The position numbers and the translations under genes are program-made. 46,782 bases of DNA from Gammaproteobacteria bacterium (GTDB lineage Bacteria; Pseudomonadota; Gammaproteobacteria; Steroidobacterales; JABDMI01). Under the pieces are notes generated by a model. It searched no databases. It was not told the origin of the DNA and saw only the letters and a program-made list of their open reading frames with translations. Each line of letters opens with the position of its first letter. Position 1 is the first letter of the stretch. This document shows, piece by piece, positions 1 through 46,782 of the stretch. The DNA is taken from positions 1-46,782 of the forward strand of contig JABDMI010000041.1 in NCBI GenBank assembly GCA_013001575.1, in the 5' to 3' direction.

Positions 1-350
1 CTTTGTTGATACGGCGCGAGAAATCCGAGGTAGCGTTTGCGGCAGCCAAAGACATTTTGGAGCAGGTTGGATTGGGTCATCGATTAACGCATAAACCCGG
101 GATGTTGTCGGGCGGCGAACGCCAACGCGCGGCAATTGCCAGAGCATTGGTCACCAAGCCGGCCTTATTGTTGGCCGATGAGCCCACTGGCAATCTGGAT
201 TCGGATACCGGTGAAGCGGTGATGCAATTATTGCTGGATCTGAAAAACACCATAGGTACCAGTATGGTGATCGTTACCCATGACATGCAAGTAGCCAGTA
301 AAATGGATAACACTCTAAAGCTTGATCATGGGAAGCTTGAAAGTTTGTAA
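1..350 (+). CDS. lolD: LolD-type ABC transporter ATP-binding protein, 3' part only
   Basis: Only the last 115 or so residues are in the window; the 5' part, with Walker A, is cut off. Visible are the ABC signature LSGGERQR, a Walker B followed by [10 protein letters not shown], and the H-loop in VTHDMQ. LolD, with LolC and LolE, extracts lipoproteins from the inner membrane and hands them to LolA in the periplasm. The short tail after the H-loop and the ERQR signature resemble LolD closely, but without Walker A and the upstream permease gene another MacB-class ATPase cannot be excluded. It is followed by a 190-base gap and then by an integron-type cassette. Confidence 0.75.
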
Positions 351-472
351 ACGATTAACCGGCATCAAAACAACCGACATCAGGTGATTTTTGTAAGTTT
401 AAACGCAATCACTATTTATTATGGACTATTGTTTTGCATCAACAATTTCATGGTTTTACGATTTTGACTAAT

Positions 473-527
473 GCTAAGACCTTAAATTAAACAACCGACC
501 TCATGTCGGTGAATAAAACTGTTAGCT
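473..527 (+). repeat. attC-like imperfect inverted repeat on the upstream side of the cassette
   Basis: Outer arms GCTAAG (473-478) and GTTAGC (521-526) are near-complementary, and an inner perfect stem ACCGAC/GTCGGT (494-509) with a 4-5 base loop sits between them. The overall order (R''-like, spacer, inner stem, spacer, R'-like) is that of a short attC site. The final GTTAGCT is also the insertion junction of the cassette at 522-1003. It may be the attC of an older, eroded cassette or a chance dyad. The rest of 351-539 holds no gene that I can support. Confidence 0.4.
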
Positions 528-1003
528 ACACTTACTGATATGGAATATTTTAAAGTCAGAAAAATACATTCGATTCCTGCTTTCGCTGGAGCGTTATTTG
601 CTGGTGCATTTTCAATGGGTTTAATAGTAGTTTTAACTGCATCGGACTCTACATTTGGCGAGAAAATAATTTTAGTCTTAACATTTCCTTTGTTCTCTAT
701 ATTGCTTGCTCACATAGTTGCCTTGCTTTTTTTTCCAACCTTTTTCGTTCTAAATAAATTTAGTAAATTGTCAGGGCTATCGTTAAGTTTTTTTGGCTTG
801 ATAGCTGGTTTTGTTTTAAGTTACTTAGTGGTAAAAAATGGTGCACCATATTCTGATTGGCCAGTATATTCATATGCATTTGGTGGATTATTTGGTGGTT
901 ATGCAGCATTTAGAATTTTGAAAGCCAATTATCGGCGTGATATTGGTATAGCTAACAAGTCACTTAAATCGGACGCCGCACGCGGCGCCGTTTAGTTCAA
1001 ACG
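522..1003 (+). mobile_element. Solitary integron-type gene cassette
   Basis: The cassette runs from the cut point of G|TTAGCT at 521-527 to the G of GTTAAAA at 1003. Its attC R'' box, AGCTAAC at 950-956, is the exact reverse complement of GTTAGCT at the 5' junction, as expected when the circular cassette carries both boxes in one attC. A single AT-rich open frame (540-995) fills it and starts 18 bases after the junction, which is typical cassette layout. Line 541-600 has only 21 G+C of 60. No integrase gene is in the window, so this is either a stray insertion or the edge of an array seen out of context. Confidence 0.7.
540..995 (+). CDS. Cassette-encoded hypothetical membrane protein
   Basis: A 151-residue protein of no family I recognise. 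Four hydrophobic stretches (roughly residues 12-35, 40-68, 76-98 and 106-125) suggest four membrane helices, with short polar ends. There is no clear ribosome binding site, common for cassette genes. The last residues, [13 protein letters not shown], are encoded by the attC site itself; such tails are a known by-product of frames reading into attC. The gene is AT-rich relative to both neighbours, consistent with recent transfer. Function unknown. Confidence 0.65.
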
Positions 1004-1009
1004 TTAAAA
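950..1009 (+). repeat. attC recombination site of the cassette
   Basis: R'' AGCTAAC (950-956), L''-like region with ACTTAAA (962-968), a GC-rich hairpin GGACGCCGC/GCGGCGCC (971-989) whose left arm carries one unpaired A, then L'-like TTTAGTT (991-997) and R' GTTAAAA (1003-1009). The unpaired base in one arm corresponds to the extrahelical base that orients integrase on folded single-stranded attC. The 3' GTTAAAA does not pair well with R'', as expected because it belongs to the next DNA after insertion. Confidence 0.7.
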
Positions 1010-1023
1010 GGTATACAAATATC

Positions 1024-1389
1024 ATGACCGACACCAGCCACCACGACGAACGTATTGCAAAAATGACTTTTTCATCCGTGTACCTGCACTATGTTACTAA
1101 AGTGGAAAAAAAGGGTAAAACTAAAAAAGAATTACATCAGGTCATTAAATGGTTAACGGGCTATACTGAAAAAAAACTGGAAAAGCTCATTAAAGATGAA
1201 GTGACTTTTGAAGAATTCTTCAAAAAAGCCAAACTCAATTCGAATGCCAAACTCATCAAAGGTGTGATCTGCGGTTATCGGGTTGAGGAGATCACCAATA
1301 AACTCACTCAGCAAGTGAGGTACCTCGATAAACTTGTGGATGAGCTGGCGCGTGGCAAAAAGATGGAGAATATTTTAAGAAGCAAGTGA
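1024..1389 (+). CDS. DUF2200-family protein
   Basis: 121 residues, highly charged and probably cytosolic. The sequence matches the pattern I know for DUF2200: [18 protein letters not shown] near residues 18-35, then IKWLTGY, a central [21 protein letters not shown] and a C-terminal [14 protein letters not shown]. No biochemical role is established for the family. It starts 20 bases after the attC junction, so it could once have been a cassette gene, but I see no attC after it. No signal peptide or membrane segment. Confidence 0.75.
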
Positions 1390-1482
1390 GTGCTCTCCGT
1401 TGGGTCCATAATTTTCCCTTGTCAGAATAATCCGACAAACTCTTAAGCGACGCCTACAAATCGCTTTCGCTATAGTACACCC

Positions 1483-1499
1483 ATCGACAAGAAGTCGAT
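1483..1499 (+). promoter_or_regulatory. Hairpin in the comEA 5' region
   Basis: ATCGAC, five bases, GTCGAT: a perfect 6-bp dyad about 28 bases before the comEA start. A -10-like TATAGT lies at 1471-1476, so the dyad would sit at the transcript start. AAGGAG at 1515-1520 is the ribosome binding site. Function of the dyad is unknown. Confidence 0.35.
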
Positions 1500-1527
1500 T
1501 GCAATATTCACTTACAAGGAGACAGGT

Positions 1528-1872
1528 ATGTCACGTAAAAAACTTTTGGTACTAGCCACTTTATTTTTCTCAATGTTCGGTTTTGGTAGCCTGCAGGCTG
1601 CACCCGTCGATATCAATTCAGCGGATGCGCCAACCCTGGCGGCTTCATTGAACGGTGTTGGACTTAAAAAAGCCGCTGCGATTGTGGATTTCCGCGATCA
1701 GAACGGTGATTTTAAAGCTATTAATGACCTTGCCCGGGTTAAAGGCATTGGTGAACGCACGGTCATGAAAAACCGTGAAGACATCGCTTTGAACGCCGAG
1801 CAATTGAAAAAAATGCGTACTGCTACACCAGCACTCAAGGTCACCAAAACGCAAAAGACCGCTGGAAAGTAA
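1528..1872 (+). CDS. comEA: ComEA-like helix-hairpin-helix DNA-binding protein
   Basis: 114 residues. Residues 1-24 form a Sec signal peptide with likely cleavage after LQAA. The mature part starts PVDINSADAPTLA and carries a helix-hairpin-helix pair: GVGLKKAAAIVDFRD and VKGIGERTVMKNRED. Short periplasmic ComEA proteins bind incoming double-stranded DNA during natural transformation and pull it across the outer membrane. The C-terminal tail of about 25 residues is basic (several Lys), which suits DNA contact. A strong AAGGAG supports the ATG start. No other competence gene is in the window. A putative small RNA follows within 30 bases. Confidence 0.85.
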   Translation: MSRKKLLVLATLFFSMFGFGSLQAAPVDINSADAPTLAASLNGVGLKKAAAIVDFRDQNGDFKAINDLARVKGIGERTVMKNREDIALNAEQLKKMRTATPALKVTKTQKTAGK

Positions 1873-1894
1873 TCGCTACATTAAAAGCTATCAC

Positions 1895-1998
1895 AATACT
1901 GCTTACGGATAAGCAGGGTGATACCCATCAAGGACGATGCACCATGGACGGTTTGCTCAGGACGAGCGCGCAAGACAGCCCACTTCGGTGGGCTTTTT
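1895..1998 (+). ncRNA. Putative CsrA/RsmA-sequestering small RNA (CsrB/RsmY/RsmZ type)
   Basis: Four consecutive hairpins present GGA in their loops: CTGCTTA-CGGA-TAAGCAG (1899-1916), CATC-AAGGAC-GATG (1926-1939), ACC-ATGGAC-GGT (1941-1952) and GCTC-AGGAC-GAGC (1955-1967). An intrinsic terminator closes the unit at 1977-1998. GGA in hairpin loops is the established binding determinant of CsrA/RsmA, and sponge RNAs of the RsmX/Y/Z class are about 100-130 nt with several such loops and a terminator. The 5' end is uncertain: it could have its own promoter inside the end of comEA or be processed from the comEA transcript. I see no GacA-type upstream palindrome. A RsmY/Z homologue cannot be named by sequence alone. 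Confidence 0.65.
1977..1998 (+). terminator. Intrinsic terminator
   Basis: AGCCCAC, TTCG tetraloop, GTGGGCT, then a T run. It ends the comEA transcript and the putative small RNA. Confidence 0.9.
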
Positions 1999-2050
1999 GC
2001 ATTTATTCTTATCACTATCTTGAACATTGAAATTGCAGTATGCTGGATCC

Positions 2051-2698
2051 ATGCAAGCGTCTTTCTGGCTCAACAAGTGGCAACAACATGAGATCGGTTT
2101 TCACCAGGATGACTATCATCCGGCGCTAGTAAAGCATTTTCCGAAACTGGAATCCGGGGCCAAGATACTCGTGCCCTTGTGCGGCAAATCCAAAGACATG
2201 CTGTGGCTGGAAGCGCAAGGCTATCAGGTGGTCGGGATTGAATTGGCAGAATCCGCGGTATGCGATTTTTTTAGTGAGCACGGGTTGAATTTCACCCGCA
2301 CCGAGCAGGGTGAGACCATTCATTATCAATGCACTGAAAAAAACATTTTGCTTATCGTGGGTGACTTTCTTGCACTGGATGAGAGCATATTGTCAGCCAA
2401 TTCCTTTGACGCCTTATACGATCGTGCGGCCCTGGTTGCCTTACCCGCCGAGATGCGTACAGCCTATGCACAACAATGTCATGCCCTGCTTAAACACGAA
2501 GCAAAGATCATGTTGATCAATTTCAATTATGACCAGTCGGCCATGCAGGGCCCGCCGTTCTCGATCGATAGGGCGGAGATCGAAGCACTCTGGCATGGCC
2601 GGCTTAGCTTAATTGAGTCGTTCAGTATGTTGCGCGAGCGCTCAAAATTCATGGATAAGGGGCTGGCGTACATGAATGAAGAAACCTGGCTGACCTGA
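2051..2698 (+). CDS. tpm: Thiopurine S-methyltransferase
   Basis: 215 residues from the ATG at 2051; a TTG eight codons upstream is open but the family begins at this Met (MQASFW...). TPMT enzymes transfer a methyl group from S-adenosylmethionine to thiopurines and, in bacteria, also to selenium and tellurium compounds. Seen: the family N-terminus FWLNKWQQHEIGFHQ, the SAM-binding VPLCGKSKDMLWL, GIELAESAV, and DALYDRAALVALP. Cytosolic, single gene, no operon partner evident: the upstream terminator separates it from comEA. Confidence 0.9.
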   Translation: MQASFWLNKWQQHEIGFHQDDYHPALVKHFPKLESGAKILVPLCGKSKDMLWLEAQGYQVVGIELAESAVCDFFSEHGLNFTRTEQGETIHYQCTEKNILLIVGDFLALDESILSANSFDALYDRAALVALPAEMRTAYAQQCHALLKHEAKIMLINFNYDQSAMQGPPFSIDRAEIEALWHGRLSLIESFSMLRERSKFMDKGLAYMNEETWLT

Positions 2699-2811
2699 CG
2701 TCAGCATGCTGTACTGAGCATCGCGTTCTTGTTAATAGTGCGTAGAGCCAGTAAGGTGTTGAACAATAATTTTTACTGAAATTACTAAAATTACTGATTG
2801 GGGAGTTTGCG

Positions 2812-3201
2812 ATGGAAAATATTAATTTGGCTTTTTTACTGGTACTGATCGCTTTATTACAGTATTTGTGGTTTTCTTCCAAGGTGGGTTTAAAACGCGG
2901 TGAATACGGCGTTAAAGCGCCCGCCACCATTGGCAACGAAAGTTGGGAGCGCTTGTACCGGGTTCAACAAAACACACTGGAACAAATGATCATTTTTATT
3001 CCGGCGGTTTTGGCCTTTGCCTTTTATTCTGGCATTTGGGCCATGATCCCGGGCGGTTTGTATTTGATCGGCCGTCAGGTGTATTCCATGGGGTATCTGA
3101 AAGACCCGTCTAAACGCGGACCCGGCATGCTGATGACCTTGATCGCGAATGTGGTCCTGATCCTTGGCGCTTTGGTTGGAGTGATCAAGGCACTGGTTTA
3201 G
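2812..3201 (+). CDS. MAPEG-family membrane protein
   Basis: 129 residues with four hydrophobic segments (about 4-22, 58-75, 79-95 and 105-127). The pattern ERLYRVQQNTLEQM (about 44-57), then YLIGRQVYSMGY and KRGPGM is that of the MAPEG superfamily, whose members are trimeric membrane enzymes that use or activate glutathione (microsomal glutathione transferase type). The substrate in bacteria is generally unknown. A GGGGAG ribosome binding site precedes the ATG. Three tandem copies of a 9-base TTACTNANN unit lie just upstream at 2773-2799. Convergent with the ABC permease that ends 8 bases later. Confidence 0.8.
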   Translation: MENINLAFLLVLIALLQYLWFSSKVGLKRGEYGVKAPATIGNESWERLYRVQQNTLEQMIIFIPAVLAFAFYSGIWAMIPGGLYLIGRQVYSMGYLKDPSKRGPGMLMTLIANVVLILGALVGVIKALV

Positions 3202-3209
3202 CCAAACAG

Positions 3210-4436
3210 TTACTCAGAACGCAAGGCGTCGATGGGATTCAATTGCGCCGCGCGTCTGGCCGGGAAAAATCCAAAAAAGATTCCAATTATCGCGGCGGCG
3301 CTGAGTGAGACCAGAGCGATACTGCTGGTAATGGTGACCGGAAAGTCACCGAGTTCCGCGGCCAGGTTGGCGGCTCCAACCCCCAATACCGAACCGATCA
3401 ATCCCCCGATCAAACACAAGGCGATGGCCTCGGTCAGAAACTGGCCGAGGATGTCATTCTTTCTGGCCCCTACGGCCATGCGTAAGCCAATTTCGCGGGT
3501 TCTTTCGGTCACGGATACCAGCATGATATTCATCACACCCACACCACCCACGATCAAAGAGACCGCCGCGGTAAAGGCCAACAAGATGCCCATGGTCGCC
3601 TGGGTACTGGAACGCGCGCGAATAAAATCGGCCACGTTATACACCCGAAAATTGTCACTGCCACCTGGTTTGATCCGGCGTAATTCACGTAAACGTTCTT
3701 CGAGTATATTTTGGGTTTCAGCCATGTCATAACCCGAGCGTACCGAAACCTCGATACGTTCAATGTGTTTTGGTGTGGTCGGGTGCGCCCCGATCACACG
3801 ATTACGCGCGGTGTTAAGCGGGATAATAACAATGTCATCACGATCGCCGCCCCAACTGGATTGACCTTTTTTATTCAAGACGCCAATAACCCGTAACGGT
3901 ACATTGTTTGCGCGTAAAGATTGCCCAATCGGATTCGTGCCTTCAAACAGGGTGTCGGCCGTGGTTTGCCCAATCACCGCGACTGCCGCACCGGAGCGTA
4001 CATCTTTGGCATTGAATATCTCGCCTTGCGATACCCCCCAGGCCTGAGCGATAAAATAGTCGGTGTTCACGCCATAGATCGAACTTGTCCAGTTCACGTC
4101 ACCGGCGACCAGGGTGCCAGAGCCACTGTTTCTTGCCCCGACGGCGTTGGCATAAGGCTCATTCTTTAAGGCCTCGAGCAGTTTGTCGTTAAAAGGCGGA
4201 GCACTGTTGGCGGTAGAACGACCACCCCGACGGGAAGCACCCGGGCGTGCGGTGAGGATCGATGCCCCAAGTGCAGAGATCTGTTCGTCCACCTGTTTGG
4301 CCGCGCCCTGACTGATCGACATCATGGCCATAACCGATGCAACCCCGATCATGATCCCCAGCATGGTCAAGAATGAGCGCAGGGGATTGGCCAGAAGCGC
4401 TTCAAGAGCCGAACTTAGAGCTACACCTAATTTCAT
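3210..4436 (-). CDS. MacB-type ABC transporter permease
   Basis: 408 residues. One N-terminal membrane helix (about 18-42, with MLGIMIGVASVMAM), a periplasmic MacB core domain (about 45-270) and three C-terminal helices in an FtsX domain (about 278-400), including GGVGVMNIMLVSVTERTREI. MacB/LolE-class permeases do not import or pump directly; they transmit force to the periplasm to expel substrates such as lipoproteins, peptides or drugs. Here the ATPase is a separate gene 17 bases upstream, unlike fused E. coli MacB. Third gene of the adaptor-ATPase-permease operon. No substrate can be named. Confidence 0.88.
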   Translation of the reverse strand: MKLGVALSSALEALLANPLRSFLTMLGIMIGVASVMAMMSISQGAAKQVDEQISALGASILTARPGASRRGGRSTANSAPPFNDKLLEALKNEPYANAVGARNSGSGTLVAGDVNWTSSIYGVNTDYFIAQAWGVSQGEIFNAKDVRSGAAVAVIGQTTADTLFEGTNPIGQSLRANNVPLRVIGVLNKKGQSSWGGDRDDIVIIPLNTARNRVIGAHPTTPKHIERIEVSVRSGYDMAETQNILEERLRELRRIKPGGSDNFRVYNVADFIRARSSTQATMGILLAFTAAVSLIVGGVGVMNIMLVSVTERTREIGLRMAVGARKNDILGQFLTEAIALCLIGGLIGSVLGVGAANLAAELGDFPVTITSSIALVSLSAAAIIGIFFGFFPARRAAQLNPIDALRSE

Positions 4437-4453
4437 GCGATTACCTCTGTGGT

Positions 4454-5140
4454 TTATCGATTATCCAATTCAATTTGGCCGTCACGAAAATGCAATTGGC
4501 GTTGTGCATAGGCGGCCACTTCATCTTCGTGGGTGACAATAATGACTGTGGTGCCTTGCGAATTGAGGTCAACGAGTAAGTTCATGATCTCTACCGAGGT
4601 CTTGGTGTCTAAAGCACCGGTCGGTTCGTCCGCTAAAATGATCGAGGGCTTGCAAGCCAGGGCGCGTGCAATAGCCACACGCTGTTGTTGGCCACCGGAT
4701 AATTGCGTGGGTTTGTGATCCATGCGGTCGCCAAGGCCAACCAGCTGCAAACACTCTTGGGCTCTGGCATTGTGGTCACTGGAATTATGCCGCGAATAGC
4801 GTAATGGCAGTTTGACATTTTTCAATGCCGTTGCTCGCGAGAGCAGATTGAATTGTTGAAACACAAACCCGATGGTTTCATTGCGAAGGTCAGCCAGCTG
4901 GTCACCACTCAAAGAAGAAACGTTCTGCTCCTTAAAGTAGATCTCGCCATTACTGGGTGTGTCCAGAGCGCCCAATAAATTCATCAAGGTGGATTTGCCA
5001 GAACCGGAAGGACCCATGATGGCGGTCATTTCACCTTGTTTAAACTCCACACTGACATTGTTGAGTGCATGAACCTGTTGTTCACCCATTTGGTAAATTT
5101 TACTGACCTTGTCACAACGAATTAACGAAGAAGCGCTCAT
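4454..5140 (-). CDS. MacB-type ABC transporter ATP-binding protein
   Basis: 228 residues with all ABC motifs: Walker A GPSGSGKST, Q-loop in FVFQQFNLL, signature LSGGQQQRVAIARAL, Walker B ILADEPTGALD and the H-loop VTHEDE. It belongs to the MacB/LolD/FtsE class, which energises FtsX-type permeases. It lies between the adaptor gene (11-base gap) and the permease gene (17-base gap), so the three are almost certainly co-transcribed and form one exporter. Cytosolic, peripheral on the inner membrane. Confidence 0.92.
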   Translation of the reverse strand: MSASSLIRCDKVSKIYQMGEQQVHALNNVSVEFKQGEMTAIMGPSGSGKSTLMNLLGALDTPSNGEIYFKEQNVSSLSGDQLADLRNETIGFVFQQFNLLSRATALKNVKLPLRYSRHNSSDHNARAQECLQLVGLGDRMDHKPTQLSGGQQQRVAIARALACKPSIILADEPTGALDTKTSVEIMNLLVDLNSQGTTVIIVTHEDEVAAYAQRQLHFRDGQIELDNR

Positions 5141-5151
5141 AGAATTAGTTT

Positions 5152-6663
5152 CTACTCTCCTGTAACTGCTTTGATCACACGAGAAACAAACACATCGCCT
5201 TCTTCGGCACCTCGGCGAATCTCGACATAGCTGCCATCCGATAATCCGATGGCAATGGATCTTTTGCTCAGCGTGCCATCCGGGTTCTCGCTGTACACCT
5301 CAATCCGCCGCACACTGCTTCGGGCATTTTGCAGTTTTTCGAATAGTTTGAATTCTTCGGGGCTTAGGCTCTTTTTCAGTATTTTATTCGTTCGCGCACG
5401 CATCATTTGTCGCATGCGGTTGCGATCAAAAGTTGCCATAGCATTGCCCGACATCGACGACCAAAACTCGCGCATGTCATCACTGAGCTCATGTTCGATG
5501 GCGGCCTGACGTTCCGGGTCCAGGTTCATGCCTTCAAACATCTGGCTAAAGTTACGTCCGGCATTAGGACCTTGCCGGCCAGCTCCTGGCCCGCCACGAT
5601 CTTCAGTGTTGCCGTCTATGACCTGTGGTCCATTGCTGGTGGGTTTAAAGCGTACGGCGGTATCGGCGATGCGTAATACGTCTTGGCGTTTTTCCGCAGT
5701 AATCTCGACATTGGCGGTCATGCCCGGGAGTAAGCGACTACGCCGGTTCTCTGCCGCGATGACAACCGTGTAAGTCACCACGTTTTGCAATTCTTTCGCC
5801 GCAAGGCGTACTTGTTCGACCACGCCGCTGAATTTGTCATCCGGGTAGGCATCCACATCAAAAGTTACCGTGTCACCTTCATCAATACCGCCAATATCGG
5901 CCTCCACCACATCGGCATCAATGCGGATCTCTTGCAAGTCTTTGGCAATGCGAAACAAGACCGGGGCTGACAAAGACGCTGCAACGGTTTGTCCAACGTC
6001 CACATTACGTTCGATGACCACGCCATCGATCGGCGAGCGGATGATGGTGCGTTCCAGATCCACCTTGGCAGATTCCAAAGATGCCAGGCGCTGTGCCAAA
6101 CTGGCTTGCACGGTGCGTAACTGTGCCTTGCTGACATTGAGATCAGATTGCCCGACGGTTAATTGTCTTTCCGCATCTTCCAGCGCCGAGCTTGGAATGA
6201 GTTTTTGTGCATAAAGTTCTTGTTGGCGAGCGTACTCTTTTCTGTACAAAGCAAGATTTGCTTCAGCACGTTCGATCTGGGCTTTTTGCACGTCAATATT
6301 GGCCCGTGCACTACGCACGTCGGCTTCGGCCGATGTAACGCGTGACTCAAAGGATTGCGGGTCCAGTCTTGCAATGATCTGGTTCTTGCTGACAACCGAA
6401 TTAAAGTCGGCATTCAATTCAGTGATCTGGCCGGATACCTGTGAGCCGACTTCAACTGTGGTCAAGGCGCGTACCGTACCGGATGCCGATACCAGTCTTG
6501 CCACATCTCCCCGTTCAACTTTGACGGTTTCAATGCTGTAGGCAGATGCGTCTGCTTGCGTGCTGGCGTCACGCAATGCAAAAAACCAGACTGATGCGGC
6601 AATAGCTGCAATTAATAATATGACTTTAATGGTTTTGTTCATGGGTAATCGGTTTTGGTCCAT
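5152..6663 (-). CDS. MacA/HlyD-type periplasmic adaptor with a helical insertion
   Basis: About 500 residues, first gene of the exporter operon. An N-terminal membrane anchor (TIKVILLIAAIAASVWFFAL), a biotinyl-lipoyl/barrel-sandwich domain split by a long coiled-coil hairpin (about residues 80-195), then a beta-barrel containing VVEADIGGI and GMTANVEI. MacA bridges MacB to a TolC-type outer-membrane channel; no channel gene is nearby. Unusual: some 100 residues (roughly 345-450), starting with a Gly/Pro-rich stretch and followed by charged helices, are inserted before the final membrane-proximal strands. Start: ATG at 6663 has AAGGA upstream at a long spacing; ATG at 6642 is an alternative that begins nearer the anchor. 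Confidence 0.85.
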   Translation of the reverse strand: MDQNRLPMNKTIKVILLIAAIAASVWFFALRDASTQADASAYSIETVKVERGDVARLVSASGTVRALTTVEVGSQVSGQITELNADFNSVVSKNQIIARLDPQSFESRVTSAEADVRSARANIDVQKAQIERAEANLALYRKEYARQQELYAQKLIPSSALEDAERQLTVGQSDLNVSKAQLRTVQASLAQRLASLESAKVDLERTIIRSPIDGVVIERNVDVGQTVAASLSAPVLFRIAKDLQEIRIDADVVEADIGGIDEGDTVTFDVDAYPDDKFSGVVEQVRLAAKELQNVVTYTVVIAAENRRSRLLPGMTANVEITAEKRQDVLRIADTAVRFKPTSNGPQVIDGNTEDRGGPGAGRQGPNAGRNFSQMFEGMNLDPERQAAIEHELSDDMREFWSSMSGNAMATFDRNRMRQMMRARTNKILKKSLSPEEFKLFEKLQNARSSVRRIEVYSENPDGTLSKRSIAIGLSDGSYVEIRRGAEEGDVFVSRVIKAVTGE

Positions 6664-6693
6664 TACGTGAATGTAATCCTTGGGTAGCGGCAA

Positions 6694-6740
6694 ATTATAC
6701 TCGTAAGTGCTTATGACTTAACAAGTCTAAACAAGACTTA
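6694..6740 (-). promoter_or_regulatory. Promoter region of the exporter operon with a dyad
   Basis: On the minus strand a TATAAT (6694-6699) lies about 30 bases before the adaptor start. Upstream of it is a perfect dyad AAGTCT-5-AGACTT (6723-6739), and GACTTA occurs twice in direct orientation at 6715-6720 and 6735-6740, 20 bases apart, i.e. two helical turns. This suits a regulator binding site but no regulator gene is adjacent. Confidence 0.45.
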
Positions 6741-6764
6741 ATAAAACTATTCAGATTTCAGACA

Positions 6765-6798
6765 CAAAAAAGCCCACGAAACTTGCGTAACGCGGGCT
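6765..6798 (-). terminator. Intrinsic terminator after tRNA-Asn
   Basis: Read on the minus strand: AGCCCGCG, loop, CGTGGGCT, then six T. It follows the tRNA by 8 bases. Confidence 0.85.
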
Positions 6799-6806
6799 TA
6801 TCAATT

Positions 6807-6882
6807 TGGCTCCCCGGGCCGGACTCGAACCAGCGACCAAGAGATTAACAGTCTCCTGCTCTACCAACTGAGCTACCGAGGA
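6807..6882 (-). tRNA. tRNA-Asn (GTT)
   Basis: 76 bases on the minus strand, CCA encoded. Acceptor TCCTCGG pairs with CCGGGGA, D-arm GCTC/GAGC, anticodon stem GGAGA/TCTCT with loop CTGTTAA giving anticodon GTT, and T-arm GCTGG-TTCGAGT-CCGGC. All four stems fold. Confidence 0.97.
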
Positions 6883-6981
6883 ATTGAGGGGCGAGATTTT
6901 GGACTATAGGCTGTCTGTCGTCAAGCATTGTTTACTGATATTTCAGGTTTTTTTGCGAATTGAGCGAATATGCCGCAATAA

Positions 6982-8169
6982 TCAGGCTGCAAAAGCCTTG
7001 GCCATCCTGTCCAGCGCTTTTTCCAAAAGTTCGTCACTGGTGGCGTAAGACATTCTGAAGTGACCGGGTGCGCCAAACGCCGTGCCCGGAACCACCGCGA
7101 CACCGGCCTTATCGAGCATGTGATCCGCCAGTTCCAGGTCATCTTTAAGCCCGAGCTTTTGAATCACGCCGTCCACATTCGGAAACGCGTAAAAAGTCCC
7201 TTGGGTGCTCAGACAATCAACCCCGTCCATGGCTTTCAAACCCGCGTAGACCAGTTCGTAACGACGCTTAAAATGGGTGACCATTTCACGCACCGGATCC
7301 TGACTACCGCTTAAAGCTTGCAAGGCGGCGTATTGCGCCACGGCTGCCGGGTTGGACGTGCTTTGACTCTGGATCTTTTTCATCGCATTGACCAAAGGTC
7401 GGCTACCGGCCAAATACCCGATGCGCCAGCCGGTCATGGCGTAGGCTTTGGAGACACCATTGACCACGATTACGCGGTCTTTCAGGTCAGGTGCGACCAT
7501 TGCGATATTACTAAAAGCCGCTTCACTCCAGCTGATGTGTTCGTAAATATCGTCCGAGACAATGATTACTTGAGGGTGTTGGCGCAACACCACTGCCAGG
7601 GCGCGTAATTCATCTGCGCTGTAACTGACCGCGCAGGGATTGGACGGACTGTTGAGTATCAATAAGCGGGTTTTGTCGGTGATGGCAGCGGCAAGTTGCT
7701 CGGGAGTAATTTTGAATTCATCCGCCTGGGTGGTTTTAACGATCACCGGTGTGGCATCGGCCAATAACACCATGGCGGGGTAGGAAACCCAGTAGGGCGC
7801 TGGAATAATGACTTCATCACCACTGTTCAACAAGGCCTGACAAATGTTGTAGAGCGAATGCTTGGCCCCGGACGAGACCAGAATGTCATCCGCTTCATAA
7901 GACAAGCCATTATCGCTTTTGAATTTCTGCACAATCGCTTCACGCAATTCCAGAATGCCGTTTACGGCGGTGTATTTGCTCGCCCCAGTATGAATCGCAT
8001 CAATCGCCGCGTTTTTGATGTGTTCGGGGGTGTCAAAATCGGGTTCACCGGTGCTCAGGGAGATAATGTCCTGACCAGCCTGTGACAGGCGGCGGGCTTT
8101 GTCGGCAATGGCAAGGGTGGCGGAGGGTTGTACGCGCTGTACGCGTTCAGACAGGTGTGGCTGGCTCAT
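6982..8169 (-). CDS. Class I aspartate aminotransferase (Ib subgroup)
   Basis: 395 residues. PLP enzyme of fold type I exchanging amino groups between aspartate and 2-oxoglutarate. Seen: N-terminal SLSTGEPDFDTPEHIKNAA, the substrate/PLP loop SSGAKHSLYN, NSPSNPCAVSY with the conserved Asn, DDIYEHISW, the Schiff-base lysine in VNGVSKAYAMTGWRIGY, and RMSYATSDE with the substrate-carboxylate Arg. The N-terminus and spacing fit the Ib group (Thermus/Rhizobium type) rather than E. coli AspC. Divergent from uvrB across a 171-base region holding two palindromes. Some Ib enzymes also take prephenate; this cannot be judged here. Confidence 0.9.
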   Translation of the reverse strand: MSQPHLSERVQRVQPSATLAIADKARRLSQAGQDIISLSTGEPDFDTPEHIKNAAIDAIHTGASKYTAVNGILELREAIVQKFKSDNGLSYEADDILVSSGAKHSLYNICQALLNSGDEVIIPAPYWVSYPAMVLLADATPVIVKTTQADEFKITPEQLAAAITDKTRLLILNSPSNPCAVSYSADELRALAVVLRQHPQVIIVSDDIYEHISWSEAAFSNIAMVAPDLKDRVIVVNGVSKAYAMTGWRIGYLAGSRPLVNAMKKIQSQSTSNPAAVAQYAALQALSGSQDPVREMVTHFKRRYELVYAGLKAMDGVDCLSTQGTFYAFPNVDGVIQKLGLKDDLELADHMLDKAGVAVVPGTAFGAPGHFRMSYATSDELLEKALDRMAKAFAA

Positions 8170-8250
8170 GAGTGTGTTTTTGATTATTGGGTTGCGTGGT
8201 TCTAATGGGTCGATTGGTTAAAACGGGATGGAATTATGGGTTTGCAAAAA

Positions 8251-8285
8251 GAGGTCTGACCTCGAATTTCGAGGGGTAGTATAAT
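8251..8285 (+). promoter_or_regulatory. uvrB promoter with two overlapping palindromes
   Basis: GAGGTC-T-GACCTC (8251-8263) and CCTCGAA-T-TTCGAGG (8260-8274) are both perfect dyads sharing four bases. A -10 TATAAT follows at 8280-8285 and CTGACC at 8256-8261 could be a -35 with an 18-base spacer, so the dyads cover the -35 and spacer. The layout is that of an operator. No gammaproteobacterial LexA box (CTGT-N8-ACAG) is present. Confidence 0.5.
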
Positions 8286-8340
8286 GGTCTATTGGCCTGA
8301 AATCAGGGAAATATGCAATCAGTGACGGATGTTTGACAGC

Positions 8341-10404
8341 ATGAGCGAAATTTTACAATTCAATCCGAAAAAAACCTTCGAACTGGTCAGCAATTACCAG
8401 CCGGCCGGTGATCAGCCTAATGCGATCGCGGGCTTGATCGACGGGCTGGTATCGGGATTGGCCAAACAGACACTGCTTGGCGTGACCGGGTCGGGTAAGA
8501 CTTTCACCATTGCCAATGTGATCCAGAAATTGCAACGCCCGACTCTGATCATGGCGCATAACAAAACCCTGGCGGCGCAATTGTATGGTGAGATGCGCGA
8601 GTATTTCCCGAATAATGCGGTGGAATATTTTGTGTCCTACTACGACTATTATCAACCCGAGGCCTATGTGGTTTCATCCGATACCTATATCGAAAAAGAC
8701 GCGTCGGTGAATGCGCACATTGAACGCATGCGTTTATCGGCCACCAAGGCACTGATGCAACGGGAAGACGCCATTATCGTCGCGACCGTGTCGGCAATTT
8801 ACGGTTTGGGTGATCCGGAACAATATTTAAAAATGGTCTTGCACCTCGATCGTGGAGAGCCCATCGAACAACGCGAGGTGTTGCGACGCCTGACCACTAT
8901 GCAATACCGTCGCAATGAAGTGGAATTGGCTCCGGGTAATTTTCGCGTACGCGGCGATGTCATCGATGTATTCCCGGCGGAATCCGAACGCGAGGCGGTG
9001 CGGATAGAATTATTCGACGGCGAGATCGAGAATTTGAATGTGTTTGACCCCTTGACCGGCGAGATCCTTAAAAAGCTGCCACGCTACACCATCTTCCCCA
9101 AAACCCATTATGTGACACCCAAAGAGACCATGCAGAATGCGGTTAAACAGATCATGGCCGAATTGCGTGAGCGACTGAAGGAGTTACGCGAACAAAAAAA
9201 ACTGGTGGAAGCGCAGCGTCTTGAGCAACGTACCTTGTTCGATATTGAAATGATCAATGAGCTGGGCTATTGCACCGGCATCGAAAACTATTCGCGGTAT
9301 TTATCCGGGCGAAATCCGGGTGAACCTCCACCAACCCTGATCGACTATTTGCCGCAGGACGCGCTATTGGTCATTGATGAAAGCCATGTGTCGGTGCCGC
9401 AATTTGGTGGCATGTACAAAGGCGATCGCTCGCGAAAAGAGAATCTGGTCAATTTCGGTTTTCGCTTACCCTCGGCTCTGGACAATCGTCCTTTACGATT
9501 TGATGAGTTCGAACGTATCACGCCGCAAACCATCTATGTCTCGGCGACGCCACGGCAATACGAACTCGAAGGATCCGGTCAGGTGGTGGAGCAAGTGGTG
9601 AGGCCAACCGGTCTGGTCGATCCCGAGATCGAAGTACGGCCAGCTGGCAGCCAGGTGGATGACTGTTTGTCCGAGATCCGCAAACGCGTAGCTGCGAATG
9701 AGCGGGTCTTGATCACCACTTTGACCAAACGCATGTCAGAAGATCTGACCGAGTATTTGCACGAACACAATGTGCGGGTGCGGTATTTGCATTCGGACAT
9801 TGTGACCGTGGAACGCTCGGAAATAATTCGCGACCTGCGGCTGGGTAAATTTGACGTGCTGGTCGGTATCAACCTGTTGCGCGAAGGCCTGGACATGCCC
9901 GAAGTCTCACTGGTGGCTATTTTTGACGCCGACAAAGAAGGTTTTTTGCGTTCCGAAGGCGCATTGATCCAGACCATTGGCCGCGCTGCCAGAAATCTTA
10001 ATGGAAAAGCCATTTTGTACGCCGACAAGATCACCAAGTCGATGAAAAAAGCCATGGATGAAACCCTGCGGCGTCGGGAAAAACAATTGGCCTTCAATCT
10101 GGAAAACAATATCATTCCACAAAGTATTAACAAGCAGGTCACCGATATCATGGAAGGGGCGTATGACGACGGTGAAGACGAGTTCTTACAGGTCGCGGAA
10201 GGCGGTGAATCTTACGACGCCAATGATCCGAAAAAAGTCGTCAAACTGATCCACAAGCTAGAAAAAGACATGCACGAGCACGCTAAAAACCTGGAGTTTG
10301 AACACGCCGCCAAACTTCGTGACAAGATCCAGCGCTTGCGCCAGCAAAGCTTTGGTATTGAGTCGGTGCCGTTTCGACACAAGACCGCGCGTAAAAAGCG
10401 TTGA
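8341..10404 (+). CDS. uvrB: Excinuclease ABC subunit B
   Basis: 687 residues from the ATG at 8341 (MSEILQF), preferred because GGAT lies 10 bases upstream; the ATG at 8329 in the same frame lacks a properly spaced site. UvrB verifies DNA damage delivered by UvrA and recruits UvrC in nucleotide excision repair. Seen: Walker [10 protein letters not shown], the damage-probing hairpin region [11 protein letters not shown], the DEAD-like DESHVSVPQ, helicase motif VI in QTIGRAARN, and a C-terminal UVR domain (about 645-680) that binds UvrC. Full-length, single gene. Confidence 0.97.
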
Positions 10405-10418
10405 ATATACCTGGCTTG

Positions 10419-10447
10419 TCTGAACGTTAGCCAGACACCTGTTCAGA
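10419..10447. repeat. Inverted repeat after uvrB
   Basis: TCTGAAC (10419-10425) and GTTCAGA (10441-10447), perfect 7-bp arms 15 bases apart, with competing short stems TGGCT/AGCCA and GTCTG/CAGAC inside. There is no T run, so it is not a clear intrinsic terminator. Confidence 0.35.
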
Positions 10448-10540
10448 GAAAATTCAGGCAGAGTATGTAACAATTGCGAGCGAAACCTGGTCGATGTAGA
10501 TATAGTATTAACCTGTCAATGCACATAGCGAGGTACTGCC

Positions 10541-11101
10541 ATGCATATATTGAAAACCTTGAGTAAATCTCTAATAACCGGAATATTCACGCTCACGGCG
10601 CTGTCAATTTTTGCCGGTGATGAAACCATGCCGGTAGTACAGGCAGATGCCCAAACCCGGGCGGTGTGGCAGGAGCATCAGGAAAAATTCCACTTTACTT
10701 CATTTTATAATTTGCACTCCTGTAACGGCATCGAATCAAAAGTCGAAACCATTTTGAGTGAACTAGGTGCGAAAGACGTGAAAGCGCGAGCCAGTGGATG
10801 TTTTGAGGCTAATGGTAATCTGGGCAAATCCTTGCGAGTGCGGGTTAGTTTTAAAACCTTGAGCACTTCCCCCGAAGCTGAAGGCGAAGCAGTTGCGGCA
10901 AGTTTCAGTGAAGTGCACATACGTCCTCGACATCCGCGCGGCACAGCTTTAGGCGACTGCCAGCTCATTACCGAAATTCAAGATGAATTGTTGCAATATT
11001 TCGAGCACGAGGTGATCAAGGAAAATCGTAAGTGTTTCCCTGGACAGCAATCCTTGGGCGATGTGGATTGGAAGCTCAAAGTATTAAAAGCCAAAGTGTG
11101 A
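10541..11101 (+). CDS. Hypothetical secreted protein
   Basis: 186 residues. Residues 1-26 look like a Sec signal peptide ending SIFAGDE. The mature part has four cysteines (in LHSCNGIE, SGCFEAN, GDCQLI and RKCFPG), which could form two disulfides in the periplasm, and alternating charged and beta-prone segments. I recognise no domain. It stands alone between uvrB and a terminator, with a separate promoter likely in the 136-base gap. Confidence 0.7.
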   Translation: MHILKTLSKSLITGIFTLTALSIFAGDETMPVVQADAQTRAVWQEHQEKFHFTSFYNLHSCNGIESKVETILSELGAKDVKARASGCFEANGNLGKSLRVRVSFKTLSTSPEAEGEAVAASFSEVHIRPRHPRGTALGDCQLITEIQDELLQYFEHEVIKENRKCFPGQQSLGDVDWKLKVLKAKV

Positions 11102-11139
11102 AAAATCAAAACATAATAATCCAAAACATACTCCCTCTA

Positions 11140-11166
11140 AAACCCTGCATAAATTGCGGGGTTTTT
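11140..11166 (+). terminator. Intrinsic terminator
   Basis: AACCCTGCA, five bases, TGCGGGGTT with one wobble pair, then six T. It ends the secreted-protein gene. Confidence 0.85.
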
Positions 11167-11193
11167 TATTCGTAATATCTGGTTTTGCATGAG

Positions 11194-11222
11194 ATACTTT
11201 GACTATATTGAACTCAAAGTAT
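11194..11222 (+). promoter_or_regulatory. Dyad upstream of the yghU homologue
   Basis: ATACTTTG and CAAAGTAT are perfect 8-bp arms 13 bases apart, giving about two helical turns between centres. The left arm overlaps TTGACT (11199-11204), a candidate -35. Located 37 bases before the ATG. Probable operator for an unidentified dimeric regulator. Confidence 0.45.
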
Positions 11223-11258
11223 TTTAGCTAAAAATTTAAACCCGTATAGGCTCAAAAA

Positions 11259-12152
11259 ATGACAGACAAAAGCGATACAGAACAAGAATACATTCCACCT
11301 AAAGTCTGGACCTGGGATACAGGAAGTGGTGGACGCTTTGCCAGTATAAATCGACCCGTTGCCGGAGCCACTCACAAGAAAGGGTTACCTGTTGGCAAAC
11401 ATCACTTGCAGCTTTATTCACTAGCAACCCCCAACGGGGTTAAAGTCACCATCATGCTGGAAGAGTTATTGGAAAAGGGCATAGAGGATGCTGAATACGA
11501 TGCCTGGTTGATCAACATCATGGAAGGTGATCAGTTTGGCAGCGGGTTTGTTGAAATTAACCCGAACTCCAAAATTCCGGCACTCATGGATCATAGTTCA
11601 ATTAAGCCAACCAGAGTCTTCGAATCCGGGTCCATTCTTTTATACCTGGCTGAAAAATTTGATGCCTTCCTGCCAAACGATCATCACGCCAGAACCGAAT
11701 GTCTGTCCTGGTTATTTTGGCAAATGGGCAGTGGGCCCTTTCTGGGTGGAGGTTTTGGTCATTTTTATGCCTACGCACCTACAAAAATGCAGTATCCGAT
11801 CGATCGGTTTGCCATGGAAGTCAAACGGCAATTGGATGTACTGGAGCAACATCTGGATAAAAATCAGTTTATGGCCGGTGATGAATACAGTATTGCCGAT
11901 ATGGCGATCTGGCCTTGGTACGGCGCGCTGGTTTTGGGATTGCTTTATGAGGCTGGTGAATTTCTGGATGTTGGATCGTATCAGCAGGTTAACCGCTGGA
12001 CTGCCGAGATCAAAGCGCGTCCGGCAGTAAAACGCGGGGTAATGGTTAACAAGGCCTGGGGAGACAAGAGCACACAGTTACGTGAACGACACGCTGCCAA
12101 TGATTTTAAAACCCGCACACAGGACAAGCTCGACCCCGACGAAAGTATTTAA
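11259..12152 (+). CDS. yghU: YghU-type glutathione S-transferase / disulfide reductase
   Basis: 297 residues, the length of YghU and longer than classic GSTs because of a 45-residue N-terminal extension (PPKVWTWDTGSGGRFASINRP). Thioredoxin-fold domain about 48-135 with YSLATPNGVKVTIMLEEL and the glutathione-contacting SKIPAL and FESGSI; all-helical domain about 140-265 with YSIADMAIWPW. E. coli YghU binds two glutathiones and reduces disulfides; that role is inferred here. Cytosolic. Preceded by a clean dyad that may regulate it. Confidence 0.9.
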   Translation: MTDKSDTEQEYIPPKVWTWDTGSGGRFASINRPVAGATHKKGLPVGKHHLQLYSLATPNGVKVTIMLEELLEKGIEDAEYDAWLINIMEGDQFGSGFVEINPNSKIPALMDHSSIKPTRVFESGSILLYLAEKFDAFLPNDHHARTECLSWLFWQMGSGPFLGGGFGHFYAYAPTKMQYPIDRFAMEVKRQLDVLEQHLDKNQFMAGDEYSIADMAIWPWYGALVLGLLYEAGEFLDVGSYQQVNRWTAEIKARPAVKRGVMVNKAWGDKSTQLRERHAANDFKTRTQDKLDPDESI

Positions 12153-12179
12153 CGATTAACTCGGTAACAAAAAAGCCGA

Positions 12180-12938
12180 TTAAAGTGTGCGTTGCTTTAA
12201 TTCCCTCACCGTCTGGATAGCAATGTTTTGCAAGAATGCCGCATCTTTTTTATTGATCTTGCCAAAGTAGTCATAATCACTCCCAACCGGACTTTGTTGG
12301 TAAACGCTGGCGTAAACAACACAGGCTGCCAGATAAGTGCCTAGCAAGCTTGGGTGTGTTCCGTCAAAGATTTTATGCAGTTGTATATCAGGACGTTCGG
12401 CATAGGCGCGTTCGAAAGCGAGTCCAACCGGAATAAGCAGGGCGTTAATGTCCTTAGCGGTTTCAACATAAAGTTTTTCCACTTTACGGATCATTTCGGG
12501 ATCGTAGCGTTTGTGGGGTTTCACATAAGCGTGGATCATGTATAAAGCCGTTTCACCACCTTTGGCGCGAATTTTCTGATCAAATTCCACGGCTTTTGCT
12601 TGAAATAAAGCCCTGCGCTCACTGGATAATGCATCCGAACTGCCACCTTGCAAAATAACTAGCTCGAACGGTTCCTGAATACCCAATTTTCCCGGTTCCA
12701 GATGACTGTCCAAGTTGTGATGGGACAAATTCGAACCACCGATGGTTGCCGATTTATATTTAAGTGTTTTACCCAACTCGGGATTCAAGTCACTGACAAG
12801 ACGTTTGACATGATTGTGCAGGCTATCGTTGTAATACAAATAACTGTTTCCAAGAAAAAGAACCCGCCTTGGTGTGGTGTTGTTAAGTTTTTTTTTAATC
12901 TGCGGCTTGTTTGTAACAGACGAATCTGTTGCATTCAC
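12180..12938 (-). CDS. SGNH-hydrolase-like protein, signal peptide interrupted by a stop
   Basis: 252 residues from a GTG at 12938. SGNH features: block I as VLFLGNSYLYYND (GNS rather than GDS), a Gly-Ser in LQGGSSDA, and block V KIFDGTHPSLLG with the Asp-x-x-His pair. Such proteins hydrolyse esters or acetyl groups on carbohydrates; substrate unknown. Upstream in the same frame (to about 13004) lies a hydrophobic stretch ending LLLA-stop-SSACA that looks like a signal peptide with TGA (12963-12965) in it. No good ribosome site precedes the GTG, so the protein may be a decayed secreted enzyme. The 195 bases to the next gene hold nothing else clear. Confidence 0.65.
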   Translation of the reverse strand: MNATDSSVTNKPQIKKKLNNTTPRRVLFLGNSYLYYNDSLHNHVKRLVSDLNPELGKTLKYKSATIGGSNLSHHNLDSHLEPGKLGIQEPFELVILQGGSSDALSSERRALFQAKAVEFDQKIRAKGGETALYMIHAYVKPHKRYDPEMIRKVEKLYVETAKDINALLIPVGLAFERAYAERPDIQLHKIFDGTHPSLLGTYLAACVVYASVYQQSPVGSDYDYFGKINKKDAAFLQNIAIQTVRELKQRTL

Positions 12939-13148
12939 TTGGTAAGTTGCACATGCCGACGATCAGGCAAGTAATAGGAAAGTGATTAAGCCGATAAATG
13001 TACGTAGAAGTTCTTTTGTTGAGTTAATATAATTTTGCTCAGACCTTGAAGATGATATGGATATTTGTCAGGATCATTATGTTATTCTCATTCACTACGA
13101 GCATCATGTTTTACAGACTAATCCAGAAACATATTGTACAGTAGACCT

Positions 13149-13439
13149 ATGCAGAATCTGAAAAATGACATGGACAGTAATACTTTACCCGGGCACCAAT
13201 TGTATTATTTTGCCTCTTGTCCGTTTTGTATCAAAACATTGGTGGCCATGAAATGGATGGGGATTAAATTACCCTTGAAAAATATCAAGCGTGAACCGGC
13301 CATACGTGAAGAACTTATTGCCGGTGGCGGCAAAAAACAAGTCCCGTGTTTGCGTATTGAAGATACCGATGGTGTGCAGTGGATGTATGAGTCGAGTGAT
13401 ATTATCCGCTACCTGAAAAACGCTATTTCTGAAAACTAG
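13149..13439 (+). CDS. Glutaredoxin-like protein with CPFC motif
   Basis: 96 residues from ATG 13149; ATG 13170 (MDSNTL) is a possible shorter start. Thioredoxin-fold protein beginning HQLYYFASCPFCIKTLVAMKW: the CPFC dithiol site sits on the first helix. The conserved cis-proline is in KKQVPCLRI and the glutathione-contacting stretch in YESSDIIRYL. It resembles the small GrxA/GST-N-terminal-like proteins of proteobacteria. Likely reduces disulfides or glutathionylated targets in the cytosol. Confidence 0.85.
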   Translation: MQNLKNDMDSNTLPGHQLYYFASCPFCIKTLVAMKWMGIKLPLKNIKREPAIREELIAGGGKKQVPCLRIEDTDGVQWMYESSDIIRYLKNAISEN

Positions 13440-13535
13440 GCTGCATGTTTCGGGGTGAATTCACTTAAAGCGGTACAAACTTATTCGCAGAGCACCAGTC
13501 TAAGCTATACATCTTCCATGCAAAAGGTGAATGCT

Positions 13536-13730
13536 ATGACTCAACATAATTATCTGGTGGTTTCAGCCATTGTTTTTCTAAGTGTTGCCATTATCCATTT
13601 GGTTCGTATTTTGCAAAGCTTGCCGGTTATGGTCTCCGACTGGAGCTTGCCAATGGCTGTGTCTTGGTGCGGATTGGCAATTACGGGCTTTATGGCATAT
13701 TGGGCGTATAGCTTATTAAGAAAGTCCTGA
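13536..13730 (+). CDS. Small two-helix membrane protein
   Basis: 64 residues from ATG 13536 (MTQHNYLV), chosen because AAAGGTG lies 7 bases upstream; an open frame extends back to a GTG at 13455 but that part looks non-coding. Two hydrophobic segments (about 7-26 and 38-58) with a short loop containing a Trp and Pro. No family recognised. The gap to the next gene (13731-13869) contains the his promoter region. Confidence 0.6.
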   Translation: MTQHNYLVVSAIVFLSVAIIHLVRILQSLPVMVSDWSLPMAVSWCGLAITGFMAYWAYSLLRKS

Positions 13731-13833
13731 GGCCAGGTTCTGTTCCGGCAGAGAATCCTGCGCACATACTAATAACAACAATAAATTAATTACCGAAATG
13801 TTCTGCATGGCGGAGGCTTTCTGTGTATTATAG

Positions 13834-13853
13834 TGTACTAACACGTTAATACA
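13834..13853 (+). promoter_or_regulatory. Operator dyad at the his promoter
   Basis: T-GTACTAAC-AC-GTTAATAC-A: near-perfect dyad with one mismatch pair per arm, 16 bases before the TrpR-like gene and just downstream of a -10-like TATTAT/TATAGT (13826-13834). The half-site resembles TrpR operator half-sites (GTACTAGT), which fits the TrpR-fold regulator encoded next. Inferred to be autoregulation plus control of the his operon. Confidence 0.6.
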
Positions 13854-13869
13854 TTACATCAGAAAGCCG

Positions 13870-14184
13870 ATGAAAAACCATTCCGATATTGAAGCCAAGC
13901 GACAGAGAAAAGCCACTAAAAGCATGTGTGATGCCTTTTTGATCATGCAGGAAAGAAAAGAAATTATGAGTCTTCTCAATGACTTATGCACACCTGCTGA
14001 ACTCGAAGCCATTACCGATCGCTGGTGGGTGTTGCAATTATTACAAGAAAAAATGCCCTATCGCCAGATCAGTGAGCGTACGGGCGTGAGTGTCACAACC
14101 ATTGGTCGGGTGGCACGTTATTGGCGCGAAGGTGCCGGTGGCTATCGCCTGGCTCTAAGCCGTCTCCAATCCAAAACGACATAA
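13870..14184 (+). CDS. TrpR/YerC/YecD-family repressor heading the his operon
   Basis: 104 residues, all-helical. The core MSLLNDLCTPAELEAITDRWW and LLQEKMPYRQISERTGVS followed by TTIGRVARYW is the TrpR/YerC/YecD DNA-binding fold, with the helix-turn-helix at about residues 66-88. TrpR itself binds tryptophan; a relative located directly upstream of hisG (4-base gap) most probably senses histidine and represses the his operon, as known for similarly placed regulators in some gammaproteobacteria. The dyad at 13834-13853 is the likely site. The name hisR is avoided because it also denotes a tRNA gene. Confidence 0.85.
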   Translation: MKNHSDIEAKRQRKATKSMCDAFLIMQERKEIMSLLNDLCTPAELEAITDRWWVLQLLQEKMPYRQISERTGVSVTTIGRVARYWREGAGGYRLALSRLQSKTT

Positions 14185-14188
14185 AACT

Positions 14189-15082
14189 ATGACTAAACGA
14201 CTCAAAATCGCCATTCAAAGCAAAGGCCGTCTGGCCGAAGAATCGCACAAATTACTCGAACAATGCGGCATCCGTTTTCGTCGCAGTAAAGACAAACTCT
14301 TTTGGTATGGAGAGAACTTTCCTCTGGATGTGATACGTCTGCGTGATGATGACATTCCCCAGGTTTTGAACGCTGGCGTGTGTGAGATTGGCATTGTGGG
14401 CGAGAATGTGGCTGCGGAAAATCGTCTGGAGCTGCAGAATCTGAATAAAACGGTAGCCTTTGAGTTATTACAAGGACTCGAATTTGGCCAATGCCGTTTA
14501 TCCGTCGCCGCACCCGAAGGTGGAGAGATTCAAACGCTGTCAGACTTGGCCGGCAAAACCATAGCCACCTCGTATCCGTATATCCTGAACGACTTTTTAA
14601 AGCGTAATCAAGTGAACGCCAATGTGGTGGAACTCAAAGGCTCGGTGGAAATAGCCCCAAGTCTTGGCATCGCTGATGCCATCGCCGATCTGGTGTCCAC
14701 CGGCAGTACTCTGGTTGCACACCGCTTGTCAGAACTTGACGTCATGTTGCAAAGTGAAGCGGGCTTGTATCAATCGAATTGTGAAAAAAGCGCAGAACAG
14801 CAAGAATTGATCGACCGCCTGTTGTTGCGTATCCGCAGTTATCAAAGCGCTAAAGCCAGTAAGTATGTGATGCTGCACGCCCCAAAAAGCAAAGTGGAAG
14901 AGATTACCGAGATCCTGCCGGGGGTGGAAACCCCGACCCTGATGGAACTCGAACACGATTCCGAACGGGTTGCTTTACACGCCGTGTGTAAAGAGGGCGT
15001 TTTTTGGAGTCACCTCGAAGAACTCAAACAAGCGGGTGCCAGCGCAATTCTGGTCTTGCCAGTCGAGAAAATGTTGGGCTGA
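14189..15082 (+). CDS. hisG: ATP phosphoribosyltransferase, long form
   Basis: 297 residues, the hexameric long form with a C-terminal ACT-like regulatory domain (about 220-297) that binds histidine. First committed step: ATP plus PRPP to phosphoribosyl-ATP. Seen: the N-terminal LKIAIQSKGRLAEES, EIGIVGENV, ATSYPYILNDFLK and the PRPP-binding loop ADAIADLVSTGSTL. Because it is long form, no HisZ is needed, and none is present. First enzyme gene of the operon, 4 bases after the regulator. Confidence 0.96.
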   Translation: MTKRLKIAIQSKGRLAEESHKLLEQCGIRFRRSKDKLFWYGENFPLDVIRLRDDDIPQVLNAGVCEIGIVGENVAAENRLELQNLNKTVAFELLQGLEFGQCRLSVAAPEGGEIQTLSDLAGKTIATSYPYILNDFLKRNQVNANVVELKGSVEIAPSLGIADAIADLVSTGSTLVAHRLSELDVMLQSEAGLYQSNCEKSAEQQELIDRLLLRIRSYQSAKASKYVMLHAPKSKVEEITEILPGVETPTLMELEHDSERVALHAVCKEGVFWSHLEELKQAGASAILVLPVEKMLG

Positions 15083-15084
15083 GT

Positions 15085-16401
15085 ATGGCATTTTCAATTT
15101 CAAACTGGAACACACTCGCGGCAGCCGATCAGAGAGCACTGTTGCAACGGCCAGTCAGCAAACAAAGCGACTTGCAAGCATCAGTCGCAGCGATCATCCG
15201 CGACGTGCGTGAGCAGGGCGATAAGGCCTTACTCGCTTACGCCAAACGCCTGGACGGTTTGCGATCGGCGACATTTACACTAGACACAAAACTCGTCAAT
15301 TCGATTGCACAACAGATCGACCCGTCATTACGGCAGGCCATTGATGAGGCTTATGTGCGTATTCGCAGTTTCCACGAGCTGGCAAAACCGCAAGACTTTA
15401 GTCTTGAGACAGCGCCCGGCGTGACATGCGCAAGCCGTTATCGTGGCTACGAACAAATTGGCCTATACATACCAGGTGGCTCGGCTCCGTTAATATCGAC
15501 GGTGTTGATGTTGGGTGTGCCGGCACAAATATCCGGTGTGGATAATATTTCACTTTGCACACCCTTGCAACAACACAATGAACTGCATCCCGGAATTGCG
15601 TATGCGGCCAGTAAATGCGGCGTAACTGCAATCTTTGCTCTGGGTGGTGCGCAGGCGATTGCTGCTATGGCTTATGGCACTGAGACAGTTCCGGGTTCGC
15701 AAAAGATCTTTGGTCCCGGAAATTCCTGGGTCACTGAAGCGAAACAACAAATTGCCTTTGATCCCCGGGGCGCGGCCATCGATATGCCGGCCGGACCCTC
15801 AGAAGTGCTGGTGATTGCCGATGCTCGGGCCAACCCGGATTTTGTGGCCATTGATCTGTTGTCTCAAGCGGAACACGGACCGGATTCTCAGGCGATCGTA
15901 ATTTCAGACAGTCAAGCCTTACTCAACAATATCGACAAGGCGCTGGATAATGAAATAAAAATTTTAACCCGACAAGATATTCTGTCTGAATCCAAAAACA
16001 ATATCCGCCTGATCCTGGTAGATAGCTTGCAACAAGCCTTAACAATTTCCAACGACTACGCTCCGGAACACCTGATCTTGCAATCTGAGAACGCCGAGAC
16101 TTTAGCAGACAATGTAAAAAATGCCGGGTCGGTGTTTATCGGCGCCTGGGCGCCGGAATCTCTGGGGGATTACTGCAGTGGCACCAATCATGTGTTGCCC
16201 ACCTACGGATTTGCGCGCTCGTATAATGGTTTGTCAACCATCGACTTTATGCAAAAGATCACTTTCCAGAAAGTCTCCCCACAAGGCATACAGAACATTG
16301 GCCCGTGCGCAATGAAACTGGCGCACGCGGAAGGCCTGGACGCGCACAAACGTGCGGTAGAAATTCGATTGAATGCACTTGCTGCAAAAACAGCCTCATG
16401 A
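15085..16401 (+). CDS. hisD: Histidinol dehydrogenase
   Basis: 438 residues from ATG 15085, two bases after the hisG stop. Zinc enzyme oxidising histidinol to histidine with two NAD+. Seen: GLYIPGGSAPLISTVLMLG, the NAD-binding region IFALGGAQAIAAMAYG, PAGPSEVLVIAD, LLSQAEHGPDSQ with the zinc-ligand Gln/His, YAPEHL and GAWAPESLGDYCSGTNHVLP with the metal ligand Asp/His. An open frame runs further upstream inside hisG but the family start is this ATG. Confidence 0.96.
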   Translation: MAFSISNWNTLAAADQRALLQRPVSKQSDLQASVAAIIRDVREQGDKALLAYAKRLDGLRSATFTLDTKLVNSIAQQIDPSLRQAIDEAYVRIRSFHELAKPQDFSLETAPGVTCASRYRGYEQIGLYIPGGSAPLISTVLMLGVPAQISGVDNISLCTPLQQHNELHPGIAYAASKCGVTAIFALGGAQAIAAMAYGTETVPGSQKIFGPGNSWVTEAKQQIAFDPRGAAIDMPAGPSEVLVIADARANPDFVAIDLLSQAEHGPDSQAIVISDSQALLNNIDKALDNEIKILTRQDILSESKNNIRLILVDSLQQALTISNDYAPEHLILQSENAETLADNVKNAGSVFIGAWAPESLGDYCSGTNHVLPTYGFARSYNGLSTIDFMQKITFQKVSPQGIQNIGPCAMKLAHAEGLDAHKRAVEIRLNALAAKTAS

Positions 16402-17486
16402 ATATTCAAAGCGTGATCAACATGGCACGCCCCGAGATTCGTGCCCTGAAATCTTACGACAATCTGCGCGGAACGTCGTCGGTCGAGGCCATCATTCTGG
16501 ATTCAAACGAGAACATCGCGTCACCCGATGCAACACTCACAAAAGAGAAGCGTTTTCGTTACCCAGAGATACGGGCGCAACAATTGATCGAACGTCTGGC
16601 AGGTATCTATCAAGTTCGCGCCGAGCAGATCATGCTGGGGCGGGGCAGTGACGATGTGATCGACTCCCTGTGCCGGGTCTTTCTGCGCGCCGGGCAAGAC
16701 GCGATATTGCAAACCACTCCGTGTTTTTCAATGTATTCGATCTCGGCGCAAATACAGGGCGCTGTAAGTAAAAGTGTCGCGCTCGATAGTGCAAACGACT
16801 TTGCCTACGACGTTGATGCTATCCTTAATGCCATTCGGCCTGAGGTCAAACTGATTTTTCTGGCCACCCCGCAAAGCCCCACGGGCAACAGTCTGGCGAA
16901 AAACGATGTCTTGAGATTACTTGACGCGAGTCAGGATCGTTGCGTGGTGGTGATCGATGAGGCCTATATTGAGTTCAGTCCTCATGCTTCGATGGCGAGT
17001 TTGCTGGACAAATATCCCAATCTGATTATCATGCGCACCTTGTCCAAAGCCTATGGTCTGGCTAACCTGCGTTGTGGTGCGATGCTCGCACACCCTGATG
17101 TGGTCAAGTTGGTGCGTAAAGTGGTCACTCCGTATGCGCTACCGGGCATTGTGGTCGATACGACGTACGCTGCCTTGGAACCGGAAAATCTCGAGGCAAT
17201 CCGGCAGATCAACGCCAGTATGCCGAAAAGAAAACAGGCATTGCAGGCACTGGTGTATAAGCAAGCGTGGTGTCAGGGCATTGTGTCCGGAGACACTAAT
17301 TTTATTTTAGTAAAAACCGATAAGGCCCAAGCATTGAATGAGTTTTTAGAAACTCAACAGATTTACATTCGTTCGTTTTCACCAAGCTCTGAACTGGGTG
17401 ATTATTTGCGCTTTTCCGTCGGCAATTTTGCCGAGATTGATACTTTACAACAGGCATTCGAGCAATTTGCCAACAGGAATTTTTGA
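16398..17486 (+). CDS. hisC: Histidinol-phosphate aminotransferase
   Basis: 362 residues; its ATG overlaps the hisD stop as ATGA. PLP enzyme converting imidazole-acetol phosphate to histidinol phosphate with glutamate. Seen: LDSNENIASP, the PLP-phosphate loop LGRGSDDVIDSL, ATPQSPTGN, VIDEAYIEFS and the Schiff-base lysine in MRTLSKAYGLANLRCG, then LRFSVGNF. Tight coupling to hisD and hisB argues for translational coupling. Confidence 0.96.
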   Translation: MNIQSVINMARPEIRALKSYDNLRGTSSVEAIILDSNENIASPDATLTKEKRFRYPEIRAQQLIERLAGIYQVRAEQIMLGRGSDDVIDSLCRVFLRAGQDAILQTTPCFSMYSISAQIQGAVSKSVALDSANDFAYDVDAILNAIRPEVKLIFLATPQSPTGNSLAKNDVLRLLDASQDRCVVVIDEAYIEFSPHASMASLLDKYPNLIIMRTLSKAYGLANLRCGAMLAHPDVVKLVRKVVTPYALPGIVVDTTYAALEPENLEAIRQINASMPKRKQALQALVYKQAWCQGIVSGDTNFILVKTDKAQALNEFLETQQIYIRSFSPSSELGDYLRFSVGNFAEIDTLQQAFEQFANRNF

Positions 17487-18572
17487 ATGGCCAGGAAAAA
17501 ATATTTATTTGTGGATCGCGACGGTACCTTGATCACAGAACCGGAAGATTATCAGGTCGATAGTCTCGCCAAGTTGCGCATCGAGCCGGGAGCAATTTCG
17601 GCCATGCGTGTCTTTAAACAAGCCGGTTTTGAACTGGTTATGGTCACCAACCAGGACGGTCTGGGAACTGATGCTTTTCCGCAAGCCGATTTTGATGCCC
17701 CGCATAATATGATGTTGCAAATTTTCGCAACCGAAGGCGTACACTTTGATGCGATCCATATTGATCCGCACACGGCAGATTCCAATGCCTTCACCCGCAA
17801 ACCCAATCCCGGCATGTTAATGGCGTATTTGCAATCCGGTGACATGGATATGCAAAACTCTTATGTGATTGGCGACCGCGATTCCGACATCGAGCTGGCA
17901 AAGCGCATGGGGATCAGCGGTATTTTGTACGGCCAATTCAATCCCGAAGTGAAGGGCTTATCCTGGTCAGAGATCGTTGCGACATTGCTGACCAAGCCAC
18001 GTGTGGCCAGCATTGAACGCAAGACTAACGAGACCTTGATCTCGGCAACCGTCAATCTGGACAGTTCGGGTAACAATTCCATTCAGACCGGAATCGGGTT
18101 TTTTGATCACATGCTTGATCAACTGGCCTTACACGGCGGTTTTCAACTGGATCTGAAAGCCGAGGGCGATCTTTACATCGATGAGCATCACACCGTCGAA
18201 GATTGTGCGATCGTCATCGGTCAGGCCATGCGTCAGGCGCTTGGCAACAAGCGCAGTATCGGACGTTACGGTTTTGTCTTACCCATGGATGAGTCTCTTG
18301 CCACAACCGCCATCGATCTGTCGGGACGGCCGGTGTGTGTGATCAAGGATGCCTTTACCCTGGATAAAGTGGGTGAACTGTCTATTGAGATGGTGCGTCA
18401 TTTTGTGCAAACCCTGGCGGTTAATCTGGCCGCGGCCATCCACGTGGAGGTTGAGGGCGAGAATCACCATCACATGGTGGAGGGAATATTCAAATCACTG
18501 GGGCGGTCGCTGCGACAGGCGATCAGCAAGCAACAACAAAGCGTGACCTCGTCAAAAGGCTTATTGGAATAA
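17487..18572 (+). CDS. hisB: Bifunctional histidinol-phosphatase / imidazoleglycerol-phosphate dehydratase
   Basis: 361 residues; ATG directly abuts the hisC TGA. Residues 1-165 are a HAD phosphatase with the nucleophile motif FVDRDGTLI, TNQDGLGT and GDRDSDIELA. Residues about 170-361 are the dehydratase with metal-binding HHTVEDC and ENHHHMVE. Odd: where E. coli HisB has the zinc loop C-x-H-x(5)-C-x-C, this protein reads DPHTADSNAFTRKP; the His stays but all three Cys are lost. Xanthomonas-type HisB also lacks these cysteines, so this is probably a lineage variant, not damage. Confidence 0.95.
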   Translation: MARKKYLFVDRDGTLITEPEDYQVDSLAKLRIEPGAISAMRVFKQAGFELVMVTNQDGLGTDAFPQADFDAPHNMMLQIFATEGVHFDAIHIDPHTADSNAFTRKPNPGMLMAYLQSGDMDMQNSYVIGDRDSDIELAKRMGISGILYGQFNPEVKGLSWSEIVATLLTKPRVASIERKTNETLISATVNLDSSGNNSIQTGIGFFDHMLDQLALHGGFQLDLKAEGDLYIDEHHTVEDCAIVIGQAMRQALGNKRSIGRYGFVLPMDESLATTAIDLSGRPVCVIKDAFTLDKVGELSIEMVRHFVQTLAVNLAAAIHVEVEGENHHHMVEGIFKSLGRSLRQAISKQQQSVTSSKGLLE

Positions 18573-18576
18573 TCCC

Positions 18577-19173
18577 ATGCAAGTGGCTTTGGTTAAATGC
18601 GGCGGGGCAAATTTCGGATCGGTGCAATACGCGCTTGAACGTCTGGGTGTGAATCCGGTAACCACCGACGACGCAACTGTCATCCGTCAGGCCGACAAGG
18701 TCATTTTGCCGGGCGTGGGTTCGGCCCAGGCGGCCATGCAACGCATTGCCCAACACGATCTCGCCGAGACTCTTAAAAATCTGCAACAACCCACATTGGC
18801 CATTTGCCTGGGCATGCAGATCCTGTGCGAAGCGTCCGAGGAAGGCGATACCAGTTGTTTGGGGATTATTCCGGTCCCGGTGCAAGCGATGCAGGCCCAA
18901 GCCGGCCTGCGTATCCCGCACATGGGCTGGAATCAGGTGAGTTATCAAACGGCGCATCCCCTGTTCAAGCAAATTCCCGAGAATGATTACGCTTATTTTG
19001 TGCACGCCTACGCGGTTCCGGTCAGCCCATACACTATTGCAACCAGCACTCATGGAGAGCGTTTCAGTGCCGCGTTGGCTTACAAGAACTTTTATGCGGT
19101 GCAGTATCATCCTGAACGCTCCGGCAAACACGGTCAACAGTTATTGAAAAATTTTATCGAGATGCAAGCATGA
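18577..19173 (+). CDS. hisH: Imidazole glycerol phosphate synthase, glutaminase subunit
   Basis: 198 residues. Class I glutamine amidotransferase giving ammonia to HisF. Triad visible: nucleophile Cys in LAICLGMQIL, and His-x-Glu in AVQYHPERSG. PGVGSAQAAM near residue 47 forms the oxyanion region. Four bases after hisB, and its stop overlaps the hisA start. Confidence 0.96.
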   Translation: MQVALVKCGGANFGSVQYALERLGVNPVTTDDATVIRQADKVILPGVGSAQAAMQRIAQHDLAETLKNLQQPTLAICLGMQILCEASEEGDTSCLGIIPVPVQAMQAQAGLRIPHMGWNQVSYQTAHPLFKQIPENDYAYFVHAYAVPVSPYTIATSTHGERFSAALAYKNFYAVQYHPERSGKHGQQLLKNFIEMQA

Positions 19174-19907
19174 GATTAATTCCAGCGATCGATATTCTGG
19201 ACGGCAAAGTAGTGCGCTTGCATCAGGGCGATTACGCCGACTCAGTGCAATACAGCAACTCGCCATTGCAGCAGTTGCAGGCTTATGAACAGGCCGGCGC
19301 CAAATTGGTGCACATCGTCGATCTGGACGCGGCTAAACAGGGTCGCTTTGTGAATGCACCGGTCATCGGTGAGCTACTCGCTAAGGCGAATGTGCAACTT
19401 CAAGTAGCCGGTGGCATTCGTTCACAGACCGACTTTGAACATCGCATGACTCTGGGTATCCAGCGTATTGTGGTGGGAAGTTACGTGGTTACTCACAGCG
19501 ATGATTTTTGTCGCTGGTTACGCCAATACGACGCCGACAGAATTGTGGCCGCTGTTGATGTGCAAAAAAACCCGCAGGGCGAATACATTCCACGTATCAA
19601 AGGCTGGACGGAAGCGGCCAGGATGAGTTTGTTTGAATTACTGGTCAAACTTAGCGCCCACGGCTTACGGCATTTGTTGTGCACCGACATCAGTAAAGAC
19701 GGGATGTTGAGCGGGCCAAATTTTGACCTGTACGCTGAAATTCAACAACGCCATCCCAATCTGATCGTGCAGGCCTCGGGCGGAGTCTCCAGTCTGCACG
19801 ACTTGGAACGCTTGCACGACATGGGCATGCACGAATGCATTTCCGGCAAGGCCTTACTCGATGGGCGCATCGATATGCCCACCGCTTTGGCACGCTTTGC
19901 AACATGA
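19170..19907 (+). CDS. hisA: ProFAR isomerase
   Basis: 245 residues, TIM barrel. Amadori rearrangement of ProFAR to PRFAR. Seen: [20 protein letters not shown] with catalytic Asp8, the half-barrel phosphate loops VAGGIRS and QASGGVSSL, and the second catalytic Asp in [15 protein letters not shown] overlap with hisH upstream and with hisF downstream. Confidence 0.96.
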
Positions 19908-20737
19908 ATACCGCAACTCGACTGGTGTCGCAAACCACCTTGGCCAGACGCATCATTCCGTGTCTGGATGTGGCCGATGGTAAGGTCATCAAGGGTCAGC
20001 AGTTTCGCGGTCACAATGTGGTTGGCGAGATTACCGATCTGGCTTTGCGCTACCGCGACGAAGGCGCCGATGAACTGGTGTTCTACGACATCACCGCCAG
20101 CCCGCAGCAACGCAGTGTGGACATCAGCTGGGTGGAGAGTGTGGCACGCCTGATCGATATCCCTTTCACGGTGGCGGGTGGCATTCGCAGTGTCGATAAA
20201 GCCGAAGCCGTACTCGCTGCCGGCGCCGACAAGATCTCGGTGAATACACCCGTACTGGAAAACCCCGACCTCATCAATGCCCTGGTCGATCGCTTGGGCA
20301 CACAATGCGTGGTGGTTGGGGTCGACAGTATTGAAGTGACGTCAGAATCCGAGACGGGGCGTGGGCTCATACGTGATTGGTATATCAAGAAGTATACCGG
20401 CGACCCGGCCAAAACCGCGGACGCCGGGCGCAAAACCCTGAACTGGGTGCGTGAGGTTGAAGCCCGCGGTGCCGGTGAGATCGTACTGAATTGCATGTCA
20501 TCAGATGGTATGAAAAATGGCTATGATATCAAACAGTTATCAGAAGTACGTAAAGTAACTTCTCTGCCATTGATCGCCTCGGGTGGTGCCGGCACAATGG
20601 CGCATTTCAGTGCGGTGGCCAAGCTCGCCGACGTCGATGGTATGCTTGCGGCCAGTGTATTCCATAACGGAATCATTCCAATCCCCGAATTAAAATCCTA
20701 TCTGCTTTCGCAAGGTGTGAGTGTACGCCCGGCCTGA
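19904..20737 (+). CDS. hisF: Imidazole glycerol phosphate synthase, cyclase subunit
   Basis: 277 residues from ATG 19904, which overlaps the hisA stop. The family body starts at [19 protein letters not shown], so there are about 12 extra N-terminal residues ([12 protein letters not shown]) beyond the usual start. TIM barrel; catalytic Asp in CLDVADG and in [13 protein letters not shown]; phosphate loops VAGGIRS and ASGGAG. Forms the HisHF complex that makes IGP and AICAR. Contains an 8-residue-or-so loop [16 protein letters not shown] typical of the proteobacterial enzymes. Confidence 0.96.
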
Positions 20738-20778
20738 GTCTTGAAGTTTTAAACACTTACTAAAACAAGAGAAAAACT

Positions 20779-21405
20779 ATGTCTCAACAAACGCTTCACT
20801 CACGCATTGACTGGGATAAAAATGCCGGGTTGGTGCCGGCTATTGTTCAGGATGCGGGCAGTGGTGATGTCTTGATGCTTGGCTATATGAACGCGGATGC
20901 TCTGGCCCAAACGCAGGCCAGTGGCATGGTGACTTTCTACAGTCGTAGCAAACAACGCCTGTGGCAAAAAGGCGAAAGCTCCGGGCATGTACTTGAGCTG
21001 GTGTCTATTGACCTGGATTGCGATCAAGACACCTTACTGGTCAAGGCACGCCCACAAGGGCCGACCTGTCATACCGGCAACGATACCTGTTTTGGTGAAA
21101 AACAGGGATTTTCCAAAGCGGCCGATATCAATCTACTGCTCGAACTGGAAAGTCTGATAAAAAGTCGCAAACAACAACCCGCTACCGGCGGTTATACCTC
21201 GAGTTTGTTTGATGCCGGCATAAACCGCATTGCGCAAAAAGTTGGCGAAGAGGGCGTCGAAACTGTGATTGCCGCTTTGGCTGAGGACGATGTGGCCTTC
21301 ATCAGTGAAGCGTCAGACCTGGTGTATCATTTGATCGTGTTATTGGTTGAAAAAGGTCTGTCCTTGAGTGACGTGTTGCAAGAGCTTAAGCATAGACGCC
21401 ATTAA
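20779..21405 (+). CDS. hisI: Bifunctional phosphoribosyl-AMP cyclohydrolase / phosphoribosyl-ATP pyrophosphatase
   Basis: 208 residues, HisIE fusion. Cyclohydrolase part about 1-115 with MLGYMNADALAQT, the metal site DLDCDQDTLLVKARPQGP and CHTGNDTCF (zinc cysteines). Pyrophosphatase part about 120-208 with KVGEEGVETVIAAL and the metal-binding acidic helix SEASDLVYHLIVLL. Last gene of the operon, 41 bases after hisF with its own weak ribosome site. No clear terminator before the convergent gene at 21474. Confidence 0.95.
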   Translation: MSQQTLHSRIDWDKNAGLVPAIVQDAGSGDVLMLGYMNADALAQTQASGMVTFYSRSKQRLWQKGESSGHVLELVSIDLDCDQDTLLVKARPQGPTCHTGNDTCFGEKQGFSKAADINLLLELESLIKSRKQQPATGGYTSSLFDAGINRIAQKVGEEGVETVIAALAEDDVAFISEASDLVYHLIVLLVEKGLSLSDVLQELKHRRH

Positions 21406-21473
21406 AAAATAGACACCATTAAATTGGAGTCAGCTGCAATCAGTCTAAAATAGCTTGTTAAACGTCTATTGCC

Positions 21474-22484
21474 TCACTTTTTAATGGGTAACAATTCGAG
21501 TAATTCCTCGCCGCTATAGGCGGGTGATTTTCCATGTGCAAAAGCTTCTTTGACCAGTTCAACCACGCGTTGATTAACCGGGGCTTTCTTTTTATGTGTT
21601 TTGGCTAATTTGATAATGGCGCCATTGATATAGTCTATTTCAGTGCCACGTCCGGCTTGCAGGTCTTCCCACATGGAAGAACGCGCCAAAGGATCGATCT
21701 TGATGCGGGTGTTGGCCACCGGAGTAAACAGGAAATTGGGTAAGCGCAATATTTTCAACATTTGTTGCGGTTTGGTTTTACCGATCTTTTCGGGTTTGAT
21801 ATTGGCCACTTTCAGTACAGACATTGCTTCCTCAATGCATGTGGCAAGAATTAGGCGGTAAGTTTTATTGGCTAATTGTTCTTTCAAGGGTCTGCCAGAC
21901 AAGACATTCAAGGCATTATTCAGGTTGAGTAAAAGCTTGCCCCACAACACGCCGCTGATATTGTCGCTTTGCAGGGTAGGCAAGCCGGCCTGCTTGCATT
22001 GTTGTGCAAGCAAACCGGTTTCATAGCTGCGCTCAAAGACCAATTCACCTTCTGTGCCACAATGAAAGTGTCCATTGCCTTTATTGATCACGTTATAGGG
22101 AACCATGCCGCATGCTGTTTTCCAGCCGGGCAAATGTATTTTTAACAGATCCGGGTTTTGCACCCCATTTTGTAAACTGACCACAGTGGTTTTTGGGTTC
22201 GCTTCCTGCTTGATCTGCAAAATGGCGGTTAGCGTATCCTGACTTTTTACACACAGCAAGATCAGATCGGCTTCACGTAAACATCCCAGGTCGGTGGTGT
22301 AGTTAATATCCTCCGCCTTGATCTTGACCTCGGGCAGTTCATAATGACTCAGGGTCAATCCATTGGTCTGGATAACTTTTTGAATGCGTTCCCGACCCAG
22401 AAAAGTTACATCTGGATTATGAACCGAAAGTTTGCCACCGACATAACAACCAATGGAGCCGGCTCCGAAAATAACGATTTTCAT
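21474..22484 (-). CDS. 2-dehydropantoate 2-reductase family protein
   Basis: 336 residues. NADPH-binding Rossmann start MKIVIFGAGSIGCYVGGKL, then VSLQNGVQNPDLL and the catalytic-lysine motif GVLWGKLLLNLNNAL of the PanE/ApbA family. PanE reduces ketopantoate to pantoate for coenzyme A. The length exceeds E. coli PanE (about 300), and the gene overlaps the FAD oxidase by four bases, so it may be a paralogue acting on another 2-keto acid. The two genes form an operon on the minus strand. Confidence 0.8.
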   Translation of the reverse strand: MKIVIFGAGSIGCYVGGKLSVHNPDVTFLGRERIQKVIQTNGLTLSHYELPEVKIKAEDINYTTDLGCLREADLILLCVKSQDTLTAILQIKQEANPKTTVVSLQNGVQNPDLLKIHLPGWKTACGMVPYNVINKGNGHFHCGTEGELVFERSYETGLLAQQCKQAGLPTLQSDNISGVLWGKLLLNLNNALNVLSGRPLKEQLANKTYRLILATCIEEAMSVLKVANIKPEKIGKTKPQQMLKILRLPNFLFTPVANTRIKIDPLARSSMWEDLQAGRGTEIDYINGAIIKLAKTHKKKAPVNQRVVELVKEAFAHGKSPAYSGEELLELLPIKK

Positions 22485-23887
22485 AAAAATAATACTCGTG
22501 GGTTCATGATGTTCTGCGGGTCCAGAGCTTGCTTGAGTTTTCGCATGGTTGCAAGCTTAATCGGGTTGGCGCGTTCGGCCAATTCTTGTTTTTTTAGAAT
22601 CCCGATACCGTGTTCGGCCGAGATGGAGCCACCCATGTCGCTAACAATGTCATGCACCACACGATTCATACGCTGGGTATTCGAAAGATAAATAGCTTTG
22701 TCCATGCCAGGGGGTTGTGAAACATTAAAGTGAATATTGCCATCACCAATATGTCCAAACGGAACCGGTCGGCAGCCGGGCTCCAGGCTAGTGACCGCAA
22801 TGCTGGCTTTGTGAATGAATTCCGGAATTTTTTCCAGCGGTACACATATATCGTGCTTGATCGAGCCGCCCTCGGGTTTTTGGGCCTCGGATATATGCTC
22901 ACGTAATTCCAGCAGGGCCTGGGTTTGGGCAAGAGATTCCGCACGGATGGCGTCGACGATCAATTTATTCTGGATCAGATTGGCGATAAAATTTTCAACT
23001 TGGGTGGTGGTACCCGCGGTGTGATGAAATTCAAAATGAATCAATAAATACCACGGGTGTTTCTCTGCAAACGGGTTTTTACTTCTGGGAATGTGTCGAG
23101 TCACAAAATCCAGGGCGATCTGTGGCAATAACTCGATCATTGATAAGCTTTGACCAAAATTATCCTCACAGGCATGCAGTACTGCAATCGCTTTTTTTAC
23201 ATCAGTGATCGCAAGCAACAGGGTTTCGATATGCTTGGCTTTGGGTATTAATTGTAAACTCGCTGCAGTGATAACACCCAAAGTACCTTCCGCACCAATA
23301 AATGTGGAGGTCATATTGTAACCGGTGTTGTCTTTTTTCACCGGCTCCAGTGAGTTGAAAACTGAGCCATCGGCCAATACCACTTCCAGTCCGGTCACCA
23401 GATTACGCATACTGCCATAACGGACCACATGCACGCCACCGGCGTTGGTCGAGCACAAGCCGCCGATCGTGGCACTACCTTGTGATGCCAGGGATAAGGG
23501 AAATATGGTGTTTTTGGATTCGGCTTTTGCGAGTACGTGTTGCAGTATGCAACCGGATTCAACGGTCATGGATCTGGCAGAGATACTGCGAAATTTATTC
23601 AGGCGTTTGCTCGAGAGTAAAACTTCACCCTGGGGGATTTGACCACCCACTAATCCGGTATTGCCTCCTTGTGGCACAATACCCAGACCAAACTCAGAGC
23701 AGATCTTTACCGCCTTAACCACTTCTGCGGTGCTGTGGGGAGTCAGCATCAAGGGCGTATGACCTTGCCAGCGATCCCGCCATTCGTGTAAATGCGGGGC
23801 AATAAGCTCGGGGTCCTCGGACCAGGATTCAGCCGGAAGTGAGTCTTTCAGTTGTTGAATGCCGGTATTTTTATGGGTGTCGTGCAT
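22481..23887 (-). CDS. FAD-linked 2-hydroxyacid dehydrogenase (GlcD / D-2-hydroxyglutarate type)
   Basis: 468 residues. PCMH-type FAD domain with PQGGNTGLVGGQIP and SQGSATIGGLCSTNAGG (flavin pyrophosphate loop), GLEVVLADG, FIGAEGTLGVIT; C-terminal domain with FGHIGDGNIHFNV (metal-binding His) and SAEHGIGILKK. These enzymes oxidise D-2-hydroxyacids such as D-lactate, glycolate or D-2-hydroxyglutarate. Translationally coupled to the ketopantoate-reductase homologue, suggesting linked 2-keto/2-hydroxyacid chemistry. The exact substrate cannot be read from sequence. Confidence 0.88.
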   Translation of the reverse strand: MHDTHKNTGIQQLKDSLPAESWSEDPELIAPHLHEWRDRWQGHTPLMLTPHSTAEVVKAVKICSEFGLGIVPQGGNTGLVGGQIPQGEVLLSSKRLNKFRSISARSMTVESGCILQHVLAKAESKNTIFPLSLASQGSATIGGLCSTNAGGVHVVRYGSMRNLVTGLEVVLADGSVFNSLEPVKKDNTGYNMTSTFIGAEGTLGVITAASLQLIPKAKHIETLLLAITDVKKAIAVLHACEDNFGQSLSMIELLPQIALDFVTRHIPRSKNPFAEKHPWYLLIHFEFHHTAGTTTQVENFIANLIQNKLIVDAIRAESLAQTQALLELREHISEAQKPEGGSIKHDICVPLEKIPEFIHKASIAVTSLEPGCRPVPFGHIGDGNIHFNVSQPPGMDKAIYLSNTQRMNRVVHDIVSDMGGSISAEHGIGILKKQELAERANPIKLATMRKLKQALDPQNIMNPRVLFL

Positions 23888-23988
23888 GAGCTTTTTGGCT
23901 TGTGTTTAGTGAATTCTACGCGTACTCTGGATTGACTGATTATAAATGACAATGCATTATTAAAAATGCTTTAAACCGGAGGGAAGAT

Positions 23989-24422
23989 ATGACTGAAACG
24001 AATAAATTACCAATGTGGTTCTGGGTGGTCGCGGTTTTGGCCTTGATCTGGAATCTGTTAGGTCTTGGCGCATTTCTGTCAACGGCTGTATTGATGTCAC
24101 CGGAAACCCTAGCAAGCATGTCTCCGGCCGAGCAAGAGCTGTACGCAAACACCCCCAGTTGGGCCAATGTGGCTTTCGGCGTTGCGGTTATTTTGGTGTG
24201 CTTGGCAGTATTGGTTTATTGCTGAAACAAGACTGGGCAACACCAGTGTTTGCGATCTCCTTATTAGGCTTGATCGTGCAAATGTTTTACGCCTTTGTAT
24301 TGAGTAACTCATTCGAGGTTTATGGTGCCCAAGCCGCCGCCATGCCGGGCATGATCTTTGTGGTGTGCGTTTTTCTGATCTATCACTCGCATAAGTCCAC
24401 CATGAAGGGTTGGTTGACTTGA
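23989..24422 (+). pseudogene. Small four-helix membrane protein, frame broken at a T4 run
   Basis: Strong GGAGGG ribosome site, start MTETNKLPMWFWVVAVLALIW. The frame runs to a stop at 24225, but the second half of the same family (GVLGSIGLLLKQDWATPVFAI, then FYAFVLSNSFEVYGAQAAAMPG) continues in another frame to 24422. One extra T in TTTT at 24191-24194 would restore a single protein of about 144 residues reading VIFGVLGSIG. The family is known to me as uncharacterised small membrane proteins of marine gammaproteobacteria. Either a real one-base deletion or a sequence error. No canonical slippery heptamer is there. Confidence 0.75.
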
Positions 24423-25041
24423 GCCATATTTTGAGACGAGTTTTGCAACGCGGAGGTTTGTTTGTTTTTTTTTGGCTCTGCTCGGCAGTGCGTGTGCAAT
24501 GCATTCGAGCGAGCATCAGATTGAACAAACAGCGGACCGAACGGTTTCTGATAAGCCGATTACGTTGAACGATCAGCAACCGAACTGGTATGCATCTTAT
24601 CTGGAGTTTTTCACACACAATAATGGCTGTTGGAAAACCAGTAATGCAAAATTCCAGAATGAGAATGAAAAAGCCGAGGCTTATGGAAACACTTGGGAAT
24701 ACGCAATTGGCAAAAATGGCAAACGCGGTCGCTTATTTGGCTGGGAGCAAGGAGTGCAAACCCCGGACTTTTGGGAATTCCGTTTGTTTTGGGACGGCGC
24801 AAGCGGCCAGGTTGTCACCCAGCAATTTGGACACAATGGAATTGTGGGGCAGGGCAGCTTGATTCAGACTGACATGGGCGTGTATCAACAAGAGCAAACC
24901 TTTAGTCTGCCCGACGGGCGTCAATGGCAAGATCGCCATCGTATCGAGATGCTGGATCAGGCCTATCGCACCACGTCGTTTGAGCTGATGAACCAGCAAT
25001 GGGTCGAGAAGCGTTCTTACCTCTGGAAGCCGTGTCAGTAG
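24419..25041 (+). CDS. Secreted or lipoprotein-like hypothetical, N-terminus out of frame at a T9 run
   Basis: The body is open from 24472 to 25041 (QPNWYASYLEFF, NNGCWKTSN, DFWEFRLFWDG, YQQEQTFSLPDGRQW); no family recognised, predicted beta-rich. In its frame the sequence upstream lacks a start, whereas a TTG at 24419, coupled to the previous stop as TTGA, begins SHILRRVLQRGGLFVFF and runs into a T9 tract (24465-24473). One extra T joins this to LALLGSACAM, giving a proper signal peptide. So expression depends on tract length: phase variation, decay or sequencing error. Confidence 0.6.
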
Positions 25042-25078
25042 GAACGTGTCAGTCGAGATATAAAATTAGAAATTTAAG

Positions 25079-25402
25079 TTAACTAATTTCAGGGTTGCAG
25101 AAAATATCGTACAAAGTTGCGATGATGCGAGACGCTTCCGGGCTGTCGATGGAGTAATAAATAGTCTGGGCCACACGCCGGGTTTTCACGAGACCTTCTT
25201 TGCGCATCCGCGCCAGATGCTGTGACAAGGGAGATTGTTGAATGTCCAGCATTTCAGCCAACTGACTGACCGAGTGCTCGCCATCATTTAATTGACACAA
25301 GATCATTAAGCGATCTCTATGCGATAGAGTTTTTAATAATCGAGATGCTGTGTCGGCCGCTTTCAGCATTACATCAGGGCTGACCAATGTTTCAGTTGTC
25401 AT
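25079..25402 (-). CDS. ArsR-family repressor, BigR/SqrR-like
   Basis: 107 residues, winged helix. HTH at about 45-70: SVSQLAEMLDIQQSPLSQHLARM. It lacks the ELCVCDL metal site of ArsR. It has two cysteines, Cys36 in LMILCQL and Cys102 in DIFCNPE, at the positions of the persulfide-sensing pair of BigR/SqrR, whose disulfide or tetrasulfide formation releases DNA. Probably senses reactive sulfur or oxidants. Nothing sulfur-related is next to it; its targets are likely elsewhere or include itself. An inverted repeat lies 37 bases upstream. Confidence 0.8.
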   Translation of the reverse strand: MTTETLVSPDVMLKAADTASRLLKTLSHRDRLMILCQLNDGEHSVSQLAEMLDIQQSPLSQHLARMRKEGLVKTRRVAQTIYYSIDSPEASRIIATLYDIFCNPEIS

Positions 25403-25438
25403 GGTGTCTTGCTTCTTTATCTATAAGTAATATTAAAC

Positions 25439-25484
25439 GAGAATTAACACTTCTGATTTACAAAACCGAAGAGTGTTGGTTCTC
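25439..25484. promoter_or_regulatory. Inverted repeat upstream of the ArsR-like gene
   Basis: GAGAATTAACACT (25439-25451) and AGTGTTGGTTCTC (25472-25484) pair at 11 of 13 positions, with 20 bases between. The arrangement (33 bases between centres, about three helical turns) could be two half-operators or a hairpin. It lies between the repressor start and the rest of a 445-base AT-rich gap. Confidence 0.45.
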
Positions 25485-25788
25485 TTATACGCGTACTTTC
25501 AGTATAACAAAAAAGTGTATGTAACAATAATGTGTCATGCATAAGTCTCTGTAAATTAAAAACAATTCTAGGTAATTTAGTAGCTCTATCCGCAATTACG
25601 TAAGTTTAATAAAAAGACACAAAGCACTCATAAGTTATTGAAATAATTGGCTTATACAATTTAATTGTCTCGGGTATTGTTCTAAAAGCGAAACACATTT
25701 TTGTCAATTTCCTATATCTGGATCGGGTCACTCTGGCATCGCATTAATATATTCCATTAATTCATAGACCTACGCTAAAACATTTTTT
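25485..25788. other. AT-rich intergenic region without a gene
   Basis: About 300 bases, very AT-rich, with no supportable frame. It lies upstream of the sigma-54 promoter, where enhancer sites for a bacterial enhancer-binding protein would be expected. I see no repeated palindrome that I would name as such a site. Confidence 0.6.
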
Positions 25789-25805
25789 TTGGCATGAAAG
25801 TTGCA
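25789..25805 (+). promoter_or_regulatory. Sigma-54 promoter
   Basis: TTGGCATGAAAGTTGCA: the -24 element TTGGCATG and the -12 element TTGCA, with the GG and GC dinucleotides exactly 10 bases apart. It lies 84 bases before the ATG of the large repeat protein, reading the same way. One mismatch to the consensus TTGGCACG-N4-TTGCA. Confidence 0.75.
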
Positions 25806-25888
25806 TTGATTTTAGTGATGCTGGAGTTTATTAATTACGAATTTATTGTAAATATGCACTTACGCAAAAACTGACAGAGGACAAGTCA

Positions 25889-28800
25889 ATGAAAGATTCT
25901 ATGCGGGAAGGTCACATGGGTCAGACTGGGCAAATCATTCTCAATCTATTTTTTACAATTTTATTTACAACCCTGTTCATGGGGTTCAGCCAGATCAGTT
26001 TGGCAACCGATGACATCGTATTCAATTTAGACGCACAAGGGCCAGACGATGTGCCGAATCAATCCGATATCTCACAGAGCGGCTTCTCGGACACTCATTT
26101 GGTAGCTCCGTTCGATCCATATGATTCTGCATACTACGATGTCTCTTGGACATTTGATGATACCGACAGAACCGGTGCAAATTCGGCCGATGCCTGTGCA
26201 TTTTTCGATTCCGATGATGCCGGCGGATTTGCTGATTTTGCCATGTGTGCATCCTTTCAGGAAAATGATGCTCAAACCGGCCTGGAGCTGGTCGAAGTTA
26301 AGCTCTTTGATTGTAAAAACAGTGAGCCAAAACCCGACGAAGGGGCACGATGCCCGTTTACTGGTGGAGGCGGTGATGGTTCTAATGGAGTGATCGCAAG
26401 TGGAACAGCACCTTTTGCTGACCCTAATATAGGAACATTGAACAATAATCCCAATTACGACTCTTTTTGTGTTTTAAATGTCAATGTGCCCGATCCGTTT
26501 GCAGGTGTACCAGGTCGTGAAGGCGAGCAAAATCCATTCTTAGATGACGAAGTTGAATGCATTGTTTTTGTGGACGAGATGGTCGAACTAGATACTGATA
26601 TGCCAAGTGGTATTGAACTCAGCAATGTCTGCAGCTTTACCTCTCTGGATCCCAACTCCGAGCGTAAAGACTGTATTGATATTCCTTCTACCTTGACCAT
26701 CGTTAAGCAATTGGACAATGGAGCTGATGATATCTTTAATTTTAATTTATCTGAACAACCAGACCCAATTACAATAACTACGGTAAATGGTGAGGGTACG
26801 AGTGGTGTACTTACCTTATCGGAAGGTGCCTACAACCTGACTGAAGATTTAACCGGCAATGATGAATGGGAACTTTTGAGTGCTGTGTGTGTAAATGATG
26901 ATGATGAAGTAACTGATTTATTGTCAACAAATGGCGAATTAACGCTAGACAGTAAAGAGAGTGAGGTGTGTACATTCACCAATTCGTTAATTCCGGATCC
27001 TATGATCAAGATTGTAAAAACCGGCATTAAACTGGATGCTGGCGATGGTGATGATGCAGGTGACAGGTTCAAATATGACTTTACGGTCACTAATATCGGT
27101 AACGTGACATTGAATCCGGTGTCAGTTGCTGACCCATTAATTAACAATCAATCGGATCAGAATGTTGTTAGCATTGATTGTTTTACAGATCCCGCGACAG
27201 ATCCCGTAATGTTAGCCCCCAATCCCGATAATCCGAATACGCCCCCTTATCTGGATGGCGATTCAGCAAATTGCACTGCGACTTATCTTTTGACTCAAAC
27301 TGATCTAGACGATAATGGTAATGGAGTCCCTCCTGACGGTAAAATTTATAATACGGCGACAGCAAGTGGTACGGATCCTGACAATACAGTTGTAACAGAC
27401 ATGGATGATCACATGATCCCGATCGAGCAAACTCCTCTAATGTCCGTGGTGAAATTGTCTGTAACCAAAAGCTTAAATGATGTTGTACCTAAAATAGTGA
27501 CTTATGATTACACGGTAAGTAATGACGGTAATGTGACCCTGACCGGTGTGGGTATCGATGACGATAATGATAATGATGATGCAAGTTGTACGTCAAACAC
27601 GATCGCGGTGGGTGGCAGCACAAGTTGTACGGCAACACATACCTTCACTCAAGCCGAATTAGATGCCAACGGTTCACCAACAGCTGACAGTGGTGTCTTA
27701 TTTAATAAAGTGACCGCATTCAGTAATGAAGCACCCGATGCATTTGATGATTTGAGCATTCCGATCATTTCAATTTTCCTCACCAAGGAACTTAAAAACT
27801 TCACTAATGTGGATGGAAGCGTTGATACCAATAACGATCCAACCATCACATTGGGTGATATTTTGTTCTATAAATTTACCGTCACCAATACCGGTAATTT
27901 GGAATTGACTCCTAGTGGTACGGTTTTTGTTGAAGACCTGACTTTTGCATTAACCGTTACATGTAATGCTGCAGTCTTGGCACCGGGAGCAAGCACTGAT
28001 TGTGAAACCACTAACGGGCATGAAGTGACACTCGCTGAAGCCAATGCCGGGCAGGTATTTAATGAAGCCATTGCACGTGGTAAAGATGAATTCGGTCTGA
28101 TTGTTACTCACACAACACCAGTAGTCATTACCCCGGTTGATGCCGATCCATCAATTGAAATTGTAAAATCGACTAACGGTGTCAGCGCCAGTGATCCTAC
28201 TGCCGGTGATGCTCCTATTATTGCCATTGGAGGCCAGGTTAACTGGACCTATAAGGTGACCAATACGGGTAATGTGACCATTTCAGATATAGACGTTACT
28301 GATGACCAGGGTGTGAGTGTTACCTGTCCAGGAACAACTTTAGAGCCCGATGAAATGATGACCTGCATCGCATCTGGAACGGCTGACAACCTGTTGACTA
28401 CATCGTTCACAACTATGCAAGGATTATGTGGAATTCATCCAATGACACCATTGTACGAAAATACGGGTACCGCTACGGGAACTGTTACAAACGGTACATT
28501 AGAACCAGACAGTGATCTGAGTCATTACTGTAATCCACAAATCGCCGAATTGACGTTGCTGAAAACGGTGATTAAGGATAATGGTGGTATAGCTTTGGAT
28601 ACTGACTTCACTTTAACAGCCACTGGACCGACTATAAGCTCAGGTGTTGAGGGTGATTCGTCTATTACAGATGCAACTGTAGTTATAGGTAACTATGTAT
28701 TGAGTGAAAGCAGTGTGTCTAACTACACCTATGAGAGTCTGTCTTGTGCCAATGCAACAGCTGGTGGTACGGATGTCAGTGGTGTAAGCAAAGCGAGTCC

Positions 28801-29956
28801 AGATCTCTTGTTATATACAACTGATGATGTGACCTGTACCTTCACCAACAGCGACGATGCACCGAAATTGACCTTAGTCAAAGTAGTTGAAAATGGCGCT
28901 AATCCTGGTGGAACTGCTCTTGCAAACGACTGGACGCTGACGGCAACCGGCCCAACCGGATTCTCGGGTATGACCGGCGTCATGAGTAATGCGAGCTTCG
29001 ACCAAGGCAGCTACGATCTGTCCGAGTCCGGTCCCGATGGCTATGTGGCCAGTGACTGGGTCTGCTCGGGTGGTCAGGTCGACGGCGACACGGTCAGTGT
29101 CGGATTAGGAGATGACATCACCTGTACTATCACGAATACGGCCAAAGGCATGGTGATGGTCAATAAAACTTCATCAGGTCAACCTGCTGCAGGATTTAAC
29201 TTCGAGATCAGACAGGGCGCGTCGATATCAGCTGAGGGTAACGTTCTCGCCAGTGACACGACTGATGCAAATGGCGAGGCCGACTTTGGTGGTCTGAAAC
29301 TAGTACCGGGAACCTACCAATTATGCGAAACCGGCATGATGCCTGGCTGGAGCAATACGATCGACGGCTTCACGCCACTCGGCGCAACGCCGGAGGGTGG
29401 TGATAACAGTACCGAGTGCATCGACTTTGAGTTAAGCGTCGGTGAGACTGAGGTGTTTAATGTCAATAACATACCGCCACCTGAAGGTGACGCACGCACG
29501 ATTGGTTTCTGGAAAAACTGGACTTCGTGTGACGGTAATGGCAATCAGGATGCCGTTCTCGATGCCAACCTTTCAGTAACACTAGGGCTTGGCATTCAGA
29601 ACTCGATTTATGTTGTTGACACTTGCCCGATTGCGGTCGATCTTCTCGATAAACGTAAAGTCAAAAATGAGGATGTGGTTAGGGATGGCAAGAAATCAGC
29701 AGGTGATCCGATCTACAACATGGTCGCTCAGCTGGTAGCGGCGAAGCTCAATATCAATGCTACGGCAGGCACCTGTCAGGCGCTAATAGATGCGATCGAT
29801 GCAGCTGATGCGCTCTTGGATGAAGTTGGATTTGATGGCAATCAAACCTACAAACCCAAAGGGAAAAATAAGGGCGCTATGGTCGCCGGCATTGAAGAGG
29901 CTAATTACTTAGGAGGTATACTCGACGCATACAACAACAATGTGTTGTGTAATTAG
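25889..29956 (+). CDS. Large secreted repeat protein with DUF11-like and prealbumin-like domains
   Basis: 1355 residues, AGAGGAC ribosome site. Hydrophobic segment at about 16-40, likely Sec signal with cleavage near SLA. Then an Asp-rich N-terminal domain (about 45-265), a prealbumin/SpaA-like domain (about 268-370), four DUF11/DUF7507-type repeats (about 375-515, 520-625, 630-755, 760-890; each opens like IVKTG or VTKSL and contains VTNTGNV), three more prealbumin-like domains (about 893-985, 988-1080, 1085-1180) and a C-terminal domain (1183-1355) starting RTIGFWKNW. A surface or secreted structural/adhesive protein is likely. No LPXTG or PEP-CTERM signal. GC rises sharply from about position 28920. 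Confidence 0.85.
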   Translation: MKDSMREGHMGQTGQIILNLFFTILFTTLFMGFSQISLATDDIVFNLDAQGPDDVPNQSDISQSGFSDTHLVAPFDPYDSAYYDVSWTFDDTDRTGANSADACAFFDSDDAGGFADFAMCASFQENDAQTGLELVEVKLFDCKNSEPKPDEGARCPFTGGGGDGSNGVIASGTAPFADPNIGTLNNNPNYDSFCVLNVNVPDPFAGVPGREGEQNPFLDDEVECIVFVDEMVELDTDMPSGIELSNVCSFTSLDPNSERKDCIDIPSTLTIVKQLDNGADDIFNFNLSEQPDPITITTVNGEGTSGVLTLSEGAYNLTEDLTGNDEWELLSAVCVNDDDEVTDLLSTNGELTLDSKESEVCTFTNSLIPDPMIKIVKTGIKLDAGDGDDAGDRFKYDFTVTNIGNVTLNPVSVADPLINNQSDQNVVSIDCFTDPATDPVMLAPNPDNPNTPPYLDGDSANCTATYLLTQTDLDDNGNGVPPDGKIYNTATASGTDPDNTVVTDMDDHMIPIEQTPLMSVVKLSVTKSLNDVVPKIVTYDYTVSNDGNVTLTGVGIDDDNDNDDASCTSNTIAVGGSTSCTATHTFTQAELDANGSPTADSGVLFNKVTAFSNEAPDAFDDLSIPIISIFLTKELKNFTNVDGSVDTNNDPTITLGDILFYKFTVTNTGNLELTPSGTVFVEDLTFALTVTCNAAVLAPGASTDCETTNGHEVTLAEANAGQVFNEAIARGKDEFGLIVTHTTPVVITPVDADPSIEIVKSTNGVSASDPTAGDAPIIAIGGQVNWTYKVTNTGNVTISDIDVTDDQGVSVTCPGTTLEPDEMMTCIASGTADNLLTTSFTTMQGLCGIHPMTPLYENTGTATGTVTNGTLEPDSDLSHYCNPQIAELTLLKTVIKDNGGIALDTDFTLTATGPTISSGVEGDSSITDATVVIGNYVLSESSVSNYTYESLSCANATAGGTDVSGVSKASPDLLLYTTDDVTCTFTNSDDAPKLTLVKVVENGANPGGTALANDWTLTATGPTGFSGMTGVMSNASFDQGSYDLSESGPDGYVASDWVCSGGQVDGDTVSVGLGDDITCTITNTAKGMVMVNKTSSGQPAAGFNFEIRQGASISAEGNVLASDTTDANGEADFGGLKLVPGTYQLCETGMMPGWSNTIDGFTPLGATPEGGDNSTECIDFELSVGETEVFNVNNIPPPEGDARTIGFWKNWTSCDGNGNQDAVLDANLSVTLGLGIQNSIYVVDTCPIAVDLLDKRKVKNEDVVRDGKKSAGDPIYNMVAQLVAAKLNINATAGTCQALIDAIDAADALLDEVGFDGNQTYKPKGKNKGAMVAGIEEANYLGGILDAYNNNVLCN

Positions 29957-29987
29957 CGCATTCGATTATTTAATTGATAAATATAGG

Positions 29988-30017
29988 CGAGCCCTAGATT
30001 CTTAGGGCTCGTTTTTT
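29988..30017 (+). terminator. Intrinsic terminator
   Basis: CGAGCCCTA, six bases, TAGGGCTCG, then six T. Strong hairpin ending the repeat-protein transcript. Confidence 0.95.
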
Positions 30018-30076
30018 ATTTTGTTAAACATTTATATCAGAATTATGAAAAGAGCAATGACTGCTTAATCAGCGAA

Positions 30077-30095
30077 ATAAATTTCAGAAATTTAT
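30077..30095. repeat. Perfect 19-base palindrome
   Basis: ATAAATTTC-A-GAAATTTAT, 9-bp arms around one base. Located about 130 bases before the hydrolase gene in an AT-rich gap; it could be an operator. Confidence 0.4.
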
Positions 30096-30223
30096 ATTTG
30101 TGATTTTTTATGAGTATTTTCTGATCTGGAAAATTCCTAAATAATAAATTACTATGTCATCATTCTTTAATAAGAGTTTTTTCAGTTACAATGCACGCTC
30201 TTTTAGAAATGAATTGAAAACCA

Positions 30224-31114
30224 ATGCCTACAGCCACAATAAATAACATCGAGCTAGCCTATGAGGTCAAAGGCGACCTGAATAAGCCGGTCATACTCTT
30301 GATCCACGGCCTGAGTATGTCCATCCCGGCCTGGCCGCCGGCCTTTTTACGCGCTTTGCGCGATGCCGGTTTCACATTGCTTTTGTTTGATAATCGCGAC
30401 ATGGGGCATTCGCAAAAATTCACTGCAGCGGGGGTGCCCAATTTCGCCTGGCAGTTATTGAAAAGTAAAATGGGACTACCGGTCAAAACGGTGTATTCCC
30501 TCAAGGATATGTCGGATGATGCCTGTGCCTTGCTGGAACATTTGCAGATTGACAAAGCGCATGTGCTGGGGGTGTCCATGGGCGGCATGATCGCACAACA
30601 AATGGCCATCGATCATCCAGAGAAACTCTTGAGTCTGACCTCGATCATGTCAACCACGGGTAAGCGCGGTTTGCCCGGTCCGAAAAAAGAAGTCGTCACC
30701 CATTTTATGAGTAGGCCCGAATCCAGTTCGTTTGCAGACAGACTGAAATTCTCGATTCGTACCTGGGAATTAATAGGTAGTCCGGATTACCCGATTGACC
30801 CCGAGGTTACCGAGATGTTTGTGAAAAATTTACTCGAGCGCGGCATGCCACGTGACGGAACCGCCCGACAAATGCTGGCCATCGCGGCCTCCACCAAACG
30901 CCGTAAAGGCCTGGAGCAAGTGGATATTCCCAGTCTGGTTATTCATGGCAAAGATGATCCGCTGGTGCGGGTTGAGTGCGGCATCGATACCGCCGATGCC
31001 ATTCCGAATGCCCGCTTGGAGCTTGTTGACGGCATGGGACACGACCTGCCACAGGAATTGATCCCGCGTATCTCAAACCTGATTGTCGAGCATGTGACAA
31101 ACGTATCGGTCTGA
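30224..31114 (+). CDS. Alpha/beta hydrolase
   Basis: 296 residues. Oxyanion region LIHGLSMS, nucleophile elbow GVSMGGM, acid in VIHGKDDPLV and catalytic His in DGMGHDLP, so a complete triad. Closest in style to cytosolic esterases/lactone or haloalkane-type hydrolases, but the substrate cannot be told. TACAAT at about 30186-30191 is a plausible -10. Convergent with the crotonase gene, five bases away. Confidence 0.88.
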   Translation: MPTATINNIELAYEVKGDLNKPVILLIHGLSMSIPAWPPAFLRALRDAGFTLLLFDNRDMGHSQKFTAAGVPNFAWQLLKSKMGLPVKTVYSLKDMSDDACALLEHLQIDKAHVLGVSMGGMIAQQMAIDHPEKLLSLTSIMSTTGKRGLPGPKKEVVTHFMSRPESSSFADRLKFSIRTWELIGSPDYPIDPEVTEMFVKNLLERGMPRDGTARQMLAIAASTKRRKGLEQVDIPSLVIHGKDDPLVRVECGIDTADAIPNARLELVDGMGHDLPQELIPRISNLIVEHVTNVSV

Positions 31115-31119
31115 ATAGG

Positions 31120-32001
31120 CTATTTGGTGTCCCACCAGGGGTAAAATTCGGGCATGTCGGTTGAGGCTTTGGAAGTGTATTGCGGTTTGCGTTTTTCCAG
31201 AAAAGCCGCCACACCTTCTTTGCCATCCTCCAGACTTTGATAAAAAATTGCCAATGAGTCCACTTTGTGCGCGTCTAGCGGGTGGGGCTGGGCGGCATTG
31301 CGATACATCATTTGGCGGGTCAGGGCGATGGCCACCGGTGAGTGATCACTAATGCGTCGCGCAATCTTATACGCGGCTTCAAGCAAATCTTGCGGTGCGT
31401 GCACCGATTTGACAAAACGGCACTCTTTTAATTCGTCGGCGCCAATAATGTCACCGCTGTAACACCATTCCAGCGCTTGCGAGACACCCACAATACGCGG
31501 CAAGAACCAGCTGGAAGCCGCTTCGGGTGTGATGCCGATCTTGTTGAACACAAAACCGACCTTGGCTTTTTCCGAGGCCAGTCGAATGTCCATGGCACAG
31601 GCCATGGTGGCCCCGATGCCGACGGCGGCACCATTGATGGCGGCAATTACCGGCTTTTTGCACTCGTAAATTGCCAGGGTCACTTTACCGCCGGTGTCAC
31701 GCACCCCGTTCTCGATCTCCGGTTCGTGCAATCTAAAATCCATGTCGGCCATACTCGGCTTGAGGTCTTCATTCAAACCAAAAACATTTCCGTCTACGGA
31801 AAGATCCATGCCAGCACAAAATGCCTTGCCCGATCCGGTCACCACAATGGCACGTACCTCGTCATCGTCACTGGCACGCTCAAATGCATGAATCAATTCC
31901 TGCGACATCTCCACGGTAAAGGCATTCATATTATCCGGACGATGCAGGCTTAAAGTGAGAATGTGTTCATTCACGTCGTACTTAAGTGTGTTGTAGTTCA
32001 T
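31120..32001 (-). CDS. Enoyl-CoA hydratase/isomerase family protein
   Basis: 293 residues, crotonase fold. The two oxyanion-hole stretches are GSGKAFCAGMDLS and AAINGAAVGIGATMA; GITPEAASSWFLPRIVG carries the Glu typical of hydratases/isomerases. Some 30 residues longer than the average hydratase, with an insertion after the first oxyanion motif (about 70-100). Acts on acyl-CoA thioesters in fatty-acid or related degradation. Part of a loose cluster with the SDR, MaoC and thioesterase genes. Confidence 0.88.
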   Translation of the reverse strand: MNYNTLKYDVNEHILTLSLHRPDNMNAFTVEMSQELIHAFERASDDDEVRAIVVTGSGKAFCAGMDLSVDGNVFGLNEDLKPSMADMDFRLHEPEIENGVRDTGGKVTLAIYECKKPVIAAINGAAVGIGATMACAMDIRLASEKAKVGFVFNKIGITPEAASSWFLPRIVGVSQALEWCYSGDIIGADELKECRFVKSVHAPQDLLEAAYKIARRISDHSPVAIALTRQMMYRNAAQPHPLDAHKVDSLAIFYQSLEDGKEGVAAFLEKRKPQYTSKASTDMPEFYPWWDTK

Positions 32002-32051
32002 ACAAGGTCCAGGGTTGTAAATTTCTATTTAATTTTATATTTAGTTAAGTT

Positions 32052-32234
32052 TTAGTGACACGATAGCAATGCGATTCCTATGGCTTGCTCACCGGAACTG
32101 CTGTAAAACAAGTATAGCTCACCAACAGAGTCCTCGAACACGTAGGGATCGCGCAGTTCGTGCACGGCTTCACCACTTTCGCCACTTTCACACTCTTCGC
32201 CACGCAAGGAAGACTTAATACTAATAACAGTCAC
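32052..32234 (-). pseudogene. C-terminal fragment of a GH43-like beta-propeller protein
   Basis: 60 codons. Residues 25-57, ELRDPYVFEDSVGELYLFYS followed by GEQAIGIALL, look like the last blade of a five-bladed propeller of the glycosidase 43/32 type, where the DP-x-x-F and LYLFYS pattern recurs. The first 24 residues do not continue the fold and there is no room for the rest. Probably a remnant left by deletion between the crotonase and MFS genes. It might still be translated. Confidence 0.5.
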
Positions 32235-32272
32235 TTAAGAAAAGTTTTGCATAGTAACTTTAACATCAGTTG

Positions 32273-33679
32273 TTAGGCGCGCGCGGCAATCTGAGTCACG
32301 ATCTCTTGATGCCGCTGTTGGGTTAGTCCATAGCGGTTCGAGATCAATATAGTTGCGAGAAACATCAGTAAGCACACGGGTCCCGCCAGTATGGCCAGAT
32401 CGGTAATGGTGCCGGGATCGACATCTCTGGGATCGGCCTGTTTCGGGAATTTAATGATGTCGAGGGACAGACCGGCAAAAAAGGCACCCAAACCGTAACT
32501 GGCTTTGGTGCAGAAGGCCCGGGCCGCAAAAAACAATCCTTCTTCACGTCGACCCGTGAGTAACTCGTTCTCGTCAATGGTATCGGTGATCATGGAATCG
32601 ATCATGATCACATAGGCGATAAAAAAGGCATTACCAAAACCGTTACACACAAACACAAAAATCAGTTTTTGATCCAGGTTCATAAAATCCAACCCAAACA
32701 GCAAATACACAATTAATGGTGCGAAGGCGATGGATGCGCCCAGAAAAATTGATACCGCCAGGGTGTTTTTTTTGCCAATGCGTTTGGAAACCAGTTGTGC
32801 GATCCAGGGCGCACAAATAACACTAATGACCAGGGCCAGGGTCAGAAAAGCAAAATATTTGGAGTCGAAGCCATACACGTAGGTTGCCACATAGATCAGC
32901 AAGGCCTGTATCACGCCCGCCATGATATTAAACAACAGATTGGCCGAAAAGATCACACGAAATGAATCCAGTTTCAAGGCCTTGAACACATCGATCACGG
33001 CAAATAGCGGATTGCGTTTGTCGCTTGTTGCTGCGGGCTGTTTGAGTAAGGGGATGGTGCTGCGGGTTGTGAAGGCCGACAGTAACATCGCTAAACCACC
33101 GACCACGCCACATAATAATCCCAGCATTGGGTAACCGTCGGGATTGAGCATGCCGTTGGGATAGGCTTCTGTGTTTTTCAAAAATGTCATCAATACAATG
33201 ATGGATAAACTCAGGATTGCGGTGTAGGTAAAAAATACCCGGTATCCGATCAGTGAGGTGCGTTCGTGGTAATCGTCACTTAGCTCGGCACCCAGGGCAA
33301 GATGCGGCACAAAAAACACCGTCAACATCAAACGCAGTGTCACTGCCCAGAAAACCATCCAGGCAAATAATGCATAGGTCGAAAGTCCGGAAACCGGCGT
33401 GAACAAGGCGTACATCGCGATTGCGAAAGGCAGGGCACCGGCGAACATGAAAGGATGACGACGACCCCATTTGGATCGGAAGCGGTCTGAGATCTGGCCC
33501 ATCATTGGATCGGTGATGGCATCCACCGCCAGAGCGATCAGGGCAGCAAGGCCTGCCAGGGTGGCCGGCAAACCCAAGACCTGATTGTAATAAAACAACA
33601 AAAAGGTATTAAATGCGGCTTGTTTGGCGCCGTCCGCGGCTTGCCCGATGCCATATCCCAGTTTGATGCCTACACGCAT
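32273..33679 (-). CDS. MFS transporter, GPH (MelB-like) cation symporter family
   Basis: 468 residues with about 12 hydrophobic segments. N-terminal KLGYGIGQAADGAKQAAFNTFLLF, helix-2/3 loop DPMMGQISDRFRSKWGRRHP with the GPH signature, and a similar pattern in the second half. GPH transporters import sugars or sugar conjugates with Na+ or H+. The adjacent GH43-like fragment hints at former glycoside use; the lipid genes nearby leave other substrates possible. A 15-base palindrome lies 60 bases upstream. Confidence 0.88.
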   Translation of the reverse strand: MRVGIKLGYGIGQAADGAKQAAFNTFLLFYYNQVLGLPATLAGLAALIALAVDAITDPMMGQISDRFRSKWGRRHPFMFAGALPFAIAMYALFTPVSGLSTYALFAWMVFWAVTLRLMLTVFFVPHLALGAELSDDYHERTSLIGYRVFFTYTAILSLSIIVLMTFLKNTEAYPNGMLNPDGYPMLGLLCGVVGGLAMLLSAFTTRSTIPLLKQPAATSDKRNPLFAVIDVFKALKLDSFRVIFSANLLFNIMAGVIQALLIYVATYVYGFDSKYFAFLTLALVISVICAPWIAQLVSKRIGKKNTLAVSIFLGASIAFAPLIVYLLFGLDFMNLDQKLIFVFVCNGFGNAFFIAYVIMIDSMITDTIDENELLTGRREEGLFFAARAFCTKASYGLGAFFAGLSLDIIKFPKQADPRDVDPGTITDLAILAGPVCLLMFLATILISNRYGLTQQRHQEIVTQIAARA

Positions 33680-33738
33680 ATTAAGCCCGAAAAGTTGTTG
33701 TTAAGTCATTTAAGATTTTACACCCAATACCCGATTGT

Positions 33739-33753
33739 ACGTGTCGGACACGT
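33739..33753. promoter_or_regulatory. 15-base palindrome upstream of the MFS gene
   Basis: ACGTGTC-G-GACACGT, perfect 7-bp arms around one base, typical of TetR- or LacI-family operators. The rest of the 249-base gap to the SDR gene (33680-33928) holds no gene I can support. Confidence 0.5.
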
Positions 33754-33928
33754 GAATGGTGATTCCATATTTTATTTACAGGAGTCGTTGTATTTTAACT
33801 GTTGAATGCGAGTCACTGCAGCCAGCGTCTGAATTGCATCTTCCGGACGATCCACATACCAGGGTGATGCCGAGGTCAGGGACAGATTATCTGCTTGAAA
33901 CAGTGACAGCATTCTTTTGTGTCATTTA

Positions 33929-34840
33929 TCAGACTTGTAAGGCAGCCATGGCTTTCATAATGAATTTTTCGGTTTGCTTGCCACCGTGGGCCAATTCCGC
34001 TTGATTGCTGATGTCGCAAATGCCATCCATGTTTTTCACAATATTTTCCGGCGTTTGCTGGTCGGGTTTGAGGTAAATGCCGTCGGTCTCGAACAAACGG
34101 GTACTGGCATAGCCTCCGGCACCGGCACACAGGATCATGCGATTCGGTGCCTGATCATGACACAAGGTCAGCAAGCCGGCGGTGACCGATTCAATGGTCA
34201 TTAATTTAAAGGCTTCTTCCGGGATCAGGCCTTCAGTCATGCGGGTGGCGGCAGTTGGGGAAAGCGCATTGACTTTGATATTGTTTTTCGCGCCTTCCAG
34301 AACTAATGTATTCATGAGACCGAGCACCGCCATTTTTGCCGCACCGTAATTGCTTTGTCCAAAATTACCGTACATGCCACTGGAGGATGTGGTTACAACA
34401 ATACGGCCGTAATTCTGGTCACGCATGATTTGCCACACGGCCTTGCAGCAGTTAACCGTTCCCATCAAATGCACATCCATAACCAGTTTGAAGTCATCCA
34501 GCTCCATTTTGGCAAAAGTCTTGTCTCGCAAGATCCCGGCGTTATTCACCAGAATGTCTACGCGGCCCCATTTTTGCATGGCTTGTGCAACCATATCTTG
34601 CACTTGCTCGAAATCGGCAACATTAGCGGGATGCGCAAAGGCTTGACCGCCATTTTGTTTGATCAGGGCGACCACTTCTTCTGCTGCGGTACTATTCGAA
34701 CCCGCACCGGTGACATCACCGCCGAGGTCGTTTACCACGACTTTCGCGCCACGCTCGGCCAGTGCCAAAGCGTGTGAACGTCCCAGACCATTTCCGGCGC
34801 CGGTAACAATGGCAACTTGATCTTTAAAATCTATTTTCAT
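33929..34840 (-). CDS. Short-chain dehydrogenase, 3-hydroxyacyl-CoA dehydrogenase (HSD17B4) type
   Basis: 303 residues. NAD site VTGAGNGLGRSHALALAERGA, NNAG, catalytic Ser/Tyr/Lys in TTSSSGMYGN and SNYGAAK. The GRSHA-x-x-LA and VVNDLGGD pattern is that of the dehydrogenase domain of peroxisomal multifunctional enzyme type 2, which oxidises (3R)-hydroxyacyl-CoA. In that enzyme it is fused to a MaoC-type hydratase; here a MaoC gene is directly upstream in the same direction (66-base gap), so the two probably act in sequence. Confidence 0.88.
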   Translation of the reverse strand: MKIDFKDQVAIVTGAGNGLGRSHALALAERGAKVVVNDLGGDVTGAGSNSTAAEEVVALIKQNGGQAFAHPANVADFEQVQDMVAQAMQKWGRVDILVNNAGILRDKTFAKMELDDFKLVMDVHLMGTVNCCKAVWQIMRDQNYGRIVVTTSSSGMYGNFGQSNYGAAKMAVLGLMNTLVLEGAKNNIKVNALSPTAATRMTEGLIPEEAFKLMTIESVTAGLLTLCHDQAPNRMILCAGAGGYASTRLFETDGIYLKPDQQTPENIVKNMDGICDISNQAELAHGGKQTEKFIMKAMAALQV

Positions 34841-34906
34841 AATATTTTCTTTCGTGTGTTTAGGGTTTTGTGTATTTTGAATTTCGTGTTTTTGGGCTAA
34901 TAATAT

Positions 34907-35365
34907 TTATTTCACCATTTGCATGGTTAACCACTCGGCCATGAGTGCCGGTTTGTCTTCGCCTTCGATCTCAATGGTCACTTCCATGCGAAAAGCAAAA
35001 GTTCCGGGCTTTTTCTCTTTGATCTCGATGACTTTGCCATGCCCGCGAATGCGTTTGCCGCTGCGGACCGGGGCGATAAAGCGTACTTTGTCAAAACCGT
35101 AATTTACCCCCATGTAACAGCCGTCGATCAACAAGGCAAAGGACTCGGAAAAATACGACAACATGGATAAACTTAAAAAGCCGTGAGCGATGGTGCCGCC
35201 GAACGGGGTTTGAGCGGCTTTTTCCGGGTCTACATGAATGAATTGCTCATCCAGAGTACATTTTGCAAATGTGTCTATCTGATCCTGCGTCACGGTAAAC
35301 CAGTCGCTTGGCAGTGTTTCAATTTCAGAGTAATTCTGTGCTTGTTCTTTTGTAATGGTTTTCAT
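34907..35365 (-). CDS. MaoC-like (R)-specific enoyl-CoA hydratase
   Basis: 152 residues, single hotdog domain. Hydratase-2 motif seen in DEQFIHVDPEKAAQTPFGGTI plus AHGFLSLSM, with the catalytic Asp and His. It hydrates trans-2-enoyl-CoA to (3R)-hydroxyacyl-CoA, the substrate of the SDR encoded next. Divergent from the SMP-30-like gene over a 105-base gap. Confidence 0.88.
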   Translation of the reverse strand: MKTITKEQAQNYSEIETLPSDWFTVTQDQIDTFAKCTLDEQFIHVDPEKAAQTPFGGTIAHGFLSLSMLSYFSESFALLIDGCYMGVNYGFDKVRFIAPVRSGKRIRGHGKVIEIKEKKPGTFAFRMEVTIEIEGEDKPALMAEWLTMQMVK

Positions 35366-35470
35366 GCTAGTGTTCCGATAGACTTGGCGAGCAATGCATC
35401 ATAACCGCTCAGTGACTGACTGTCATTCTGATAAGCGCTAATTAAGCCAGAGACCCAATATAGGAAAAAT

Positions 35471-36541
35471 ATGAAAGTTCTATTTAAATTACTTATTGGT
35501 CTACTCGGCTTGTTTGCTTTTTTATTGCTCAGTCTTTATTTCCTTGGTTCGAGCAGAGTCAGTCCTGTTGCATGGGAACCTGCACCTCTACCAGGATTGA
35601 AGGGTGATTTTGCCCCGAACGAAAAACTACGCAAAGCAAAACATATCCTAAAAAATATCGGTATAGGTCCCGAAGATATCACTCGCGGATCAGACGGGTT
35701 TTTCTTTACAGGCTTGGAGGACGGGCGCATTGTGCGTTTTAAGCCAGATGGAATATATGAAGAATTTGTCAATACCGGAGGGCGTCCACTGGGCATGCAC
35801 TTTGACCGTGTTGGGAACCTGATCGTTGCCGATGCCGATAAAGGCTTGTTGTCGATCTCGCCAAACAAAACCATAACAGTGTTAACCGATTCAGTGGCCG
35901 GTGAAAAAATGATCTTTGTAGATGATCTGGATATTGCCTCCGATGGCACCATCTGGTTCTCCGACGCCAGTACAATTTTTAATTTTCAAACAACTTTTTA
36001 TAATTTTATCGAAGGCAGTCATACGGGACGCTTGTTAAGTTATTCGCCAGCGACTCAAAAGACCACGGTACACATGGACAATCTGTTTTTTGCCAATGGT
36101 GTTGCGCTTTCTGCAAACGAAGAATTTGTACTGGTTAACGAGACGGGCACGGGGCGGATCCATCGTTTATGGCTCAAAGGGAATAAAAAAGGCACAAAGG
36201 ATCAGTTTCACCCGGGATTGGCTGGAAATCCGGATAATATTTCGTTTAATGGCAAGGATACATTTTGGGTCGCTTTGCCAGCCGTTCGCATGAAGATAAA
36301 TGACGCTATGGCTGACAAACCCTTTGTACGCACTATTTTGGCCGGACTGCCATTGAGTTGGATTCAAGCCGATACGCATTACGGTTTTATCGTTGGATTG
36401 GACATGCAAGGCAATGTCACCCACAATTTTCAGGACCCCGATGGCAAATGCAGCAGTATCACCAGCGTGAATCAGTTCGGTAACACGCTTTATCTGGGCA
36501 GTTTGAACATGCAAGCGGCCTGTACGCTGGAGTTAAACTAG
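35471..36541 (+). CDS. SMP-30/gluconolactonase/strictosidine synthase-like protein
   Basis: 356 residues. N-terminal membrane anchor (about 4-26), then a six-bladed propeller: GSDGFFFTGLEDGRIVRF, RPLGMHFDRVGNLIVADADKG, DDLDIASDGTIWFSDAS, and FANGVALSANEEFVLVNETG. These match the calcium-dependent lactonase/strictosidine-synthase-like group (as in APMAP). Faces the periplasm; probable ester or lactone hydrolase. AGGA precedes the ATG. First gene of a plus-strand run with the alcohol dehydrogenase (10-base gap) and the thioesterase (19-base gap). Confidence 0.85.
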   Translation: MKVLFKLLIGLLGLFAFLLLSLYFLGSSRVSPVAWEPAPLPGLKGDFAPNEKLRKAKHILKNIGIGPEDITRGSDGFFFTGLEDGRIVRFKPDGIYEEFVNTGGRPLGMHFDRVGNLIVADADKGLLSISPNKTITVLTDSVAGEKMIFVDDLDIASDGTIWFSDASTIFNFQTTFYNFIEGSHTGRLLSYSPATQKTTVHMDNLFFANGVALSANEEFVLVNETGTGRIHRLWLKGNKKGTKDQFHPGLAGNPDNISFNGKDTFWVALPAVRMKINDAMADKPFVRTILAGLPLSWIQADTHYGFIVGLDMQGNVTHNFQDPDGKCSSITSVNQFGNTLYLGSLNMQAACTLELN

Positions 36542-36551
36542 TACATAAATT

Positions 36552-37712
36552 ATGAAATCATTTTTATTCAGTACAGTGCCAGACACACATGTTGGGCCAG
36601 GCTCAGTTTCTAAATTGGGCGACATTGCCGATGAATTGAATTTAAAGAATTTGTTATTGGTCTCGGACCCCGGCATACAAAAAGCCGGACTATTGGAGGT
36701 CGCATTAACTAGCCTAGCCAGTAAAAATATCACAGTATCCTTGTTTGTGGATGTAGAGGCGGATCCGTCTGACAAGATCATCCAACAAGGCTTTGAGCAA
36801 CTTAAACGGGACAATTGTGATGGCGTGATCGGTTTGGGTGGTGGCAGCTCCATGGATGTTGCCAAAGTTATCGCCGTGCTGGCCAAAGAGCAACAAGTAC
36901 TTGCCGAAATTTACGGCGTAGACAACATCCGCAGTGGCCGTCTTCCACTCATACAAATACCGACCACTGCAGGAACCGGATCGGAGGCGACCATGGTATC
37001 GGTTGTGACTACCGGTGAGACCACCAAATCGGGCGTGGTCAGTCGCAGCTTATTAGGGGATGCGATAATTCTGGATCCCGAACTCACCTTGGGTTTGCCT
37101 GCACACATAACGGCAGCCACCGGTATCGATGCCATGGTGCACGCGATCGAGTCTTTTACCAGTGTGCGCCTGAAGAATCCTATTTCCGATATGTTGGCAA
37201 AAGAAGCCTTGCGCTTGTTGTCGGGCTCAATACGAGTCGCCGTTAAAGACGGCAGTAATGTAAAAGCTCGTAGCGATATGTTGTTAGGTGCAATGTACGC
37301 CGGGCAAGCTTTCGCCAATGCCCCGGTAGCTGCGGTACATGCTTTGGCGTATCCATTGGGCGGCTATTATCACATCCCTCACGGTCTGAGCAACTCTTTG
37401 GTGCTGCCACACGTGTTGCGCTTTAATGGTCGCGATGCCGATGATCTGTACGCTGAACTGGTGCCATGTATTTCCGATTGCCAACCAAATTCGGCTGAAC
37501 ATGTGTCGCAGCCGGCTGAAATGATGGCTGAGTATTTTCTTGAATTAGCCAAAGACCTTGGCATTCCTACAACTTTACAAGCCATGAATATTGAAAAGGG
37601 CGATCTCGACATGTTAGCTGAAGCGGGTATGCAACAACAAAGATTGCTCATTAATAACCCGCGTGAAGTGAGCTATGCTGACGCTCAAGCAATTTATAAC
37701 GCCGCTTACTGA
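36552..37712 (+). CDS. Iron-containing alcohol dehydrogenase
   Basis: 386 residues, group III ADH. NAD(P) site GLGGGSSMDVAKV, the family signature PTTAGTGSEATMV, metal ligands in AATGIDAMVHAIESF and HIPHGLSNSLVLPHVL. Reversibly oxidises an alcohol to an aldehyde or ketone; substrate not readable. Lies in the middle of the lactonase-ADH-thioesterase run, consistent with a small degradation pathway. Confidence 0.92.
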   Translation: MKSFLFSTVPDTHVGPGSVSKLGDIADELNLKNLLLVSDPGIQKAGLLEVALTSLASKNITVSLFVDVEADPSDKIIQQGFEQLKRDNCDGVIGLGGGSSMDVAKVIAVLAKEQQVLAEIYGVDNIRSGRLPLIQIPTTAGTGSEATMVSVVTTGETTKSGVVSRSLLGDAIILDPELTLGLPAHITAATGIDAMVHAIESFTSVRLKNPISDMLAKEALRLLSGSIRVAVKDGSNVKARSDMLLGAMYAGQAFANAPVAAVHALAYPLGGYYHIPHGLSNSLVLPHVLRFNGRDADDLYAELVPCISDCQPNSAEHVSQPAEMMAEYFLELAKDLGIPTTLQAMNIEKGDLDMLAEAGMQQQRLLINNPREVSYADAQAIYNAAY

Positions 37713-37731
37713 ATTGTCGTGAATAAATAAT

Positions 37732-38163
37732 ATGAAAAATATTCCAAAAAAACAAGACTATCGTTATTTTGTGGATGTCACTACACGTTGGATGGATAAC
37801 GATATTTACGGCCATGTAAATAATGCTACTTATTATTCGTATTTTGATACAGCTGCCAACAAATATTTGATCGATAAATGTGAATTGGATATTCAAAACT
37901 CCGATACCGTCGGATTCGTTGTTGCATCCTCGTGCGAGTATCATGCACCGATCGCGTACCCGGATAAACTTGCTGTAGGAGTCCGGGTAGGAAAGCTGGG
38001 AAATTCTTCGGTGACTTACGCAATCGGGATTTTTAAACAGAATTCAGATCAGGCTGTCGCACATGGCAATTTTACCCACGTGTTCGTGGATCGCGCGAGT
38101 GGGCAATCCACTCCGATTCCTGAAAATATTCGTAATGCATTGATTGCGATCTTGGAGAAATAA
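37732..38163 (+). CDS. Acyl-CoA thioesterase, 4-hydroxybenzoyl-CoA thioesterase family
   Basis: 143 residues, one hotdog domain. Catalytic signature RWMDNDIYGHVNNATYYSYFD with the conserved Asp and the HVNN helix start; ASSCEYHAPIAYPDKLAVGV in the second half. Hydrolyses acyl-CoA. Last gene of the run; no clear terminator follows, only an AT-rich gap. Confidence 0.9.
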   Translation: MKNIPKKQDYRYFVDVTTRWMDNDIYGHVNNATYYSYFDTAANKYLIDKCELDIQNSDTVGFVVASSCEYHAPIAYPDKLAVGVRVGKLGNSSVTYAIGIFKQNSDQAVAHGNFTHVFVDRASGQSTPIPENIRNALIAILEK

Positions 38164-38515
38164 TTCAAATTAAATTTTTTTGGGATGAAAATTATTCACA
38201 AGTTGAACAGCTGCATTTGCTCATTAAGTTCAATCAATCACCACAATTGGCGCAAATTTCCTATAAACAATCAATGAAGAGCGATACTTGCTTATATATT
38301 TTACAAATACTGTATTCAATGAAGAATTGAATTATGAAACATCTATAAATGGTTTAAATATCACCATATATATTATAAAATACTGGTATAAGTCAAAAAG
38401 TTGTGCAAATATGACACTTGATAGCAATTTATATGACATTATCAGAAATAACGAAGCCAGAAATTTGTTCATGATTTCATAGAACGATTTTCATTACACA
38501 GGGCAGGGGCGTTAA
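38164..38515. other. AT-rich intergenic region
   Basis: About 350 bases. It holds a weak inverted repeat TTGAAC/GTTCAA (38203-38208 and 38228-38233). A 64-codon frame with a TTG start (38288-38482) has no ribosome site and looks like random AT-rich sequence, so I do not call it. The promoter of the signalling gene is presumably here. Confidence 0.6.
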
Positions 38516-41203
38516 GTGTACGAAAGCAAACAAATCAAATCGACCATGCAGACATCTACTACTGGTGGTTCAATTATTGAAAATGCGATGTACATCAATT
38601 CGAGATTTTCAATTATTGCTACCGATCTGAAAGGTCATGTCTCATTCTTGAATAAATCAGCACTAAAATTACTTAACTGTGATAAATCTGCAGTTAAAGG
38701 CAAGCAATTTTCGAATTTGATTTATTCAGTAGACAGCCCAGATTATCTGATGCAAGATTTTACTTCAGATAATGAGGTACTAAGAAAGATCGATTTTGAA
38801 CAAATAGTTATGCATAAGGACCAGTTAAAAGGCAGTGGATACGAGTGTTTGCTTTACCGTGAAAATAAAAGTCTATTGCCAATTCGCCTGACCATTAGTG
38901 AATTAAAAGACAAAGACAAGCAGTCAATTGGCTACCTTTGCACACTGATTGATATCGGGCCGGTATTGAACATACGCAAATCTCTTAAACAAAAAGATTT
39001 AAAGTTCAGACATCTGTTTGAAAGTTCCGGCGACGGAATATTTTTGCTTAAGGATTTCAGGGTAATTGACTGTAATGCAGAAGCGGCAAGGTTATTCGGG
39101 AGTGATCGTGAAAATTTAATTGGCAGTCATGTAGCACGCTATTCACCTGCTGTGCAACACGATGGGGTGAATTCCAATGACAAGGCTAATGCTATTATCA
39201 GTAAAATCGTCCAATACAATAAACATCAGACTGAGTGGGAGCTTTTGAAATATGATGGAACACCGTTTATTGCAGAAGTTACCCTGAGTGTTGTTGAGCC
39301 AATGGAAGACGATGAAATGACCGTCATGGCTTGCATGCGTGACATCAGTGATCGAAAACAGTCTGAACGTGAATTAATGAAAACCCGGGAACAATTGCTT
39401 AGTCATAACCTGGAACTTGCATTAATTAACGATTTGTCCAATAAATTACATGCGACTACTGCAAAAGAAGATATTTACAAAATAACCATGCAGGCAATGC
39501 TTGATTACCCGGGAAATCCTCGTGTTGCCATTTACGAGGTGGACGAATCAAACACCGTTTTGAATCTTGTTGATGAGCACGGGAGTAATCCCGGCGAATC
39601 AGAAAAAGTCAGTGTGTTACCGATTAATCCGGATTTTATCGGCAATGCACTGGAGACCGGAGAAATGTTGTATTCCGGCGATATTCTGCATGATGACCGT
39701 ATTCTGCCAAAATACAGGGATTTGATCGCTCAAGCCGGATTGCACTCTGTAGCAATCATTCCCCTGACATATCTCGATGAAAAAGTTGCAGTAATAATAT
39801 TGTCTTATGCGAGTGCTCACGTGCTCGACGAACAAAATCTCGACATTCTACGTTCGATCGGTAAAGCAGTATCGCTGGCGTTGATTAATGCGGAAAAACA
39901 TCGTGAATTGAATTTTATAGCAAAGCATGACGATTTGACGGGGCTGCCCAATCGCTCTAATTTTCATGAGTTTTTCGAAAATGCCATGGAAAATAACCGT
40001 ATGCATAATGCGGCATTGTTTTTATTCGATCTTGACCGGTTCAAGGAAATTAACGATACCCTCGGTCATTTTACTGGCGACTTGATCCTTAAGGAAATTG
40101 GACCTCGCCTGCAAGCCATGGATATTGATAAAGAGTTTGATGTTTGCCGGCTTGGTGGCGATGAATTTATATTGTTTGCCAATGATGTTAGTAGTAAAGA
40201 AGAAGCAAAATCCATAGTCAAAAAAATACTCGCTGCATTGAATGAGCCATTCTCGATCAAGGACCTGAATCTTAGTATTGAGGCGAGTGTCGGGATTGCA
40301 TTGTTTCCACATGACGGGCTGGATAATCATGCTTTATTACGTTCCGCTGATGTTGCCATGTATAACGCCAAAACATCCGCCCGCAGTTATATGTTTTACG
40401 AAACCTCGGATGATAAATATTCCCCGGAACGTTTGACCATGATCGCCGAGCTCAGCTCATCGATAAAAAGCGGTCAATTATTTTTGCATTATCAACCAAA
40501 AATGGACCTTATCACCAAGGACATCAAAGGCTTTGAAGTTCTGGCAAGATGGGAGCATCCCAAACTCGGTATGTTGAGTCCGGCTATGTTCATTCCACTG
40601 ATTGAAATGTCTAATTCCATTTTTGAGTTCACAGAAGAAATACTGAATCAGGCACTTGCACAACAACAACAATGGATCAAGAACGGGCAAGATTACACAA
40701 TTGCAGTGAATATTTCAGCGCGTAACCTTATAGATAATCGACTGGTAAAATTGTTAAAAGTGTTGCTGGAAAAATTTGATGCGGACCCGTCCAAAATTGA
40801 ACTTGAGATCACTGAAACGGCCATTATGCATGACGCTTACAAGTCAACAGAATATCTCACCCAGATCTCAGACCTGGGAATAAAATTGTCAATAGATGAT
40901 TTTGGAACAGGATATTCTTCATTGGCATATTTGAGAAATCTCCCGATCAATAAATTAAAACTGGATCGTTCATTCATAATGGACATGTTGAAAAGCGCCG
41001 ATCGCGCATACATTGTCGAGACCATTATCAAATTGGCAAAAGCACTTGAGCTCGAGGTGATCGCCGAAGGTGTAGAAGACGAGGTCACTTTGAATAATCT
41101 GAAAAAAATGCAATGCGATACGGCACAAGGCTATTTTATTTGCAAGCCGAATAATTGGGATGAGATCGAACACTGGCTTAAGCGTCGTACAAAAATGGTG
41201 TAA
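38516..41203 (+). CDS. PAS-PAS-GAF-GGDEF-EAL signalling protein
   Basis: 895 residues from a GTG at 38516 (an ATG at 38546 is an alternative). PAS about 25-140, PAS about 160-280, GAF about 300-455, GGDEF about 475-635 with an intact RLGGDEF near residue 546, EAL about 640-890. The inhibitory I-site (RxxD) before GGDEF is absent. EAL is written EVL (near 673), but the other catalytic residues are present: NISARN, EITET, DDFGTGYSS, KLDRSFI, AEGVED. It probably both makes and degrades cyclic-di-GMP under control of its sensor domains. No membrane segment, so cytosolic. Confidence 0.93.
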   Translation: MYESKQIKSTMQTSTTGGSIIENAMYINSRFSIIATDLKGHVSFLNKSALKLLNCDKSAVKGKQFSNLIYSVDSPDYLMQDFTSDNEVLRKIDFEQIVMHKDQLKGSGYECLLYRENKSLLPIRLTISELKDKDKQSIGYLCTLIDIGPVLNIRKSLKQKDLKFRHLFESSGDGIFLLKDFRVIDCNAEAARLFGSDRENLIGSHVARYSPAVQHDGVNSNDKANAIISKIVQYNKHQTEWELLKYDGTPFIAEVTLSVVEPMEDDEMTVMACMRDISDRKQSERELMKTREQLLSHNLELALINDLSNKLHATTAKEDIYKITMQAMLDYPGNPRVAIYEVDESNTVLNLVDEHGSNPGESEKVSVLPINPDFIGNALETGEMLYSGDILHDDRILPKYRDLIAQAGLHSVAIIPLTYLDEKVAVIILSYASAHVLDEQNLDILRSIGKAVSLALINAEKHRELNFIAKHDDLTGLPNRSNFHEFFENAMENNRMHNAALFLFDLDRFKEINDTLGHFTGDLILKEIGPRLQAMDIDKEFDVCRLGGDEFILFANDVSSKEEAKSIVKKILAALNEPFSIKDLNLSIEASVGIALFPHDGLDNHALLRSADVAMYNAKTSARSYMFYETSDDKYSPERLTMIAELSSSIKSGQLFLHYQPKMDLITKDIKGFEVLARWEHPKLGMLSPAMFIPLIEMSNSIFEFTEEILNQALAQQQQWIKNGQDYTIAVNISARNLIDNRLVKLLKVLLEKFDADPSKIELEITETAIMHDAYKSTEYLTQISDLGIKLSIDDFGTGYSSLAYLRNLPINKLKLDRSFIMDMLKSADRAYIVETIIKLAKALELEVIAEGVEDEVTLNNLKKMQCDTAQGYFICKPNNWDEIEHWLKRRTKMV

Positions 41204-41315
41204 AACCAGCCACTGTGGTAACGGGTACTTTTGCTGTACATGATACGAGTTGTTGACAATTTCGTGCTGAGAACCGCCAAATCACGGATTTATACAGCTT
41301 CAGTGTCGCTTTTAA

Positions 41316-41343
41316 TTGACAGCCTCCTTAAACCCAGTAAAAT
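41316..41343 (+). promoter_or_regulatory. Sigma-70 promoter of tRNA-Val
   Basis: TTGACA (41316-41321), 16 bases, TAAAAT (41338-41343), then a GC-rich discriminator (CCCGACCC) as in stringently controlled stable-RNA promoters. The tRNA begins 40 bases downstream. Confidence 0.75.
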
Positions 41344-41382
41344 TCCCGACCCTGCAGAACAATTTGCACAGAAAACACCCAC

Positions 41383-41458
<76 letters not shown>

Positions 41459-41459
<1 letters not shown>

Positions 41460-41673
41460 AGCTGCCTAAGGCAGCTTAAAAAATAATCCCATCCCTGCTA
41501 GCAGGGATTAAAAGCCTTTTAGCTAAGCTTTCGGAGATTTAAAGAATAATCCTATCTCAGCTATGCTGAGATCTAAAATCAATTAAGTTTGTCCCGCAGG
41601 GACTAAAACAAACCTCAGGCAGAGGTTCATAGTATCAACAAACATTAATCACGCGATCTTTTGTAAGGATCGC
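41459..41673 (+). repeat. Tandem hairpin array between tRNA-Val and thrS
   Basis: At least six dyads in 215 bases: AAGCTGCC-3-GGCAGCTT (41459-41477), ATCCCTGCTAGCAGGGAT (41491-41508), ATCTCAGC-3-GCTGAGAT (41554-41572), GTCCC-3-GGGAC (41591-41603), AACCTC-5-GAGGTT (41611-41627) and GCGATC-9-GATCGC (41653-41673), plus a weak one at 41511-41531. Four are followed by YTAAAA. The second and third share the flank AATAATCCyATC but differ in the stem by paired, compensating changes. The last ends 4 bases before the thrS ribosome site. Probably a structured 5' leader. Confidence 0.75.
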
Positions 41674-41688
41674 CACTGGAGAAAAACA

Positions 41689-43611
41689 ATGCCTGTAATC
41701 ACACTTCCCGACGGTTCTCAACGCGTATTCGACAAGCCTGTGACTTTGGCTGAAGTTGCCGCTGATATTGGTCCTGGTTTAGCCAAAGCGACCATTGCCG
41801 GTAGTGTGAACGGTTACCAGATCGATGCCAGCGATCTTATCGAGCAAGACGCCGATGTGGTTATCTACACGAGCAAAAGTGACGAAGGTCTGGAGATCAT
41901 TCGCCATTCCTGTGCGCATTTGATCGGACATGCCGTTAAACAATTGTATCCGGATGCCAAAATGGCTATCGGCCCGGTAATCGATGAAGGCTTTTATTAC
42001 GACATCGAATACGAACGTGCGTTTACACCCGATGACATCGAAAAAATTGAAGCCCGTATGCACGAGTTGATTAAGACTGAATACGATGTGGTCAAACAAT
42101 GGGCCACACGGGATGAGGCGATCAATACCTTCGAGAATCGTGGCGAACCCTACAAAATAGAAATTATTCAACAAGACATTCCCGAGAGCCAGGAACGCAT
42201 TGGCTTGTATCACCATGAAGAATACACCGACATGTGTCGCGGGCCACACGTCCCCAATACCCGGTTTTTGAAAAACTTTAAACTGACCAAAGTATCGGGT
42301 TCCTATTGGCGCGGTGATGCTACCAAACAAACGCTGCAACGAATTTATGGCACCGCATGGGCCAGTAAAAAAGATCTGAAAGCTTACATGCATCGCATGG
42401 AAGAAGCGGCCAAACGTGATCACCGTAAATTTGGTAAAAAATTCGACCTGTTTCATTTGCAGGAAGAAGCACCTGGCATGGTGTTCTGGCACGACAAAGG
42501 CTGGACCATTTATCAAACGATTGAAAAATACATGCGTGGCAAATTAAAAGACCACGATTACCAAGAGGTCAAAACGCCACAAATTCTGGACAGATCGCTA
42601 TGGGAAAAATCTGGTCACTGGGACAAGTACGCGGAACACATGTTTACTACCGGTTCTGAAGATCGCACTTACGCCATCAAACCGATGAACTGTCCCTGCC
42701 ATGTGCAGATCTATAATCACGGCCTGCACAGCTATCGCGAATTGCCATTACGCATGGCTGAATTTGGTTCCTGTCATCGCAATGAGATCAGTGGCGCCTT
42801 ACATGGCCTCATGCGGGTGCGCAATTTTGTACAAGATGATGCGCATATCTTCTGTACCGAAGACCAGATTCAAGCGGAAGTCGCCTCTTTTGTGGGTTTT
42901 TTACAGGAAGTCTATGCCGATTTCGGCTTTAGTGACATTGAGGTCTTTCTGTCCACTCGACCCGAGAAGCGGGTAGGGGATGAAGCCCTTTGGGATAAGG
43001 CGGAAGAGAGCTTGCAAGCGGCCTTGGAAGCCACTGGATTGAAGTGGACTTTGAATGCCGGCGATGGTGCTTTTTATGGTCCCAAGATCGATTTTTCCTT
43101 ACGCGACAGCATTGGCCGAAGTTGGCAATTAGGCACTATGCAGCTGGATTTCTCCATGCCGGAGCGCTTGGGGGCAGTTTATGTGGCGGAAGACAACAGC
43201 AAAAAAACACCCGTGATGCTGCATCGAGCCATTCTCGGATCGCTGGAAAGATTCATTGGTGTGGTACTTGAACATTACGCCGGAAACCTGCCAACCTGGC
43301 TGTCACCAACCCAGATTACGGTCATGAGTCTCACAGACAGAACCAAGGAATACGCCAAAACTGTGTCCCAGGCCTTGAAAAAACAGGGGTTTAGAGTAGA
43401 AACAGACTTGAGAAACGAGAAGATCGGCTTTAAAATTCGCACCCACACTTTGCAGCGGGTGCCATATATGTTGGTACTTGGAGACCGCGAAGCCGAACAA
43501 GAGAGCGTGGCCGTACGTACCCGTAACGGGGAAGACCTCGGCGCCATGCCACTTGCAGAGCTGGTCGCATTGGTGGCCCAAGATGTACAGTCTAAAGGTC
43601 GGGACGCCTAG
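41689..43611 (+). CDS. thrS: Threonyl-tRNA synthetase
   Basis: 640 residues, class II. TGS domain (about 1-61), editing domain (about 62-225) with [16 protein letters not shown], catalytic core with the zinc-ligand Cys in [11 protein letters not shown], motif 2 [17 protein letters not shown] and motif 3 [15 protein letters not shown], then the anticodon-binding domain (about 540-640). Charges tRNA-Thr. GGAG precedes the ATG. In E. coli ThrRS represses its own translation by binding hairpins in the leader; the hairpins here could serve this role, but I see no obvious anticodon-arm mimic. First gene of the thrS-infC-rpmI-rplT-pheST cluster. Confidence 0.97.
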
Positions 43612-43662
43612 TCCTGGCTTTTTTATTCTGCACAAAGATTTTAATTAACTGGAGTAGTTACA

Positions 43663-44178
43663 ATTAGTAAAAAACGTTCAAGACGCAATAAAGAAATAAC
43701 CAATCATGAAGTTCGGGTCATAGACCAAAATGGAGAACAGATTGGTGTCTTACCAACCGAAGAAGCACTTAGTCTCGCCGCCGGAGCTAGCCTGGATTTA
43801 GTCGAAGTGTCACCCAACGCCGAGCCGCCTGTGTGCCGGATAATGGATTTTGGTAAGTATCTTTTTGAACAAAAGAAAAAACAACACTCCAACAAGAAAA
43901 AACAAAAGATTATCCACGTTAAAGAGATCAAGTTCCGACCAGGTACAGACGAGGGTGATTACCAGATCAAACTAAAACGTTTGATCAAGTTTTTGGAAAA
44001 AGGCGATAAGGTTAAAATTACCTTGCGCTTCAGAGGAAGAGAGATGGCGCACAAGGAATTGGGTGCACAAATGCTGGAACGCATCAAAGGTGACCTGGAT
44101 GAGCTGGCTGCGGTTGAGCAGTTTCCTAAGCTTGAAGGTCGCCAAATGGTGATGATCATGGCGCCCCGTGCCAGTTAA
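43663..44178 (+). CDS. infC: Translation initiation factor IF-3, ATT start
   Basis: 171 residues starting at the rare ATT codon 43663, with GGAG eight bases upstream; the first in-frame ATG at 43807 would remove the first 48 residues, including the conserved [21 protein letters not shown] start of infC is a conserved device: IF-3 discriminates against it, giving autoregulation. N domain about 1-75, lysine-rich linker ([14 protein letters not shown]), C domain about 85-171 with [15 protein letters not shown]. Confidence 0.95.
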
Positions 44179-44399
44179 TTAACGGTTTCGGGATCAAAAC
44201 GAATTTTGTGTTGCTGGTTGAGAGTTTGACCGGCAATCAAATAAAAAAGAACAGACTATTAATGGTCTGATTAAGAAGCGAACGTAGTCGACCGCTTATT
44301 CGGTCAATGACGTTACACCTTCAACCGTTGGCTGATACAGCAACTGGGAAAAGGTCATAACAGTGGTAACGCCTCAATAATAGAGGCAGGAGATAAACC
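44179..44399 (+). promoter_or_regulatory. Structured rpmI leader, probable L20 control region
   Basis: 221 bases with CAGACTATTAATGGTCTG (44252-44269), a long hairpin AACGT...GACCG-6-CGGTC...ACGTT (44281-44314), GTTGGCTG-3-CAGCAAC with one bulge (44327-44344), and GCCTC-7-GAGGC (44371-44387) directly before the AGGAG of rpmI. In E. coli L20 binds the infC-rpmI region and represses rpmI-rplT; placement and structure suit the same role here. Promoter -10/-35 elements are not clear. Confidence 0.5.
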
Positions 44400-44597
44400 A
44401 TGCCAAAAATGAAAAGCAATAGTGGTGCAGCCAAACGCTTTAAGCGTACCGGCAAAGGCGGCTTTAAACGTCGTCAGTCGCACCTTCGACACATTCTTAC
44501 CAAGAAAAGCTCCAAGCGTAAACGCCAGCTCGGTCTTACTCAGCAAGTTGCTGAGTGTGACAAAAAGTCGGTTACACGCATGTTGCCTTACTCATAA
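44400..44597 (+). CDS. rpmI: Ribosomal protein L35
   Basis: 65 residues, very basic. [20 protein letters not shown], then [21 protein letters not shown]: standard bL35. Part of the large subunit. AGGAG six bases or so before the ATG, immediately after a hairpin that could hide it. rplT follows after 16 bases. Confidence 0.97.
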
Positions 44598-44613
44598 TTA
44601 AAGGAGCAGAATC

Positions 44614-44970
44614 ATGGCAAGAGTTAAACGAGGCGTAACCGCCAGAGCAAGACATAAAAAAGTTCTCAAACGTGCGAAAGGCTATTACGGCGCGCGTCGC
44701 AAGATCTATCGCGTCGCAGTCCAGGCGGTAACCAAAGCCGGTCAATACGCGTATCGCGATCGTCGCCAAAGAAAACGTCAATTCCGTCGTTTGTGGATTG
44801 CGCGTATCAATGCCGCAGCCCGTCTTTCGGGTTTGTCGTATAGCCGTTTCATAAACGGTTTGAGCAAAGCCGGTATTGAAGTGGATCGTAAAGTATTAGC
44901 GGATATCGCTGTGCATGACGCGGCAGGTTTTAGTGCCTTAGTTGAAAAAGCCAAGGCCAGCCTGTCTTAA
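44614..44970 (+). CDS. rplT: Ribosomal protein L20
   Basis: 118 residues. [21 protein letters not shown] and [17 protein letters not shown] are the standard bL20 N-terminus; the C-terminal globular part (about 60-118) contains [18 protein letters not shown] and binds 23S rRNA and, in known systems, its own mRNA. AAAGGAG ribosome site. Confidence 0.97.
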
Positions 44971-44993
44971 TTGCAGATACTTATGATTTACCG

Positions 44994-46166
<1,173 letters not shown>

Positions 46167-46192
46167 AAATTTAACCAGCAAAAGAAAATACT

Positions 46193-46782
46193 ATGAAATT
46201 CAGTGAAGCATGGCTACGTGAATGGGTTAACCCGGACATAGATACAAGCACCTTGTGTCAGCAATTGACTATGGCAGGACTTGAGGTTGGTAGCGTGGAA
46301 AATGCTGCACCAAATTTTGAATCTGTTGTTGTTTCTGAAGTAATCAGTGTAGATAATCATCCGGACGCCGATAAACTCAGCGTGTGCAAAGTGAATGATG
46401 GTAATGAAACTTTGCAAATAGTGTGTGGAGCAAAAAATGTCCGCCCAGGATTAAAGGTTCCTCTGATCAAAGTAGGTGGCTTTCTCACTAATCCTGAAGG
46501 CAAGCAATTTAAGATCAAAAAATCCAAATTGCGCGGCGTAGAGTCAAACGGAATGTTGTGCTCGGCAGTTGAACTCGGTCTTGCGGAAAGCTCGGAAGGT
46601 TTGTATGAGCTGCCAAATGATGCACCTGTAGGAAAAAATATACGCGAATATTTGCAGCTGGATGACAAAATTATCGAGGTCGATCTTACTCCCAACCGGG
46701 GTGATTGTTTGAGTTTGCGTGGAATTGCACGTGAAGTCGCGACACTCAATCATGTTGAATTCAATGACCTTTGTTTCTCGGA
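46193..46782 (+). CDS. pheT: Phenylalanyl-tRNA synthetase beta chain, 5' part
   Basis: Starts at ATG 46193 and runs open to the window end (about 196 codons of a family of about 790). [14 protein letters not shown] is the standard PheT start; residues about 40-150 form the EMAP/tRNA-binding OB domain with [12 protein letters not shown] and [33 protein letters not shown] near residue 165 opens the B1/B5 region. Truncated by the window edge only. Confidence 0.95.

Follow-up and report, generated by a model that had tools for sequence, protein, structure and literature searches.

The analysed stretch of DNA, 46.8 kb in length and referred to here as the window, carries a comEA gene at positions 1528-1872 of the + strand. 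Its predicted product is a helix-hairpin-helix periplasmic DNA-uptake protein of 114 aa (PF12836, 63 bits; TIGR00426, ComEA helix-hairpin-helix region, 74.2 bits against a cut-off of 53.1). A profile match identifies the downstream gene (2027-2698) as tpm, encoding thiopurine S-methyltransferase, and a gene for a MAPEG protein comes after it. Between comEA and tpm lies an array of GGA-bearing hairpins that ends in an intrinsic terminator (about 1889-1998, + strand). Upstream of comEA, alignment with a genus mate revealed an 18-bp palindrome that resembles UvrY/GacA sites, TGTCAGAATAATCCGACA (TGTCAGA-ATAA-TCCGACA; 1420-1437, +). An open reading frame of 57 aa with a GTG start (1918-2091) spans the gap and overlaps tpm in a different frame; it was rejected as a chance frame.

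A scan of 1400-2700 on both strands, which takes in comEA and the gap, found no sigma-70-like promoter at its threshold but two terminator-like sites, so the array is most likely carried on the comEA message. The sequence TATAGT at 1471-1476 (+), read by eye, could be the -10 element of the comEA promoter, and its counterpart in the genus mate is TAAAGT within conserved surroundings. No good -35 element accompanies it, as would be expected if the promoter depends on an activator. The Shine-Dalgarno sequence in the comEA leader contains GGA. In the genus mate the leader (L040:2952-2985) has a GGA hairpin, CGAC-AGGAA-GUCG, ahead of an AAGGAG Shine-Dalgarno sequence; the leader hairpin is kept in the window with AAGAA instead, which leaves the Shine-Dalgarno sequence as the sole leader GGA.

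The GGA-hairpin array

GGA occurs in the gap at exactly 1907, 1932, 1946 and 1960. When 1880-2010 (+) is folded, all four GGAs lie in loops and the terminator follows them; the minimum free energy is -42.2 kcal/mol (z -3.6 relative to shuffles), and none of 200 shuffles was as stable. Hairpin 1 (1889-1923, +) is two-tiered, with an outer stem UAUCAC/GUGAUA, an inner stem CUGCUUA/UAAGCAG and a CGGA loop whose GGA (1907-1909) has a loop probability of 1.0. Hairpin 2 (1926-1939, +) is CAUC-AAGGAC-GAUG (GGA 1932-1934, loop probability 0.64), and hairpin 4 (1955-1967, +) is GCUC-AGGAC-GAGC (GGA 1960-1962, loop probability 0.99). Hairpin 3 (1941-1952, +), ACC-AUGGAC-GGU, is weak, with a stem of 3 bp (GGA 1946-1948, loop probability about 0.42-0.43). 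The terminator, detected by a terminator scan, is AGCCCAC-UUCG-GUGGGCU followed by a U run (1977-1998, +). The array starts about 16 nt past the comEA stop codon and ends at 1998.

Ensemble sampling of 1873-1998 gives an expected 3.04 GGAs in hairpin loops. Dinucleotide shuffles of the array (n = 500) have a mean of 0.19 and a maximum of 1.93, and none reaches the observed value. Among 4666 windows of 126 nt from both strands of the 46.8-kb window, the top three all overlap the array, and the next unrelated spot scores 1.85. That these loops arose by chance in an ordinary terminator region is very improbable; hairpins are plentiful in short intergenic stretches close to terminators, but both the shuffles and the ranking of the windows speak against this explanation. 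A preliminary description of this DNA had proposed four serial GGA hairpins and a terminator at 1895-1998. The fold, the shuffles and the ranking agree with a looped GGA at each of the four positions and with the end at 1998. The start has to be moved to 1889, where hairpin 1 begins, and the GGA of the weak third hairpin is looped in 42% of the ensemble.

GGAs in hairpin loops and an intrinsic terminator at the 3' end are traits of the CsrA-sponge class. The position of the array in the comEA 3'UTR, on the same strand and ahead of the terminator, is that of RsmU-type RNAs.

Conservation in the genus and comparison with Rfam models

One genus mate with a comEA gene was available, an uncultured gammaproteobacterium (G002, contig CAJQOG010000054.1). 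Its ComEA protein is about 62% identical to that of the window, and behind its comEA there is again an array, which ends in the same terminator. Hairpin 1 has other arms (AACUUGCAA/UUGUGAGUU inside CUUUAGC/GCUAAAG) in the same two-tier form, with an AGGA loop (z -5.8). Hairpins 2 (AUC-AAGGAU-GAU) and 4 (GCUC-AGGAU-GAGC) are retained with the final loop base altered, and at the place of hairpin 3, ACCAAGGAAGGA, the GGA is retained in a poorer stem. The ensemble count of looped GGAs is again 3.04, which none of 500 shuffles reaches. The retention of GGA loops while the arms of hairpin 1 changed contradicts an origin by chance, in a comparison of two sequences that is distinct from a covariation test over many. 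A relative with the terminator and without the GGA loops would speak against a sponge, as the preliminary description pointed out; G002 keeps both, which favours that reading. tpm is absent from the G002 locus, where the MAPEG gene comes directly next, so the array goes with comEA and not with tpm.

A DNA search with the gap in 59 relatives gave one real match, in G002; the others were terminator-sized pieces. The sister genome G001, which is 73% complete, gave no comEA match and so has no bearing on conservation. A two-sequence covariance model of the 3' half of the array (R1) found the genome of the window and G002 at E values of about 1e-19 among 296 genomes of the window's order, and beyond the genus it gave nothing apart from one weak match in G261 (E 0.0013).

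At gathering thresholds, a search of the 46.8-kb window with Rfam found only tRNAs. At relaxed thresholds the array matched rsmX (RF02144) at 1912-1998 with 32.8 bits (E 1e-4), the only strong Rfam match there. Across the genome the array is the best of 14 weak rsmX matches, the next being 11 bits lower at 21.8 bits. The gathering score is 56 bits; membership in RF02144 was therefore rejected, and the array is not filed in any named Rfam family. The check with Rfam covariance models that the preliminary description proposed thus supports it in part, in that rsmX has its best match in the genome at the array, and in part does not, in that 32.8 bits lies below 56. Matches to isrB (19.0 bits), STnc350 (16.4 bits) and Atu_C8 (13.9 bits) are far under their cut-offs and were discarded as chance matches driven by the terminator.

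The match to rsmX spans the full model, with AUCAAGGAnGAU, the CAGGA loops and the terminator aligned, and the middle part of the model is missing from the array. RsmX, RsmY and RsmZ of Pseudomonas are stand-alone genes, which is a further difference of RsmX from the array. The rsmX match and the Pseudomonas precedent are compatible with an independent small RNA gene that is transcribed from a promoter of its own within the last part of comEA. Such an arrangement is quite unlikely, because the scan of 1400-2700 gave no sigma-70-like promoter and because the conserved palindrome lies upstream of comEA rather than beside the array.

RsmU of Xanthomonas and arrays behind comEA in other genomes

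A CsrA-sponge RNA at this location is known. RsmU (sRX061) of Xanthomonas campestris pv. campestris is cut from the comEA 3'UTR and occurs in two forms, of 117 and 77 nt; it begins 25 nt after the comEA stop codon and is no longer seen once the comEA promoter has been deleted (PMC7694677). Its binding by RsmA was demonstrated by gel shift and co-immunoprecipitation, and overexpressing it reproduces some of the effects of deleting rsmA (PMC7694677). RsmA binding and the overexpression effect persist when all four GGAs are changed to AAU, and strains that lack RsmU appeared normal, with no phenotype (PMC7694677). On the basis of BLAST, its authors considered RsmU to be limited to Xanthomonas (PMC7694677). 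The preliminary description knew of no such location behind a competence gene for this class, a point that RsmU corrects; its guess that the RNA might be processed from the comEA mRNA would fit this precedent.

The array resembles RsmU in lying directly behind comEA in the 3'UTR, in its serial GGA hairpins followed by an intrinsic terminator, in size (about 110 nt versus 117 nt), in distance from the stop codon (about 16 nt versus 25 nt), and in that no promoter of its own was found, here by a consensus scan. It differs in its order within the Gammaproteobacteria, in its neighbour gene, tpm, and in that no sequence similarity was recognized beyond the motif, RsmU having been set beside the array by description and geometry. 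Because R1 finds essentially only the genus, the sequence does not show that the array and RsmU descend from a common ancestor. The transcript, processing and protein binding demonstrated for RsmU are predicted ones for the array.

CsrB and CsrC of E. coli share with the array the serial GGA loops that titrate CsrA. They are stand-alone genes with a UvrY site far upstream, are much longer, and have many more GGA sites. RsmW of Pseudomonas aeruginosa is an RsmA-binding RNA that, as proposed here for the array, is apparently processed from the 3'UTR of a gene (PMC4950607). Unlike comEA, its host gene PA4570 does not belong to the competence genes; three of the seven GGAs of RsmW are in loops, and a gacA mutation raises its level instead of lowering it (PMC4950607).

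The loss of RsmU on deletion of the comEA promoter (PMC7694677) is a further argument against an independent small RNA gene. The Xanthomonas work also bears on a role in cis, in which CsrA would hold or protect the comEA message through the hairpins, by way of stability or termination, and free sponge RNA would be negligible. The stability of the comEA message in Xanthomonas drops when RsmA is lacking, and RsmA binding by the full message relies on its untranslated regions and not its coding part (PMC7694677). The GGA of the comEA Shine-Dalgarno sequence and the leader hairpin of the genus mate would also suit regulation in cis. This explanation is nevertheless unlikely: four serial loops and a terminator exceed the needs of a single cis site, the array is at the 3' end and distant from the ribosome-binding site, and the known relative RsmU accumulates as RNAs of 77 and 117 nt (PMC7694677).

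The regions downstream of comEA were collected from named genomes, from the window's order and from 250 genomes of the order to which Stenotrophomonas koreensis belongs, and the GGAs in hairpin loops were scored in the first 180 nt past the comEA stop codon. No genome was common to the draws from the two orders, from which the window's order is taken to be distinct. Among 225 distinct regions, 31 have a score of at least 2 on the sense strand versus 1 on the antisense strand; the counts are 20 versus 0 for at least 2.5 and 12 versus 0 for at least 3. These counts do not represent independent events, since the regions come from related species. In a separate comparison, 3 of 105 comEA genes and none of 400 other gene ends had a score of at least 2.5. 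Arrays occur, for example, in Stenotrophomonas ginsengisoli (L105), S. koreensis (L108), Lysobacter defluvii (L113) and Lysobacter sp. GX 14042 (L093). Within the window's own order, most comEA genes are without one. At one locus (L292) the terminator ends 141 nt past the comEA stop codon, compared with 142 nt (25 + 117) for RsmU, so that the locus may belong to Xanthomonas; this is a geometric match and not an identification. The recurrence of arrays behind comEA in many genera, against the single antisense case, again disfavours a chance origin.

The upstream palindrome and a putative CsrA sponge

The palindrome is conserved upstream of comEA in the genus mate as TGTCAGACTAATCTTACA (TGTCAGA-CTAA-TCTTACA). 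It resembles the UvrY site of E. coli csrB, TGTGAGAGATCTCTTACA, for which the stated consensus is TGTAAG-N6-CTTACA (PMC4682653). The pattern TGTNAGA-N4-TCTNACA was found with at least 10 of 12 matching positions in 13 of 129 comEA upstream regions; the reversed pattern was found in none. On these results the pattern was widened to TGTMRGA-N4-TCYKACA and then applied to newly fetched upstream regions. At least 12 of 14 positions matched in 13 of 20 array-bearing genomes, compared with 4 of 20 without an array, two of these four having GGA-rich tails of lower score. For 123 loci with both flanks, a set that partly overlaps the 20 + 20 comparison, the association of array and palindrome has a Fisher p of 2e-4, which is indicative only, because the pattern was widened after some of the data had been seen and the species are related. 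A check of papers on Xanthomonas gave nothing on the palindrome.

Genome-wide, TGTMRGRN4YCYKACA has four sites in the window's genome, three in G002 and one, the comEA site, in G312; the reversed control has 0 or 1, and 0 in the window's genome. In the window's genome, TGTAAGACACCCCCTACA (L368:387-404 = G000:C21:387-404) is found 48 bp ahead of a comM-like gene whose product has an Mg-chelatase ChlI domain (YifB). The palindrome also precedes orthologous minor pilin genes of the GspH/FimT type in G002 (L127:1501-1518) and G001 (L125:1501-1518). In G522, of the Stenotrophomonas order, it lies just upstream of csrA (L370:1501-1518) as well as before an array-bearing comEA, and CsrA and its sponge may therefore share a regulator in that genome. 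No array was found downstream of perfect-palindrome sites elsewhere. The placement of the sites before comM-like, minor pilin and csrA genes points to a competence regulon.

One response regulator of the window's genome (C102:584-1207) has UvrY/SirA/GacA as its best family, with 178.5 bits, below the cut-off of 280 bits. The regulator of comEA may be of the GacA/UvrY type or, equally, a competence regulator, since comM in the window's genome and minor pilin genes in its sister genomes have the same palindrome in front of them. The window's genome has one csrA gene (86.4 bits), which by eye adjoins an aspartate kinase gene. Its product is a canonical CsrA in which the RNA-binding residues L4, R6, R7, V42, H43, R44, E45 and E46 are all present, so that the host has the partner a sponge RNA would bind.

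The array is most probably a CsrA-binding sponge of the RsmU type derived from the comEA 3'UTR; a probability of about 0.78 is assigned to this reading, and the probabilities of this and the three alternatives overlap in part. The preliminary description had offered a CsrA/RsmA sponge as a candidate, and this appears to be the best reading of the evidence, given the looped GGAs, the conservation in the genus mate and the RsmU precedent. It also draws on the rsmX match, the best in the genome, the canonical CsrA, the arrays in Xanthomonadales, the co-occurrence of the palindrome, and the lack of an inner promoter. Against it stand the rsmX score below the cut-off, the weak hairpin 3, the caveats from the RsmU mutant and the missing phenotype, and the near confinement of R1 to the genus.

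If the array acts in this way, a regulator at the palindrome would switch on comEA. Transcription would pass through comEA and halt at the terminator. As for RsmU in Xanthomonas, the structured tail would then persist or be excised as a small RNA of about 110 nt. Its three to four GGA loops, judged by the motif and the canonical CsrA, would bind CsrA and lower the level of free CsrA. Switching on DNA uptake would thereby also relieve CsrA repression of target messages.

The array appears ordinary as a class and notable in extent, as a putative member of the CsrA-sponge class at the location known from RsmU, in another order. The evidence from these genomes indicates that arrays in the tail of comEA are probably much more widely spread than reported. 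It suggests that the link between competence and CsrA is wider too, so that the one-genus RsmU would become a candidate for a general connection of natural competence with the CsrA switch. The wider link is based on a separate order, the genus mate, Stenotrophomonas, Lysobacter and other Xanthomonadales genomes. A more far-reaching proposal is tentative, and rather doubtful as yet: that comEA 3'UTR sponges are old and widespread in the Gammaproteobacteria, and that a regulator acting at TGTMRGA-N4-TCYKACA, before comEA, comM, minor pilin genes and sometimes csrA, couples competence expression to release of the CsrA regulon. The palindrome provides a testable handle on the comEA regulator. The 3'UTRs of competence genes are suggested as a place to seek Csr sponges that Rfam models have overlooked and that perhaps do not reach the cut-offs of those models.

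Other arrangements were seen behind comEA. In an order mate of the window (G037, L169:1723-1950), a hairpin series with eleven GGAs lies between comEA and galU; its sequence is unrelated to the window's array. In several Lysobacterales genomes (L083:2768-2860, L197 and L078:2756-2830), the stretch between the comEA stop codon and its terminator holds four or five AAGGA motifs, most of which are unpaired; such a series could be a single-stranded version of this sponge. Several Lysobacterales genomes, including G297 (C46), have two or three copies of comEA, some of them on one contig.
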